From NCBI GenBank assembly GCA_026003235.1, contig BPGW01000009.1, positions 1 through 64,000 of the forward strand: a DNA stretch of 64,000 nt, given 5' to 3'. The translations under genes and the position numbers were made by a program. This document shows positions 1-64,000 of this stretch, in pieces. How positions within the stretch are numbered: the first letter of the stretch is position 1; the number at the start of each line of letters is the position of its first letter. This DNA comes from Bacteroidia bacterium. GTDB lineage: Bacteria > Bacteroidota > Bacteroidia > SpSt-205. The notes beneath the pieces were generated by a model. That model did no database searches and was not told where the DNA came from. It was given only the letters and a program-made list of their open reading frames with translations.

Positions 1-2
1 GT

Positions 3-1281
3 GAAGACTTGGTATGGCGATTTGTGCCTTCTCAAAGCGGAGAAATCCGTATCCAGATATGGGGATGCAACCCGTACTCCCACTGGACCCTATACGAGGG
101 GGGCACTCCCCCTACAGACTGTAGCACCGGTCTGAGCGGCGGAACCTGCATAGATGAGGACATATGGGGTAGTGGTTACCGACGCCTTTACGCTTGTGTA
201 AACGCAGACCAAACCTACTACCTCGTCTTCAACCAGACCCAGAGCACGACCACCGCCACCAACTGCGGTAAGTTTGACAGCCTACTCATTGAGCCCGTGG
301 AAGTACCTATTTATGGGGCTACCTACGTCACGAGCCTGCCTTATAGCCACGGCCCTGGCAGCACACAAATCCAGCGTGACCGCTTTAACAACAGTAACTC
401 AGGAACCTGCGGAAACGCGATTTACAATGGAGGACCAGACTGGATTTGGCAGTTTACTCCCTCCACCTCAGGCAATGTAACTATAACCATCACAGGAAGC
501 TCTACCTACACAGGGTGGGCCTTATACTGTCAGGGGCAGATAACTTGTTCAGATGGCTTAGATAATGCGGCCTGTGTAAATGGGGCTATATATGGAGGAG
601 GGGATCAAACCATAAATGCTTATGTACAAGCCGGTATAACCTACCATTTTATTTTGAATCACTATAGCAGTGGAGGAGGTACTTTTAGCAACCTCACTAT
701 TTCGGCTCCTACGCCGGCTACGCCCCCCTCTTCCTATCCGTGCATGCCCCTTTCTCAAGGGATCACGGCGTGGGAAGGGGAGGTCTTGCATACCGGAGGC
801 CACCGTCTGTGGTGGAGTGTAGCGCCTTCGCTTCAAGTGCGGGGCTTTGTGGTAGAGGCAGGCAGCTCGCCTTCAGAGCTAACGCCCCTTGACAGCTTAG
901 GCTCTGACAGCAGAGAGTATGTACGAGTAGCGGCCCCCCCCCGGCCCCACCTGGTATCGCCTCAGAATAGAGACACCAGAAGGAGGGCATCTGGCCTCCT
1001 CTCTGCTACGGTTGGAAGGCTACTCCGAGCTCACCCTGCCTACCCTATCTGCCTACGTAAACGCAGCCCAAGCCTTACAAGTACAGCTCCAAGGATGGAA
1101 GGACCTTCCTCTCACCTTAGAAGTGTACGATCTTCACGGGCGGCGACTTTTTAGGCAGGACCTGCCAAGGCCAGTCAAGATTGCGAGCTTGCCCCTTATG
1201 CACCTTTCGCAAGGGCTCTACTACGTGTGGGCTCACCAGGAGGGCTACATAGCTAAAGCGCCCGTGTTCGTGGGGCCTTGA
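3..1281 (+). CDS. Secreted T9SS cargo protein, 5' end outside window, one frameshift
   Basis: The reading frame is already open at the left edge, so the start lies outside. Two similar beta-sandwich units are visible, one at the edge (VWRFVPSQSGEIRI) and one near residue 145 (DWIWQFTPSTSGNVTI), resembling the pre-peptidase-like repeats common in Bacteroidota secreted proteins. The frame breaks at a run of nine C (934-942). The next frame continues as WYRLRIETPEGG and then a T9SS type A sorting domain (LTLEVYDLHGRRLF, then LSQGLYYVWA) ending at 1281. Removing one C joins both parts (1278 nt, 426 codons), so this is one gene. The passenger function is unknown; export through the outer membrane by T9SS is inferred from the tail. 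Confidence 0.7.
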
Positions 1282-1306
1282 CATGTGATTTTGGCGCGCT
1301 TTTTGC

Positions 1307-1314
1307 TAAATTTG
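1307..1314 (+). promoter_or_regulatory. Bacteroidota -7 box TAAATTTG
   Basis: The box fits the TAnnTTTG consensus and lies 4 nt before the ATG at 1319, so the transcript is predicted to be leaderless or nearly so. The same geometry recurs across the window. Confidence 0.6.
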
Positions 1315-1318
1315 CTGT

Positions 1319-1723
1319 ATGCGACCCCTTTGGGCCGTTCTGGCCTTAGCGCTGGTGTGGGCGCAGGAAGAGAGTCGGACTCGTCAACCTACCGGTGCCC
1401 CTCCCGCCACCCGAAGCGTTCCCGTGCGAAGCGTCCCTCGCCCCGCTCCTGAAGAAGTCGTAATCATGGAGACCCTTAGCGGGAAGGTCGTGGAAAAAAA
1501 CGGCACCCCCCTCGGAGGGGTACGCATTTGGTTTGTCAACAAAGCCACAGGCCAAGTGCTGGGCGAGACCCGCACCGATGAAAAAGGAAACTTTGCGCTG
1601 GCCATCCAGCGGGCCGATACGCTCATCGTACGCCTGAGCCGAGAAGGAAAAGAGTTTGTAGAGCGAGAATACCCTATGGAGGAACTGATTTCCAGTGAAC
1701 CTGAGATTCCTTTCGCCCCATGA
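1319..1723 (+). CDS. Secreted protein with carboxypeptidase-regulatory-like domain
   Basis: 134 residues. An N-terminal signal peptide ends in LALVWAQ, giving a predicted Ala-Gln cleavage site. A Pro/Arg-rich linker (about residues 20-48) follows. The remainder (LSGKVVEKNGTPLGGVRIWF, then GETRTDEKGNFALAI) has the pattern of a CarboxypepD_reg beta-sandwich. In Bacteroidota this fold is often an accessory domain of secreted or outer-membrane proteins; here it stands alone. Its stop overlaps the start of the downstream subtilase by 4 nt (ATGA), so the two are probably co-translated and the protein may help that protease. No catalytic residues are apparent. Confidence 0.6.
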   Translation: MRPLWAVLALALVWAQEESRTRQPTGAPPATRSVPVRSVPRPAPEEVVIMETLSGKVVEKNGTPLGGVRIWFVNKATGQVLGETRTDEKGNFALAIQRADTLIVRLSREGKEFVEREYPMEELISSEPEIPFAP

Positions 1724-4700
1724 GGTGGATGGCGTGGGGGGTAGGCTTGCTTTTATGGGCGCAGGAGACCGTATGGCCCGGACGCCTCCTTTTTGAGCTT
1801 CGTGAGGGCTTCTCAGCTGAAAAGCTCCCCCCTGAGCTGGCGGAGCTGCGCGATAGGGTAGGAGGGCAGGTGCGGCTACGCTTCCCTCAACTGCCCTTGA
1901 AAGATCCTGCCAGCCGGCCCATCTGGCTCTTAGAGTACACGGCCGACTTACACCCTGCCTACGTGGCTAAACTCTGGCGCCGCAGCCCCGCCGTCTTGTA
2001 CGCCGAACCCGAATACCTCCCTGTTCCTTTCGCCGCTCGTCAAGAAGACCCCACCCAACTCACTTACCTCCCGAGCGATACTCTTGACAACCCCTTCCTG
2101 CGGCACCTGAGAGTAGTAGGGGCCTGGGATAGCACCCACGGTGATACCGCCACCGTCGTAGCTATCGTGGACACCGATTGTAAGTTTGACCATGCCGACC
2201 TCGTGGACAACATCGCCTACAACTGGAACGACCCTATCAACGGCTTAGACGACGACGGGGACAGCTATGTGGATAACTTTCAGGGGTGGGATCTGGTAGG
2301 GGCTTCGTATAGCGGTTCTGGGCCTTTTGCACCGGACAATGATCCTCGTCTACCGTCCAGCAGCGGACATGGAACATGGATGGCGGGCCTTGCCGGCGCT
2401 ACCACAGACAACACCACGGGCATAGCCGCTCCCAGCTTCAAATGCCGGGTTCTGCCTGTAAAGGTCGCCCCAGACAACAGCTGGGCCCTGTACGCGGCCT
2501 ACGATGGTATCCTATACGCTGCCCAGCACGGCGCCAAGGTCATCAACTGCTCTTGGGGGGGCACCTTTTACAGCCAAGCTGCTCAAAACTTCCTTCGGCA
2601 GCTGATACAGACCTACGACCCACTCGTGGTAGCCGCCGCCGGCAACATCCCCCCTGACACGCCAGCTACCTTTTACCCCGCTAACTACGAGGGCGTGCTT
2701 GCCGTGACCGGCGTGGATACCCACGATGTGTGGTGGGGCACCCTGCAGATTGGCTATGGGATAGACATAGCCACCACCGGCGAAGGCACCACGCTACACA
2801 GCTACACCGGAACCGACCATTCTTATTTTCGGATGGGGGCCACGACTTCGGGCGCAAGCGCTATCGCTTCCGGCTGCGCGGCTTTGCTGCGATCCTGGCG
2901 CCCTGACCTGAACGCCTATCAGGTAGCTGAATTGCTGCGCATTACGGCGGACTCCGTGGAGCCTCAAAATCTGCCCCACCTTCGCTATAGGCTGGGGCGC
3001 CGCCTCAACCTCGCCAGGGCCGTGGCCACCCGAGATACCCCCGCTTGCCGCATCACCGCTTGGAGAGCCTACGATGGCAATGACTCGCTCTTCTTCGCTG
3101 GGGAAACCTTCTTTCTCTCCGCCACGTACACCAACTACCTCGCCCCTGTCTCCAACCTCACCGTCTCCCTGGAATCTCTTACCCCCCACTTGCAAGTCAA
3201 CAGTGGGCCTTATATGATAGGCTCTTTGGGCACCTTACAGTCGCATACCCAAACCACGCCCTTCTTGCTTACCCTACAGCCTTCTTGCCCCCTCAACGCC
3301 AAACTGCCTGTGCTCTTTCGTTTCCAAGGGGATGGGGGCTACAGCGATTACCAGGTGATCGAGCTGACCGGATTGAATCCGGCCTATGTGCACCTGGACT
3401 CCGCTCAACTGCGCACGACCCTCTGCGGAAACGGCCGAGTAGGGTACTACGATACCCCTGCCAACACCCAGGGGCGGGGGGCCCGCTGGAGCGGCAGCAC
3501 AGAATCCTGGCTCTTTGAGGGAGGACTCTTTATCATAGACGACACCAGCGCACACCTCTCCACCCGGGCCCCCTTAGGAAGTATGTACAACCACTTTACA
3601 CCCACCCAAGCGGCGACCCACACCGTCCAGGGACTGTACGAAATCGGCGAAGTAGGCTATGCTGGTAGGGGGCGGTATCACCGCACCCAAGCCCCTCACT
3701 ATCCAGGGAAAAGCTTACGCTGCCCGCCGAGAACCCGCCAACCCCTTTGTGGCTTTCGTATACCGCCTTGAGAACTACTCTGCAACGGAGTCTTACCAGG
3801 ACTTGTCGGTGGGGTGGTGGCTGGACTTTGATGTGGGCAACAACCCCGCCACCGACCGCTCGGCTTTGCATCCCACGCTGCCCCTGGTGTACGCTTACAA
3901 CAGCGCCTCTTCCCGGTTTATCGGGGCGGTGCTGCTCTCAGGGCAAACCCTCCACCGGCGCATCGGAAGAGTGGATACCTTCTCAGCCATCCCCCCCAGT
4001 TACATCAGCCTGGCTCGCCAGCCGGGAGGCGTCACTTCCACCACAGGCGATGTGTTTACCCTGATTGCGGCCCGAGGCGTGGACCTTCCTGCGGGTGGAG
4101 CCGATACCGTCGCCTTGGCTCTGGTAGGTGGCTACTCCCTCACCGAACTTGAGATGGGCGCTGAAGCAGCCCTGGCCTGGTACGATTGCCTTGTGCGGGG
4201 TAATGCCCCTCAGGTAGACCTGGGACCCGATCGACGCCTCTGCCGAGGGGATAGCCTCGCTGGCCCGCCGGGCATGGTCAGCTACACCTGGTCCAATGGC
4301 TACGCCACCCCACTCATCTACCCCACTCAGAGCGGCCTCTACTGGCTTCTCGTCCAGGATGCCCAGGATTGCTGGGGCTATGATGAGGTGTTCTTGACCG
4401 TAGATTCCCTGGAAGCGGCCCAAGTACAATTCACCCCTGGCCTAATGGTGGCGGTGGGCCAGCCCTTCCAGGCTACTGAGCAGAGTGGCCGCCCTTATCA
4501 ATACACCTGGCGGCTCCAGACCCCCTCGGGCTGGCAGCAGTTTCCCGGCCCCAGCTTGAATTACACCTTCTCCAGCGCTGGCACCTATACGCTCCTCCTC
4601 CTGCGGCAGGACCCTGCGACGGGCTGCCAGGATAGCCTCGCCTGGGAAATCACGGTGACGGTCACTTCCAACCTGAGCAGCGCTTCTGGGGCGCCCACTC

Positions 4701-4909
4701 TGCACCCCAACCCCACACGGGAGGGATTCTGGCTGGGGTACCCCGCAGAGGCCGCGGGAAGCCTTCGCTTATACACCGCAGCAGGCAAACTGGTTTGGGA
4801 AGCCCCCCTGCAAAAGCCTGGAAGCTGGTACGCCCTACCACCTTTGCCTGCCGGCACTTACCTGTGGGAAGTGGGCCCTTACCGAGGTAAGCTGGTCCTG
4901 CTTCCTTGA
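1720..4909 (+). CDS. Secreted subtilisin-like serine protease (S8) with T9SS sorting domain; one frameshift
   Basis: The signal peptide ends at LLLWAQ and a propeptide-like region runs to about residue 110. The catalytic triad is visible: Asp151 (AIVDTD), His217 ([10 protein letters not shown]) and Ser377 ([12 protein letters not shown]), with the oxyanion Asn in VVAAAGN. Further beta-rich domains follow, and the C-terminus ([15 protein letters not shown], then [20 protein letters not shown]) is a T9SS type A sorting domain. The frame breaks at a G5 run (3668-3672). Removing one G gives 3189 nt, a 1062-residue protein. Start overlaps the previous gene by 4 nt. It is predicted to be exported to the surface as an extracellular protease; the substrate is unknown. 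Confidence 0.85.
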
Positions 4910-4916
4910 GTTGTCG

Positions 4917-4924
4917 TATTTTTG
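4917..4924 (+). promoter_or_regulatory. -7 box TATTTTTG of rpmB
   Basis: Lies 4 nt before the rpmB ATG at 4929. It decides the start: the frame is open from 4911, but only the ATG at 4929 fits both the box spacing and the normal L28 N-terminus. Confidence 0.6.
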
Positions 4925-4928
4925 CAGC

Positions 4929-5132
4929 ATGGCACGCGTATGCGCAATCACGGGCCGACGGCCCCGGTCAGGCTACAACGTCTCCCACTCCAATCGCCAC
5001 ACCAAACGCCGCTTTGACATCAACCTGCAAAAGAAGCGCCTGCCCCTCGCTCCAGGGATAAGTATGGAGCTCAAGCTTACCACACGCGCCCTCAAAACCT
5101 TGTATCGGAAAGGCTACTTGCGCACGACTTAG
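4929..5132 (+). CDS. rpmB: 50S ribosomal protein L28
   Basis: 67 residues beginning [20 protein letters not shown], the standard L28 N-terminus, rich in Arg/Lys, with the conserved C-terminal [14 protein letters not shown] component of the large ribosomal subunit. Preceded by its own -7 box and followed after 4 nt by the DUF3365 lipoprotein, with which it may be co-transcribed. L33, often adjacent in bacteria, is not here. Confidence 0.92.
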
Positions 5133-5136
5133 AAAG

Positions 5137-5766
5137 ATGGCTGCCAGGCTGCAGGTTAAGTTTAGCCTCTTGCTTGGAACAGGGGTTTTGTGGGGTTTTA
5201 TACTCATAGGTTGCCAGCCCAGCGGACCCAGTAAGGCCCCTCCACCCACAGAGGCCCCCTCCTCAGGCGCAAGCCAGCCTTACAGCGAACTCCGAACCCT
5301 GATGGACAGCTTAACCATAGCAAAGCAGCGCACTATCTTGGCCAAAGTTCTCTCTGTGGCAGAAAAGGAAGGATGGGCTGGGGCGGTGCAATATTGTAAC
5401 CTGGTAGCCGATACCCTCACCACCTACCGAGACGCCCGCATCTCTTTGCAGCGAGTAGCCCTGCGCTACCGCAAGCCTAAAAATGCGTTGGCCGATTCGC
5501 TGGACAAAGCCGCCTACAATCACTTCCTCCAGACTCGCTCCCAAGAAAGCCTGATATGGACAGCAGGGGAAGGGGAGGTTCGGTATTACCGCCCGATCTA
5601 TGTAGCGATGTCCCAGTGCCTCAAGTGCCATGGCGCCCCCGCCGACCTGGATGGCCCAGCCCTCGCCAAAATCCGCAAACTCTACCCCGGCGATAAAGCC
5701 ACGGGGTTTGCCCAAGGCGACCTCCGCGGCCTGTGGAAAGCCACCCTCCGTACACCCATACCCTAA
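5137..5766 (+). CDS. DUF3365 (Tll0287-like) c-type haem lipoprotein
   Basis: 209 residues. The N-terminus has a hydrophobic segment and a lipobox-like LIGC, so it is probably a lipoprotein. One CXXCH haem-attachment motif (QCLKCHG, Cys161) lies in the C-terminal half with the arrangement of the DUF3365/Tll0287 family, a periplasmic haem-binding or sensory fold. The protein probably binds haem c covalently in the periplasm; a role in redox sensing or electron transfer is inference. The last ~40 nt of the gene (from 5719) recur, diverged, at the left end of each downstream tandem unit, so this gene's 3' end was one endpoint of the local duplication. Confidence 0.75.
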   Translation: MAARLQVKFSLLLGTGVLWGFILIGCQPSGPSKAPPPTEAPSSGASQPYSELRTLMDSLTIAKQRTILAKVLSVAEKEGWAGAVQYCNLVADTLTTYRDARISLQRVALRYRKPKNALADSLDKAAYNHFLQTRSQESLIWTAGEGEVRYYRPIYVAMSQCLKCHGAPADLDGPALAKIRKLYPGDKATGFAQGDLRGLWKATLRTPIP

Positions 5767-5923
5767 GCCCCTTCTCTCCTACTTACAAAGTAAATGTACT
5801 CAGCAAAGCAGCCTTGCAAGGGGCAGGGAACTTTGATCTCCTCATACCTCAGGGCTTGTGTGTTCTTCACTGGCTTCTGCCCCATCCATAGGCTCTACTC
5901 TGGTAACAGAGTGTGTGCAAGGG
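5767..5923 (+). other. Intergenic stretch, possible decayed duplication remnant
   Basis: No convincing gene is present. Near its right end (about 5893-5906) ctctggtaacag resembles the anticodon-region sequence of the tRNA-Asn fragments that precede the other repeat units (ctctggttaacag). Sequence resembling the DUF3365 3' end starts again at 5924. This would fit a mostly deleted extra copy of the tandem unit, but the similarity is short. Confidence 0.3.
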
Positions 5924-6020
5924 GGCCTCTGCGGCCTATGGAAAGCTAAGGTCCCCCTCACGCCCCCAGCGCCTGAGCGACCGTGCAACCTTACTCCCCC
6001 TCTTATCCGTATATACCCTA

Positions 6021-6500
6021 ATGAACCTTTTACCTTTCAGTCGGCTCTTCGTGAGCGGACTGGCGCTGATGGGCCTACTCTGGGCCCAAAACCCGCAAAT
6101 CAAAAAAGTCCTGGAAAAAGCCGGTCTCAAGTACTCGGTGGACAAAGATGGAGACTTCAAACTTGTCTTTGGACTTGAAAATGATCGGTCTCAGATCGTG
6201 TTTATCACTTCCGAAACCGAGCAGATGGCCGACCAAACCATCGTAGAGCTGTGGTCCCCCGGTTTCCAAGCCGCCGATAACGAAGGGGCAGCGATATGGA
6301 CGGCCCTCTTGGCGGATTCCCAACGAAGGAAAGTCGGAGCTTGGCAAGCCGTAGTCAGCGAGGGGAAAATCATCGCCGTATACAAAGCGAAAATTCCTCT
6401 CTCAAGCCTTACGCCGGATTTCCTCAAGGCTGTCTGTATTGGTGTGGCTTCGGTAGCGGATGAAGTAGAGCAGAAGGTAAGCCAGGAAGACAAATTCTGA
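6021..6500 (+). CDS. Secreted YbjN-like protein, tandem copy 1
   Basis: 159 residues. The signal peptide ends at GLLWAQ. The mature part (KVLEKAGLKYSVDKDGDFKL … LPDFLKAV-type helices … VADEVEQKVSQEDKF) has the alternating helix-strand pattern of the YbjN/type III secretion chaperone-like fold, but no catalytic residues. The frame is open from 5913; I chose the ATG at 6021 because it begins the signal peptide and is conserved in all three copies. The protein is identical to copies 2 and 3. Predicted periplasmic or secreted; function unknown. No TAnnTTTG box lies next to its start. Confidence 0.75.
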   Translation: MNLLPFSRLFVSGLALMGLLWAQNPQIKKVLEKAGLKYSVDKDGDFKLVFGLENDRSQIVFITSETEQMADQTIVELWSPGFQAADNEGAAIWTALLADSQRRKVGAWQAVVSEGKIIAVYKAKIPLSSLTPDFLKAVCIGVASVADEVEQKVSQEDKF

Positions 6501-6524
6501 GAGGAAGCGGCAAGAAAGGAGAAC

Positions 6525-6553
6525 GGGGGCCGGCGCCTGCGGCGCCGGCCCCC
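6525..6553 (+). terminator. GC-rich hairpin, copy 1
   Basis: A perfect 13-bp stem (GGGGGCCGGCGCC) with a 3-nt TGC loop, 24 nt after the stop codon and followed by a short TCTTA. The T-tract is weak, so it may act as an mRNA 3' stabiliser as well as, or instead of, an intrinsic terminator. It could also shield the gene from the convergent tRNA-Asn. Confidence 0.65.
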
Positions 6554-6562
6554 TCTTACATG

Positions 6563-6612
6563 CGCCCGCTGCAGGATTTGGACCTGCAACCCTCGGGTTA
6601 ACAGCCAGATGC
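6563..6612 (-). pseudogene. tRNA-Asn 3' fragment, copy 1
   Basis: About 50 nt matching the 3' part of the intact tRNA-Asn at 7965-8037, through the T arm to the anticodon arm, then joined abruptly to DUF3365-tail sequence. Four substitutions relative to the intact gene, two of them in the T loop, argue that it is not functional. The fragment at 7264-7313 carries the same four. Confidence 0.8.
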
Positions 6613-6721
6613 GACCTCTGCGGCCTGTGGAAAGCTAAGGTCCGTCTCGCACCCCCAGCGCCTCACCAACCCCCTAAGTTACCTTGCAACCTTACTCCCC
6701 CTCTTATCCGTATATACCCTA

Positions 6722-7201
6722 ATGAACCTTTTACCTTTCAGTCGGCTCTTCGTGAGCGGACTGGCGCTGATGGGCCTACTCTGGGCCCAAAACCCGCAAA
6801 TCAAAAAAGTCCTGGAAAAAGCCGGTCTCAAGTACTCGGTGGACAAAGATGGAGACTTCAAACTTGTCTTTGGACTTGAAAATGATCGGTCTCAGATCGT
6901 GTTTATCACTTCCGAAACCGAGCAGATGGCCGACCAAACCATCGTAGAGCTGTGGTCTCCCGGTTTTCAAGCCGCCGATAACGAAGGGGCAGCGATATGG
7001 ACGGCCCTCTTGGCGGATTCCCAACGAAGGAAAGTCGGAGCTTGGCAAGCCGTAGTCAGCGAGGGGAAAATCATCGCCGTATACAAAGCGAAAATTCCTC
7101 TCTCAAGCCTTACGCCGGATTTCCTCAAGGCTGTCTGTATTGGTGTGGCTTCGGTAGCGGATGAAGTAGAGCAGAAGGTAAGCCAGGAAGACAAATTCTG
7201 A
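6722..7201 (+). CDS. Secreted YbjN-like protein, tandem copy 2
   Basis: 159 residues, identical in protein sequence to copies 1 and 3. The nucleotide sequence matches copy 3 and differs from copy 1 by two silent changes near codons 78-81. Same signal peptide (GLLWAQ) and YbjN-like mature part. The upstream ~100 nt carry the DUF3365-tail remnant instead of a recognisable promoter, so expression may depend on sequence duplicated inside the unit. Three complete copies suggest a dosage effect, which is inference. Confidence 0.75.
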   Translation: MNLLPFSRLFVSGLALMGLLWAQNPQIKKVLEKAGLKYSVDKDGDFKLVFGLENDRSQIVFITSETEQMADQTIVELWSPGFQAADNEGAAIWTALLADSQRRKVGAWQAVVSEGKIIAVYKAKIPLSSLTPDFLKAVCIGVASVADEVEQKVSQEDKF

Positions 7202-7225
7202 GAGGAAGCGGCAAGAAAGGAGAAC

Positions 7226-7254
7226 GGGGGCCGGCGCCTGCGGCGCCGGCCCCC
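7226..7254 (+). terminator. GC-rich hairpin, copy 2
   Basis: Same 13-bp stem and TGC loop as at 6525-6553, exactly 701 nt downstream. Confidence 0.65.
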
Positions 7255-7263
7255 TCTTACATG

Positions 7264-7313
7264 CGCCCGCTGCAGGATTTGGACCTGCAACCCTCGGGTT
7301 AACAGCCAGATGC
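7264..7313 (-). pseudogene. tRNA-Asn 3' fragment, copy 2
   Basis: Same 50-nt fragment as at 6563-6612, with the same four differences from the intact tRNA. The divergence therefore predates the latest unit duplication, or the copies have been homogenised. Confidence 0.8.
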
Positions 7314-7422
7314 GACCTCTGCGGCCTGTGGAAAGCTAAGGTCCGTCTCGCACCCCCAGCGCCTCACCAACCCCCTAAGTTACCTTGCAACCTTACTCCC
7401 CCTCTTATCCGTATATACCCTA

Positions 7423-7902
7423 ATGAACCTTTTACCTTTCAGTCGGCTCTTCGTGAGCGGACTGGCGCTGATGGGCCTACTCTGGGCCCAAAACCCGCAA
7501 ATCAAAAAAGTCCTGGAAAAAGCCGGTCTCAAGTACTCGGTGGACAAAGATGGAGACTTCAAACTTGTCTTTGGACTTGAAAATGATCGGTCTCAGATCG
7601 TGTTTATCACTTCCGAAACCGAGCAGATGGCCGACCAAACCATCGTAGAGCTGTGGTCTCCCGGTTTTCAAGCCGCCGATAACGAAGGGGCAGCGATATG
7701 GACGGCCCTCTTGGCGGATTCCCAACGAAGGAAAGTCGGAGCTTGGCAAGCCGTAGTCAGCGAGGGGAAAATCATCGCCGTATACAAAGCGAAAATTCCT
7801 CTCTCAAGCCTTACGCCGGATTTCCTCAAGGCTGTCTGTATTGGTGTGGCTTCGGTAGCGGATGAAGTAGAGCAGAAGGTAAGCCAGGAAGACAAATTCT
7901 GA
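7423..7902 (+). CDS. Secreted YbjN-like protein, tandem copy 3
   Basis: 159 residues, identical to copies 1 and 2, with signal peptide ending in WAQ. This copy is followed by the hairpin and then the complete, convergently oriented tRNA-Asn, so it probably represents the ancestral gene order (gene X, hairpin, tRNA-Asn). Fold assignment to YbjN-like is by pattern only. Confidence 0.75.
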   Translation: MNLLPFSRLFVSGLALMGLLWAQNPQIKKVLEKAGLKYSVDKDGDFKLVFGLENDRSQIVFITSETEQMADQTIVELWSPGFQAADNEGAAIWTALLADSQRRKVGAWQAVVSEGKIIAVYKAKIPLSSLTPDFLKAVCIGVASVADEVEQKVSQEDKF

Positions 7903-7926
7903 GAGGAAGCGGCAAGAAAGGAGAAC

Positions 7927-7955
7927 GGGGGCCGGCGCCTGCGGCGCCGGCCCCC
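7927..7955 (+). terminator. GC-rich hairpin, copy 3
   Basis: Same 13-bp stem as the other two copies, between convergent copy 3 and tRNA-Asn. It could terminate transcription from either side. Confidence 0.65.
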
Positions 7956-7964
7956 TCTTACATG

Positions 7965-8037
7965 CGCCCGCTGCAGGATTCGAACCTGCGACCCTCTGGT
8001 TAACAGCCAGATGCTCTAACCGCTGAGCTAAGCGGGC
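7965..8037 (-). tRNA. tRNA-Asn (GTT)
   Basis: A complete cloverleaf on the minus strand: acceptor GCCCGCT/AGCGGGC, D arm GCTC…GAGC, anticodon loop CTGTTAA (anticodon GTT), T loop TTCGAAT. CCA is not encoded. It is the only intact copy here, with two broken copies of its 3' part in the tandem units to its left. Confidence 0.95.
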
Positions 8038-8102
8038 ACCGCAAAGATAGAGCTTTCTGGCCATACGCAAACCGGTGCCCGATGAGTTTTGTTTGGGCAG
8101 AC

Positions 8103-8792
8103 ATGCATTACTGGATCATCGGTGGAAGCCATGGGATAGGACGGACGCTGGCAGAGAAACTTCTTGCTTCGGGGCATACGGTGGAAGTTTTCTCTCGCAC
8201 ACACGGCGACCTACCGCCCTCGGTGATTTGGCACGCTGGCGATGTGCTAAAAGACCTCCTCCCCGCTCTCCAAGAGCCTCTCCATGGGGTGGTGTACCTG
8301 CCAGGCTCCATTACGCTCAAGCCCTTTGCGCAGCTGAGGGAAAACGATTTTCGTAGCGACTGGGAAATCAACTTTTGGGGCGCGGTTCGGGCTCTTCAGC
8401 ACGCTTACCCCCTCCTGAAAAAGACACCTGGGGCGAGCGTGGTGCTGGTTTCAACTGTCGCCGTACAGACGGGCATGCCCTTTCATGCGAGCATCGCTGC
8501 GGCCAAAGGCGCTGTGGAAGGTCTTGTGCGGAGCCTGGCCGCCGAATGGGCCCCCACCATCCGCGTCAACGCCGTAGCGCCCTCCCTCACCCAGACCCCC
8601 CTCGCCGAAAAGCTCACAAACACCCCCGAAAAAATCCAGCAGTCCGCTCAACGACACCCCCTCCGTCGCATCGGAAACCCCGAAGATGTGGCGGAAGCCA
8701 TTTTCTTCCTCCTCTCCCCAGCCAGTAGCTGGATCACCGGTCAAGTCCTGGCTGTGGATGGAGGCATGAGCAGCCTGCGGCTCTTAGGATAA
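8103..8792 (+). CDS. SDR-family oxidoreductase-like protein lacking the catalytic Tyr
   Basis: About 229 residues. The N-terminal WIIGGSHGIGR matches the TGxxxGxG NAD(P)-binding motif, and the C-terminal ITGQVLAVDGGM matches the SDR consensus. The active-site region reads VLVSTVAVQTGMPFHASIAA then AKGAVEGL: Ser and Lys are present, but the YxxxK Tyr position is Ile (IAAAK). It may be a non-standard SDR or use another residue. I placed the start at 8103 because this puts the Rossmann strand at the N-terminus; an ATG at 8082 is also in frame. Substrate unknown. Confidence 0.75.
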   Translation: MHYWIIGGSHGIGRTLAEKLLASGHTVEVFSRTHGDLPPSVIWHAGDVLKDLLPALQEPLHGVVYLPGSITLKPFAQLRENDFRSDWEINFWGAVRALQHAYPLLKKTPGASVVLVSTVAVQTGMPFHASIAAAKGAVEGLVRSLAAEWAPTIRVNAVAPSLTQTPLAEKLTNTPEKIQQSAQRHPLRRIGNPEDVAEAIFFLLSPASSWITGQVLAVDGGMSSLRLLG

Positions 8793-8824
8793 CCTCCAAC
8801 CTGGACTTACCTTCTCAGGGAACC

Positions 8825-9548
8825 TCAAGGGGTCTTCAAATAGCCCTTAGGAAGGTGTGGTGTCAGACAAAGCGCTTGTACCAGCAGCGCTTGCGCAGTC
8901 GCATACGAGAGAAAGATGGCCGCAGCTATAACCGACAGGGGCCGCTCCCAGGCCAGGTAATTAAGGCCAATCAGCGAGTCCGACAGCACAAACAGCAGGG
9001 CCCCCACCAAGCCCTGCCAGAAAGCGGCTTTCTCTACTTGTTTCCACCGAGAAGCGGCGCCGATAGCCATGCCTAAAATCAGCAGCCCGTAAAAAACCAC
9101 CGCAGGCCGTAGGGGTCTCCGCTCAGGAAAAGCCCCCATGTGAACCCACAGGTACGAAAGCATACCTGCGCCATACGCTATAAGGAGCCCATACGCCCAT
9201 AGAGGCAACGAGCTGGTCCGACGAAAGAAGCTTCGCATGTACAGGCCGTGCACCACAGCAAAGCTGCCCAACCCGACCAGAAAAAAAACCGGTACCTCGC
9301 GGGATGCCCCACAGCACAGGAGGCTTCGTTGGGTCAGGCATCCATAGCAAAGCGATGTCGCCCACCCAAGAAAAGACGAGAATCGGGACAAGGAGCTTCT
9401 GCTTACTTAGGCAGGGCCAGGCCCACGCCGCAAGCAAGGGCATAGCCAGCGGCTTAGCCATGCCTACGAGAAGAGGCCAACCCGCCAGCTCCCCCCACGC
9501 CACCCCCAGCGCTGCCAGAGCGTAGCCCACCCCCAAGCTCCTTCGCAT
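8825..9548 (-). CDS. YhhN-family (lysoplasmalogenase-like) membrane protein; one frameshift
   Basis: Two overlapping frames together make one multi-pass membrane protein of about 240 residues. The N-terminal part (MRRSLGVGYALAALGVAW … FSWVGDIALLW) and C-terminal part (VGALLFVLSDSLIGLNY) carry the YhhN/TMEM86 hallmarks, with Asp residues in membrane helices (GDIALL and SDSLIGL). The break lies at a GGGG run on the coding strand (9307-9310). Dropping one base gives 723 nt. The family includes vinyl-ether lysophospholipid hydrolases; the bacterial substrate is uncertain. The start region carries a weak box (TACCTTTA). Confidence 0.75.
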
Positions 9549-9586
9549 GTCGGTAAAGGTAGAACACGAATTTTGTTACGGCTCTT

Positions 9587-10198
9587 GTGCTTGTCTATCC
9601 GGCCGAAAAGCTCATGCAGCAAGAGCGGAGCTGGCGCATCAACTTTGTGAACTCGCTCATCGGCCCCAAAAACCTGCATGTGCTGCTCACAAGAAGCCCT
9701 CAAGGGGTGATCAACGCTGCCATTTTCAACTCCGGCCTACATATTGGCTCCTCGCCGCCTTATATAGGCTTTCTGTTGAGGCCCACCACCGTGCCTCGCC
9801 ACACCTATGAAAACCTTCGCCATTTCCCCTACGCTACGCTCAATGCGGTCGGTCGGTCTTTTTTTGAGAAAGCGCACGCCACCCACGCTAAGCTCCCCCC
9901 CGAGGAAAGCGAAGTTGAGCGTTTCGGACTGGCGCTACAGAGCGAGCCGGATGAACCGTTGCCTTACCTGGCTGAAAGCCCCCTCACCGCTCGTCTACGC
10001 TGGGTAGAGGAACACCTCCTTACCATCAACAAGACGCGCCTCCTCATTTTTGCGGTGGAAGTCGTGCGCGTCAAAGCCGACCCCGACCCAGATGGCTTTT
10101 TGCGGCTTGATGCTTTGGGGCTGGTGGCCGGCTCAGGTTGTGACGGGTATTGGTCGTTGGACTTTATGGGACGGCTTCCGATTCAGCGCACCCCCTAA
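9587..10198 (+). CDS. Flavin reductase-like (FMN-binding split barrel) protein
   Basis: 203 residues. The pattern INFVNSLIGPKNLHVLLT, FNSGLHIGSSPPYIGFLLRP and YATLNAVG…KAHATHAKLP matches the flavin reductase-like FMN-binding family found in Bacteroidota. It probably binds FMN and reduces flavin with NAD(P)H, but partner and substrate are not evident. The GTG at 9587 gives the usual N-terminal spacing to the first conserved Arg; an ATG at 9614 is an alternative. Divergent from the YhhN gene and 12 nt upstream of the ABC transporter, probably the same transcript. Confidence 0.75.
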   Translation: MLVYPAEKLMQQERSWRINFVNSLIGPKNLHVLLTRSPQGVINAAIFNSGLHIGSSPPYIGFLLRPTTVPRHTYENLRHFPYATLNAVGRSFFEKAHATHAKLPPEESEVERFGLALQSEPDEPLPYLAESPLTARLRWVEEHLLTINKTRLLIFAVEVVRVKADPDPDGFLRLDALGLVAGSGCDGYWSLDFMGRLPIQRTP

Positions 10199-10210
10199 CT
10201 TCGCACGCCC

Positions 10211-11908
10211 GTGCAACCCCTCCTACGGCTGTTGTGGCCCTTTTACCGCCGATACGCTCTGCTGGGTCTGGCTGGCGTGTTGGCTGTGGCCGCTGTAAAC
10301 TTCCTGGCAGTCCTGCCGGGCTGGGTCACAGGCCGGGTCATAGACCACCTTACCGAGGTGCAGCGCGCCGCTTCGGCCCGGCAAGCCTTGATGCCTATCC
10401 TCGCCTATCTGGGAGGCCTTGCGCTGCTGATGCTGCTGCGCGCCGCCCTTATGGTGGCTATGCGCCTTTCGCTGGTCGTGCTGAGCCGCCGAGTGGAACG
10501 AGACCACCGCGCCTACCTCCTACAGAAACTCCTGCAATGGGACCTTCTGACCCTCCACCAGCACCCTACCGGCGAACTCCTCACCCACTTTACCGAAGAC
10601 CTGAACCGCCTGCGCAACTTCACAGGGCCGGTCGTGCTGTATGGCTTGCAAACGATTTTTCTGGTGCTCTTCACGGGGGCTTTGATGTTTTACACCGAAC
10701 CCCGTCTGGCGCTCTTTACCCTGCTTCCTCTGGTGCTTATCGGCCCCTTGACCTACCTGCTGCGCCAAGAAGCGCTCACTCGGGGCCACCGCCAGCAGCA
10801 GGCTTTCGCCGCTATGAGCGCTTTCCTCCAGCAGGTGTACCCTTTCCTGCGTCCCTTGCGGGCTATAGCGGACCCTTCCGCCCTGGCTAAAGAATGGCAC
10901 AAACGCACCCAAGCCCACCGACAGGCCAGCCTTTCTGTAGCCCGGATCGAAGCCTACCTGCACCCCCTCACCCTTTTGTTCGTAGGGATCAGCCTGACGG
11001 TGGTGCTCATCTACGGAGGCATTCGGGTGACCGAAGGTAAAACCACGGTCGGAACCATCGGAGCTTTCAGTTTGTACGTAGTGCAGCTTATGTTTCCCCT
11101 CAGTGCGGTAGGGTGGCTGATTAGCCTGGTGCAGCAAGCTCGCGCCAGCGCCGAACGGCTTCTGGCCCTTCAAGCCGTATCTCCTCGTTTGCGTTTTCCT
11201 GCGGTTTCGCTCCGCCCCCCTGCCCACCACGGATGGGCCTGGGAAGCCCTAAGCTTCCGATACAGCCCTGACGGACCCTTCGTTTTGTCTGGCCTTAGGG
11301 GTAAAGTAGCACCAGGGGAAAAAATCGCCTTTTCTCTGCCGATGGGCAGCGGTAAAACAACCCTTGCACGCCTGCTGAGCCGGCACCTGGACCCCACCGA
11401 AGGGGAAATATGGTTTGGCGGCGTGCCCCTGCCCAACCTGAGCTGGGAGGACCTGCGCCAGCGCATAGGGTATGTGCCTCAACAGCCCTTCCTGCTGAGC
11501 GGAAGCCTCGCCGAAAACCTGCGGCTTGTGCGGCCGGAAGCTTCTCAGCGGGAGCTATGGCAAGCGCTGGAATGGGCCGGCCTGGCCGAAGAAGTAGCCG
11601 CCCTGCCCAAAGGCCTCCAAACCGATATAGGTCTATGGGGTCAGCAAGTGTCCGGCGGTCAGCGCCAACGGCTCGCCCTGGCCATGACGCTCCTCAAAAA
11701 ACCTGGAGCCCTGATTTTAGACGATACCTTCGCGCCCCTGGATAGCGAAAAGGTCAAAGAAATTCTCGCACACCTACACCGGCATTTTGGGCACGCCACC
11801 TGGGTTATTTTCACCCATCGCACGGAAGTCCAGCCTTTCGTAGACCGGTGGGAGACGACTTTTCAAGTAGGCTTGCCCCGCAAAGAAGCGGAAACTTGGT
11901 GTAGGTAA
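10211..11908 (+). CDS. ABC exporter half-transporter, degenerate MdlA-like ATPase site
   Basis: 565 residues: an N-terminal six-helix transmembrane domain (about 1-310) and a C-terminal nucleotide-binding domain. Walker A is SLPMGSGKTTLARLL, the Q loop YVPQQPF, the signature VSGGQRQRLALAM and Walker B ALILDDTFAPLD. The residue after the Walker B Asp is Asp instead of the catalytic Glu, as in the degenerate half of heterodimeric exporters (MdlA/YheI type). A partner half-transporter is expected elsewhere. GTG start. The 3' end overlaps the convergent sua5 gene by 46 nt. Substrate not predictable. Confidence 0.85.
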   Translation: MQPLLRLLWPFYRRYALLGLAGVLAVAAVNFLAVLPGWVTGRVIDHLTEVQRAASARQALMPILAYLGGLALLMLLRAALMVAMRLSLVVLSRRVERDHRAYLLQKLLQWDLLTLHQHPTGELLTHFTEDLNRLRNFTGPVVLYGLQTIFLVLFTGALMFYTEPRLALFTLLPLVLIGPLTYLLRQEALTRGHRQQQAFAAMSAFLQQVYPFLRPLRAIADPSALAKEWHKRTQAHRQASLSVARIEAYLHPLTLLFVGISLTVVLIYGGIRVTEGKTTVGTIGAFSLYVVQLMFPLSAVGWLISLVQQARASAERLLALQAVSPRLRFPAVSLRPPAHHGWAWEALSFRYSPDGPFVLSGLRGKVAPGEKIAFSLPMGSGKTTLARLLSRHLDPTEGEIWFGGVPLPNLSWEDLRQRIGYVPQQPFLLSGSLAENLRLVRPEASQRELWQALEWAGLAEEVAALPKGLQTDIGLWGQQVSGGQRQRLALAMTLLKKPGALILDDTFAPLDSEKVKEILAHLHRHFGHATWVIFTHRTEVQPFVDRWETTFQVGLPRKEAETWCR

Positions 11909-13203
11909 AGACGCCCTTCTGGTGCTACCCCCAAGATGGTGTACCCTTCGCCTTCAAGACGAGTCACCAGATCCTGCAAAGCACACTTGTGAGCCTCCGT
12001 ATCAGCGCAAAAGAGGGCTATGTGGGCATACTCCCGACGCAAACGCTGTAAGGGAGAAAGGAGCCGATTCAAGGCCGGCTGCCATTCGTAGAAGATGCCC
12101 ACTTCAGCAAGCCATTTCTGAAGGGGTCCCTGCGCAAGGTGGGGATAGCGGCGAGACATCGTGTGGCGACGCAGGTCTAACAAAGCTTGTATTTCGTATC
12201 GGCGCAGCAGGTGAGCCAGGACGGCCCATTCAAGGGGGTGATTGAAAAGGAAAAGGGCCTGAGCTGCGGCTCGGCGAAGGCGATCGTGTACCGCTTCGCC
12301 CAAGCCTGTGACAGGCAAACGCTGAACCAAGATGAAGTCGGTGGGTTCGGCCTGGCAGCGAAGGATCGTATCGTACAACCGCGCAGCAGCCTCCTCAAGG
12401 CGTCCATCCGGGCTTAGCACATGAAGATGGGGATGGTCTGGGGGTTGGGCAGGCGGGGTAAAGTACACCAGCGATGCCGAAGGTTCGTCAGGCGGGGTCT
12501 CCCATCCGTACAAAAGAGGCTTGGTAGGGGCATAATGGCGGGGAAATTGACCTGGGCTGTGGGGCACGCTGCTCGAGCTGCGCACCACCAGCCGTTCACC
12601 CAGCACCTCTTCCAAGGCTTCGCGGGGCACAGCGCCAGGGCGATACAGCACAAACCGGCCTTCTTCCTCTCCTACGATGGTAGACTCCAAGCCATGCAAG
12701 CAAGGCCCCCCGTCCAGGATGAAAGGAATCTGCCCAGCAAAGTAAGCGTATACATGCGCGGGGGTGGTGGGGCTAGTACGACCAAAAGGGTTAGCGCTGG
12801 GCGCAGCCAACGGAAAGGGCACCTTCTCCAAAAGGGCTTGAAGAAGAGGGTGGGCAGGAGCCCGGACAGCCACCCGAGGCAAACCCGCCGTCACCACCGA
12901 AGGAATGCGCTCGCTGCGAGGAACCAGCAGGGTAAGAGGCCCTGGCCAGAACTTTTCCATAAGCTGAACCGCCCAGTAAGGCACTTCTATCCCAAGGTTT
13001 GCCAGGGCCTCCGAGTCCCGAACATGCACAATAAGCGGATCCGAGAGGGGGCGCTGCTTGAGCTGAAAGACTTTCTGCACGGCCGCTTCGTCCAGGGCGT
13101 TGGCCGCAAGGCCGTACACCGTCTCCGTGGGAATAGCCACGACCTGACCCGCAGAGAGGAGAGCTGCAGCTTGGTCTACAGCAGAACTCACGACGGTTTC
13201 CAT
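11863..13203 (-). CDS. Threonylcarbamoyl-AMP synthase (Sua5/YrdC) fused to DUF488
   Basis: 446 residues from the ATG at 13203. The N-terminal ~200 residues are a YrdC/Sua5 domain (VVAIPTETVYGLAANA, LKQRPLSDPLIVHV, FPLAAPSANPFGRTSPT, GLESTIV), which makes threonylcarbamoyl-AMP for tRNA t6A37. A Sua5-type linker domain ends near DRLRRAAAQ. The last ~110 residues (EIQALLDLRRHTMSRRYPHL, then FYEWQPALNRLL) match DUF488. Start overlaps the end of cdd by 16 nt. The fusion is continuous, without a frameshift; the role of DUF488 is unknown. The upstream open frame is inside cdd and is rejected as coding for this gene. Confidence 0.85.
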   Translation of the reverse strand: METVVSSAVDQAAALLSAGQVVAIPTETVYGLAANALDEAAVQKVFQLKQRPLSDPLIVHVRDSEALANLGIEVPYWAVQLMEKFWPGPLTLLVPRSERIPSVVTAGLPRVAVRAPAHPLLQALLEKVPFPLAAPSANPFGRTSPTTPAHVYAYFAGQIPFILDGGPCLHGLESTIVGEEEGRFVLYRPGAVPREALEEVLGERLVVRSSSSVPHSPGQFPRHYAPTKPLLYGWETPPDEPSASLVYFTPPAQPPDHPHLHVLSPDGRLEEAAARLYDTILRCQAEPTDFILVQRLPVTGLGEAVHDRLRRAAAQALFLFNHPLEWAVLAHLLRRYEIQALLDLRRHTMSRRYPHLAQGPLQKWLAEVGIFYEWQPALNRLLSPLQRLRREYAHIALFCADTEAHKCALQDLVTRLEGEGYTILGVAPEGRLYLHQVSASLRGKPT

Positions 13204-13652
13204 ACAAAAGCAAAAGGCAAGAGGTTTTCCATTCCTATGAAGCGGTAGACAGTAGGAGGAGCGCCGGCAAAGATATAGGTCCAGGAGGTTTGGCTGAGCT
13301 GCTCGTACTCGTGGAGGACCTGGCGGCAAGCGCCACAGGGCATGACGGGCGTAGGGGAGTGGGGAGCAAAGACGGCAAGGGCTTCCACCTGGGGCAGGAG
13401 CTGTTGACTGCCTAAGTAGAAGAGGAGGACGCGTTCGGCGCAGAGGCCGCTGGGAAAAGCCGCATTTTCTTGGTTGTTGCCGGTGAAGAGGCGGCCGTCC
13501 CGAAGTCGGGCAGCCGCACCAACCGGAAAGCCAGAATACGGAGCGTACGCTTGGCCGGCGGCTGCGCGAGCCGCTTCCACCAAAGCCCTGTCGGCCGGCG
13601 AAAGCTCCTCCCAGCTCAGCTCCTCATAGACAAGGTGCACCCTGCGCTGCAC
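13188..13652 (-). CDS. cdd: Cytidine deaminase
   Basis: 154 residues. Zinc-site motifs are present: GLCAERV (Cys-Ala-Glu, with the catalytic Glu) and [10 protein letters not shown] (PCxxC). The N-terminal [18 protein letters not shown] and [11 protein letters not shown] match the substrate-binding part. It deaminates cytidine/deoxycytidine in pyrimidine salvage. The GTG start at 13652 is preceded by a variant box TACCTTGG, back to back with the gyrB promoter. Followed by the sua5-DUF488 gene with a 16-nt overlap. Confidence 0.9.
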
Positions 13653-13673
13653 CCCCCAAGGTAGGAAATTTCG

Positions 13674-13681
13674 TAGATTTG
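13674..13681 (+). promoter_or_regulatory. -7 box TAGATTTG of gyrB
   Basis: Lies 6 nt before the gyrB ATG at 13688, in the 35-nt gap between divergent cdd and gyrB. Confidence 0.55.
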
Positions 13682-13687
13682 CCCCAG

Positions 13688-15659
<1,972 letters not shown>

Positions 15660-15702
15660 AAAGGCTGGAAAACCTCGGTTTCCCGCCTAAGCGAAAATCT
15701 CG

Positions 15703-15710
15703 TAAGTTTG
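15703..15710 (+). promoter_or_regulatory. -7 box TAAGTTTG of the STAND/WD40 gene
   Basis: Lies 4 nt before the ATG at 15715. The preceding ~40 nt after gyrB contain an imperfect hairpin (aggctggaaaacc / ggtttcccgcct) that may terminate gyrB. Confidence 0.6.
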
Positions 15711-15714
15711 CCTC

Positions 15715-18700
15715 ATGGGTGAGGCGTCTTTGGCTCAGGTTCAAGGTCCGATAACCCAAACCCTTTCCCTTTGGATAGGGCTCACGGCAGAAAGCGATCG
15801 GACCCGGCGAGAAGTGCTGCGCGTCATGCTCGTCAATGCGGGTTACCAGGTAGACCTGCTGAGCGAGGCTTCGCTGGATCAGGTGGCGAAGGTACCCCAG
15901 ACCTACGAAGCCGCCTTGCTTATCTTAGGCCCAGAGAAAGGGCCGGTCTTACCTGATGGCACCCTTTTCCTGCGAAAGCAGTACGACCTTCTCCTGCAGA
16001 GCGTCTCACCTACTTTCCGGCTTATCGTCTGGGCTCCCCAGGATGAGACGAACCTGTACGACATAGAGGCGCAAGAGCTTCTCACCTACGTTGAAAACAC
16101 CCTTACCGAGCGGGTAATGTTCACGCGCACGCCCAGCCTGCCGCTGCTGATTGGCGAGGTGCGCACCTTCCTCTCCGAGCAGGTTGAAGCCCGCCAGGTC
16201 GTCAAACTGTACGAAATCGGCTTTCTGCACAATGTGCGGGATGCAGAAAGTTGCTTTGCTCTGGCTGAGAGCCTCTCCGCCGGACACAAAGTCCAGACGC
16301 TGGCTTTTCGCCCGGAAAAGGCCGAAGAAGATGCCCAGGAAGCCCTGCGCCTGTACCGACAAAGCCAGCTGCTGGTGGTCTTTTTCCACAGGGCAGGCGA
16401 TTGGGCCTTGGCCCTGGCCCAGCAATTGTGGAAAATGGGAGGCGGCCTCCACCAACCCACCCCGATTCTCCTGATAGGTCCTCCTGAGCCTCCTCGTAAC
16501 CGGCACCTGGCTATTTCGGTGCCCAACATCCGGCTTCAGATTGCGGAATGGGACCAGATGGAGCCCTACATTGAAAAAGCCCTTCAAGAAGCCCGCAAGA
16601 GTTCCGTCTGGCCAGAAACCCGGCGCCGGTGCCCTTACATTGGCCTTCGCCCTTTTGAGGAGGAAGAGAGCGTCTTTTTCCATGGGCGAGAAAAGCACAT
16701 TCGTCGGCTCCTGGAGCAGCTGGCTGAGAAGAAGTTCGTGATGGTCACTGGGGCTTCGGGCGATGGGAAGTCGTCGCTGGTCTTTGCGGGCGTTTTGCCG
16801 GCCCTGCGAGCGAACCTGATGTCGGCCCCTTACCCCAGCTGGACCATCGCCAGCTTCCGACCCGAAAAGCAGCCCCTGACAAACTTCGCCACGGCTGTCG
16901 CCGCCGCGCTGGGCTACAGCAACGTCGCCGAAGTGGAGACTCGCCTCTCCTACGGCTTTTCTGCCCTGGTGGACCTGTACAAAGAGTCGGCCGCCTACGT
17001 AGACCCCACAAGCCCCGCCTTCCAAGCGCTATCCGAAAGCGAAAAGCTGGCTCGCCTGCGCGAAGGCCAAAACCTCCTTGTGCTCGTAGACCAGTTTGAG
17101 GAGTTCTTCACAAACGAAGAGAATTACTCGGCTGGCGTGGCCTCCCCCCTGGCCCAGATTACCGTCAATGTGCTGTCTGAAACCATCCGCCTTGCCCAGC
17201 GAGAAAACCTGCCTATCTGGGTGCTCTTCACGATGCGCTCAGACTACATTGGGCAGTGTGTGGCTTTCCACGGCTTTGCAGAGCTGATTGGCGAGAGCAC
17301 TTACTTCGTGCCGCGCCTGACCCGAGAAGAGTTTCAGGCGGTGATCGAGAAGCCTATTGAGCTGAACGGGGACCGGATTACCCCCCGCCTCACCCAACGC
17401 CTTCTGAATGACTTGGGCGATGGTATCGATCAGCTGCCTGTGCTCCAACACGCTTTACACCGCATCTGGCACGCCGCCAACGAAGGGAAAGACCCCTTGG
17501 ACCTGCTGCACTACGCCCTGGTGGGTGGGTTAGCCCCCAACAAGCTCCCCGAACAAGATAGACCCCTTTTTGAGCGTTACCTGGCCTCCCTCTCCCCCGA
17601 AGAAAAAGCCCTGTACACCACTCCCCGCCTCCGCAATGTGCTGAATTTCCACGCCGAGTGGCTCTACCAGAAGCTGGACAAGCTCTACACAGCTCGCTAC
17701 CAAGAGAGCCTTCCTCTGGAGCTTCTGCAGCGGATTGTGGAAGGCCTTTTCGTTTCGCTCACCCGCATAGACGAAGGCCGGGCTGTACGAGCCCGCCTCT
17801 CTGTGCAGGAAATAACCGATATCCTGGGGCTGGAGGGCCTGACGACCGAGACCGTCACGAAGGTGGCGGCTTTGTATCGCGATCTGGCCGTAAGCTTTCT
17901 CCAACCTCCCCTTGCGCCGGATCAGGCTCCCCTTCTGAGCCCCACCGACACCCTCACCGTTTCTCATGAAGCGCTGATTCGCAACTGGGACCGTCTCATC
18001 CGCTGGGCTGAAACCCAGGCCCAGAGTGTGCGCATCTTTCGCGAGCTGAAGTTTCAGGTTCAGCGCTGGCTGGAAAACAACCAATCGCCCCGCCTGCTGC
18101 TTAGCGGGGGAGCTTACCAGTACTTCTCGGAATGGTACTACGGCGTGCGTCCGAATGCCCCGTGGATGCGGCGCTACATTCCCCCAGAAGAGCTCGTACC
18201 GGATGTAGAACCGCTCACCCAGGCCCTGGCGCTGCGAGACGCTATTGAACTGTACCTGGCTCGCAGCAAAGCCCGCATTGAACGCAACCGCCGGCTGCTG
18301 CTTTTGGCGCTGGGGGTGATTACCGTGCTTTTCCTCCTGAGCCTGGTAGCCCTTTACTACGCCAACCAGCAGCGGCAGCTGGCCGAACGCAACGCCCTGG
18401 AAGCCCGACGCCAAGCCCAACTGGCTCAAGAACAGCGCCTCCTGGCCGAACGCAACGCCCTGGAAGCCCGCAACCAACAACTCATCGCCGAAAAAGAGCG
18501 CCTGATAGCGCTGCAGCAGAAGCTTCTGGCCGAAAATGCGCTGCGCATCGCCCAGGCTGAACGCGCCAACGCCGAACGCCAACGCCAAATCGCAGAGACG
18601 CAGCGCCGCATCGCTGAGCTGGAGCGGGAAAAAGCCCTCGTACAACAGCGCATCGCTGAAAACCAGACCCGCTTAGCCGAAGCCGCCCGCATCAACGCCG

Positions 18701-20232
18701 AATACAACCAGTCGGTGGCCGAATACCAAACCCAACTGGCCCTGAACCAGCGCAACCGTGCTCTAATTCTGCAGTCTCTCTTTCTGGCCGCCCTTTCGGA
18801 GGAGCAGACCCGAAATGGCCACCCCGAAGTCGGGGTTCAGCTCGCTCTCAAGGCCTTGCCCCGCCGCATTGGAGACCCTACCGACCGCCCCTACGTAGAA
18901 GAAGCCGAAGCCGCCCTCTACTACGCTCTCCACGCCCACCTTTATCCCAAGCCCCCTCGCCGGCTCATCGGACATAAAAACCGGGTGGTGTATGCCACTT
19001 TCAGCCCAGACGGCAAGCAGCTGGCCACCGCCAGCTGGGATAAAACCATCCGCCTCTGGGATACCGAAACTGGTGCCTCCCGCGAGGTCTTGCGAGGGCA
19101 CACCCACATCGTGGAAAAAGTGTACTTCTCTCAAGATTTGCGCTACCTGGTGTCCCTGGCGGAAGACTTTTCAGCGCGCATCTGGGACCTGGAAAAAGGC
19201 GTCAGCACGGCTCGTCTCTGGGGCCACCGAGATGACCTGACCCATGTAGCGCTGTCGCGAGACGCCAAGGTGATCCTCACCACTTCCCTGGATAAAACCG
19301 CTCGGTTGTGGAGGGGACCTTCGGGTGAGCCGCTTTCTACCCTTTCTACGGACAGCGAGGCGCTCAGCGGCGCCCTCACCCCCGACGGCAAGAAAGCGGC
19401 GGTCGGTACCCGCACCGGCTTGCTCTACCTGTGGCCCATAGAAGGAGGAGGTGCCCCCGTCCGTCTCTCAGCCCATTCCGCTCCTATCGTACAGGTGGTG
19501 CTATCGCCCGATGAAACGCGTCTCCTATGCCTGGCTGAGGACGGCACGGCCTCGCTGTGGGATTGGGAAGGTCACCTCTTAGTCCGGCTCCAAGGTCATA
19601 CTGGCGCCCTCAAAGCCGCCGCCTTCAGCCCCGATGGCCAGAAAATCGTCACGGCCGCCAGCGACTCTACCCTCCGAGTTTGGGAAACCTCCACAGGCAA
19701 ACTGCTGCATACCCTGACCGGACATAAGGGCATCCCCTACGCCGTACAATGGAGCCCCTCAGGCCTGCATATCCTCTCTATCGGCACGGATCAGAAAGCC
19801 CTCCTATGGAGCGGGCGAACCTTCCTCCGCCTGACGGAGTATAGCTTTCCCCTACACATCTCCTTCCGGCCTGCTTTCCACCCGGCGGGTACGCTCCTTG
19901 CGGTACCGGGCCCACGCGGTAGCGTGCTGCTGTATCCTATCCTGCCTGACGAACAGGCCCTCATTGAGCTGGCTTACCAGCAGCGCTTGCGGGAGCTGAC
20001 GCCGGCGGAACTGAGGCGCTTCTTCTTAGACGATCCCCGCTTGCAGAAGGAACTGCCCCAAGGCCGGAAGCTCCCCCGTGCGCGCATCCATACCGTGCAA
20101 CCCGGTGAAACCCTCACCCTCATCGCCCAGCGCTATGGCGTCTCCTTAGACCAACTGCGCACCCTAAACCGCCTTACCTCAGACGACATCCGAGCCGGCG
20201 ACTCGCTGATTATCACCTACACCGAAGAGTGA
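15715..20232 (+). CDS. Transmembrane STAND NTPase with WD40 propeller and C-terminal LysM
   Basis: 1505 residues, intact. The N-terminal ~310 residues hold two alpha/beta units, the second (about 160-290) TIR-like by pattern (KLYEIGFLHNVRDAESCFAL, then TPILLIGPP). An nSTAND1-type NTPase follows: YIGLRPFEEEESVFFHGREK, Walker A GASGDGKSS (about 346), Walker B LLVLVDQFEEFF (about 453). One membrane helix lies at about 862-884, with Arg-rich flank on the N side (cytoplasm). An Ala/Gln/Glu/Arg-rich coiled coil runs to about 1030, then 7-8 WD40 blades (about 1082-1415) and a LysM domain (HTVQPGETLTLIAQRYGVSL) at the end. The predicted layout is NTPase inside, propeller and peptidoglycan-binding LysM in the periplasm. 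It could sense envelope damage or a phage or toxin ligand; this is inference. Confidence 0.8.
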   Translation: MGEASLAQVQGPITQTLSLWIGLTAESDRTRREVLRVMLVNAGYQVDLLSEASLDQVAKVPQTYEAALLILGPEKGPVLPDGTLFLRKQYDLLLQSVSPTFRLIVWAPQDETNLYDIEAQELLTYVENTLTERVMFTRTPSLPLLIGEVRTFLSEQVEARQVVKLYEIGFLHNVRDAESCFALAESLSAGHKVQTLAFRPEKAEEDAQEALRLYRQSQLLVVFFHRAGDWALALAQQLWKMGGGLHQPTPILLIGPPEPPRNRHLAISVPNIRLQIAEWDQMEPYIEKALQEARKSSVWPETRRRCPYIGLRPFEEEESVFFHGREKHIRRLLEQLAEKKFVMVTGASGDGKSSLVFAGVLPALRANLMSAPYPSWTIASFRPEKQPLTNFATAVAAALGYSNVAEVETRLSYGFSALVDLYKESAAYVDPTSPAFQALSESEKLARLREGQNLLVLVDQFEEFFTNEENYSAGVASPLAQITVNVLSETIRLAQRENLPIWVLFTMRSDYIGQCVAFHGFAELIGESTYFVPRLTREEFQAVIEKPIELNGDRITPRLTQRLLNDLGDGIDQLPVLQHALHRIWHAANEGKDPLDLLHYALVGGLAPNKLPEQDRPLFERYLASLSPEEKALYTTPRLRNVLNFHAEWLYQKLDKLYTARYQESLPLELLQRIVEGLFVSLTRIDEGRAVRARLSVQEITDILGLEGLTTETVTKVAALYRDLAVSFLQPPLAPDQAPLLSPTDTLTVSHEALIRNWDRLIRWAETQAQSVRIFRELKFQVQRWLENNQSPRLLLSGGAYQYFSEWYYGVRPNAPWMRRYIPPEELVPDVEPLTQALALRDAIELYLARSKARIERNRRLLLLALGVITVLFLLSLVALYYANQQRQLAERNALEARRQAQLAQEQRLLAERNALEARNQQLIAEKERLIALQQKLLAENALRIAQAERANAERQRQIAETQRRIAELEREKALVQQRIAENQTRLAEAARINAEYNQSVAEYQTQLALNQRNRALILQSLFLAALSEEQTRNGHPEVGVQLALKALPRRIGDPTDRPYVEEAEAALYYALHAHLYPKPPRRLIGHKNRVVYATFSPDGKQLATASWDKTIRLWDTETGASREVLRGHTHIVEKVYFSQDLRYLVSLAEDFSARIWDLEKGVSTARLWGHRDDLTHVALSRDAKVILTTSLDKTARLWRGPSGEPLSTLSTDSEALSGALTPDGKKAAVGTRTGLLYLWPIEGGGAPVRLSAHSAPIVQVVLSPDETRLLCLAEDGTASLWDWEGHLLVRLQGHTGALKAAAFSPDGQKIVTAASDSTLRVWETSTGKLLHTLTGHKGIPYAVQWSPSGLHILSIGTDQKALLWSGRTFLRLTEYSFPLHISFRPAFHPAGTLLAVPGPRGSVLLYPILPDEQALIELAYQQRLRELTPAELRRFFLDDPRLQKELPQGRKLPRARIHTVQPGETLTLIAQRYGVSLDQLRTLNRLTSDDIRAGDSLIITYTEE

Positions 20233-20237
20233 CCCAC

Positions 20238-23084
20238 CTACGGTTCTAAACCTAAATCTTGTCCGATGGCTTCCAAAATTTGACGGCGGAGGTTCTGCTG
20301 GACAAAACGGGGGTCCTCGCTTGTGGGATACACTCGGTTGGAGAGGATCACGACCACGAGCTGGCGCTCAGGGTCGCACCAAGCGGCGCATCCCGTAAAA
20401 CCCAGATGCCCAAAAGTGGACGGCGAAAAAAAGGCTGGCACAGTGCTATTCTTTCCGGAGGAGGGTTTATCCCATCCCAGGCCACGACCCAGCTTATCCG
20501 CTTCGCGGGTGAAGGACCGCACGGTTTGAGGAGACAAATAGCAAAAACCAGCGTATTCGCCCCCTTTCTGGAGCATCCAAAGGAGTTTAGCCAGGTCGTT
20601 GGCGCTGGCAAAGAGCCCCGCATGGCCTGCGCTGCCCCCCAGCAAGGCAGCCGTAGGGTCGTGCACATAGCCGCGCAGGGTGTCCTTCCGCCATATCGTA
20701 TCTATCTCCGTAGGCACGCACAAGCTATCCAGGCAATCCACCGCAGGCCGAAAAGCCATCCGATACAAGCCCATAGGCCGATAAAAACGCTCCATCACGT
20801 ACGCCTCCAAGGCTTGACCGGTGAGCTTCTCTAAGTAGTGTCCCAGCACCACAAAGCCGATGTCTGAATAGACGGGCTTACGGGTAGGGGAGGGAACGTA
20901 CTGGCGAATTTTCTGCCAGACCTGGTTGGGATAGTCGGTGCGCAGGTACCGAAACCGGCTTAGCGGCCAAGTATGGGTGGAGGTAAGGCTGTCAGAAAAG
21001 GCGTTCCCTTCCTGCAGGGCCTCTTTGAGGAGGGGAAGTACAGGAGGGTAGCCCGCGCTATGCGTGAGAAGCTGATAAGGGGTAAGCTTAGCCAGGGGGA
21101 GAGTCTGCCAGGCTGGCACCCCTTCGCCCAGCGGCTGCAGAAGCTCTAACCGTCCCCGTTCATACAGGTCCATCGCCGCTAAGGTGGTCACGAACACCTT
21201 CGTCAGGGAAGCCACATCATACAAGCTATGCGTAGGGCTGACGGGGGGGCTGGCAGGATTGTAAGTAAAACGCCCTACGCTTCGGTTGTAGACCACCGTA
21301 TCCCGGTAGATCACCGTCACCGCCAGGCTAGGGGTTAGCCGTTCCCGCACCGCCGCTTGCAAGAGGGAGTCGGTCCTGCGAAAAGCATAAGGCTGCGCAT
21401 AGGGGTACAAGGGCCGGTAAGGTGTCAAGTCGTAGGTCACGAATCGGGGATAGCGCATAGGCACAGGGATAGGCAATCGGCCGACCGGAGGGGAAGCCCC
21501 AAAAAGCACGGCGGCGGTTTTCCACTGGGCAAGGGTGTCTTCTTGGTAGGCCAGGATCGTGGCCGTCTCTTCGCCAAAAAACGACAAAGCGTAAGGATTA
21601 CCAAATACGCACAGGATGACTTCTCGCTGGCGGGCTTGAGCCTCACACAAAAGGTCCAGCAAGCGAGGACGCACCCCAAAGCCCCGGCGGGGGTTGTTAT
21701 TCAAGCCGAAAACCCCGACAATGAGCGTGGAATAGCCTTCCAGCGCCTGCACCAGGGAATCAAGGGATACCCCTTCCCAACGGGGCACCACCAGCGCATC
21801 CATAGCGGCATACTGCGCAAGATACCGGTAAAAAGGCGCGGGTCGCTCGTAGCCTATTTGCACATACAGGAGCTTTTTCTGGCCCAGGTGCCCCAAGGGA
21901 AGTAGGCCTTGCCGATTCTGCAGAAGGGTGACGGCCTGGGTATACGCTTCCCTCAGAGGGCGCAAGAGGGAATCCGCCCACAGGTCAGGAAGGAGGTTTT
22001 CAAGGGGGGGAGGGTTAGGCCGCTCAAAAAGGCGAAAGTGGGCTTTGAGCAAGAAGAGGCGCTCTACTTTTTCATCTATTTCAGCTTCAGTGAGGCGCCC
22101 CTCCAGCACCGCCTGATGGATAGCCCGGAATACCACGGGCACATTTTCCACGTAGAGAAGCACATCTACGCCGGCTTCCAGGGCGCGCACTTCCAGTTCT
22201 CCAGGGGGGAAGTAAAGCGAGACGGCCTTCATGTTGAGGGCATCCGAGAAGATCAGCCCCCGAAAGCCGAGCTTTTCCCGCAAAAGGCCTGTCACGACAC
22301 GCCGAGAGACGGTAGCGGTGAAAGTATCCAGGGCAGGCACCAAGAGATGGCCTACCATGATGCCCGTTACGCCTTCGGCAATCAGGTGGCGGAAAGGGTA
22401 AAGTTCTACCGCTGCGAGGCGAGCGCTGTCGTGAGGCAGCAGGGGCAGGGCATAATGGGAGTCTTCGTACGTGTCGCCGTGGCCAGGGAAGTGCTTGGCT
22501 ACGGCGGCCACGCCCCCGTCCTGCAAGCCGTGCATGAAGAGAAGGCTAAGTTGGGTGACCCGATGGGGGTCAGCCCCAAAAGACCGGAACCCAATTACGG
22601 GATTTTGTGGGTTGGTGCTTACATCGGCTACCGGTGCGAAGTTGATATGCACCCCCAGACGACGGCACTGGTAAGCGATGCTGCGGGCGACGTGGTAGAC
22701 AAGTGACTCTTGCGGCACGGCCGCCAGGGTAAGCGCCGAAGGAAACCGAGGCAAACTATCCAGGCGCATGGAAGGGCCCCATTCAGCGTCCATGGCCAGC
22801 AGCAGGGGGATTCGGCTCAGACGCTGGTAAGCGTGCGTGAGCAGGAGCTGAGCGGTGGGGCTGCCTTGCATAAAAATGAGCCCGCCCAAGTGGTATTCAC
22901 GAATCCACCGCTCCAATTGGGCGCGGTTGGCGCGCGCCGGATCCGAATACGCCGGCACCATCAGAAGCTGGCCGATTTTTTCTTCCAGGGACAGGCGGCT
23001 GACCTGAGCGCGCACCCACGCGGTGTCCCCCGCCAGAAGGGGAGGCAGCTTAGGGGAGGGGGTCCATCCCCACAACACGCCCAC
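20238..23084 (-). CDS. Glycoside hydrolase family 3 / beta-lactamase-fold fusion
   Basis: About 948 residues. The N-terminal half is GH3 (NagZ-like): KHFPGHGDTYEDSHYALP and the nucleophile Asp in GLIFSDALNMKAV. A GH3 C-terminal domain follows. The last ~350 residues are a serine beta-lactamase-like domain with ASLTK (SxxK), YSDIGFV (YxN position as Tyr-Ser-Asp) and HAGLFAS. Such fusions occur in Bacteroidota and are thought to act on peptidoglycan or muropeptides. I chose the GTG at 23084, which overlaps the htpG stop (TAGTG); TTG codons upstream would give a longer hydrophobic leader. The 3' end is convergent with the STAND gene, 5 nt apart. Confidence 0.8.
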   Translation of the reverse strand: MGVLWGWTPSPKLPPLLAGDTAWVRAQVSRLSLEEKIGQLLMVPAYSDPARANRAQLERWIREYHLGGLIFMQGSPTAQLLLTHAYQRLSRIPLLLAMDAEWGPSMRLDSLPRFPSALTLAAVPQESLVYHVARSIAYQCRRLGVHINFAPVADVSTNPQNPVIGFRSFGADPHRVTQLSLLFMHGLQDGGVAAVAKHFPGHGDTYEDSHYALPLLPHDSARLAAVELYPFRHLIAEGVTGIMVGHLLVPALDTFTATVSRRVVTGLLREKLGFRGLIFSDALNMKAVSLYFPPGELEVRALEAGVDVLLYVENVPVVFRAIHQAVLEGRLTEAEIDEKVERLFLLKAHFRLFERPNPPPLENLLPDLWADSLLRPLREAYTQAVTLLQNRQGLLPLGHLGQKKLLYVQIGYERPAPFYRYLAQYAAMDALVVPRWEGVSLDSLVQALEGYSTLIVGVFGLNNNPRRGFGVRPRLLDLLCEAQARQREVILCVFGNPYALSFFGEETATILAYQEDTLAQWKTAAVLFGASPPVGRLPIPVPMRYPRFVTYDLTPYRPLYPYAQPYAFRRTDSLLQAAVRERLTPSLAVTVIYRDTVVYNRSVGRFTYNPASPPVSPTHSLYDVASLTKVFVTTLAAMDLYERGRLELLQPLGEGVPAWQTLPLAKLTPYQLLTHSAGYPPVLPLLKEALQEGNAFSDSLTSTHTWPLSRFRYLRTDYPNQVWQKIRQYVPSPTRKPVYSDIGFVVLGHYLEKLTGQALEAYVMERFYRPMGLYRMAFRPAVDCLDSLCVPTEIDTIWRKDTLRGYVHDPTAALLGGSAGHAGLFASANDLAKLLWMLQKGGEYAGFCYLSPQTVRSFTREADKLGRGLGWDKPSSGKNSTVPAFFSPSTFGHLGFTGCAAWCDPERQLVVVILSNRVYPTSEDPRFVQQNLRRQILEAIGQDLGLEP

Positions 23085-24829
23085 TACATACCCGACAAGA
23101 GCGCCCAATCGCGTTCCAGGAAAGCTTGTAGATCTTCTTGTTTGAGGTCGCCGCTCAGAAGGCGCGCCCAATCCCAGGTATGTTCCAGCCATCGCCTATC
23201 CTGCGAAAGTAAATATCGCCTATAGATAGGATGCTGGACATTGAAGGTGAGGCGAGCGGGAGGGGCCGAAAGCCCCTGCAAAGGATTGCGTGTTTGGTCT
23301 TCTTGGCGCGCCAAGAGAGCGGCCGGCCCCCCAGCCCCCAAGCGTAGCGGCTCAACCCGCAGGCCAGTAAGCTTCTCTAAGGCTTCCTTGACCGCCTGGA
23401 CCTCCTCCTGCGTGAGTTCTCCTTCTCGGTCGCTTGCTTCCAGCCAGCGGGCCGCCTCCTGGGCATCTACCCGAAAGAAGCGAATCCCTTCCTTCAGCTC
23501 AAGGTAAGACAGCCAGTAGGGGTCTATCACCGTGTCGGCTTCCACCACGGGGTAGCCCCGAGCCTGAAAGAGACGAGCCAGCGCCCCTTGCCGTACCGGG
23601 TCTTGCACATAAAAGCCCACCGAAAAGCCCCGAGGGTCGCGAGTGGCGCTAATACGAGAGAGGTACTCCGGCACCGTAAAGAAGGAACCCTCAAACGACT
23701 TAAACAGCGCTATGTCCCGCACTTTCCGGGCAAACTCTTCGTCACGCACCATGCCATATTTCACAAAAGGCCCGATGTGTTCCCACAACGCCTCGTACCG
23801 CTTGCGGTCTTGGTCAAAGGTTTCTCTGAGTTTTTCGGCTACTTTGCGGACGATGTACTGACTGATTTTCCGAAGGGTAGGGTCCATCTGGAGCTGGCTG
23901 CGTGAGACATTGAGGGGGATGTCACTGGACTCAATCACCCCCTGCAAAAGCGTCAGGTAATCCGGTAGAAGCTCCCGCAGTTCGTCGGTGATAAACATTC
24001 CTCGCACATAGAGAGCGATGCGAGGCCTTTCCAGGACCACTTCAGGGCGCAACGTAGGGAAGTACAGGATTCCTTGCAGGTTTACGGGGTAGTCTACATT
24101 CAAGTGCACGAAGAAAGCCGGATCGGGCTGATCAGGATACAACAAGCGGTAAAATTGCTTGTACGCTTCCTCTGAGAGGGTGGTGGGATGGTCTCGCCAG
24201 AGGGGCTTTTCGTTGATGCGGCTGCCTTCTACATAGATGGAGACCGGCAAGAAGCGCGCGTACTTTTCGGCGATTTGTCTTACTTTCCAAATTTGGGCGT
24301 ACTCCTCGTACTCGGGAAGCAGGTGCAGTGTGACGGTGGTACCTCGCCCCTCAGGACGAGAAGCGGGTTCCAGGGTGTAAGCTTCGGAGCCGTCGCCTAT
24401 CCACCGAACCCCCGGTGCCTCCGACCGATACGACTGCGTGAGGACTTCCACTTTCTCGGCCACCATAAAGGCCGAGTAAAACCCCATCCCAAAAAACCCA
24501 ATGATGTCGGTTTCCTTGTACTTCTGGGCAAACTCCCGCGCGCTGGACGCCGCAATCACCGTGAGGTATTTCTCTACCTCCTCCTCGGTCATGCCGATCC
24601 CATTGTCTCGGAGGACGAGCTGGCGTTTAGAGGGATAGACGAAAATCTCAACTTTGAGCTCCTCTTCTAAAGACAAGCCTTCTTGCGCTGCGATGGTGCG
24701 TAGCTTTTGGCAAGCATCCACGCCGTTCGCAATTAGCTCGCGCAAAAAAACATCGCTGTGGGTGTAGAGGTACTTTCGGATGATAGGCAAGAGGCCGCTC
24801 AGGTTGACCCCCAGGGTGCCTGTGCGCAT
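23084..24829 (-). CDS. htpG: Molecular chaperone HtpG (Hsp90)
   Basis: 581 residues, slightly short for HtpG. GHKL ATPase motifs are visible: LRELIANGVDACQKLR (Asn and Asp of motif I), DNGIGMTEEEVEKYL and IGFFGMGFYSAFMVAEKVEV. The middle domain retains INEKPLWRD, FYRLL and PLNVSRSQLQ. ATP-dependent protein folding in the cytoplasm. Upstream of the ATG is a variant box TACCTTAG. The stop overlaps the start of the GH3 gene, so the two are probably co-transcribed. Confidence 0.92.
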   Translation of the reverse strand: MRTGTLGVNLSGLLPIIRKYLYTHSDVFLRELIANGVDACQKLRTIAAQEGLSLEEELKVEIFVYPSKRQLVLRDNGIGMTEEEVEKYLTVIAASSAREFAQKYKETDIIGFFGMGFYSAFMVAEKVEVLTQSYRSEAPGVRWIGDGSEAYTLEPASRPEGRGTTVTLHLLPEYEEYAQIWKVRQIAEKYARFLPVSIYVEGSRINEKPLWRDHPTTLSEEAYKQFYRLLYPDQPDPAFFVHLNVDYPVNLQGILYFPTLRPEVVLERPRIALYVRGMFITDELRELLPDYLTLLQGVIESSDIPLNVSRSQLQMDPTLRKISQYIVRKVAEKLRETFDQDRKRYEALWEHIGPFVKYGMVRDEEFARKVRDIALFKSFEGSFFTVPEYLSRISATRDPRGFSVGFYVQDPVRQGALARLFQARGYPVVEADTVIDPYWLSYLELKEGIRFFRVDAQEAARWLEASDREGELTQEEVQAVKEALEKLTGLRVEPLRLGAGGPAALLARQEDQTRNPLQGLSAPPARLTFNVQHPIYRRYLLSQDRRWLEHTWDWARLLSGDLKQEDLQAFLERDWALLSGM

Positions 24830-24924
24830 GGTGCTAAGGTACGAAAGTCAGCCAGTCCTGGCGGAGGAAAACAGCTTTACACCAGCTGTCCACAAGGCAA
24901 GAGGCGAATTTTTGCGGCATGTCG

Positions 24925-24932
24925 TACATTTG
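24925..24932 (+). promoter_or_regulatory. -7 box TACATTTG of the M23 gene
   Basis: Lies 4 nt before the ATG at 24937 and inside the six-codon-longer open frame starting at 24919. This selects 24937 as the true start. Confidence 0.65.
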
Positions 24933-24936
24933 CACA

Positions 24937-25761
24937 ATGCAGGGAAGATTCTGGCTACTTCTTCTTCTGCTGCTGGGCTGGGGTCACGCCACCGATACCA
25001 CCAAAAGCGCTGTAGCGTCCTTTCGGGCGCTTTATGCAGGCCTGGAGAAACTCTCAGAAAGCCTACCCCGTGTTTGGTGGGATCGTCAATGGGTAAGCGC
25101 CTGCCGACCCAAGGATATTCGGACGATAATCCAGCCGGTGCGCATCCCTCTGGAGAAGCCCGAAGAAGGATTGTACTTCGTGGTGCCGGTCAAAGGTGTG
25201 CTCACCTCCGGTTTTGGCTTTCGGCGAGGATGGCAGTTTCATTTCGGGCTGGATATTGACCTCAAGGTGGGGGACACCGTCGTGGCCGCCATGGACGGAG
25301 AAGTGCGCCTAGCCGGCTATGACCCAGGCGGATACGGGTATTTCTGTGTGATTGCCCATCCCAACGGCCTGGAGACGGTGTATGGCCATTTTTCACGGCT
25401 CTTGGTGGCGCCTGAGCAGCTCGTCAAAGCCGGGGACCCCATTGGGTTAGGCGGTAGCACCGGCCGCAGCACAGGCCCTCATCTCCATTTTGAGATGCGC
25501 TTTATGGGCGAGCCCCTCGACGTGAGCGCTATCATAGACTTCCCCAACGGCCAACTCCTGGAAAGGGAGCTCCACCTTAGCCCAGAATCTTTTGCTCACC
25601 TCTCCACCCTGCAAAGCGCCGTGTACCATGTGGTTCGTCGGGGAGAGTCGTTCTACAGCATTGCGCGCCGGTATGGGGTGACGGTACGATACCTGTGTGC
25701 GCTGAATGGGCTTTCCCCACGCGCCGTGTTGCGCCCCGGCCAGTACCTGCGTGTGAAGTGA
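24937..25761 (+). CDS. M23 peptidase (LytM) with C-terminal LysM
   Basis: 274 residues beginning MQGRFWLLLLLLLGWGHA, a signal peptide. The zinc motifs are HFGLDID (His, Asp) and HLHFEMRF (HxH), the latter following GGSTGRSTGP. The C-terminal LysM is HVVRRGESFYSIARRYGVTV. Likely a periplasmic peptidoglycan endopeptidase, since the full metal site is present. The 3' end overlaps pth by 4 nt (GTGA). It is one of four envelope-acting hydrolases in this 10-kb region, with GH3, NlpC/P60 and M1. Confidence 0.85.
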   Translation: MQGRFWLLLLLLLGWGHATDTTKSAVASFRALYAGLEKLSESLPRVWWDRQWVSACRPKDIRTIIQPVRIPLEKPEEGLYFVVPVKGVLTSGFGFRRGWQFHFGLDIDLKVGDTVVAAMDGEVRLAGYDPGGYGYFCVIAHPNGLETVYGHFSRLLVAPEQLVKAGDPIGLGGSTGRSTGPHLHFEMRFMGEPLDVSAIIDFPNGQLLERELHLSPESFAHLSTLQSAVYHVVRRGESFYSIARRYGVTVRYLCALNGLSPRAVLRPGQYLRVK

Positions 25762-26387
25762 AAAAAAGGGCTTTCTTCGGCCTGGGTAACCCCGGCCCCG
25801 AATATGCCTTGACCCGCCACAATGCGGGTTACCGCAGCGTTCAGGCCCTGGCAGAAAAATTGGGAGCCCCCCCCTTCCGGGCTGAACGGTATGCCCTCAC
25901 CACCTCCATAAGCTGGCGGGGGATCGTGTGGTATCTTTTTCTCCCCACCACCTACATGAACCGCTCTGGCGACGCAGTGGCCTATTGGAAAAATCGCCTT
26001 GAGCTGGGCCTGGACGAGCTTATCGTGGTGCTGGATGAAATCCAGCTTCCTCTGGGGGCTCTGCGCTTGACCGAAAAAGGTTCGGCAGGAGGACACAACG
26101 GCCTGGCGCATGTGATCCAAGCGTTGGGCTCCGAAGCCTTCCCTCGCCTGCGCATCGGAATCGGGAAAAACTTTCCCCGAGGCCGGCAGGTGGAGTATGT
26201 GCTCAGTCCCTTCTCCGAGCAGGAAGAGCGCATTTTCCAAGCTCTGCTTCCCTCTATTGTGGAGTGCCTCATGGGGTGGGGGATTGAGGGCACGGCGCGG
26301 GCCGCCAGCCGCTGCAACCGCCGCTCTTCTCCTATCCCCAATCCCCCTTCGGAAGCCCCGAAGCTTTCCCCACCGGCCGCTGAGTAA
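25758..26387 (+). CDS. pth: Peptidyl-tRNA hydrolase
   Basis: 209 residues from the GTG overlapping the previous stop. The N-terminal FFGLGNPGPEYALTRHNAGY has the conserved Asn and catalytic His of Pth. The family motifs PTTYMNRSGDAVAYW, GSAGGHNGLAHVIQALGS and FPRLRIGIGK are present. It recycles peptidyl-tRNAs released from stalled ribosomes. The frame upstream to 25695 is shadow of the M23 gene. A short Pro/Ser-rich C-terminal tail extends beyond the usual end. Confidence 0.92.
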   Translation: MKKRAFFGLGNPGPEYALTRHNAGYRSVQALAEKLGAPPFRAERYALTTSISWRGIVWYLFLPTTYMNRSGDAVAYWKNRLELGLDELIVVLDEIQLPLGALRLTEKGSAGGHNGLAHVIQALGSEAFPRLRIGIGKNFPRGRQVEYVLSPFSEQEERIFQALLPSIVECLMGWGIEGTARAASRCNRRSSPIPNPPSEAPKLSPPAAE

Positions 26388-26411
26388 AACCGCCGTGCCA
26401 GCTTTAGCCCC

Positions 26412-26897
26412 ATGCGAAGGAAAGCCTGGGGCGCTCTCGTGGGTCTGAGCTCGGGTTTGCTTCTTGTTGCTTGCGGCAGGAAAGCGGCCCGCACAGCAGG
26501 CAAAGAGACCTTAGCTGGCTCCTCCCGCATCGTGGAGGTGGCACGCCGGTACGTAGGCACGCCTTACCGGCTGGGGGGTATGGACCGCAAAGGGATGGAC
26601 TGCTCAGGGTATGTGTGCACCGTTTTCCGAGAGGCGATAAGCTACAACCTGCCCCGAACCGCCGACCAGCAAGCCACGGTAGGCCAAGCCGTGCCCATCT
26701 CGGCGCTCCGGCCGGGGGATCTGGTGTTTTTTCGGGAGCCGGGCCACCGCCGCATTACCCATGTGGGTATCGTCTCCCGCATCCACCAAGGCCAGGTGTA
26801 CTTCCTACACGCCTCAAGCACCCGAGGCGTGACCGAAGACACCCTTTCCCTGCCTTACTGGCAAAAGCGACTCGTTATGGCTCGCCGCATCCGCTAA
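26412..26897 (+). CDS. NlpC/P60 (C40) lipoprotein peptidase
   Basis: 161 residues. The lipobox is LLLVACG. The C40 motifs are MDCSGYVCTVF (catalytic Cys), ITHVGIVSRI (His) and FLHASSTRGV (third position). It is similar to Spr/MepS-type cell-wall hydrolases that cut D-Glu-mDAP bonds. Probably an outer-membrane-anchored peptidoglycan endopeptidase. Located 24 nt after pth, same direction. Confidence 0.85.
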   Translation: MRRKAWGALVGLSSGLLLVACGRKAARTAGKETLAGSSRIVEVARRYVGTPYRLGGMDRKGMDCSGYVCTVFREAISYNLPRTADQQATVGQAVPISALRPGDLVFFREPGHRRITHVGIVSRIHQGQVYFLHASSTRGVTEDTLSLPYWQKRLVMARRIR

Positions 26898-26939
26898 AAC
26901 CTATCCAACTACCCCGAAGCTTATTGGCCCCCTGGCGCT

Positions 26940-27347
26940 TTAGGAACCCTGCCCCTGCCGGCGCTCTATCAGGCCCACCACATGCCGATCCACCGGGAAA
27001 GTGGCCGGTATAAACGAAGCAGGCAGCCAGTAAGGCCTTAGATAAGGCCCCTGAGGACGGATTTCCCCCGTCCACCGAACCCGATAATACACCGCCAGCA
27101 ATCGCGCTTCAGCGTGATAGTAAGACCGCTGGAAAAACGCCGTGGTGTAAAAGTGCTGGGCTTCGGTGAGGTGGATAGCGAGCTCTTCGGCCAGCTCTCG
27201 CTGAAGGGCTTCTATCAGACCCTCTTCGGACTGGACGCCTCCCCCCGGAAACTTCACTATCCACCCACCCCGGAAGTACTCTTCCAGCACCAGGTAGCGT
27301 CCGGCTTCGTCCTCCATCAGCGCATAGACCCGGACTATCCACCGCAT
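26940..27347 (-). CDS. NUDIX hydrolase
   Basis: 135 residues with a Nudix box GGGVQSEEGLIEALQRELAE followed by E (Gx5Ex7REUxEE pattern). Probably hydrolyses a nucleoside diphosphate derivative; the substrate cannot be read from the sequence. It starts 5 nt after the M1 peptidase stop, so the two are likely co-transcribed. Confidence 0.85.
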   Translation of the reverse strand: MRWIVRVYALMEDEAGRYLVLEEYFRGGWIVKFPGGGVQSEEGLIEALQRELAEELAIHLTEAQHFYTTAFFQRSYYHAEARLLAVYYRVRWTGEIRPQGPYLRPYWLPASFIPATFPVDRHVVGLIERRQGQGS

Positions 27348-27352
27348 CCTAT

Positions 27353-29743
27353 TCAGCTACTGCGCTGGTAGAAAGTAGGCGCCTTGTAGTCCAAAAGAGG
27401 GGCCAGGATAGCTTTTTCGGCGGGGGACCAAGCCTGCCGCTGGTAATAGTTCTGGAGGGCTTGGCGATAGCGGGTCTGCTGCATCCAGTACTCCACACAT
27501 TCCCGAGCCACGCCGGCCAGACGAGCGTTGGGGTGGACTAAGGCCTCAAACAGGTGCGGTAAAAGCGAAGGCGGCAGCAGATTCAAGGCCTTGAGGGCCC
27601 GTAGGGCATTCTGACGGGTGCGAAACTCAAACGACGGGCTGGCATAATCCACCAGCTTTTCTATGGCCGCTCGGTCCCCCTGAAGGGCGGCTATTTCCAG
27701 GTTCTTGATACGCACGCTGTGTCCGACGCCGAGGTCGTGAGCTGTGCGTTTGAGGTATTCGGGCACTCGGCGAGGAAAGGCTTCGCTAAGCCGTTCCAGC
27801 GCCAGCGCCTCCACTACGTACGAAGAGTCCTGCAAAAGCGCCTCCAGGTCAGCCAGTAAGCTCGCCGGCAAAGGGTTCAGGGCTGCCAGCACGGCAAAAC
27901 GCACCTGAGGATGGGGGTCTTTGAGCGCTTCGCGAACAAAGGCCTGGTTAGCAGGGTCAGCCGCAAGCTGCGAAGCGATCTCAGCTCGCAGCCCCCAAAA
28001 CTTCTCTCGGCGATAGGCAGCCAGCAGAGCCTCGCGTTTGGCGGCCATGGGAACCTTCCGCAGGGCCAGGAGCGCATCGTAGCGATCTAAGAGGGCGGGG
28101 GCCCGCTCCAGCTGGGCCAGCAGCTCTTCTACGCTTTTGTCAAAGGTCACTTGCTTGAGGATCCAGCCGCCAGGGTCAAAAAGCACAAAAGCGATGGGTT
28201 TTTTGCCGGGATTGGGCACCTCCACCACTTCACGCCGCTCCCGGATCAAGGCCCGAATCGTATCATAGCCGCCGCTCCGATAGTGCACCGCTATCGTAAT
28301 AGGCATGCGGAAAAGCCCTATGGAGGTGTCCTGAATCTGCTCCACCAGCACCTGGGTAAAGGCCTTGCCGTCTTTCTCAATGGGTTGGTAACGCACGCGG
28401 TAATGGGGTTCGCCGCCCCGATAGAGCCACTGCTCAAAGAACTCTGCGGGGCTCAAGCCCGCCGCATCTTGAAAGGCCTGGTACAAATCGTTGGTCTCTA
28501 CAAGGCCGTAGGCATGCTTGCGCAGGTAGTGGGTGATGACGCGGCGGAAAGTTTCATTCCCGAAGGTGTGACGCATCATATCCAGCACGGCTGAGCCTTT
28601 TTGATAGATGCGGGCGTAGCCTGGGTTGGGGTGCACGATGGGGAGGTTGTCTTTCTGGCTGGCAGAAAGGGCCAGGTTATGTTCTGTGCGGCGGCCCCAG
28701 TGGTAGTAGTCTTCGCCCCACAATTGCCCAATCAGCCACCGTGCGTAGTGCGTGGCGAAGCTCTCCTGAAGCCACAGATGCGCAAAACTGCGCGCCGTCA
28801 CATAATCGCCAAACCACTGATGCACCAGCTCGTGGGCATTCACTTCCACATAGTTGCGGTCCAAGTAAGCTCGGCTGTCTACATGAAAGAAATCCCCAAA
28901 CACGGTAGCGGTGGTGTTTTCCATAGCCCCGTACAGGTAGTCGGCCACCGGCACCTGGGCATACTTTTCCCAAGGGAAGGGCACGCCCAATTCGGCTTCC
29001 AGTTTTTCTATCAGTTCCACGCTGTAGCGGTAGGTGGGCTCAAGGCAGCATTCTCTCCGGTCGGGATAATAGTAAAGCAGCAGCGGTAGACCGCTGGCGG
29101 TTTGCCGCTTTTCAATGCCGTATTCGCCGATGGCTATCATCAGCAAGTACAAACTATGGGGCTTCTGCATGCGCCAGTGCCAGGTCAGCGTCCCATCGGC
29201 GTTGCGGACCGTATCTACGAGCGTCCCGTTGGAAAGGACCTGATACCGGCTGTCAAAGGTCACGATCGTTTCTGTGAGGAGTTTGTCGTTGGGGTCATCG
29301 TAGCAAGGAATCCAATACCGGTGGTCGGTGGCTTGGCCTTGCGTCCAGATTTGCTTACGGGCTCGGCCTGTAGGGTCTTTCCAGCCGATAAAATACAGCC
29401 CCTTACGCGGGGTAGCCATATACCGGATGGTCACCGAGTCGCTTCGGTCCAAGGGAAGGCTCGCCGGAAAGCGGATAATCAGCTCCTTGCCTGTAGCCCG
29501 AAAAGGCACGGGCTGACCGTGGAAGCGCACCTCTTCTATGGTAAGGTCCACCGCATCCAACACCAAGCTGTCTACTCCAGGCCGCAGAGGTCGAAATACT
29601 TCGGTGACCAGGCCGTATACGATCCCTTTTTCAGGGGCAAAACGCACCTCCAGCCGGAGCCGCTCCATGTCCACGAGCCTTTCGCGGGGTACATAGCCCT
29701 GTGCCCACACCAAGAGGACCAGCCCCCCCACCAGTCGAGTCAT
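27353..29743 (-). CDS. Secreted M1-family aminopeptidase
   Basis: 796 residues with a signal peptide ending in LLVWAQ. The exopeptidase motif is YGAMENTT and the zinc motif HELVHQWFGD, with the distal Glu in LWLQESFATH. The C-terminal third is helical with HEAT-like repeats (AALNPLPASLLADLEALL). Predicted to trim N-terminal residues from peptides in the periplasm or outside the cell. A TACCTTTG box (29749-29756) lies 5 nt upstream of the ATG. Followed by the NUDIX gene. Confidence 0.88.
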   Translation of the reverse strand: MTRLVGGLVLLVWAQGYVPRERLVDMERLRLEVRFAPEKGIVYGLVTEVFRPLRPGVDSLVLDAVDLTIEEVRFHGQPVPFRATGKELIIRFPASLPLDRSDSVTIRYMATPRKGLYFIGWKDPTGRARKQIWTQGQATDHRYWIPCYDDPNDKLLTETIVTFDSRYQVLSNGTLVDTVRNADGTLTWHWRMQKPHSLYLLMIAIGEYGIEKRQTASGLPLLLYYYPDRRECCLEPTYRYSVELIEKLEAELGVPFPWEKYAQVPVADYLYGAMENTTATVFGDFFHVDSRAYLDRNYVEVNAHELVHQWFGDYVTARSFAHLWLQESFATHYARWLIGQLWGEDYYHWGRRTEHNLALSASQKDNLPIVHPNPGYARIYQKGSAVLDMMRHTFGNETFRRVITHYLRKHAYGLVETNDLYQAFQDAAGLSPAEFFEQWLYRGGEPHYRVRYQPIEKDGKAFTQVLVEQIQDTSIGLFRMPITIAVHYRSGGYDTIRALIRERREVVEVPNPGKKPIAFVLFDPGGWILKQVTFDKSVEELLAQLERAPALLDRYDALLALRKVPMAAKREALLAAYRREKFWGLRAEIASQLAADPANQAFVREALKDPHPQVRFAVLAALNPLPASLLADLEALLQDSSYVVEALALERLSEAFPRRVPEYLKRTAHDLGVGHSVRIKNLEIAALQGDRAAIEKLVDYASPSFEFRTRQNALRALKALNLLPPSLLPHLFEALVHPNARLAGVARECVEYWMQQTRYRQALQNYYQRQAWSPAEKAILAPLLDYKAPTFYQRSS

Positions 29744-29748
29744 GCCCG

Positions 29749-29756
29749 CAAAGGTA
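29749..29756 (-). promoter_or_regulatory. -7 box TACCTTTG of the M1 gene, divergent pair
   Basis: Lies 5 nt upstream of the M1 ATG. The opposite strand carries TATCTTAG (29767-29774) 3 nt before the small gene at 29778, so both divergent promoters fit in 34 nt. Confidence 0.55.
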
Positions 29757-29777
29757 AGGCAGACCGTATCTTAGCTC

Positions 29778-29987
29778 ATGGACGCTGCACAAGTGCGAGA
29801 AGCCTGGCAGGCTTTTCGGCAGGCCTTGGATGCCTATCAGGAGCGCCTCAGGGCCGAGCTGGCTGAAGCCGCCCAGGAAAAAGACTTGGCGCGCCTCACG
29901 GAACTACATGCCCAGTGGCGCGCCCTAACTCGTCTGGAAGGGGCCCTCCAAAAAGTAGAAAAGCTCCTCCCACCCTTATCTTTGTAG
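29778..29987 (+). CDS. Small coiled-coil protein, unknown function
   Basis: 69 residues, almost entirely helical and charged (DAYQERLRAELAEAAQEKDL), with heptad-like spacing. No signal peptide, so probably cytoplasmic. A box TATCTTAG lies 3 nt before the ATG. No family recognised. Followed 3 nt later by a gene with its own promoter box overlapping this gene's end. Confidence 0.55.
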   Translation: MDAAQVREAWQAFRQALDAYQERLRAELAEAAQEKDLARLTELHAQWRALTRLEGALQKVEKLLPPLSL

Positions 29988-29990
29988 GGT

Positions 29991-30563
29991 ATGCTTCTGG
30001 CGATGTGGATGCAGGTCGCATTGTGGGGCGAGTGGGGTGGTCATACCAGCCAAAACGACCTGGTAGCCCCTTCAGAGCGGTGGCATCGTTTTTATGGATG
30101 GGGGGCTATAGGGGCTCGCTTCCGCCCGACCAAGCGACTGCAGCCCGGCTTAGCCTGGAGAGCCGGCCATTTTATCAGTCAGGACCGAAGCCAGCACCGC
30201 TTTACCCGCACCACTTGGAACGCCATAGAGCTGACCCTCCGCGTGCGAGCTTTCCTCAAAGCCTTCTCGCCGGTAGCCGAACTGACTTTCCTGCGTCTTT
30301 CTGCTCAGCCTCGCACGCAAGAAGGCCAAGTGCCGGCCGGCAGTCCGGCCACCGTGGCCGCCATCGGAACAGGATGGGGCGCTGGCGTGAGCTGGACCCC
30401 CTTGCCTTGGGCAGAGATAAGCCTCCTCTACCTGAGACGACGCCCCCAGACCGCTTACCTTGAAGGTATCAATGGCCCCGCACGAGACCGCCTGGAAGGC
30501 TTTGTCGGACAGGTCGGTTTCATCTTTGGTGCTACCTCGCAAGACCGTTCCCGCTTCCAATGA
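29991..30563 (+). CDS. Predicted outer-membrane beta-barrel protein
   Basis: 190 residues. A short hydrophobic N-terminus (MLLAMWMQVALWGEWGG) is followed by amphipathic strands with alternating aromatic residues (WGAIGARFRPTKRLQPGLAW; AELTFLRLSAQP; GWGAGVSWTPLPWAEISLLY). This is the look of a small outer-membrane barrel or porin-like protein, but no family was recognised. The box TATCTTTG (29977-29984) lies 6 nt before the ATG. The 3' end overlaps sdaAB by 4 nt. Confidence 0.5.
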   Translation: MLLAMWMQVALWGEWGGHTSQNDLVAPSERWHRFYGWGAIGARFRPTKRLQPGLAWRAGHFISQDRSQHRFTRTTWNAIELTLRVRAFLKAFSPVAELTFLRLSAQPRTQEGQVPAGSPATVAAIGTGWGAGVSWTPLPWAEISLLYLRRRPQTAYLEGINGPARDRLEGFVGQVGFIFGATSQDRSRFQ

Positions 30564-31234
30564 GCCAGGAACCCAGTGGCATCTTTGATATGCTGGGGCC
30601 TATTATGATAGGGCCCAGCAGCTCCCATACAGCCGGGGTAGTGCGGATCGGAAGGGTGGTACACGAACTCTTAGGCGGGGCTCCCCAAAAAGCGCATGTG
30701 CGCTTTTACAATTCCTTCGCCATGACCTACCGTGGCCATGGAAGCGACCGAGCTATCTTAGCGGGTCTCATGGGGATGGCCGTAGATGATGAGCGTATCC
30801 GCGAGGCGCTGGATTTGGCCAAGCAAGCAGGGATAGCGTATTCCTTTGAGGCGGTGGTCAGTTCGGCGAAAGCCCACCCCAACACCCTCATAGTGCGGGC
30901 CCAGCGCGGCGACAGAACGGTTGAAGTGCAGGGCATCTCTCGGGGCGGCGGCCTTATCCTCATTGAAGCCATAGACGACCTGCACACCAACTTCACGGGG
31001 CAGCTTCCCACCCTCGTCGTGGAAGCCCGCGACATCCGAGGTGCTGTAGCATTCCTCTCTGCCATCTTAGCCTATGAAGGGGTCAACATCGCTACCCTCA
31101 CCGTGAGCCGCCGAGCCAAAGAAGACCGAGCCCTACAGGTCTATGAGCTGGACGAAGCCCCCCGCAACGCCAGCTTGGAATACATCCAAAGCCTGAGCTG
31201 GATTTACAGAGCCACCCTGCTCCACCCCGTGTAA
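30560..31234 (+). CDS. sdaAB: L-serine dehydratase, iron-sulfur-dependent, beta subunit
   Basis: 224 residues. The N-terminal domain has GIFDMLGPIMIGPSSSHTAG, the beta-subunit hallmark, and the C-terminal ~75 residues form an ACT domain (PTLVVEARDIRGAVAFLSAI). It works with an alpha subunit (SdaAA, carrying the 4Fe-4S cluster) to convert L-serine to pyruvate and ammonia. No alpha-subunit gene lies in this window. Start overlaps the previous stop (ATGA). Confidence 0.9.
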   Translation: MSQEPSGIFDMLGPIMIGPSSSHTAGVVRIGRVVHELLGGAPQKAHVRFYNSFAMTYRGHGSDRAILAGLMGMAVDDERIREALDLAKQAGIAYSFEAVVSSAKAHPNTLIVRAQRGDRTVEVQGISRGGGLILIEAIDDLHTNFTGQLPTLVVEARDIRGAVAFLSAILAYEGVNIATLTVSRRAKEDRALQVYELDEAPRNASLEYIQSLSWIYRATLLHPV

Positions 31235-31450
31235 AACAACCTGACTCCTCACCACGAGAAGCATTTGTATCACCAAACGGAATAGACAACTAAAAATCTC
31301 CGGAACTATATCCTTGCTTTCACTTCGTAAGTTACAACACCTGCGATACTGTGAAACTGCTACTTTTCTTGGGGTCACCTGAAACAGAAGCGGGGGCCCA
31401 TCTTGGCTGTCACAGAAGTATGGAGCAAAAGCCTTAACTTTGCCTGGCTT
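31235..31450 (+). promoter_or_regulatory. Intergenic region with tRNA-His promoter box
   Basis: No gene seen. A TAACTTTG box at 31435-31442 lies 8 nt before tRNA-His. The rest is locally more AT-rich than the surroundings. Confidence 0.5.
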
Positions 31451-31525
31451 GGCGGGTATAGCTCAGGTGGTTAGAGCGTCTGACTGTGGCTCAGAAGGCC
31501 GTCGGTTCGAGTCCGACTACCCGCC
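31451..31525 (+). tRNA. tRNA-His (GTG)
   Basis: Acceptor GCGGGTA/TACCCGC with an extra G at position -1 (31451) opposite C73, the identity element of tRNA-His. The anticodon loop is CTGTGGC (anticodon GTG) and the T loop TTCGAGT. The downstream protein gene begins 2 nt after its 3' end. Confidence 0.95.
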
Positions 31526-31527
31526 CT

Positions 31528-32031
31528 GTGGAAGCCCCCCTCAATAAGGTAGAGGCAGCGGGGCTTCTCACCGTAGACTTAGAGAAGCTCCTGCCTTTGC
31601 CCCCTCTCAAGGCGTTTGATATAGCGGCTTTTCTGGAAGAGGGGCTCTTGCTGCGTGAAAAGCCCTTCCGTCAAGCGCTCCAAGGGCACGACTGGCAGGC
31701 TTATGAGGGCTCTGCCGTCGCTATCTACACCAGCACCGACGCTATCATCCCCCCTTGGGCCTACCTGCTTGTTGGAAAGCACTTGGCTGGGCATGCGGTC
31801 TATTATGCTGTATGCCGCCCCGAGGAGCTGCCCGAACGATACCGCTTAGACCACCTGGAAAAGCTGGATTGGACGGCTTACACCGACAAACGGCTACTAC
31901 TACGAGGATGCGCTTCGGTAAGCCCCGCTGTGTTGACAGCCTTCTTCCGACGGGCTCTGCCTTACGCTCGGCTGATTTTCTACGGTGAGGCCTGCTCCAG
32001 CGTGCCTATCTACAAAAAAACAACCCTATGA
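31528..32031 (+). CDS. DUF2480 family protein
   Basis: About 167 residues from the GTG at 31528. Family hallmarks: FDIAAFLEEGLLLREKPFRQ, STDAIIPPWAYLLVGKHL, LLRGCASVSP and the terminal YGEACSSVPIYKK. DUF2480 is a Bacteroidota-restricted cytoplasmic family of unknown function. The open frame extends back into tRNA-His (to 31486), but the family N-terminus (VEAAGLLTVDLEKLLP) fits the GTG start. It begins 2 nt after the tRNA and probably shares its transcript. The 3' end overlaps the SPFH gene by 4 nt. Confidence 0.85.
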   Translation: MEAPLNKVEAAGLLTVDLEKLLPLPPLKAFDIAAFLEEGLLLREKPFRQALQGHDWQAYEGSAVAIYTSTDAIIPPWAYLLVGKHLAGHAVYYAVCRPEELPERYRLDHLEKLDWTAYTDKRLLLRGCASVSPAVLTAFFRRALPYARLIFYGEACSSVPIYKKTTL

Positions 32032-32828
32032 TACGCTGGGGAATAGGGTTAGGAGGTGCGTCCGCGCTCCTGCTATTTGCCCTCATTTCGTGCGAAACAG
32101 TAGGAGCAGGGGAGTTGGGGGTGATGTTTCGCCCTTTCGGAGGCGGGGTAGAACTCGGACGCACTTATCCCGAAGGCTTTCACTGGGTAGCTCCGTGGAA
32201 TAGCCTCGTGGTGTATGATATGCGCTTGCAGGAAAAAGAAGAAGCTATGGATGTACTGGCCCGCAATGGACTCAGCATCCACATGGATGTCTCAATCCGA
32301 TTTACCCCCATCCCCCCCGAGCTGCCGCTGCTGCACCGAGAAATCGGACCAGACTACATGAACAAGATCGTCTTGCCGCAAATCCGAGCTTCTGCCCGCA
32401 AAGTCATTGGCAAGTACCTTCCTGAAGAACTCTATTCTTCTAAACGGGACCGGATTCAAGAAGAAATCTACCATGAGACGGATTCTATCCTCCGCACTAA
32501 ACATATCCACCTGGATGCGGTGTTGATCCGGTCGGTAAAGCTGCCCTCGAGCATCGCCGAAGCCATTGAACGCAAGCTCCGCCAAGAGCAAGAAGCCATG
32601 GAATACGAGTTTCGCATCGAGAAGGAAAAGAAAGAAGCCGAACGCAAACGTATAGAGGCTCTGGGCATCAAGCAGTTCCAGGACATCGTTAGTGCGGGCC
32701 TCAATCCCTACCTCTTGCGCTGGAAGGGCATCGAGGCCACCCAGGCCCTGGCCGCCTCCCAGAACACCAAAATCGTCATCATCGGCAGTCCCAAAGACGG
32801 CCTGCCTGTCATACTCGGAACGGAGTAA
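32028..32828 (+). CDS. SPFH/prohibitin-family lipoprotein-like membrane protein
   Basis: 266 residues. The hydrophobic N-terminus contains a lipobox-like LLFALISC. An SPFH/Band 7 domain follows (YPEGFHWVAPWNSLVVYDMR … DVSIRFTPIP … IRASARKVIGKYLPEELYSS), then a long charged helix (EQEAMEYEFRIEKEKKEAER). Prohibitin-like proteins form membrane-associated ring assemblies that organise membranes or proteases. The start overlaps the DUF2480 stop (ATGA). Lipidation versus a plain membrane anchor is uncertain. Confidence 0.82.
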   Translation: MIRWGIGLGGASALLLFALISCETVGAGELGVMFRPFGGGVELGRTYPEGFHWVAPWNSLVVYDMRLQEKEEAMDVLARNGLSIHMDVSIRFTPIPPELPLLHREIGPDYMNKIVLPQIRASARKVIGKYLPEELYSSKRDRIQEEIYHETDSILRTKHIHLDAVLIRSVKLPSSIAEAIERKLRQEQEAMEYEFRIEKEKKEAERKRIEALGIKQFQDIVSAGLNPYLLRWKGIEATQALAASQNTKIVIIGSPKDGLPVILGTE

Positions 32829-32834
32829 TTGTTG

Positions 32835-32842
32835 TAACTTTG
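32835..32842 (+). promoter_or_regulatory. -7 box TAACTTTG
   Basis: Lies 4 nt before the ATG at 32847 of the lipoprotein gene. Confidence 0.6.
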
Positions 32843-32846
32843 TGGC

Positions 32847-33407
32847 ATGAGTCAAACTGCCCGACTCCTCAGCGCAGGGCTGGGGGTTTTCCTGCTTGCG
32901 ATAGGATGCAAGCGGGAGAAAAAAGACGCGACAGCCGACACAGGCCATGGCGCTGTAACGACCGTAGAAGTGCTCCTGGTGCAGGGGTCTGATTCGGTAC
33001 GGGGTCGCTATAAAGACCCTGACGGCCCTGGCGGGCGCCCCCCTGCTGTAGATACCTTGCATCCCCGACCCGGCTTGGTGTACACCTACAGGCTGCGCGT
33101 CCTCAACGAAAGCGGTAATCCCATAGAGGACCTCACCGCCGTCATCACCCAGGAGGAAAAAAACACCCATCGGTTTTTCTTGCTACCGCAGCCCGACTCC
33201 TTAGCTCAGATCACCCCAACCGACAGCGATGATTTTGGGCGGCCCGTGGGCGCCCAAGGCACTTGGAAACAAGGCCCCGATACCCTCCCTACAGGCACCG
33301 TTCGCATCGTTCTCAAGCACTACCTAAACCCCAACGACAAAAACTTCGGTTTGGAACGGGGTGGTACTGACTTGGATGTGAGCCTGCCTGTACAAATTCG
33401 TCTATGA
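32847..33407 (+). CDS. Lipoprotein of the Bacteroidota 'periplasmic binding fold' type
   Basis: 186 residues with lipobox LLAIGC. The mature part (TTVEVLLVQGSDSVRGRYKD, PRPGLVYTYRLRVLNESGNP, EEKNTHRFFLLPQPD) resembles a short Bacteroidota lipoprotein family often labelled type 1 periplasmic binding fold superfamily. No ligand can be inferred. It overlaps the Fur-family gene by 4 nt, so a metal-related role is possible but unproven. Confidence 0.6.
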   Translation: MSQTARLLSAGLGVFLLAIGCKREKKDATADTGHGAVTTVEVLLVQGSDSVRGRYKDPDGPGGRPPAVDTLHPRPGLVYTYRLRVLNESGNPIEDLTAVITQEEKNTHRFFLLPQPDSLAQITPTDSDDFGRPVGAQGTWKQGPDTLPTGTVRIVLKHYLNPNDKNFGLERGGTDLDVSLPVQIRL

Positions 33408-33781
33408 AGCGCTCTCTTAGAGAAAAACTGCACACCGAAGGCCTGCGCTGCACGCAGCCCCGCCGGTGCATCGTGGAAGCCCTGGAAAGCGGCCCTAAAA
33501 CCCACGCCGAGCTGTTGAAGCTCACGGGCCTGGACCGGGTGACCGTGTACCGTAACCTCCTTGCCCTCCAGCAAATCGGCCTCATCTACCGCGTCTACCT
33601 CACCACAGGCGAACCCTACTACGTGCTATGCGACACCGAAAACCCCTCGCATGCGCACTTTTTCTGCGAAAGCTGCCATCGGGCAACCTGCCTGCCCGAT
33701 GAAACAGTGCAAGTTCACTTGCCCTGGCCTGGGCGGGTGGAGCGGGTTCTCTTAGTGGGGAAGTGTGCGAAGTGCGCGTAA
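33404..33781 (+). CDS. Fur-family transcriptional regulator
   Basis: 125 residues. The N-terminal winged helix is GLRCTQPRRCIVEALES and LDRVTVYRNLLALQQIGLIY. The metal site is HAHFFCESCHRATCL (HxHFxCxxC), with a C-terminal CAKCA giving the second half of the structural zinc site. Could be Fur, Zur or another member; the metal cannot be decided. Translationally coupled to the upstream lipoprotein. The 3' end overlaps the convergent folC by 30 nt. Confidence 0.85.
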   Translation: MKRSLREKLHTEGLRCTQPRRCIVEALESGPKTHAELLKLTGLDRVTVYRNLLALQQIGLIYRVYLTTGEPYYVLCDTENPSHAHFFCESCHRATCLPDETVQVHLPWPGRVERVLLVGKCAKCA

Positions 33782-35059
33782 AGCCTCGGCGACCACAAAA
33801 ACGCTTCCCGTGATGAGGGCAGGCTGACCGGCCCCTAAGAGGGCATGGAAAGCGGCCTCCACGGAGGGAAACGCTTCACCGTGATAGCCCAAGGGCTCCG
33901 CTATACGCCGCAGCTCGTGTGCAGGTAAAGCCCGGGGTGTGGCCGCCGCTGCAAAGAAGACAGGACCCGGCCATCCCCCCAGCTCTTGTAAAGCTCCCTG
34001 TATGTCCTTCTCTCGGGAAAAGCCCATCAGCAAAGCCGAGAGGGGAACTGGAACCTGCTCTAAAAAGCGTCGGAGAGCCGCAAACCCTGGAGGATTGTGC
34101 GCCACATCAAAAAGAAACCAGGTTTCTCCGACACGCTCCCACTGGCCCCGACCGTAGAGGGGAGCTTGCCTGCCTGCTTCAAGGATGCCTGCCCGAACCG
34201 CTTCATCGGGAATACGCCAGCCTTGATCTCGCAGCACTTCCACCGCTTGGAGGACGGTAGCGAGGTTGACAGCTTGGTAGTCGCCTGTGAGATCCGATAC
34301 CAGCGGCTCTGACTGGCCTTCCACAGAAAAAAGACGATAGAAGGTTTTCTCCCCCGCAAGCCAGCCGGTGGGCCGAATGCCCCTATCAGGCGCGAGATGA
34401 AGGGGGGCCTGGCGAGCCTGAGCCTCTTCTTGGAAGACGGCCAGAGCTTCAGGCGGCTGGGCTGGGCTCACCACCACGGGTCGGCCTTTTTTGATGATGC
34501 CAGCCTTTTCTCTGGCAATATCCCTGAGGGTAGGCCCCAGGATTTCAACATGGTCCCAGCCGATAGGGGTGATGAGAGCCACTTCGGGGACAACCACATT
34601 CGTGGCATCCCAGCGCCCTCCAAGGCCCACTTCTACTACGGCTATGTCTACACCCGCCTCTGCAAAATAAGCCAGGCTCATGCCCACGGTCGCCTCAAAA
34701 AAGGAAAGGTTCAATTCTACAATGGTGTCTTTCCACCGAGTCAGAAAAGCATCTACCCATTCGGTGGGGGGGTCGTGGCCATCCACTCGCATGCGCTCCG
34801 TAAAGCGCCACAGGTGGGGGGAGGTATGCAGCCCGACCCGATAGCCCGCCGCCTGGAGGATAGAAGCCAAGTACGCCGAAACGGACCCTTTGCCATTGGT
34901 GCCGGCCACATGGAGCACAGGGTACCGGCGATGCGGATGGCCCAAGCGCTCATCCCACGCCTCCATATAAGCCAGCGTAGGGTGAAGGGCCTTTCGCCCC
35001 GAACGCTCATAAGCCGTGAGCCGCTCGTAGAGCCAATTCTGCCAGGCTTCCACCGTCAC
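33752..35059 (-). CDS. folC: Folylpolyglutamate/dihydrofolate synthase
   Basis: About 435 residues. The N-terminal WLYERLTAYERSGRKALHPT and the P-loop VLHVAGTNGKGSVSAYLAS are diagnostic; SPHLWRFTERMRVDG and VGLGGRWDATNVV follow. Adds glutamate to folates and/or makes dihydrofolate. The start is the GTG at 35059, 4 nt after a TACTTTTG box (35064-35071); the longer frame to 35218 overlaps the deacetylase gene and is rejected. Confidence 0.9.
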   Translation of the reverse strand: MTVEAWQNWLYERLTAYERSGRKALHPTLAYMEAWDERLGHPHRRYPVLHVAGTNGKGSVSAYLASILQAAGYRVGLHTSPHLWRFTERMRVDGHDPPTEWVDAFLTRWKDTIVELNLSFFEATVGMSLAYFAEAGVDIAVVEVGLGGRWDATNVVVPEVALITPIGWDHVEILGPTLRDIAREKAGIIKKGRPVVVSPAQPPEALAVFQEEAQARQAPLHLAPDRGIRPTGWLAGEKTFYRLFSVEGQSEPLVSDLTGDYQAVNLATVLQAVEVLRDQGWRIPDEAVRAGILEAGRQAPLYGRGQWERVGETWFLFDVAHNPPGFAALRRFLEQVPVPLSALLMGFSREKDIQGALQELGGWPGPVFFAAAATPRALPAHELRRIAEPLGYHGEAFPSVEAAFHALLGAGQPALITGSVFVVAEALRALRTLPH

Positions 35060-35093
35060 AGCGCAAAAGTACAGGGCCGAAAAAAACACCCCC

Positions 35094-36348
35094 TCAAGAA
35101 AGCCTCCCCTCAAAGAGACTGTGAGGAAGCTCGGGGTAGGTGGAATTGTGCCAGATGAAGTGCAGAAGCCCCCCGGTTTTTTCCACCACCTGAAAAAGAC
35201 GGCGCATCTCTGCCTCAAGTCCCACCCTGTCTCCCCTGCGCAAATACACCTGATCCATGAGGGCCGGACCTCTGAGCAGCACCGGCACCTCTCGCTCTAC
35301 ATCTACCCGATAGGCCGGCACCGGCAAGGTAGTACCTAAGAGAAAACCGCTCCTTTCAGGGAAGGCCAGGGTATAGTCCTCACGGAGGCCTGCCTGCTCC
35401 AGCTGGACAAGGAGGTCAGGCCACCGATAGCGTAGGTAATGTTGACGGCTGAAGGTTACAGGCTGGCCCAGGTACTTTTCCAGCAGGGCTTTTTCCTGCT
35501 GGATCAAAGCAGGCACATCCCGGCTCTCGTACGAAGGATGAATACCTACCGCATAGCCCTGTTCGTGCAGACGGCGAATAGCCGCCCGCACCGCAGGATG
35601 GCGAGGCGAGACCAAGCTATCCAAGCGGTGCCGGTGAGAGAGCAGAAAAAAAAACCGGCTATGAGCAGGCGGAAAGGTCGCTGTGATAGCGTCCAGGGTA
35701 TCGTAGGGGTCAGGCAAGCGCCCAAGCCTGACCTGGAGGCGGTAGAAAAGGTCGCGCCTACGCACGCCGCCCAGCCACCAGCGCAGCCCCCCCCCGCCCG
35801 CGAAAGGCATAAAAATGATCTATGTCCCAGCCTATCTCCCAGAGAAAAGGCGGCGGGCGCCACCGAAGCCCCACTTGCTCCAGAAGCTGATAAGTGCGCT
35901 CAAGGAGGAAGGGCTCTCCCCAAAAAGGCGCATGGTAAAAAGGGGCCCGGTGCCAGGCGTATAGACCCCATTGGTCGTAGCCGTAGGGCCAGTCGTAGAG
36001 GGGGTACAGCGTGAGCACATAAAAAGCCATCGCCGGCAGGTCCCACCGGAAATCTCCTTCGCCGGGGAAAAAGCCCCCTTCGTCCCAGGAGGGGAGAACA
36101 AAAGCCGTACCCTCCGCCTCTATAAAGCCCGAGTAAGGAATCGTCAGATCGGCTTCCCCCAGGTCGGAGGTGCCATAAGAGAGCACTCGCCAGCCCGTGG
36201 GCACCGAAAAAGAAGGCCATTCGGCTGCTGGGACGATATGGTAGGGCACTTGGAACCACCGGCCTAAGAGTACCTCCAGCACATACCGCAAACGAGGAGA
36301 AATGGCCGGTACGCGCCAAATCAGCCCTGCCGGCGCCGCCAAAGCCAT
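35094..36348 (-). CDS. Polysaccharide deacetylase-family protein (DUF7033 type); one frameshift
   Basis: Two overlapping frames form one protein of about 417 residues. The N-terminal part (ISPRLRYVLEVLLGRWFQVP … SDLGEADLTIPYSG) matches the Bacteroidota DUF7033 domain, ending at WEIGWDIDHFYAF, a deacetylase-like metal motif. The second frame continues (DTLDAITATFPPAHSRFFFL, VGIHPSYESRD, TFSRQHYLRYRWPDLLVQLE). The break is a run of nine C on the plus strand (35787-35795). Dropping one base gives 1254 nt. Probably acts on a surface or wall polysaccharide. ATG at 36348 overlaps the YfhO stop. Likely operon with yfhO and folC. Confidence 0.75.
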
Positions 36349-38963
36349 AACCCTACCCCCACCCCTGCAAGCACCCAAGCTATCAGGGACCCTATACGAG
36401 AAAGCACAGCGGCCCGCTCAGCTACCTGACTTTCACAGACCAGCTCCACCGTGTGCTCGCCAGCAGGAACCACCAGGGCGCGCAGCACAAAATTCGCTGC
36501 AACGATAGGAACCTCCCGTCCATCCACCCGAGCCTGCCAATCAGGAGGGTAGTAAACCTCACTCAGCACCAGTAGGCGCGGCCGGCTGGCCTGCACCCGG
36601 TAGACCAGCCTTTCCGCGCTGCGATGCAGAAGCTGCACCGTTTCGCTGGAATCAAGAGGAGCCTCCTCAGGCTTTTGCGGCAGGCGGTCCCAATCTCGTT
36701 GAGCTACAAGGGTCACTTGGTGCACAGGATACCGCCCCAAGCTATCCAATGTCTGGTCAAGACGAGGATAAACGCGCACAGCGGGGGATAGCCAAGCCAC
36801 AGGCAAAGGACCCGCGTAGCGGTAGAGGCGCACGCCATCGGAGGTTTGCGCTACGCTGTCGTAGCCAGGAGGAGGCGGCATATCGGGCCGGGCTGTGATG
36901 TACCTCACCGCAAGCATGCGCAGCACTTCCGGGTTTAGGGCCGAGAGGTGCGTTTCAATCAGCTGCTGATAGCGCTTGAGTTTGGCCGGGTGATACCCTC
37001 CTACGCTTTCAAGGTACACAGCGGGCCTTGCATCCGTAAAAGCTTGGGTGTGAAGGGGCAGCACTCGGAAAGGGCGAATCGTATCGGCCAGGATAAACGC
37101 TTCGTAGGGCTCGGTGGGAGGCGGCATGACCACCTCACGCTGGCGAACGTAGGTCTCCCGCCGGGGGAAGTACGCGCTGTTGAGCAGCCATCCATCGGCC
37201 ACCGCGAAAGCGGCCACGAGCGCTCCAGCCAGATCGGGCTTCCACCACCTCTGAAGGGTCCCCCATAGCGCCCCTACCGCCAGCGCTACCCAGAAAAGGC
37301 TCCGTAAAGCCGACTGCCGAGCTATCGCCATGCGGTCTTCCCGCAGCGCTTCAAAGAACCACTCCGGAAGTTGAGCCTGCTGGCGAAGGGAAGCGTCACT
37401 CGGCCCTTCAAAAGAAAAACCCAACCACGGAGCTGCGAGGCCCACCACGCCGATCACCCCCGCCGCAGTAAGGGCCGCCATAAGGAGCTTTTTCTTATCG
37501 GGCTGGGCCAGAAAACGGAGAGCTCCCCGCATGCCCATCCCCACTAAAAGAAAACCCATCGTCACCAGCCAAGTAGAAGGGGCGCGGAACTTATTGTAAA
37601 AGGGAAAGTAATCCAGCGCAAGGTCAGTGAGTTTGTACGATCCCTCTGGGTCGCTATCCAGAAGGCTTACACCCCCCCATCCCCCCAAAAACACCAGAGC
37701 GGCCACAAGAGGCGAGGGAGCCTTAGACTGGAAGTGCCGAGCTATTCGGTAAGCCCCATACGGCAGAAGGAAAAGCAGCGCCGTAGCCCATAAGCTATAC
37801 CCATACGCCCCAAGTGAAAGTTGCAAAATGGCCCAGCTCACATAGATAAGTATCCAGTCCAGCGCCTGGAGGCCATACACCCAGCCCAAGAGCGCAAGAA
37901 AGAACCAGATCGCCCCCACATACAACGATCCCGCCGCAAAAGGTGAACCGCCCCAATAGGTGGGTACCGCCCGCAAGAAGCTCACATCCCCAACGCCGTA
38001 GGTTTGGAAAGCTTCTCGGAGGGCAGAACCACTCCCCAGCCGGCGCACCAGGTCTTCCTGAGAGGTGCCCCCTACAAAGTCCGGAATGAGAAGGGTCCAC
38101 AATTCAGCGCGGCTGGCGGAGTAACTCTGAGCATATTCTCGGTCCAGACCTTCTTTTAGGGAAGGTTCTTTTTGGGCGTCTCGTTCCAGTTCGCTCCCGC
38201 CCCGAATGGAGTATTTTCCGTACTCATAGTAAGGAAGGAGGTTGGCGATCTGGGCAAGGCCTCCAGCTCCTGCCGCAGCCGCCAACAGCCCCAGACTGAC
38301 GAAGTAAGGCTTGAGTTGTCGGGTTTGCCAGGCTTCCCAGGCCCAGGCCAGTTCGTAGGCCGCTATCACGGCCAGGCCATAGTAAGCCATCTGCGGGTGG
38401 TGCCCTCCCACCATCCCAGCCCATCCTATCAGGGCCAGTAGGAGGCCCAAGCCCCATTGTCGGCGATGCAGAGAAGCCATGCCCGCCAGCACATAGGGGA
38501 GCGAAAAAAGCACATTGCTTTTGCCCCAGTGCGTGGCGACGATCATATTGGTGTAGTAACTGGTGAGAATAAACCCAAACGCCCCTGCCAGCGCCCAGGC
38601 CGGAGAGGCCCCTTCTATGCGTAGAAAAATAAAAAAACCAAGGAGGCCCATGAAGAAAATAGAGGATGGGTACACCTTCCCAAAGAGAATTCCTAAGAAG
38701 TTCCAGAGAGGGTGGAAGAAGACCCCCTTAGGTTCGTACGAAATGAGGTAAGAGGGCATTCCACTAAAGAGGTGCGGTGCCCAAAAGGGAGTTCGCCCCG
38801 TCTCTTCCCGAGCTTTGCGGAGGGGATAGACCATGTACTCAAGCTGAATCTGGTCAGAGGCTTTGAAGCGGTACCCCTGGTAGTAAGGGAAAAAGTACGC
38901 TACCGAGAAGGTGGCCATGAGGGCTGCGGGAAGTAGCCAGGTGCGTAGGAAATGAGATAGCAT
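36321..38963 (-). CDS. YfhO-family membrane protein
   Basis: 880 residues from the ATG at 38963, six nt after a TAACTTTG box (38970-38977). Many transmembrane helices (about 12-13). The N-terminal loop contains [20 protein letters not shown], typical of YfhO, and the C-terminal periplasmic domain ends [15 protein letters not shown] before a last helix. YfhO proteins are GT-C-like and implicated in lipid-linked sugar transfer, for example glycosylation of lipoteichoic acid in Gram-positives. The acceptor in Bacteroidota is unknown. Confidence 0.85.
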
Positions 38964-38993
38964 CGCCGCCAAAGTTATCCCAAACTTTGCAGG

Positions 38994-39804
38994 GTGGAGC
39001 GGCCGGTTTTGAAAGAGGTAGAGCGGCTGCGGTGGCGCTTACAGCGGCCGGTTTTGAGCCTACTGGCGGGGCCGTACCGTTCGGTTTTCAAGGGTAACGG
39101 GATAGAATTTGCGGATGCACGGCCCTACCAACCCGGAGACGATTGGCGACGCCTGCACTGGAGCCTTTCAGCCCGCAAAAACCAGCCCTACCTACGCTTA
39201 GGCTATGAAGAAAGAGACCTCACCTGCGTGATAGCGATAGACCGCAGCCCCTCTATGTACATCTCCCCGCACAAAGTGCAGCTTTGGCAAAGTGCCGCCA
39301 TCGCCCTGGGGTGGGCCGCCTGGCTCAATGGCGACCGAGTGCAGTGGATCACTTTCACCGACCGGATAGAGGGCTTTTCCGGGCGGCTACGCACCCACCT
39401 TGCGCTGTGGGAGAGTCTGGCTAACCTCCTGGAGCAGCCGGCACAGGGACACCGCTCGCGGCTAAGACCCCTCCTGGCCTGGATGGAAAAAATGCACCAC
39501 AGGCGAACCTTTGTGATCGTCGTGAGCGACCTGTTTCTTCAAGAAGAAGCTCCAGAAACCCTTTTAGCTGCGCTGGCGATGCGGCACTTTGTGCTGGCGG
39601 CCGTTCCACGCAGCTCAGAAGAAAACCTCTCTATTCCCTGGGGCTACCTGCCCCTCAAAGAAGTGGAGACCGGCCGAGCTTGCGACCCTGCGGGGCGACC
39701 TGCGGCCCCCAGCTCCCCACCCCCGATTGCGATACGCCCTGCTCACGCCGGACCGCCCCCTCATCCAGCCTTTGCGCGAAGCCCTCCTGGCCCCCTTGCA
39801 ATAG
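38994..39804 (+). CDS. DUF58 domain protein; one frameshift
   Basis: 269 residues after repair. The N-terminal region contains [20 protein letters not shown], the DUF58 signature, and a vWA-like MIDAS stretch ([13 protein letters not shown]). The frame breaks near a CC pair (39674-39675); the alternative frame (ETG then [20 protein letters not shown]) completes the C-terminus and stops at 39804. The unbroken frame instead runs into acpP, an artefact. DUF58 proteins usually accompany MoxR ATPases in envelope processes; no moxR is adjacent. The GTG start lies 4 nt after AAACTTTG, divergent from yfhO. Confidence 0.8.
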
Positions 39805-39816
39805 CCCAAAACTCCG

Positions 39817-39824
39817 TACCTTTG
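39817..39824 (+). promoter_or_regulatory. -7 box TACCTTTG of acpP
   Basis: Lies 18 nt before the acpP ATG, longer than the usual 4 nt here, so this transcript should have a short leader of about 14 nt. Confidence 0.5.
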
Positions 39825-39842
39825 CGCCCAAACCTCAATCCT

Positions 39843-40082
39843 ATGAGCAATATTGAGGAACGCGTCAAAAACATCATCGTCAGCAAACTCGGCGTAGAAC
39901 CGGAAAAAGTAACGCGAGAAGCCACCTTTACTAACGATTTAGGTGCCGATTCCCTGGACACAGTAGAACTCATCATGGAATTTGAGAAGGAGTTCGGCAT
40001 CTCTATTCCCGACGAAGTGGCTGAGAAGATCGAGACGGTAGGCGACGCAATTGCGTATATTGAGCAGCACGCCAGCGCTTAA
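39843..40082 (+). CDS. acpP: Acyl carrier protein
   Basis: 79 residues, acidic. The phosphopantetheine site Ser lies in [20 protein letters not shown], the canonical DSL motif. Carries growing acyl chains in fatty acid synthesis. The stop overlaps the fabF start by one base (TAATG). The usual Bacteroidota order acpP-fabF-rnc is kept. Confidence 0.97.
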
Positions 40083-41314
40083 TGCGGCGAGTCGTGGTGA
40101 CTGGGGTGGGCGCCCTCACCCCCATCGGCCTGGATGCCCCTACCTATTGGCAAAACCTGCTTCAAGGCGTCAGCGGCGCGGACTATATCACAAAATTTGA
40201 CGCTTCTCACTTCCGTACCCGCTTTGCTTGCGAGCTGAAGGGGTTTGATCCCACAGCTTATATTGATAGGCGGGAAGCCCGGAAGATGGATGCCTTCACC
40301 CAGTACGCGCTTGTCGCCGCAGAAGAAGCCATACAAGATGCGGGGTTGTTGAAGGTTTCTCTGGATAAAGACGCGGTGGGCGTCGTTTTCTCCTCGGGCA
40401 TTGGAGGCCTGCAGACTTTCATTGAGGAGATGCGGGGCTACACACCGGGCGTCCCCCCCCGCTTCAATCCCTTCTTCATCCCCAAGATGATCATTGACAT
40501 TGCGGCGGGGCACATTTCCATCAAGTACGGGTTTCGGGGTCCCAACTACGCCACCGTCTCGGCGTGCGCTTCCTCCTCACACGCCATTGCGGATGGTTTT
40601 TTGCTTATCCAAGCGGGTCTGGCGGATGTGATGATCGTGGGCGGTAGCGAAGCCGCCATAAACGAAGCCGGGGTAGGGGGGTTCAACGCCATGCGGGCCC
40701 TTTCCGAACGCAACGAGGACCCCAAAACCGCCAGCCGCCCCTTTGACAAAGACCGGGACGGCTTTGTACTGGGGGAAGGGGCCGCTACCCTCGTGCTGGA
40801 GGAATTGGACCATGCACGCCGTCGCGGCGCACGCATCTACGCAGAGATCGTAGGGGTAGGGCTTTCAGCCGATGCTTACCATATCACGGCGCCTTGCGCC
40901 GAAGGAGCGACTCTGGTCATGCGCCGTGCCCTGCATCATGCCCGTATCCAACCCACCGAAGTGGACTACATCAATGTCCACGGCACTTCCACCCCCCTGG
41001 GAGACGTCTCCGAAACGCAAGCCATCAAGGAAGTCTTCGGAGAGCATGCCTATCAGCTCCACATCAGCTCCACCAAATCCATGATAGGGCACCTCTTAGG
41101 GGCGGCTGGAGCCGTAGAAGCCGTCGCCACCGTCCTCTCGGTGTACCACCAGCGCATCCACCCCACCATCAACCACTTCACCGATGACCCCGAATGTGAC
41201 CTCAACTACACCTTCCACCACCCCGTAGAAAAGCCCATCCGATACGCCCTGAGCAACAGCTTTGGCTTCGGAGGGCATAACGCCTGTCTTGTCTTCAAGC
41301 GGTATGTAGAATGA
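40082..41314 (+). CDS. fabF: 3-oxoacyl-ACP synthase II
   Basis: 410 residues, the family's normal length. The N-terminus is VVVTGVGALTPIGLDAPTYW. The catalytic Cys is in YATVSACASSSHAI, and the two His in INVHGTSTPLGD and STKSMIGHLLGAAGAVEAVA. Condenses malonyl-ACP with acyl-ACP in chain elongation. Overlaps rnc by 4 nt (ATGA). Confidence 0.95.
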   Translation: MRRVVVTGVGALTPIGLDAPTYWQNLLQGVSGADYITKFDASHFRTRFACELKGFDPTAYIDRREARKMDAFTQYALVAAEEAIQDAGLLKVSLDKDAVGVVFSSGIGGLQTFIEEMRGYTPGVPPRFNPFFIPKMIIDIAAGHISIKYGFRGPNYATVSACASSSHAIADGFLLIQAGLADVMIVGGSEAAINEAGVGGFNAMRALSERNEDPKTASRPFDKDRDGFVLGEGAATLVLEELDHARRRGARIYAEIVGVGLSADAYHITAPCAEGATLVMRRALHHARIQPTEVDYINVHGTSTPLGDVSETQAIKEVFGEHAYQLHISSTKSMIGHLLGAAGAVEAVATVLSVYHQRIHPTINHFTDDPECDLNYTFHHPVEKPIRYALSNSFGFGGHNACLVFKRYVE

Positions 41315-42021
41315 AGTTATGGCTTGCCCGGCTTTTCGGACCTGACCGGGCCCTCTATGCAGAGCTCAAGCGACTCATTGGGGCATACCCCACCGACCTT
41401 GAGTGGTACAAAATGGCTTTTTCGGTGCCCGCGCCCTCTCTTTCACGAGAGGCCTACTTAGCTGACTCGTATGAGAGGTTGGAGTTCTTGGGGGATGCGG
41501 TACTCCAGCTGGTGGTAACGGACTACATTTTTCGGCAGTATCCCCACTTTGACGAGGGGGAAATGACGGAGCTGCGCGCCAAGGTTGTCAACACCGACTA
41601 CCTCGTGGAAGTGGCTCAGCGGCTGATGCTGCCGAGCTTCATCCGTTCGCAAGGTCCCCTACCAAAGCGGCTGGATTACCTGGCCGACGTGGTGGAAGCT
41701 TTGATTGGGGCCATCTACATGGATCTAGGCTTTGAGCGGGCTCGGCTCTTCATCGTGCGGCGCATATTCCCCCTCATCAATTGGGCTCGCATGGAAGCGA
41801 CGGAATTCAACTACAAAGGGCGCTTCCTGGAGCTGGTGCAGCAAAAGCAGCTAGGCCAAGTGGAGTTTGTCGTGCAAGAGCGGCGTCGCACCGCCCGCGG
41901 CGAAGTCTTCGTGGTGTGCGTACGCCTCAACGGTAAAGAAATAAGCACCGGCACCGGCCTCCGCAAAAAAGAAGCCGAGCAGGCTGCGGCTCGAGCGGCC
42001 CTACGCCTTCTGTCCGAATGA
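41311..42021 (+). CDS. rnc: Ribonuclease III
   Basis: 236 residues. The signature YERLEFLGDAVLQLVVTDYI and the downstream LADVVEALIGAIYMDLG carry the acidic metal-binding residues. A C-terminal double-stranded RNA-binding domain contains FNYKGRFLELVQQKQLG and RKKEAEQAAARAALRLL. Processes rRNA and other double-stranded RNA. Overlaps fabF and pgpA by 4 nt on each side. Confidence 0.95.
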   Translation: MKLWLARLFGPDRALYAELKRLIGAYPTDLEWYKMAFSVPAPSLSREAYLADSYERLEFLGDAVLQLVVTDYIFRQYPHFDEGEMTELRAKVVNTDYLVEVAQRLMLPSFIRSQGPLPKRLDYLADVVEALIGAIYMDLGFERARLFIVRRIFPLINWARMEATEFNYKGRFLELVQQKQLGQVEFVVQERRRTARGEVFVVCVRLNGKEISTGTGLRKKEAEQAAARAALRLLSE

Positions 42022-42461
42022 AGAGGCCTCAGACCTGGGCGCAGTGGTGGCTCTCAGGCGCTGGAACAGGGTACCTCCCCGGCGCGCCAGCCACGTGGGG
42101 GAGCTTAGTGGGCTTGGGCTTACTGATAGGGTCAGCCTGGCTTCCGTGGGCGGTAAACCTGATTGCGTGGAGCGTAGCGCTGGGGGCAAGCCAAAAAGCT
42201 TTCCGCCAGGTCGCACCTCCCGAACCAGACCCCCCCTGGATCGTCGCAGACGAAATCTTAGCCCTATGGCTCGTGGGCCTCTTTTTCCCGCCCGCTACAG
42301 CTCAGCAGGCTGCGCTGGCCTTCTTGCTTTTCCGCTTCTGGGATATCACCAAGCTATGGCCCGCCGTTATCGCTGAGAAGATTCCAGGCTTCTGGGGTAT
42401 CTTAGCCGACGATCTGGTAGCTGCTCTGTATACCCTCCTATGTCTCTGGCTTCTGGCGTGA
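42018..42461 (+). CDS. pgpA: Phosphatidylglycerophosphatase A-like protein
   Basis: 147 residues with several membrane helices. PgpA motifs: SGAGTGYLPGAPATWGSLVG, WIVADEILALWLVGLFFP, FRFWDITKLWPAVIAEK and GILADDLVAALY. Normally removes phosphate from phosphatidylglycerol phosphate. It sits directly before a UbiA/DprE1-like pair, so it could instead supply the phosphatase step of prenyl-phosphoryl pentose synthesis; that is inference. Overlaps rnc and ubiA. Confidence 0.85.
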   Translation: MKRPQTWAQWWLSGAGTGYLPGAPATWGSLVGLGLLIGSAWLPWAVNLIAWSVALGASQKAFRQVAPPEPDPPWIVADEILALWLVGLFFPPATAQQAALAFLLFRFWDITKLWPAVIAEKIPGFWGILADDLVAALYTLLCLWLLA

Positions 42462-43318
42462 AAGGGTGGGTACAGCTTCTGCGCCCCCACCAGTACACCA
42501 AAAATGTCCTTCTCTTCGTGCCCATGGTCTTTGGCCGCCGCTGGGACGCTTGGCCTGAAACGCTCCTGGGATTTGTAGCCTGGAGCCTGATGGCTTCGGC
42601 CATTTACGCTTTCAATGACGCCCGGGATGCGGCGGCCGATCGCCTTCATCCCACCAAGCGGCTGCGACCTGTGGCCGCAGGTCTGGTATCGCCTCAGATA
42701 GCTTATTGGACTGCCCTCTTGCTGGGTCTTTTGAGTCTGAGCGGCGCCTTCGCCCTAAATGGGCCCTTCGCTCAGCTGCTCCTATTGTATGGGGCCAACG
42801 CCCTCCTCTACACCTTGTACTTCAAGAAGCTGCCCCTCATAGATGTATTCAGCATTGCGGCGGGCTTTCTACTGCGAGTCTACGGAGGAGCCCAGGTTGG
42901 GCAGATACCCGTTTCTGGCTACCTCTTCATGGTGGTCTTCTTTTTGTCCCTCTTTCTGGCGCTGGGCAAAAGACGCCACGAACTGCTGCTTTTGCCCCCC
43001 GAAGCCACCCAGGCCAGCCGAAAAAGCCTCAAAGGCTACTCGGTCTACTACCTGGACCAGCTGATGAACATTTCGGCTACCCTCACGCTCACAGTCTACA
43101 TCTTGTACCTGATGCACACGCACTTCACTTGGCTATGGGGTACGCTCCCGCTGGTGGTGCTGGGCCTTTTTCGCTACTACCACCTCACGCACAACCAGGG
43201 CGCTGGCGAACCCAGCCGCGACCTTTTTGCCGATAAGATGCTCCTCCTGATCGGCGCTGTTTACGGCGGGCTGGCTTTGCTGGAGACATTGGAGGTGCCT
43301 TTTCCGCCTTATCCATGA
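42458..43318 (+). CDS. UbiA-family prenyltransferase, decaprenyl-phosphate phosphoribosyltransferase-like
   Basis: About 286 residues with 8-9 membrane helices. The first Asp-rich motif is YAFNDARDAAADRLHPTKRL followed by RP, typical of DPPR synthases, and the N-terminus LLRPHQYTKNVLLFVP matches that subgroup. It would transfer 5-phosphoribose from PRPP to a polyprenyl phosphate. The neighbouring DprE1-like oxidase supports this. I prefer the GTG at 42458 (GTGA overlap with pgpA); an ATG at 42440 is possible. Confidence 0.8.
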   Translation: MKGWVQLLRPHQYTKNVLLFVPMVFGRRWDAWPETLLGFVAWSLMASAIYAFNDARDAAADRLHPTKRLRPVAAGLVSPQIAYWTALLLGLLSLSGAFALNGPFAQLLLLYGANALLYTLYFKKLPLIDVFSIAAGFLLRVYGGAQVGQIPVSGYLFMVVFFLSLFLALGKRRHELLLLPPEATQASRKSLKGYSVYYLDQLMNISATLTLTVYILYLMHTHFTWLWGTLPLVVLGLFRYYHLTHNQGAGEPSRDLFADKMLLLIGAVYGGLALLETLEVPFPPYP

Positions 43319-44610
43319 AGCGCATCACAGGATGGGGACGATACCCGGTGGGTCACTCCGAAGTGAAGCCCCTCCTCTCGGTAGAAAAGTTTCCTGAAGG
43401 AGTGGGGATTCCCCGCGGGCTTGGACGCAGTTACGGCGATGCCTCTTTTTGTAGTGAGGGCTACACCTGGGACACAAGCCCTTTGAATCGCTTTCTGACC
43501 TGGGATCCGGACACAGGCCTGCTGGTTGCCGAAGCGGGAGTAAGCTTATATGCCGTGATCCAACGCTTCTTGCCTGAAGGGTGGTTTCCGCCGGTGGTGC
43601 CCGGCACGCAGTTCGTGACCCTGGGAGGGGCCTTCGCCAGCAACATCCATGGTAAGAACCACCATGTGAACGGTGCCTTCGCCGACCATGTGGCGTGGAT
43701 AGACTTGCTCCTACCGTCAGGCGAAATTCGGCGGCTGGACCCCTCAGACCCGCTCTTCTGGGCTACGGCAGGTGGTATGGGACTCACAGGCATTGTACTC
43801 CGCTTAGCCTTGCGGCTCCAGCGCGTCCCCAGCGCCTATATCGCCAATCTCGTCTATCGTCCCGCCGACTGGGAAGCTCTCCTAAGCGTTCTACTTGAAG
43901 AGGAGATGCACTACCCCTTTGCCGTGGCCTGGGTAGACCATACCGACAGGCGAGGTAAGGGCGTGGTGCATCTGGGGCGCTTCGCCGAGGTGGAGGAACT
44001 TCCCCCGGCTTGGCAAAAGCACCCTTTTCGGACCCTTCGGGCTGGGCTGTGGCGCGTGCCCTCTTGGCTGACGGTGCCAGCTTTCGGACGCCTCACAGCG
44101 CCCCTGATCAGCAAGGTCTACCGACTGCGCCATACCCCTGGCCAAAAGCTTCTGCCCTACGCCCCCTACTTCTTCCCCCTGGATGGGGTAGGAGAGTGGA
44201 ACCGCCTTTGGGGCCCCCGAGGGTTCGTCCAGTTTCAGTTTGTGGTGCCCATGCAAACAGGACTGGAAAGGGTCTGGAGACGATTGCAGAAGGCCCCGGC
44301 ACGCAGCTTCCTCACCGTCCTCAAGCGGTTGGGGGCTCAACGCGGACCGTTGGCTTTTTCAGGGCCTGGGTGGACTTTGGCGATAGATCTCCCTGCCACT
44401 GAAGCCGTCTTTCGGTTTCTACGCTCGCTCACCGATCTCGTCTTAGCCGAAGGCGGCCGTATCTACCTCACCAAAGACAGCCTCCTTCACCCCGAGCAGT
44501 TTCGGGCCGCTTATCCCGAGTGGGAAGCCTTCCTCCAAATCAAAGCCTCCGTGGACCCGCATTACCGCCTTCGTTCGGACCTCAGTCAGCGCCTGGGCCT
44601 GCAGCCCTAA
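43315..44610 (+). CDS. DprE1-like FAD-dependent oxidase of polyprenyl-phosphoryl ribose
   Basis: 431 residues. The FAD-binding PCMH domain has IPRGLGRSYGDASF and GGAFASNIHGKNHHVNGAFA followed by DHV, both characteristic of DprE1. The C-terminal IYLTKDSLLHPEQFRAAYPE and VDPHYRLRSDLSQRLGL also match. DprE1 oxidises decaprenyl-phosphoryl ribose at C2, and a reductase (DprE2) completes epimerisation to arabinose. No DprE2 candidate with a full active site lies next to it. Overlaps ubiA by 4 nt. Confidence 0.82.
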   Translation: MKRITGWGRYPVGHSEVKPLLSVEKFPEGVGIPRGLGRSYGDASFCSEGYTWDTSPLNRFLTWDPDTGLLVAEAGVSLYAVIQRFLPEGWFPPVVPGTQFVTLGGAFASNIHGKNHHVNGAFADHVAWIDLLLPSGEIRRLDPSDPLFWATAGGMGLTGIVLRLALRLQRVPSAYIANLVYRPADWEALLSVLLEEEMHYPFAVAWVDHTDRRGKGVVHLGRFAEVEELPPAWQKHPFRTLRAGLWRVPSWLTVPAFGRLTAPLISKVYRLRHTPGQKLLPYAPYFFPLDGVGEWNRLWGPRGFVQFQFVVPMQTGLERVWRRLQKAPARSFLTVLKRLGAQRGPLAFSGPGWTLAIDLPATEAVFRFLRSLTDLVLAEGGRIYLTKDSLLHPEQFRAAYPEWEAFLQIKASVDPHYRLRSDLSQRLGLQP

Positions 44611-44668
44611 GCAGGTTCGCTTCTTTCCTTACTTCCCTCTTTCAGACGGGACTCCACCCCCAGGGGCC

Positions 44669-44676
44669 TATCTTTG
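44669..44676 (+). promoter_or_regulatory. -7 box TATCTTTG of the DUF2723 gene
   Basis: Lies 6 nt before the ATG at 44683 and fixes that start over the TTG at 44674 that overlaps the box. Confidence 0.6.
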
Positions 44677-44682
44677 TGCCCG

Positions 44683-47649
44683 ATGGACTATCCAAAGCAA
44701 ACTCGTCTCTTCGGGGGTCTCGTCTTTGCGGTAGCGCTCCTCACTTACGGCCTCACCGTAGCACCTACCGCCAGTTTCTGGGATTGTGGGGAGTTCATTG
44801 CGACCGCCAACGAACTGGAAGTACCTCACCCGCCTGGAGCCCCTCTCTACCTTGTCGTAGCCCGCATTTTTGCCATGTTAGCCCCTTCTCCTGAGAAGGT
44901 CGCCCTTTTCGTGAACGGGGTGAGCGTACTGGCGGGTGCCCTCACTTCGCTCCTGATTGCCTGGATCACCATGCACTTTGCCAAGCGGGCCCTGGGACAG
45001 CCCGAAAGCCTCCGAGTGGGCTTTGCTGGCTTGATCGCAGGCCTGGTGTGCACCTTCACCGATTCCGTCTGGTTCAACACCGTAGAAGCCGAAGTGTATG
45101 CCCCCAGCGCTTTCTTTACCGCGCTGGTGGTGTGGCTCATGTGCGTGTGGGAAGAGACCCCCAGCCCACGCCGCCAAAATCAGCTCCTGATCCTGATTGC
45201 ATTCGTTTTCGGCCTTTCCATAGGCGTGCACCTGCTGAATCTGCTTACCCTGCCGGCGCTGGCGCTGATGTACTACTTCCGCAAGGCCGAAAAGCCAACC
45301 TGGAAAGGCGCCCTGATAGCCTTCTTAGCTGGAGGGGCCCTTCTTGGATTTCTTCAGTATGGCGTGATCCAATACACCGTATCGCTGGCTTGGCCCTTGG
45401 AAAAAGGGCTCGTTGGCACCGAAAATCCCCAGACCGGCGAAATAACCGGTTTAGGCTTGCCCTACGGAAGCGGATTGGCGCTTTTTATTGTGCTTCTCTT
45501 TACCGTCCTGACGCTGCTGGTGATCTATGCAGAAAAGCGCCAACACCCCCTGCTCAGTACCGCAGCCCTCAGCTTGCTTTTTGTATACCTGGGCTACTCC
45601 ACCTATGCGGTAATCTTCTTGCGCTCCCAAGTAAGCCCCCCCATTGACGAAAACGACCCGGGCAATGTGCCGAACTTCCTCAGCTACCTCAAACGAGAAC
45701 AGTACGGCGAAACGCCCATCCTCTGGGGCACCCTCTACAACGCTATGCCCATAGACTACGACGAGAAAGGGGAGATTTTCCTCCGATATCCGAATTCCCC
45801 TCGCTATGTCTACGAAGGGCCACGCCTGGGATACAAGTATGCCAGCAAAGACTACCGGTTCTTTCCTCGCATGTGGAGCCCCTCCCATTATGCAGGGCAA
45901 GGCCCCTTCAGCTACATCAACTACGTCAAAAACAAGGGAGCCGACCCCCAAAACCCTTACGACGACAAGCCTACCGGCATGGAGAACCTGAAGTTCTTTT
46001 TTGACTACCAGCTCTACCACATGTACATCCGCTACTTCCTCATGAATTTTGTGGGACGAGAGTCGGAGGTGCAAGACAGCCGATGGGAGAGCGGACTGGA
46101 GCTGGCCCGGCTGCGGAAACTCCCCGCTCACCGAAAGAAGGACCCTTCTAAAGCGCATTATTATGGCTTGCCGCTTCTGCTTGGGCTTCTGGGGGCAAGC
46201 TGGCAATGGGGCCGTAACCGCCGGCATTTTGCGGTCATCGCCACGCTCTTTTTCCTCACAGGTATAGCCATCATCCTCTACCTCAACCAGCCCCCTAACC
46301 AACCCCGGGAACGGGACTATTCCTATGTGGGGTCTTTCATCACCTTTGCTATCTGGGTAGGGCTGGGGGTGATTGCGCTCGCTGAAGGGGCCGAAAAGCT
46401 CCTTCGGCGCAACGCAGATACGATCGTAGGGGTGGCTTCGTTGGGGGTGCCCCTCCTCATGGCAGCTAAGAACTGGAAGTGGCACTCCCGCGCCGGCAAT
46501 TATGTGCCGCCCGATAGCGCGTACAACTTCCTCATCTCCTGCCCCCCCAACGCTATCCTTTTCACCAACGGCGACAACGACACCTTCCCCCTCTGGTACC
46601 TGCAAGAGGTAGAGGGGGTTCGCACCGACGTGCGGATCGTGAACCTGAGCCTGCTCAACACCGACTGGTACATCGCCCAGCTCAAATACCAATCCAGCAA
46701 CGAAGCTCCCCCCGTGCCGATTTCTATCTCGGATGAAGTATTCATGGGGGAGAAGAGCGCTACGCTACCTGTCCAAAGCCAAACGCTGGTCTTGCCTGTG
46801 GATAAAACCGCCTTCCTGCAGAACTACCCCGAAGCTCAGCGCTTTGCGCCCGAGAGCCTGGCTGATACCTTGCGCTGGCAAATGCCCGTGCGAGGCGGAG
46901 AGAAAAACAGCTACCTCCTCAAGCAAGACTACATGACGATGGACATTGTGCTGACCAACCTTCGGCAAGGATGGAAGCGCCCCATCTGCTTTGCCAATAC
47001 GCTGCCTTCCTTTAGCTATTTGGGCCTGCAAGACTACCTGTACATGCGAGGCACCGTGTACGAGCTTTTGCCCCTCAAGCCCCAAGGCGGCCCCAAAGGC
47101 AGCATTTACAACGCAGCGATCCAGGATAGCTTCACCTACGACCTCCTCACCAAGGTATACCGGTACCGAAACCTCAACCGACCCGACATCTTCTACGACA
47201 GCAACACCCAGCGCATGATCGCCAACTACCGTTCGGTCTTCTATCGCCTGGTAGATTACTACACTCAAAAGGCAGACACCTTGCGCAGCGACACCCTTGA
47301 GGCCCAAAAGCTGCGAGAAAAGGGCAAAAACCTCCTACAGTTTCTTCAAAAAACCATCTCTTGGGAAAGCTGCCCCCTTGAGCCGTATCAAATCGCCCAG
47401 GAAGCGGGCCTGTGGTTAGGTCTGGGCAGCCAAGACGAAGCCCAAAAGCTCTACCGGCAAGCCCTCCAGATGCTCAAAGAAGAAGTGGCCTACGCCAACT
47501 ACGCTAAGCAGCCGCTGGACGAGATGAGCCAGTACGGCATAGAGATGGTGGCGCGGGGAGCCATGGGACTGAGGGATTCGCTCCTTGTCCGGGAAGCCCT
47601 GGACCTGTATGAAAAAAGCCGTTCTTTGGGCATTCCTTCTCGCCGCTAA
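44683..47649 (+). CDS. DUF2723 multi-pass membrane protein (GT-C-like)
   Basis: 988 residues. The N-terminal signature FWDCGEFIATANELEVPHPP followed by GAPLY is diagnostic of DUF2723, a family resembling protein O-mannosyltransferases. About 11-12 helices are followed by a soluble region (ILFTNGDNDTFPLWYLQEVE) and a helical C-terminus. Bacteroidota O-glycosylate many periplasmic and surface proteins; participation here is inference. Its 3' end overlaps the next gene by 41 nt. Confidence 0.85.
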   Translation: MDYPKQTRLFGGLVFAVALLTYGLTVAPTASFWDCGEFIATANELEVPHPPGAPLYLVVARIFAMLAPSPEKVALFVNGVSVLAGALTSLLIAWITMHFAKRALGQPESLRVGFAGLIAGLVCTFTDSVWFNTVEAEVYAPSAFFTALVVWLMCVWEETPSPRRQNQLLILIAFVFGLSIGVHLLNLLTLPALALMYYFRKAEKPTWKGALIAFLAGGALLGFLQYGVIQYTVSLAWPLEKGLVGTENPQTGEITGLGLPYGSGLALFIVLLFTVLTLLVIYAEKRQHPLLSTAALSLLFVYLGYSTYAVIFLRSQVSPPIDENDPGNVPNFLSYLKREQYGETPILWGTLYNAMPIDYDEKGEIFLRYPNSPRYVYEGPRLGYKYASKDYRFFPRMWSPSHYAGQGPFSYINYVKNKGADPQNPYDDKPTGMENLKFFFDYQLYHMYIRYFLMNFVGRESEVQDSRWESGLELARLRKLPAHRKKDPSKAHYYGLPLLLGLLGASWQWGRNRRHFAVIATLFFLTGIAIILYLNQPPNQPRERDYSYVGSFITFAIWVGLGVIALAEGAEKLLRRNADTIVGVASLGVPLLMAAKNWKWHSRAGNYVPPDSAYNFLISCPPNAILFTNGDNDTFPLWYLQEVEGVRTDVRIVNLSLLNTDWYIAQLKYQSSNEAPPVPISISDEVFMGEKSATLPVQSQTLVLPVDKTAFLQNYPEAQRFAPESLADTLRWQMPVRGGEKNSYLLKQDYMTMDIVLTNLRQGWKRPICFANTLPSFSYLGLQDYLYMRGTVYELLPLKPQGGPKGSIYNAAIQDSFTYDLLTKVYRYRNLNRPDIFYDSNTQRMIANYRSVFYRLVDYYTQKADTLRSDTLEAQKLREKGKNLLQFLQKTISWESCPLEPYQIAQEAGLWLGLGSQDEAQKLYRQALQMLKEEVAYANYAKQPLDEMSQYGIEMVARGAMGLRDSLLVREALDLYEKSRSLGIPSRR

Positions 47650-48535
47650 GGCCCAGGTGCTGTGGATAGAACGAGCCTCGGAGGCGTCCAGCCTCCCTCT
47701 CCAAGCCCAAGCGTATCGCATAAGCTCAGAGGAGTGGGTTTTCGCCATCAAGCTGAACCTAACCTCCTGGCTTCCTTACGGTTTTGACTCCAGCGTGCCT
47801 ATACGGGCCGAACTGATAGACGAAAAGGGGCCTTTGGCTGAGACCCTTTTCACTGTGCCGCTGGAGCCCCACTGGCAGGGTAGCTGGCGATGGAAGCTGA
47901 CGCACCAGCCCCACTCTACCTGGGTAGGCTTGCAAGTAAGCTGCCCAGAAGCGCCTGAAGGGCCGTTTTTTACGCAATTTGCTTGGCCGGCGGAGCCGAC
48001 CGGTTTCTGGGTAGAGAGCGCTTCCACCTTGCTCACGCCGCCCGTGGAAGTCAAACGCCCCGACGGCACCGCCGAAAAAGTTTCCCCCGGCCAAGCTCGG
48101 TGGGAGGCTTACTTCGTGCCGGCCCCCGTAGATACAAGCCTGCCCCTCCCTCCTTACCTGCTCAAACGAAAAAAGAAATCCCCTCTCGTTTCGTCCTCCT
48201 GCGCTTGGCACTTGCGAGGAGACACAAGCCGGGTATTTTGGACTTGCCGGTGGCCCGCTCGGCCTTACGCCGCACCTGGAGGAACCCTCCCTCAGCCAGC
48301 CCCAGACCAATGGGAAGCCGCCTTCCAACGGTTTTCGGATCGCAAGCCCGGCGACCGCTCCGACCGGGGGCTGATCTTTCTCTTCGTAGGGGAACCTCCC
48401 CTCCGCCTCTTGACCCTCTCCAGCGAAGTGTGGGTTTACCCTGACGAGCGACTTAGCTTTCACTTCGTCTACGAAGAGGGCACTTGGAAGCTGGTGCGGA
48501 AACTGGAATACCAAGGCCTGTGGAAAAAACGGTAG
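47609..48535 (+). CDS. Secreted protein with a degenerate GWxTD-like C-terminus
   Basis: 308 residues from the ATG at 47609, with signal peptide MKKAVLWAFLLAAKAQ. The middle is beta-rich without a recognised domain. Near the C-terminus RKPGDRSDRGLIFLFVGEPP resembles the GWxTD motif region (GWRTDRGxIYIxxGPP) of a Bacteroidota/Acidobacteria secreted family, but Trp and Thr are replaced. Function unknown. The start is inside the end of the DUF2723 gene. Confidence 0.55.
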   Translation: MKKAVLWAFLLAAKAQVLWIERASEASSLPLQAQAYRISSEEWVFAIKLNLTSWLPYGFDSSVPIRAELIDEKGPLAETLFTVPLEPHWQGSWRWKLTHQPHSTWVGLQVSCPEAPEGPFFTQFAWPAEPTGFWVESASTLLTPPVEVKRPDGTAEKVSPGQARWEAYFVPAPVDTSLPLPPYLLKRKKKSPLVSSSCAWHLRGDTSRVFWTCRWPARPYAAPGGTLPQPAPDQWEAAFQRFSDRKPGDRSDRGLIFLFVGEPPLRLLTLSSEVWVYPDERLSFHFVYEEGTWKLVRKLEYQGLWKKR

Positions 48536-49237
48536 TTTTCAACCTACGCGCCTTACGCCGAGCGCTGGAAGGCGGCGCTTCGGTGGAAAAAATCCTCCTT
48601 CTCCAAGGTCAGGCGCCTCCTCGCGAGCTGTGGCACCTCATCAAAAAGTATGAGCTGTCCTTCCAGCATGTGCCGCCTGGCCAGCTTCCGAAAGGGCAGG
48701 CTTGGGTGGCCTACCTTAGCCCGCTACCCCTCTATGCTCTTGAGGCTTGCCTTGCCGAACCCCCTCAGGGCGTGGCGCTGGCGCTGGTAGGCCTGACCGA
48801 CCCCCACAATGTAGGGGCTATCTGCCGCCATGCCGCCGCTTTCGGGGGTGACGTGGGTGTTTCTGCGCAGCGAAGGAACTCCCCTCCTCTCCAACGAAAC
48901 CATATGGCGCAGCAGCGCAGGGGCTTTGCCCCACCTAAAGTTTGTTCGCACCCCCCATCTGCGGCAGTCGCTGCGAAAGCTTAGGGAAGCAGGCTGGCAC
49001 GCGGTAGGGACCGTGCGGCCGACTTTCTCGGGCGCCTTGCCCTACCGAACCTGGTCTTGGGAAAAGCCCACGCTTATCCTGCTGGGCAGCGAAGAGAAGG
49101 GCCTGCCCCCCGAATACCTGGCAGAATGCGAGCGGCTCCTCACGATTCCACACACCCCGCACGTAGAGTCGCTCAACGTAAGCGCAGCCGCAGCCATCTT
49201 ACTGGCAGAGGCGTACTTTCACCAAGAGGGACGGTAG
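48520..49237 (+). CDS. SpoU/TrmH-family RNA 2'-O-methyltransferase; one frameshift
   Basis: 238 residues after repair. Three knotted-fold motifs are present but in two frames: LVGLTDPHNVGAICRHAAAF (motif 1), LILLGSEEKGLPPEYL (motif 2) and ESLNVSAAAAILLAEAYF (motif 3). The break is at a G5 run (48844-48848); dropping one G gives a continuous 717-nt frame. Uses S-adenosylmethionine to methylate ribose in tRNA or rRNA; the exact site is unclear. GTG start overlapping the previous gene by 16 nt. Confidence 0.82.
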
Positions 49238-49239
49238 CT

Positions 49240-50418
49240 TTATAGGAGCAGCTCAACCACCACGGCAGAAGCCCCTCCCCCTCCGTTGCAGATCCCGATA
49301 GCGCCATAACGCCCCCCAATGTGGCGTAGCGCAGTCAGAAGCGTCACCAGAATCCGTGCGCCACTCGCTCCCAAGGGATGTCCCAGCGCTACGGCCCCCC
49401 CTAAGATGTTGAGCTTTTCTTCGGGAATGCCCAAAAGCTTTTGATTGGCCAGGGCTACGGCCGCAAAGGCTTCGTTGATCTCAAAGGCGTCTATTTGCTC
49501 AAGCTTGAGCCCTGCCCGGGCTAAGGCCTTTTGGATAGCGTCCGTAGGGGCAATGGTGAACCATTCCGGCTCGCGGGCAGCATCCGCCCAGCTTAGGATG
49601 CGGGCCAGAGGGGTGAGGGCATATCGTTTGAGGGCCGCTTCGCTGGCCAGAATCACCGCCGCAGCCCCATCGTTGATCTTGGAAGCGTTGGCCGCCGTAA
49701 TGGTGCCATCGGGCCTAAAGGCAGGCTTGAGCGTAAGCATCTTCTCAAAGTTGGCTTTGCCGGGCTCTTCGTCTTCGGCCACCTCTTGGGTCTTACCTTT
49801 TACGGTTACCGGCACAGGCACAATTTCCTGCGCAAAAAGGCCTTTTTTCTGCGCTTCCTGCGCCCGCTGGTACGAACGCATCGCATAAGCGTCCTGCATC
49901 TGGCGCGTCAGGCCGTAAGTAGCTGCGCAGGTTTCGGTGACTTCGCCCATGGTGAGGCCGCAGTACGCGTCTTGGAGGCCGTCCCGCAGGATGCTGTCTA
50001 TGAGGGTGGTGTGGCCGTAACGATAGCCTGTTCGGACTCCGGGCGCATAAAAGGGGGCTAGGCTCATGCTTTCCATGCCGCCGGCGGCGATCACTTCGGC
50101 TTGGCCCAGCGCTATCGTCTGGGCCCCCAGCATCACCGCCTTAAGGCCCGAAGCGCAAACTTTGTTGACAAGGGTGGCAGGAACCGTAGGAGGCAAACCG
50201 GCTTTGAGGGCCACTTGGGTGGCCGGCGCTTGCCCCAAATTAGCCGAGAGGACATTGCCCCAATATACCTCTTCAACCGCTTCTGGCGGCAGGTTGGCTT
50301 GGGCCAGCGCCGCTTGAAGGGCGATCGCTCCCAGCTCCGTAGCCGGTACGGCGCTAAGAGAGCCTAAAAAGCTCCCAATCGGCGTGCGTCGAGCGGCGAC
50401 AACGTAAACGGACTGCAT
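49240..50418 (-). CDS. atoB: Acetyl-CoA C-acetyltransferase (thiolase)
   Basis: 392 residues. The active-site Cys is in LVNKVCASGLKAVML; the C-terminal motifs are NEAFAAVALANQ, LGHPLGASGARILVTLL and GICNGGGGASAVVVE. Condenses two acetyl-CoA to acetoacetyl-CoA or does the reverse in fatty-acid or ketone use. The box TAACTTTG (50423-50430) lies 4 nt before the ATG. Converges with the TrmH-like gene, 2 nt apart. Confidence 0.92.
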   Translation of the reverse strand: MQSVYVVAARRTPIGSFLGSLSAVPATELGAIALQAALAQANLPPEAVEEVYWGNVLSANLGQAPATQVALKAGLPPTVPATLVNKVCASGLKAVMLGAQTIALGQAEVIAAGGMESMSLAPFYAPGVRTGYRYGHTTLIDSILRDGLQDAYCGLTMGEVTETCAATYGLTRQMQDAYAMRSYQRAQEAQKKGLFAQEIVPVPVTVKGKTQEVAEDEEPGKANFEKMLTLKPAFRPDGTITAANASKINDGAAAVILASEAALKRYALTPLARILSWADAAREPEWFTIAPTDAIQKALARAGLKLEQIDAFEINEAFAAVALANQKLLGIPEEKLNILGGAVALGHPLGASGARILVTLLTALRHIGGRYGAIGICNGGGGASAVVVELLL

Positions 50419-50427
50419 TGCCCAAAG

Positions 50428-51633
50428 TTAGCGCGCACCGCTCACAAAAAAAGCTCGCACTCGCAAGCCCTGGGCCGTTTGCTCCTGAAGAAGGTACACC
50501 CCATCGGGCCACTCACTAAGTGAGGGAGGACGGACCCCTTCGTACAGGAGCTGACCCGTGAGGGTCAAAAGGCGGTAGCCCAGCCGCTCAGGCTTTGCCT
50601 CAGACCTGCTCTCCAACGCAGAAACCTGCGTAGCGTCACCCCAAACCCGAAAAATCCGGAATTGCCCCTGCGTAGCGTCTTTATTAGCGGGGGTCTCCAC
50701 ACACCGCGCAAAGGTTTCCCCTGTAGGCCGGTAAGTAAGCGGGTAGTCCGCCCCACGGTGAAGGTGCCCCGCTATCCAAACCCGAACCTGGCTGCGATGC
50801 GGGTAAAGAAGGCTCATGATGCGGTCGTACTCCTGGGGAGAAAAACTATTGGCACCGCTCACAGGTGAGTTGAGAAGGGGGTAGTGGCACAAGAAAACCA
50901 GGGGGAAAGGCTGGGCGGCGCTAAGAAGCGTATCCAGAAAGCGAATCGTGCCCCCAGGAAAGTCGTGGAGGTCCGCCTGAGGCCCTACCCCCGCCTGACC
51001 CAAAGGCGCTGGCTGGCGACTTACCCCATCTACCCCCACAAACCGCAGCCCTCCATACACAAAGGTAAAATTATGAAACCGACTCCGGAAACCGGTCTCT
51101 GGATTGGGGACCGAGTAGGTGAGGGAAGCTCCTTCCCAGGCCGAAACTCGTTGAGAAAAGCGCTGCCTGGCATCTGCGAAAAGCATGGCTGCCAAACTAT
51201 CGCCCCAGGCATAGGACGCCTCATTAGAAGCGCTTACGTAGGGCCACACATCGTGGTTGCCGATAAGAGGCAAGTAGGGCAGCCCCGCCGAATCCATCAA
51301 GGCCCTAAAGCGCAGGTATTCCGAACGCTCCCCGCTGTCTGTCAAGTCGCCGGTCACCACGATGAAAGCCAGCTTTTCGGCTTGCCAGTTTTGCTGAAGC
51401 CAATGCAAAGCCTGCCGAAGAGCCTCTACGCTATAGCCCCCCTCAGCGCCGGTTAGCGTATCAAGATAACCTGGCGTGCCGTAATCCCCTTGGTTCTCCC
51501 CTATGTGCACATCCGTCAGCTGCACAAAACTCCACAGATGAACCGTATCACGAGCCGGATCACCATGATAGCGAATATCCCAGTACAGGACATTTTGGGC
51601 AGCCAGCAGCGTGAAGCCCCACCAAAAGCGCAT
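50428..51633 (-). CDS. Secreted calcineurin-like phosphoesterase with T9SS sorting domain
   Basis: About 401 residues with an N-terminal hydrophobic leader (RFWWGFTLLAAQ). All metallophosphoesterase motifs are visible: QLTDVHIG, VVTGDLTDSG, LIGNHDVW, FLCHYPLLNS and WIAGHLHRG. The last ~75 residues (YRLLTLTGQLLYEG, then WPDGVYLLQEQ) form a T9SS type A sorting domain. Predicted cell-surface or secreted phosphatase/phosphodiesterase. The start is the ATG 3 nt after TAATTTTG (51637-51644). Confidence 0.85.
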   Translation of the reverse strand: MRFWWGFTLLAAQNVLYWDIRYHGDPARDTVHLWSFVQLTDVHIGENQGDYGTPGYLDTLTGAEGGYSVEALRQALHWLQQNWQAEKLAFIVVTGDLTDSGERSEYLRFRALMDSAGLPYLPLIGNHDVWPYVSASNEASYAWGDSLAAMLFADARQRFSQRVSAWEGASLTYSVPNPETGFRSRFHNFTFVYGGLRFVGVDGVSRQPAPLGQAGVGPQADLHDFPGGTIRFLDTLLSAAQPFPLVFLCHYPLLNSPVSGANSFSPQEYDRIMSLLYPHRSQVRVWIAGHLHRGADYPLTYRPTGETFARCVETPANKDATQGQFRIFRVWGDATQVSALESRSEAKPERLGYRLLTLTGQLLYEGVRPPSLSEWPDGVYLLQEQTAQGLRVRAFFVSGAR

Positions 51634-51682
51634 GAGCAAAATTAGCTACTTTAGCTTTGTCCTTCTGACCCTACAAGAGGAG

Positions 51683-51690
51683 TACCTTTG
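51683..51690 (+). promoter_or_regulatory. -7 box TACCTTTG of the ferritin-VIT gene
   Basis: Lies 4 nt before the GTG at 51695. It is inside a longer open frame that starts at 51611, so the box shortens the predicted protein by 28 residues. Confidence 0.55.
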
Positions 51691-51694
51691 CAGG

Positions 51695-52570
51695 GTGATA
51701 GCCGAAGCTCTCCGATACGCCCGAGAAGAACTCTTCAACACCCACCTGTACGAATGGCTGGGGAGTCAGGTTTCTACCCCTTCACTCAAGAGCATCTTGC
51801 AAAAATTTGCCGCTGAGGAGAGAAAACATTACGACTTCTGGCGGCGATGGGTCTCTACCACCATCCGATATAACCGGCTTCGGCTTGTGTGGTACCAGCT
51901 CTTGGCGAAAGTCCTGGGCCCCACCTTTGTGCTGCGACTCCTTGAAGAGCGAGAGCACGAGACCATCGCTGAGTATCGTCGGATAGCGGATCAGCTTCCA
52001 GAAGCCGAGCGGGCCGAACTTCTGCACCTCATCCAGGAGGAAGAGACGCATGAGACGGAGTTTTTGGCGGCTGTCCAGGAAAACGAAGGTCGGCTTCGGT
52101 ATGTGGGCTTTATTGTGCTGGGGCTTTCTGACGCCATCATTGAGGTGACGGGGGTACATGCTGGGTTTTTGGGGGTATCTCATCGGCCCCTTATTGCGGG
52201 GATAGCCGGACTCATTGTAGGGTTTGCGGCCTCTATTTCCATGGGGTCGGCGGCCTACCTCCAAGCCAAGCAAAACACCCAGGTTTCCCCCCTCCAGTCG
52301 GCCCTCTACACGAGCGTAGCGTACCTCCTGGCCGTGGTTCTCTTAGCGCTGCCGTACTTTTTCCTGCCAAGGATGAGCCCAGCCTTCTGGAGCTCGGTAG
52401 GGCTGGCCCTGCTCCTGATACTGAGCTTTGTGTACTACAGCAGCGTGCTTTTTGAGCGGCCCTTCGGGCGGGAGGCCCTGGAAAGCATAGGCGTGCTTGG
52501 AGCCACCGCCCTCCTTTCCTACGGGTTTGGCGAACTGCTGCGGTACCTTTTCCCCGAGGCAGCCCTCTGA
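51695..52570 (+). CDS. Ferritin-like/VIT1 membrane iron (manganese) transporter
   Basis: About 291 residues. The N-terminal ~140 residues are a four-helix ferritin/rubrerythrin-like domain with metal-ligand patterns (AREELFNTHLYEWL, AAEERKHYDFW, EEREHETIAEY, QEEETHETEF). The C-terminal VIT1/CCC1 domain has GLSDAIIEVTGVHAGFLG and five helices (GSAAYLQAKQNT). The architecture matches the Er-VIT/MbfA group of membrane-bound ferritins that export iron. Divergent from the phosphoesterase, and independent of the Fur-family gene 18 kb away. Confidence 0.82.
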   Translation: MIAEALRYAREELFNTHLYEWLGSQVSTPSLKSILQKFAAEERKHYDFWRRWVSTTIRYNRLRLVWYQLLAKVLGPTFVLRLLEEREHETIAEYRRIADQLPEAERAELLHLIQEEETHETEFLAAVQENEGRLRYVGFIVLGLSDAIIEVTGVHAGFLGVSHRPLIAGIAGLIVGFAASISMGSAAYLQAKQNTQVSPLQSALYTSVAYLLAVVLLALPYFFLPRMSPAFWSSVGLALLLILSFVYYSSVLFERPFGREALESIGVLGATALLSYGFGELLRYLFPEAAL

Positions 52571-52618
52571 AATGCCAACTTGCGTCACGCATTGTTTTCT
52601 ACTTGGCCTACGAACGCC

Positions 52619-52626
52619 TACTTTTG
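52619..52626 (+). promoter_or_regulatory. -7 box TACTTTTG of the OmpA/TSP3 gene
   Basis: Lies 5 nt before the ATG at 52632, which begins a signal peptide; the open frame reaches back to 52497. Confidence 0.6.
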
Positions 52627-52631
52627 CAGGG

Positions 52632-55178
52632 ATGACGAGAAAGTGGCTCGCTACCGCACTCTTCGCTGCGGTCGTATGGGCACAGCAGTATTATCCCTTC
52701 GCCATGGGGCCCTCAGCCGGCGTACTCAACGCCCAGATCAACCCGGCCCTCATCGCCGATAGCCGCTACCGGTTTGACCTGCTTTTTTTGGGCACCAGCC
52801 TCAACCTCACCAACAACTACGTGGGAGTTCGCTCCGAGCTGTGGCGCGACCTCATTAGAGGAGAGCTCAACGACACCGCGGACTTTCGCCGCTACTACCT
52901 GGAAGACGACTACCAAAACCCCTCCCTCAAACAGGTGCGCTTTGAGCAGCAAGTGCTCTTGCCCAGCTTTCTGCTGACATTGGGACGGCGTTCAGCCCTG
53001 GCCTTCAACCTGCGTATGCGCACCCGCTTCAGCCTCAACAACATAGACCACCGCTTGGCCAAACTGGCCTACGAAGAGCTCAAATACCCTCCCTACTGGA
53101 ACTCCTGGATCGAAGGCGGCGATTTGAGTTTTCAGTACGCCACTTACTACGATGTAGCCCTCAGTTATGCTCGGGTGCTGCTCAACACAGGCCAGCACGT
53201 CCTCAAAGCCGGCCTTACCCTCAAGTACTTGCACGGCGTGTATGGTGCTTATTTCTATGTAGATAAGTTTCGGTTCCGCTACCAGTTCTACAACGACGAC
53301 ACCTTAGCTATAGAGCCTGGCTCCCGATTTTACTGGGGGCACTCCGCCAATGTAGACTACAACCTCTACCAGAAAATCGTAGAACGGCCTTTTGACGATC
53401 AGACGCGCTTTTCATTGGGAGGGGATATTGGGGTGGTGTACGAGTTTCGGCCTCGCTACGACCGCTACCTCTATGATATGGATGGGGAAGTGGGCCTGGA
53501 GCGGCGCGATCGGGACCGGTACACGCTTCGGATAGGCGCAGCCGTACAGGACATCCGTTCGCGCATGCGCTTTGCCAAAGGCCCCCTCAGCAACCAGATA
53601 GAAATCACTCCCAACAACCTGGCTGCCGCCGTACATGAATGGAACCTGCGCCCAGTCAAGTTTAGTTCTATCCGGGACTTCAACGATACGCTGCGCCAGC
53701 GCTTCGGGATTGCGGACTCAAACCCTAACTTCATCCTGCAAATGCCGACCCTGTTGAATGTGCAGCTGGACTGGCACATTGCAGGGCCGCTTTACCTCGG
53801 AGGGATGGGCACCTTTCCTTTCGGCAAAAAAGTGGAAACCCTCCGCATGCCCCGCATTTACACGATTTACCCCCGCATAGAGACGCCGTATTTCACCTTG
53901 GGCGTTCCCTTCACGGTCAATGATCTGGGTGAAAGGCTCTGGGGCGCTGCACTCAAGTTAGGCCCTATCGTGATAGGGACGAACAGCCTGGGGTGGATCC
54001 TGGGCGGGCGCACCACCCGTACGGTAGACTTTTACTTCCTCTTCAAGAGCGGCCTGCCGTATCGGCCCCCCCGCGATCGGGACAAGGACGGCGTGTCAGA
54101 CAAAAAAGACCTGTGTTCCTCCACCCCGGGGGTATGGGCCTTCCAGGGTTGTCCCGATTCGGACGGCGATCACATCCCTGACAAAGACGACCTGTGTCCT
54201 CTGGACCCCGGCGTGCCGAAGTTCCAAGGCTGCCCAGACACAGACGGCGATGACATCCCTGACAAGCAAGACACCTGCCCCACCGAAGGTGGGTTAGCTG
54301 AGTTCCAAGGCTGCCCGGACGCCGACAAAGACGGCATTCCCGACAAGGATGACGATTGCCCTCAAGAGGCGGGCCTTTCCCGATTCAAAGGATGCCCTGA
54401 CCGAGACGAAGACGGGATCCCCGACAAAGACGACGCCTGCCCTACCGAGCGGGGCCTGCCAGCTTTCCAAGGATGCCCTGACTCCGACGGCGATGGGATA
54501 GAAGACAAAAAAGACGCTTGCCCGCAGCAGCCAGGCCTCCTGGCCTTCCAAGGGTGCCCAGACACGGACGGCGATGGCCTGCCTGACAAAGAAGACGCTT
54601 GCCCGCAGCAGCCGGGCCCTCAGGCCTTCCAGGGCTGCCCGGACACGGACGGCGATGGCCTGCCTGACAACCAAGACCGGTGCCCCGATAAACCCGGCCC
54701 GCAAGAAAACAAAGGTTGCCCCTACGCCGACCAAGATGGCGACGGCGTGCCGGATAAAGAAGATGACTGCCCCTTCACGCCAGGGCTCAAAACCAACCGA
54801 GGCTGCCCGGAAATTCCAAAAGAGCAAAAACGCATCCTGGACCTGGCTTTCCGCAACCTGGAGTTTGAAACGGGCAAAGCTATCATTCGCGAAAGGTCGC
54901 TCCCTTACCTGGACACCCTCGCTCAGCTTCTGATAGACAACCCCACCTACAAGCTCAAAATCTCTGGTCACACCGACAACCAAGGCGGCCTGGAGTACAA
55001 CATGAAACTCTCTAAGGCCCGCTCCGAAGCGGTGCGCAACTACCTCGTCTCCAGAGGGGTTTCGGCCGATCGCTTCATCGTGGAGTACTTTGGGCCGCTG
55101 CGGCCTATTGCGTCCAACGCTACCCCTCAAGGTCGCGCCAGAAATCGCCGGGTGGAGATGAAGGTGGTCTTTGAGTAG
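52632..55178 (+). CDS. Outer-membrane protein with DUF5723-like barrel, nine TSP3 repeats and OmpA domain
   Basis: 848 residues. The signal peptide ends in AAVVWAQ. The N-terminal ~460 residues look like a DUF5723-type outer-membrane barrel (MGPSAGVLNAQINPALIADS). Residues about 482-726 hold nine calcium-binding thrombospondin type 3 repeats (DTDGDGLPDKEDACPQQPG). The OmpA C-terminal domain (LKISGHTDNQGGLEYNMKLS, then ARSEAVRNYLVSRGV) should bind peptidoglycan. It would anchor the outer membrane to the wall across the periplasm. Terminated by a hairpin at 55203. Confidence 0.87.
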   Translation: MTRKWLATALFAAVVWAQQYYPFAMGPSAGVLNAQINPALIADSRYRFDLLFLGTSLNLTNNYVGVRSELWRDLIRGELNDTADFRRYYLEDDYQNPSLKQVRFEQQVLLPSFLLTLGRRSALAFNLRMRTRFSLNNIDHRLAKLAYEELKYPPYWNSWIEGGDLSFQYATYYDVALSYARVLLNTGQHVLKAGLTLKYLHGVYGAYFYVDKFRFRYQFYNDDTLAIEPGSRFYWGHSANVDYNLYQKIVERPFDDQTRFSLGGDIGVVYEFRPRYDRYLYDMDGEVGLERRDRDRYTLRIGAAVQDIRSRMRFAKGPLSNQIEITPNNLAAAVHEWNLRPVKFSSIRDFNDTLRQRFGIADSNPNFILQMPTLLNVQLDWHIAGPLYLGGMGTFPFGKKVETLRMPRIYTIYPRIETPYFTLGVPFTVNDLGERLWGAALKLGPIVIGTNSLGWILGGRTTRTVDFYFLFKSGLPYRPPRDRDKDGVSDKKDLCSSTPGVWAFQGCPDSDGDHIPDKDDLCPLDPGVPKFQGCPDTDGDDIPDKQDTCPTEGGLAEFQGCPDADKDGIPDKDDDCPQEAGLSRFKGCPDRDEDGIPDKDDACPTERGLPAFQGCPDSDGDGIEDKKDACPQQPGLLAFQGCPDTDGDGLPDKEDACPQQPGPQAFQGCPDTDGDGLPDNQDRCPDKPGPQENKGCPYADQDGDGVPDKEDDCPFTPGLKTNRGCPEIPKEQKRILDLAFRNLEFETGKAIIRERSLPYLDTLAQLLIDNPTYKLKISGHTDNQGGLEYNMKLSKARSEAVRNYLVSRGVSADRFIVEYFGPLRPIASNATPQGRARNRRVEMKVVFE
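54075..54809 (+). repeat. Nine tandem 81-bp units encoding TSP3 repeats
   Basis: Each 27-residue unit has the form DxDGDxIPDKxDxCPxxxG followed by about eight residues ending GCP; the last unit carries two extra residues. The neighbouring units around 54480-54670 are nearly identical at DNA level, so unequal crossing-over could change copy number. Confidence 0.85.
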
Positions 55179-55202
55179 CAGGAAAGAACCCAACTCCTAC
55201 CT

Positions 55203-55226
55203 GGGGCTACCTAAGTGGGTAGCCCC
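55203..55226 (+). terminator. Intrinsic terminator of the OmpA/TSP3 gene
   Basis: Perfect 9-bp stem GGGGCTACC / GGTAGCCCC with a 6-nt loop, followed by TATTTTTG. The T-tract is also the -7 box of the next gene. Confidence 0.8.
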
Positions 55227-55234
55227 TATTTTTG
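55227..55234 (+). promoter_or_regulatory. -7 box TATTTTTG of the PLP enzyme gene
   Basis: Immediately follows the terminator stem and lies 3 nt before the ATG at 55238. Confidence 0.55.
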
Positions 55235-55237
55235 TGC

Positions 55238-56473
55238 ATGGACCGGCGAACCTTTTTGGAAGCGGTAGCTGGGTTACTTGGCATGCCTTTCTCTCAGATA
55301 GCGCACTGGGAACATCCCAGCCCGCCTCCTGGCCCCACCGATGAGGAGGACTTTTGGGCCTGGGTGCGGAGTGAATTTCCGCTGCACCCCTCCCTCCTGA
55401 ACCTCAACAACGGCGGCGTCTCTCCGCACCCTCGGCCCGTCCTGGAAGCGCTCTTTCGGTTGGAACTGGCCGCCAACGAAGCCCCCGCTTACGTCATGTG
55501 GCGCCTCCAAGACCAAAAAGAACCCCTCCGACAGCGGCTGGCCGCCTTGTGCGGCGCCGACCCCGAAGAAATCGCCCTCGTGCGAAACTCCACCGAAGCC
55601 CTGGAGGCCGTCATCTTTGGCCTGGACCTCAGGCCCGGCGACGAAGTCGTGCTGGCCGAAAGCGACTACCCCAGCATGATCGCCGCCTGGAAACAGCGCG
55701 AAGCACGGGATGGCATTCGGCTCCGCTGGGTGCGCTTGCCCCTCCCCACCGACGACGAAGAAGCCCTCCTCCGCCCTTACCTGGAAGCCCTCACCCCCAA
55801 AACCCGCGTACTCCACCTGACCCACCTCATCAACTGGACCGGCCAAATCGTGCCCGTCCAGCGTCTCACCGCCGAAGCCCGCCAAAGAGGCATTTTCACT
55901 ATCGTGGATGCGGCACACAGCTTTGCGCACGTAGCGGTAGATTTTCACGCCTGGGGGTGCGATGCCGCTGGGGTGAGCCTGCACAAGTGGTTGTGTGCGC
56001 CCTTCGGCACGGGCCTGCTGTACGTGCGCCGCGAGCGTATCGCCGAAATATGGCCGCTTTTTGCCGCGCCGGCTGACCGCCAACCTACCGACATCCGCAA
56101 GTTTGAACACTTAGGCACGCGCTCCATTCCCACCGAACAGGCCATCGCTGCCGCGATAGACTTCCATGAGCAGATAGGACAGGCCCGCAAGACGGCCCGG
56201 CTTACGCAGCTGCGCCAATACTGGTTAGCGCAAGCCTTGACGCTGCCCCGCATCCGGAGCTTGACCCCCCAACGGTTAGCCGCAGGCCTGGCCACAATCG
56301 CCGTAGAGGGCTGGGAACCCTCCAAGCTCGCCGACTACCTCTTAGAAAAACACCGTATCCTGGTCACCGCCATTGACTGGGCGGGCCTCAAAGGCATCCG
56401 CATCACACCGCACCTCTACACGCGCCTCGTCGACCTGGACCGCCTCCTGGAAGCCCTCAAAAAGCTGCCTTAG
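55238..56473 (+). CDS. Class V aminotransferase-like PLP enzyme (isopenicillin N epimerase type)
   Basis: 411 residues. The N-terminus MDRRTFLEAVAGLLGMPFSQ has a Tat-like RRxF leader, though only two Arg are present. The fold-type I pattern is clear: LNNGGVSPHPRPVLEALFRL, RNSTEALEAVIFGLDL, TIVDAAHSFAHVAVDFHAWG and SLHKWLCAPFGTGLLYV, with Lys as PLP ligand. The reaction is unknown; the epimerase/desulfurase-like subgroup has varied substrates. Overlaps the convergent siaC-like gene by 17 nt. Confidence 0.82.
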   Translation: MDRRTFLEAVAGLLGMPFSQIAHWEHPSPPPGPTDEEDFWAWVRSEFPLHPSLLNLNNGGVSPHPRPVLEALFRLELAANEAPAYVMWRLQDQKEPLRQRLAALCGADPEEIALVRNSTEALEAVIFGLDLRPGDEVVLAESDYPSMIAAWKQREARDGIRLRWVRLPLPTDDEEALLRPYLEALTPKTRVLHLTHLINWTGQIVPVQRLTAEARQRGIFTIVDAAHSFAHVAVDFHAWGCDAAGVSLHKWLCAPFGTGLLYVRRERIAEIWPLFAAPADRQPTDIRKFEHLGTRSIPTEQAIAAAIDFHEQIGQARKTARLTQLRQYWLAQALTLPRIRSLTPQRLAAGLATIAVEGWEPSKLADYLLEKHRILVTAIDWAGLKGIRITPHLYTRLVDLDRLLEALKKLP

Positions 56474-56849
56474 CTTCTCCGCTCTCCTCCCGCACACAGC
56501 AAGGAAGGCCGACAAGCTTACATATCTGACTCAAGAGCTCCACCGTGTCTTCGTTCCCTAAGCGCTTGCTCAAAACCAGCGTCACCCCGATCGGTAGCCC
56601 TTCACGGGCGATGGTGAGAAAAAGTTGGTAAAGAGCCTTCTGAGAGCCGCTATTCAAATAGAGCAAGCGCAACACCAGCTCAGTACCCGGCCGAATGTGG
56701 GATTTGTGCTTCACAAGCCAGTCCCCGACTTCTTTGTAAAAGAGCTGGGCATGTTGCATGTTGCTCATCCCGTCTATGCGCAGGAACCCCTGTTTCAAGT
56801 CAAAAACTACTATCGGGTGAGTGCTGGACCCCGGAAGGAACAACTGCAT
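56457..56849 (-). CDS. SiaC-family (DUF1987) regulatory phosphoprotein
   Basis: 130 residues. The pattern QGFLRIDGMSNMQHAQLFYK, DWLVKHKSH and LRLLYLNSGSQKALYQLFLT matches DUF1987/SiaC, including the serine region of LNSGS where SiaC is phosphorylated. In Pseudomonas SiaC is controlled by the SiaB kinase and SiaA phosphatase and activates the diguanylate cyclase SiaD; none of these partners is in this window. Located 25 nt downstream of acs, possibly co-transcribed. Confidence 0.75.
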   Translation of the reverse strand: MQLFLPGSSTHPIVVFDLKQGFLRIDGMSNMQHAQLFYKEVGDWLVKHKSHIRPGTELVLRLLYLNSGSQKALYQLFLTIAREGLPIGVTLVLSKRLGNEDTVELLSQICKLVGLPCCVREESGEAKAAF

Positions 56850-56874
56850 CCCTCCAAAGGTAGGACAAAGGGCC

Positions 56875-58716
56875 CTACTTTTTTGTAGGCAGGGAGGCCA
56901 TTAGCTGCTGTACAACCCCTGGATCGGCTAAGGTGCTGGTATCGCCAAAGTCCGTCTCGCCGCGCACGAGCTTGCGCAAGATGCGGCGCATGATTTTGCC
57001 GGAGCGTGTTTTGGGCAGATCTGGCACGAAGTGGATCACATCGGGTTTGGCGATGGGGCCGATGTGCTGGCGCACCGTCTCCCGAAGCTCAGCCTCAAGC
57101 GCCTCGCTCACAGGATAACCCGCTTTGAGCGTCACAAAAGCGTAGATGCCTTCGCCTTTGATAGGGTGGGGGTATCCAACGACGGCGGCTTCCGCCACGG
57201 CGGGATGCGCCACCAAGGCACTTTCTATTTCGGCGGTTCCCAGCCGGTGCCCGGACACATTGAGCACGTCATCCACCCGGCCCGTAATCCAGTAGTAGCC
57301 GTCCTCATCCCGCCGTGCCCCATCGCCCGTGAAGTAATAGCCCGGATACGGACGGAAGTAAGTTTGGATGAAACGCTCGTGATCTCCCCAGAGGGTACGA
57401 GCTTGCCCTGGCCAACTTTTTTTCAGGACAAGCACGCCTTCGCCGGGGCCGGCGATCTCTTGACCGGAAGCGTCCAAGATAGCGGGCTCTATCCCCGGCA
57501 AAGGCAAGGTAGCCGAGCCTGGCTTGAGCGCAGTTTGGAAGGGCCGTGGGCTAATGAGAATGCCGCCTGTTTCGGTTTGCCACCAGGTATCCACGATGGG
57601 GCAGCGCCCTTCACCGACCACTTCGTAGTACCAGCGCCACGCCTCCGGGTTGATAGGCTCCCCCACACTGCCCAGGATACGGAGGGTCTTTCGGGAGGTG
57701 CGCTGAACCCACTGTTCTCCTTCCCGCATGAGGGCCCGAATCGCCGTAGGCGCCGTGTAAAAAATCGTCACCTTGTACCGATCCACCACTTCCCAGTAGC
57801 GAGCTGGGGTAGGGTAGAGGGGTACCCCCTCAAAAAGCACCACCGTAGCCCCCGCCGCCAAAGGACCATACACAAGATAGGTGTGACCCGTAATCCAGCC
57901 CACGTCAGCCGTGCAGAAGTACACATCCTCCGGCTTGTAGTCAAAGACTTCCAAAAAGGTGTGCAGGGCGTAGACCAAGTAACCGCCGGTGGTGTGGAGA
58001 AGGCCCTTGGGTTTGCCGGTGGAGCCGGAAGTGTAGAGGATGAAAAGCGGGGTTTCGGCTTCGTGGGGAGGGGCTTCTGAGAAAGGGCGGGCTTTCTCCC
58101 GCTCTTCGTGGTACCAGAGGTCACGGGGCGGGCTAAAGGGGATAGCGCCACCGGTTCTCCGCACGACGAGGACTTTTTCCACGGTAGGGGCTTGGGCTAC
58201 GGCTTGGTCGGCCTGGGCTTTGAGGGGCAGGGTCTTACCGCCTCGCCGGCCTTCATCGGCGCAAATCAGCAGCCGTGCGCCACTATCGCGCAGCCGCTCA
58301 GCCAGCGCTTGCGCGGAAAAACCCGCAAACACCACCGTATGAACGGCCCCTATGCGCGCGCAGGCCAACATCGCCACCACCGCTTCGGGGATCATAGGCA
58401 GGTAGATCGCTACCCTATCCCCCTTTTGGATGCCCAGCTTAGCAAGCACCCCTGCAAACGCCTGGACCTCCTCCAGCAGCGCCTTATAGGTGTACTGCCG
58501 GGGAGCTTCAGCGGGGTCATCCGGCTCCCAATACAGCGCTATGCGGTCCGGCGTGCGCGCAGCATGCCGATCCACGCAGTTGAAGGCGGGGTTAAGCTGG
58601 CCGTCGGCATACCACCGGATAAAGACCTCTTGATCCGAGAAGCGCCATTCTCCGGCCTGCGAGGGAAAGCGCACCCAGTCCAGCAAGCCCGCCCGACTAA
58701 GCCAAAAGTCCTGCAT
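56875..58716 (-). CDS. acs: Acetyl-CoA synthetase
   Basis: 613 residues. Adenylate-forming motifs: [58 protein letters not shown] and the C-terminal Lys in [13 protein letters not shown]. Converts acetate, ATP and CoA to acetyl-CoA via acetyl-AMP. The box TATATTTG (58721-58728) places the start at the second of two adjacent ATGs (58716, 4 nt away); 58719 is possible. The ~190 nt between this promoter and 58915 hold nothing I recognise. Confidence 0.93.
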
Positions 58717-58720
58717 CATG

Positions 58721-58728
58721 CAAATATA
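58721..58728 (-). promoter_or_regulatory. -7 box TATATTTG of acs
   Basis: Ends 1 nt before one ATG and 4 nt before the next; the common 4-nt spacing favours the second. Confidence 0.55.
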
Positions 58729-58914
58729 AGCGCTCATCGCCTCCGCTTGACGCCTCACAGGCCTTGTTATGAGCCTGCCGTGATTTAGTAGTCTCCTACC
58801 ACACTGACCTATGGAGCCTTACCAGAAGGCTGATTTTACCAGCGCCTCCCGAAGCGCCCACACCTCTTCGTGGTCTGGGAAGCTCTGCTGTGGACTTAGG
58901 GGCACAGGTGGACT

Positions 58915-61075
<2,161 letters not shown>

Positions 61076-61933
61076 TCACAGCCCAAACTCCCGGCCCTCT
61101 TTGTCCACATAACCCCACTTCCCATCGCGCTTTACCACTGCCTTACCTCGCCGAAAATTCCACACCTCCTCATAGATGCACGGCACCACCTCCTGGCCCT
61201 CCTCATCTACAAAGCCCCACTTCCCTTCGCGTTGCACCGCCGCCATGCCTCCCCCAAAATCCCGCACCTTCTCATACCTGCACGGCACTACTTCCTCGCC
61301 TTGCCTATCCACATAACCCCACTTCCCTTCGCGCTTCACCACCGCCTTACCTTCTTCAAAATCCCGCACCTCTTCGTACCTGCACGGCACTACCTCCCGG
61401 CCTTCCTCATCTACAAAGCCCCACTTCCCCGCTCGCTGCACCGCCGCCCTATACTCCTTAAAATCCCACACTTCCTCATACCTGCACGGCACTACTTCGT
61501 CGCCCTCCCAATCCACAAAACCCCACCTCCCTTCGTACTGCACCGCAGCCTTACCTCCCTCAAAATCCCGTACTTTCTCATACCTGCACGGTACCACCTC
61601 AGCGCCTTCCTTATTTACAAAGCCCCATTTCCCTTCCCGCTTCACCGCTGCCTTACCCCCCGAAAAATCCCGAACGTCCTCATACCTGCACGGCACCACT
61701 TCGTCGCCCTCCCAATCTACAAAACCCCACTTCCCTCCACGCTGCACCGCAGCCTTACCCTCCCAAAAATCTCCCACCTCCTCGTACCTACAGGGCACCA
61801 CCTCAGCGCCTTCCTCATCTACAAAACCCCATTTCCTTTCTCGCTTCACCGCCGCCATAAATACATAAGGATTAACCTCATGAAAATCCCGAACCGCCTC
61901 ATATTTCTCAAGCAGGCTATCCATATCCATCAT
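61076..61933 (-). CDS. WG-repeat protein, cytoplasmic, unknown function
   Basis: 285 residues: a short N-terminal stretch (MMDMDSLLEKYEAVRDFHEV) and eight WG repeats of 34 residues (KWGFVDEEGAEVVPCRYEEV then a variable RDFEGGKAAVKREG), the last truncated. The repeats are very similar at DNA level (102-bp period). No signal peptide. WG (KWG) repeats are probably protein-interaction modules; function unknown. The ATG at 61933 lies 4 nt after a TATTTTTG box, which rejects the longer frame from 61948. Confidence 0.82.
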   Translation of the reverse strand: MMDMDSLLEKYEAVRDFHEVNPYVFMAAVKRERKWGFVDEEGAEVVPCRYEEVGDFWEGKAAVQRGGKWGFVDWEGDEVVPCRYEDVRDFSGGKAAVKREGKWGFVNKEGAEVVPCRYEKVRDFEGGKAAVQYEGRWGFVDWEGDEVVPCRYEEVWDFKEYRAAVQRAGKWGFVDEEGREVVPCRYEEVRDFEEGKAVVKREGKWGYVDRQGEEVVPCRYEKVRDFGGGMAAVQREGKWGFVDEEGQEVVPCIYEEVWNFRRGKAVVKRDGKWGYVDKEGREFGL

Positions 61934-62032
61934 GCAGCAAAAATACACTCTCTCCTTTCTCCTCCCGCTAAAGTCGGTCGGGAAGGCGTATTCAGCAGGA
62001 AAAAAACCTGGGGTAGGGGAGGGGGCTACTGT
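61925..62032 (-). repeat. WG-gene promoter region, copy B
   Basis: The functional counterpart of copy A. Shared blocks include ctcccgctaaagtcggtcgg and tattcagcagg. The box TATTTTTG is at 61938-61945. Confidence 0.8.
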
Positions 62033-62051
62033 GCCTGTTGGGCTTAAGAGT

Positions 62052-62059
62052 TATCTTTG
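62052..62059 (+). promoter_or_regulatory. -7 box TATCTTTG of the right-edge surface protein
   Basis: Lies 4 nt before the ATG at 62064. Confidence 0.6.
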
Positions 62060-62063
62060 GCCT

Positions 62064-64000
62064 ATGCGGTGGTGGATAGGGCTATGGGTTCTTCTGCTGT
62101 GGGGTCGGCATGGGGGCACCTTCGTGGAAAACAAAGGCCAGATTTTCGCCGAGGTGCGCTACGAAGTAGCGTGGGGCGCTCATCGGATTTATCTCACACC
62201 CGATGGGGTAGCGCTCCTGCTGGTGGATGAGACCCCCCTCAAGAAGGCCCACTTTGACCCATGGAACGACAAGCCCCTCCCTGTGCGAGCCCACTTTGTC
62301 CGCATCCGTTGGGTGGGGGCTGCCCCGACCGAACCCCAAGGCGAAGACCCCGACGAGACCCGCTACCATTTCTTTCAGGGGCCGTGGCGAGGCACCGACG
62401 CCCGAGGGTTCCGCCAAGTGTGGTACCGTAACCTCTACCCAGGGGTGGACCTGTGCTTCCATCTGACCCGGGAAGGGCTCAAATGGGACTGGCATGTACA
62501 GGACGCGGCAGCCCTTAGGGCGATTCGCCTCCGCTACGAAGGGGTCACCGTAGTCTACCACGGCGACTCGCTGAGGGTAGAAACCAGCATAGGTCCCTTT
62601 ACAGAAAAGCTTCCTCGGGCCTACCTGAAGAAAACCCAAGCCCCTCTGCCGGTTCGCTACCGAGTGGAAGGTCCTGTGGTAAGCTACGAGCTTCTGAGCG
62701 AGCCGGCAGGGCCTTTTGTGATAGACCCTGTGGTGGTCTTTTCCACCTATTCGGGTTCGTACTCCGACAACTGGGGCTTCACAGCCACTTACGACCTGCA
62801 AGGAAACGCTTTTGCCGGGGGCAATGTAAACGACAACCTCTGGAACTTCAACGCTGGGGGGATTTACTTTCCGGTGACTCCTGGGGTGGTGCAGGGCAGC
62901 TTTGGGGGCGGCGTGCCGTATGCCAGCAACCAGCCTATTTTTTGGAGCACCGACATCGCGCTTTGGAAAACCAACCCCACAGGCACGGTCCGGCTATGGG
63001 CCACTTACCTGGGGGGCGCCAACAACGAACAGCCCCACAGCCTGGTGACGGACCCGCAAGGCAACCTCTACCTCCTGGGCGCCACCCGTTCTACCAACTT
63101 TCCTACCACGCCCACGGCCTACCAGCCTACCTCCGGCGGCGGCATAGACATTGTCATAGCCTGCCTCAGCGCGAGTGGTAGCCAACTCTTAGGCAGCACC
63201 TACCTGGGCGGCTCCGGCGAAGACGGCCTCAATAGCCGCACTTATCCCCTCTACTACTTCTATGCCGACGACGGACGGGGAGAAATCTTCCTTGGCGACA
63301 CCGCCTGTTACATCATTTCCACCAGCCGTTCGGCGGACTTCCCCACCACCCCCAACGCCTACCAAACCGTGCGACAGGGGGGCATGGATGCCGTCTTGGT
63401 CAAGCTCTCGTTGGACCTGTCACAGGTGTATGCCAGCACGTACTTGGGGGGCAGTGGCGCCGACGCCGGATACGCCCTTCGGATAGGCTTCGGAGGGGTA
63501 GTGTACGCCGCCGGCGGAACCACCAGCTCAGACTTTCCTACCACACCACGCGCTTATCAAACCAGCTACCAAGGAGGGCGCGCCGATGGATGGCTCGCCA
63601 TCCTCTCCCCCAACTTGGACCAGCTGCTGATTGGCACCTATTGGGGAACCCCTGCCTACGACCAGGTGTTTATGATAGATTTGGACCGCCAAGGCTTTTT
63701 GTGGGGGGCGGGACACACCGAGAGTGCTGCGCTGGCACCTACCCCCGGTGCTTATGGCGCTGCCGGCGGAAAGCATTTCGTCTTCTCCATGAACGACTCC
63801 CTCAGCCAAGTGACTCGCCTCGCCGTATGGGGAGGACAAAGCCGCTCTACGCCCAACATCACCATTAGCGCGTTTGCGGCAGACCGCTGCGGCTATGTGT
63901 ACACAGCGGGGTGGGGAGGGCTGGATATAGGCTCAGGACCTATTGGTTCTACTTTCGGGCTGCCTACTACCCCCAACGCCAACCAGGCCACCACCGATGG
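62064..64000 (+). CDS. Large surface protein with DUF7948-like N-terminus and SBBP-type repeats, cut by right edge
   Basis: Open for 645 codons to the window end without a stop. The signal peptide MRWWIGLWVLLLWG is followed by GGTFVENKGQIFAEVRYEVA, the start of the DUF7948 pattern, then ENKGQ-type features such as RYHFFQGPWRGTDARG and PGVDLCFH. From about residue 230 come repeated units of the SBBP (beta-propeller) type: STYLGGSGEDGLNS, ASTYLGGSGADAGYALR, SRSADFPTTPNAYQT, TSSDFPTTPRAYQT. In Bacteroidota such proteins often end in a T9SS or gliding-motility C-terminal domain; that end is outside the window. Likely cell-surface; ligand unknown. Confidence 0.8.
   Translation, partial: MRWWIGLWVLLLWGRHGGTFVENKGQIFAEVRYEVAWGAHRIYLTPDGVALLLVDETPLKKAHFDPWNDKPLPVRAHFVRIRWVGAAPTEPQGEDPDETRYHFFQGPWRGTDARGFRQVWYRNLYPGVDLCFHLTREGLKWDWHVQDAAALRAIRLRYEGVTVVYHGDSLRVETSIGPFTEKLPRAYLKKTQAPLPVRYRVEGPVVSYELLSEPAGPFVIDPVVVFSTYSGSYSDNWGFTATYDLQGNAFAGGNVNDNLWNFNAGGIYFPVTPGVVQGSFGGGVPYASNQPIFWSTDIALWKTNPTGTVRLWATYLGGANNEQPHSLVTDPQGNLYLLGATRSTNFPTTPTAYQPTSGGGIDIVIACLSASGSQLLGSTYLGGSGEDGLNSRTYPLYYFYADDGRGEIFLGDTACYIISTSRSADFPTTPNAYQTVRQGGMDAVLVKLSLDLSQVYASTYLGGSGADAGYALRIGFGGVVYAAGGTTSSDFPTTPRAYQTSYQGGRADGWLAILSPNLDQLLIGTYWGTPAYDQVFMIDLDRQGFLWGAGHTESAALAPTPGAYGAAGGKHFVFSMNDSLSQVTRLAVWGGQSRSTPNITISAFAADRCGYVYTAGWGGLDIGSGPIGSTFGLPTTPNANQATTD

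Follow-up and report, generated by a model that had tools for sequence, protein, structure and literature searches.

In yeast, CUP1 tandem arrays arose by unequal non-homologous joining, at joints with no more than 3 bp of shared sequence, and were later reshaped by unequal crossing-over (PMC4232551). In bacteria, the patAB tandem duplication of Streptococcus pneumoniae spans 9.2 kb and several genes, and an intact tRNA near its joint drives read-through (PMC4432121). Similarly, duplications of 45-290 kb around serTGA in Pseudomonas fluorescens SBW25 copied the tRNA whole, and three of five isolates showed no obvious endpoint homology (PMC7661048). Here we describe a much smaller array within the first 64,000 bases (hereafter, the window) of contig C9 from a hot-spring-type Bacteroidota genome, G000 (11 contigs, 2.06 Mb). 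Like the CUP1 arrays, it consists of small one-gene units with joints in or beside neighbouring genes and a copy number apparently changed by unequal crossing-over, but it lies on a bacterial chromosome, its joint falls inside a tRNA gene, and it is known from one assembly. As with patAB, a bacterial tandem duplication has put a tRNA gene near the joint; here, however, the unit measures 0.7 kb and the tRNA is cut, convergent and placed behind a hairpin. It also resembles the SBW25 duplications in being a tandem duplication around a tRNA gene, whereas the tRNA is broken here in all copies but the last. The locus is a clear but ordinary tandem gene amplification, of a kind already known, whose markers are unusually good. 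It is a natural case, well supplied with markers, of the way in which tandem arrays start in bacteria and later have their uniformity kept up.

Three gene units end in tRNA-Asn sequence

On the forward strand, an intact Tll0287-like gene (formerly DUF3365; 5137-5766, 209 aa, PF11845 E=2.5e-18) is followed by three units, a tRNA-Asn gene on the reverse strand and an SDR oxidoreductase gene (8082-8792, forward strand). Each unit contains, in order, a DUF3365-like tail, a gene of 159 codons, a strong hairpin of G-C pairs and tRNA-Asn sequence. The three genes (6021-6500, 6722-7201 and 7423-7902, all on the forward strand) stand in register, with start-to-start distances of 701 and 701, and encode identical proteins of 159 aa, just as a first-pass annotation of this DNA had proposed. 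That annotation had also given an exact period of 701 bp, which is true of units 2 and 3: the self-match at lag 701 is exact across 6267-7279 (1013 nt), and these units do not differ anywhere as far as the tRNA. Unit 1 departs from the period at its left edge. Compared with unit 2, its gene carries two synonymous changes only (6257 and 6266), and its left end shows changes at 10 of 69 aligned sites together with a 12-nt gap.

Behind each gene lies a hairpin (6525-6553, 7226-7254 and 7927-7955) with 13 bp that are all G-C. In unit 1 its fold reaches -35.8 kcal/mol (z -4.06) and a terminator scan matches it on the reverse strand; the scan likewise marks the hairpins of units 2 and 3. It probably serves as a terminator separating the gene from the tRNA piece that runs towards it. 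The same hairpin, GGGGGCCGGCGCC-NNN-GGCGCCGGCCCCC, is found again elsewhere in the genome, at the ends of contigs C4 and C3 (L003 and L004) and, at 93%, at C3:224052, and may represent a dispersed terminator type.

The whole tRNA-Asn(GTT) is present only in the last unit, as had been noted before (7964-8037, reverse strand; Rfam tRNA 76.3 bits), and is the sole tRNA-Asn found in the genome. Units 1 and 2 end instead in reverse-strand fragments (6562-6612 and 7263-7313) of 51 nt each, mutually identical and equivalent to tRNA positions 24-74. Each fragment is joined to a DUF3365-tail scar on the forward strand (6611-6671 and 7312-7372). Thus unit 1 comprises the left tail, gene and fragment, unit 2 a scar, gene and fragment, and unit 3 a scar, gene and whole tRNA. 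We directly observe, in other words, head-to-tail units with a novel joint that fuses the two segment ends, tRNA to DUF tail, between units 1 and 2 and between units 2 and 3, with the whole tRNA at the right end of the array and a longer DUF tail at the left.

The joints fuse a derived tRNA piece to a DUF3365 tail

The fusion of tRNA-Asn 3' pieces to a diverged DUF tail had been recognized earlier, and the joints are as described, but the pieces are diverged rather than exact copies. Both differ from the intact tRNA-Asn at four sites (7981, 7983, 7990 and 7997), two of them in the T loop. Because the intact gene is 100% identical to the tRNA-Asn of a same-genus relative, the Bacteroidia bin KatS3mg025 (G006), across the matched 86 nt, the fragments are the derived copies. 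Other tRNA matches within the genome are just 74-81% alike.

The sequence at the joint is AGATGC|GACCTC, where the GC (6611-6612 in the first) is common to the tRNA and the DUF gene. These two shared bases are weak evidence: either end joining or slipped mispairing could have left them, but sharing of this extent is common by chance and so does not prove microhomology. For the DUF3365-like sequence after each fragment, none of 1000 shuffles reached the score of the tail-versus-scar alignment, and nhmmer with DUF genes of the genus detects both scars. They are closest to the DUF tail of their own genome, and a DUF gene of another species was accordingly rejected as their source. The first-pass annotation had derived them from the end of the DUF3365 gene; they are indeed DUF-like, but the donor looks like a decayed second DUF tail to the left of unit 1 and not simply the present gene.

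This decayed tail (5884-5980, forward strand, recognized by nhmmer with DUF orthologues) had not been separated from the scars in the earlier reading, which treated the tails alike. With the genus DUF model, the tail of unit 1 covers model positions 492-570 (about 5884-5954 of the window), and the scars of units 2 and 3 cover 538-574, starting close to the joint. The extension of the DUF match to the left of the joint position in unit 1 was equalled by only 8 of 2000 shuffles. For a tRNA piece left of unit 1, by comparison, the alignment was no better than chance (748 of 2000 shuffles). One candidate tRNA remnant, the CTCTGGTAACAG stretch at about 5898-5909, was rejected: its scores mostly failed to beat those of shuffles (at best, 45 of 1000), and alignment to the DUF gene accounts for it better. 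By its sequence, then, unit 1 still has the left flank it began with, namely a second DUF tail, now decayed and without a recognizable tRNA joint. Such a flank is predicted by tandem duplication and not by insertion at the tRNA.

Further to the left, the stretch between the intact DUF3365 gene and the decayed tail (5767-5883) has no counterpart in any of the 10 other genomes of the genus, in which the DUF gene is present as one copy per relative. No match was found between 5767-5930 and the unit gene, the unit 3' end or its reverse complement, nor between 5767-6020 and the intergenic region of a second named relative, SKW103 (G009). The stretch weakly resembles the 5' end of the DUF gene (30 of 1000 shuffles), which hints that, together with the decayed tail, it may be an internally deleted second DUF gene.

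Relatives retain the unjoined gene order

We compared eleven genomes of the genus, including the present one, with one genome per species. The states seen in the relatives are again direct observations. G006 has zero insert: tRNA-Asn directly adjoins the stop codon of the DUF gene, with the SDR gene next. In G008 the DUF gene lies about 13 nt from tRNA-Asn. In G009, the DUF gene is followed by two YbjN genes, old and diverged paralogues (54% identical to one another), tRNA-Asn and the SDR gene, without tRNA fragments. The SDR gene is thus conserved as right neighbour in G006 and G009, and gyrB lies within about 7 kb of it, on the same side, in both relatives and in the window. Therefore the unjoined ancestral gene order is present in G006, G008 and G009. 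The tRNA-Asn is single copy in 10 of the 11 genomes, the incomplete G001 giving no clear match, and 3' fragments of it are confined to G000. The search for a one-unit ancestor, which the first-pass annotation had in mind, yielded the zero-insert (G006) and two-gene (G009) states; neither a one-unit relative nor one with a tRNA fragment was found among the genomes of the genus.

In a tree of the YbjN proteins, the other paralogues in the genus form a poorly supported (80/70) group to which the G000 gene does not belong, and so neither copy in G009 can be named as its orthologue. Diverged tandem pairs of this gene family are also present in G002, G006 and G009. These show that the family has come to stand in tandem repeatedly within the genus. 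Its members occupy varied sites, most without a tRNA inside the few kb examined. The tandem pair of G006 (L078 9054-10235) directly adjoins tRNA-Gln, the sole other tRNA neighbour seen.

The array edges are older than the core

The array carries an independent clock at either end, namely the dead tRNA piece on the right and the decayed DUF tail on the left. At the right edge, 4 of the 51 sites in the tRNA fragment have changed along a single branch, or 0.078 per site per branch. At the left edge, the DUF tail has 10 changes in 69 sites on two branches (10/138), or 0.072. The core, consisting of synonymous sites and spacers, has 2 changes in 416, about 0.5%. The ratio of edge to core change is 15 (CI 3.5-140, p=5e-6), or 8 with synonymous sites only (p=8e-4), on a clock that is based on 16 changes and assumes that fragment, scar and synonymous sites are neutral. 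The left and right edges thus agree with each other in age and are some 8 to 15 times as old as the core; this mosaic of divergence is observed directly. Since edge change far exceeds core change, the cores have been homogenised and both edges have escaped. The duplication accordingly long predates the ancestor that the present cores share. Of the recent triplication proposed earlier, only the recency of the core identity stands: the joints themselves are old, both edges having changed by about 7% per branch, and homogenisation is needed. The agreement of the two edge clocks is what allows homogenisation to be separated from recent amplification using a single genome. Purifying selection on the tRNA would presumably purge exchanges that import the fragment changes, which fits the sharp stop of homogeneity at the tRNA.

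Taken together, these observations make it highly probable that an old tandem duplication by near-homology-free joining was followed by unequal crossing-over to three units and by homogenisation of the core. In the order of events and the enzymes that we infer, the ancestral segment would have held a single gene, running from the DUF3365 tail through the exported YbjN-like gene and the hairpin to tRNA-Asn. It would have been tandemly duplicated once, when the middle of the tRNA was joined to a DUF3365 tail at about 2 shared bp, so that the joint would have kept a dead tRNA piece of 51 nt and the tRNA would have stayed whole at the other end. The third unit would then have come from unequal crossing-over of the RecA type within the gene, and exchange, by crossover or conversion, would have homogenised the core but not the two outer edges. 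By its sequence, unit 2 is the expected product of one unequal crossover within the gene of a two-unit array. Illegitimate joining at about 2 bp and subsequent unequal crossing-over had already been suggested in the first-pass annotation, and the suggestion is supported by, among other things, the zero-insert relatives and unit 2 as the expected recombinant.

Alternative explanations

An assembly error in the third (or second) unit, which would give the true array a different number of units, is unlikely. Units 2 and 3 are exact throughout, the 1013-nt self-match exceeds the short-read span, and the genome, a bin, is 82% complete and yielded no 16S gene. Against these points, unit 1 can be told apart from units 2 and 3, and the tRNA-DUF joint is real sequence whatever the count, so at least two units must exist. 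In addition, the ends of contigs C4 (L003 946-1895) and C3 (L004 1-954) share a 954-bp overlap, 99.4% identical and interrupted by small gaps, in the manner of unmerged long-read contigs; because a gapped overlap of 954 bp is no k-mer overlap, it suggests a long-read assembly. Three is the likely unit count.

A very recent one-step amplification without homogenisation, in which the tRNA pieces were diverged from the outset or came from another tRNA, would fit the identity in protein of the gene copies. It is improbable, given that the match of the intact tRNA to that of G006 marks the fragment as derived, that the two edges share an age far above that of the core, and that the other tRNA matches in the genome are so much less alike. 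We give equally little credence to a more elaborate idea, namely that the tRNA 3' half is a standing recombination handle: the conserved essential tRNA would fix the right edge while units expand and contract behind it, so that the array would serve as a tRNA-anchored amplifier and the exported chaperone-like protein would vary in copy number in the population.

Finally, the unit could be a small integrated element with the tRNA-Asn 3' part as its attachment site, and the array the result of repeated insertion, an alternative also raised in the first-pass annotation; although the fragments repeat the tRNA 3' part in direct orientation, 701 bp apart start-to-start, as attachment cores would, this reading is largely refuted and very improbable. 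Unit 1 lacks the tRNA piece required at its far end, on the left, where a longer DUF tail stands, and the fragments differ from the tRNA at four sites. Tyrosine recombinases (PF00589) occur only on contigs C6 and C1 and not on C9, in line with the earlier remark that no integrase is present. Neither relatives of the gene nor the joint turned up in scans of viral contigs, and the relatives of the gene lie at varied sites, mostly without a tRNA in the few kb examined.

The amplified gene encodes a probably exported YbjN-like protein

The N-terminal 22-23 residues of the unit protein read as signal-peptide-like and end in WAQ, and the protein is probably exported. Its Pfam matches both lie under the family cut-offs (PF10722, 14.8 bits against 22; PF22551, 19.8 against 27), and 6 of 10 homologues match PF10722 at E<=0.1, the best at 9e-9. 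An AlphaFold model (pLDDT 85.8) retrieved 2plg (5.6e-5), 3kxy (1.6e-4) and 6vu7 (1.2e-3) with Foldseek, and also matches 1jyo. The predicted fold is therefore of the class I T3SS-chaperone/YbjN-like type. In this fold and in the weak PF22551 and PF10722 matches it resembles known YbjN and class I T3SS-chaperone-like proteins, such as AmyR (PMC5398634) and E. coli YbjN (6vu7), but it differs in its signal-peptide-like N terminus and in scoring below the family cut-offs. YbjN proteins are thought to act via protein-protein contact, and a role in secretion is without evidence (PMC5398634). Extra copies might plausibly confer a benefit through dosage of the exported chaperone-like protein.

Other repeats in the window

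The window contains further repeats at a distance from the array. Six copies of an 81-nt repeat at 54222-54707 encode a D-x-D-x-D-rich sequence that appears similar to thrombospondin type 3 repeats. Another six copies, of a 102-nt repeat and 74-80% alike, stand in register at 61072-61881. They are flanked by a 63-nt direct repeat pair (60602-60664 and 61924-61986) whose members are 89% alike and share an identical CTCCCGCTAAAGTCGGTCGGGAAGG end.
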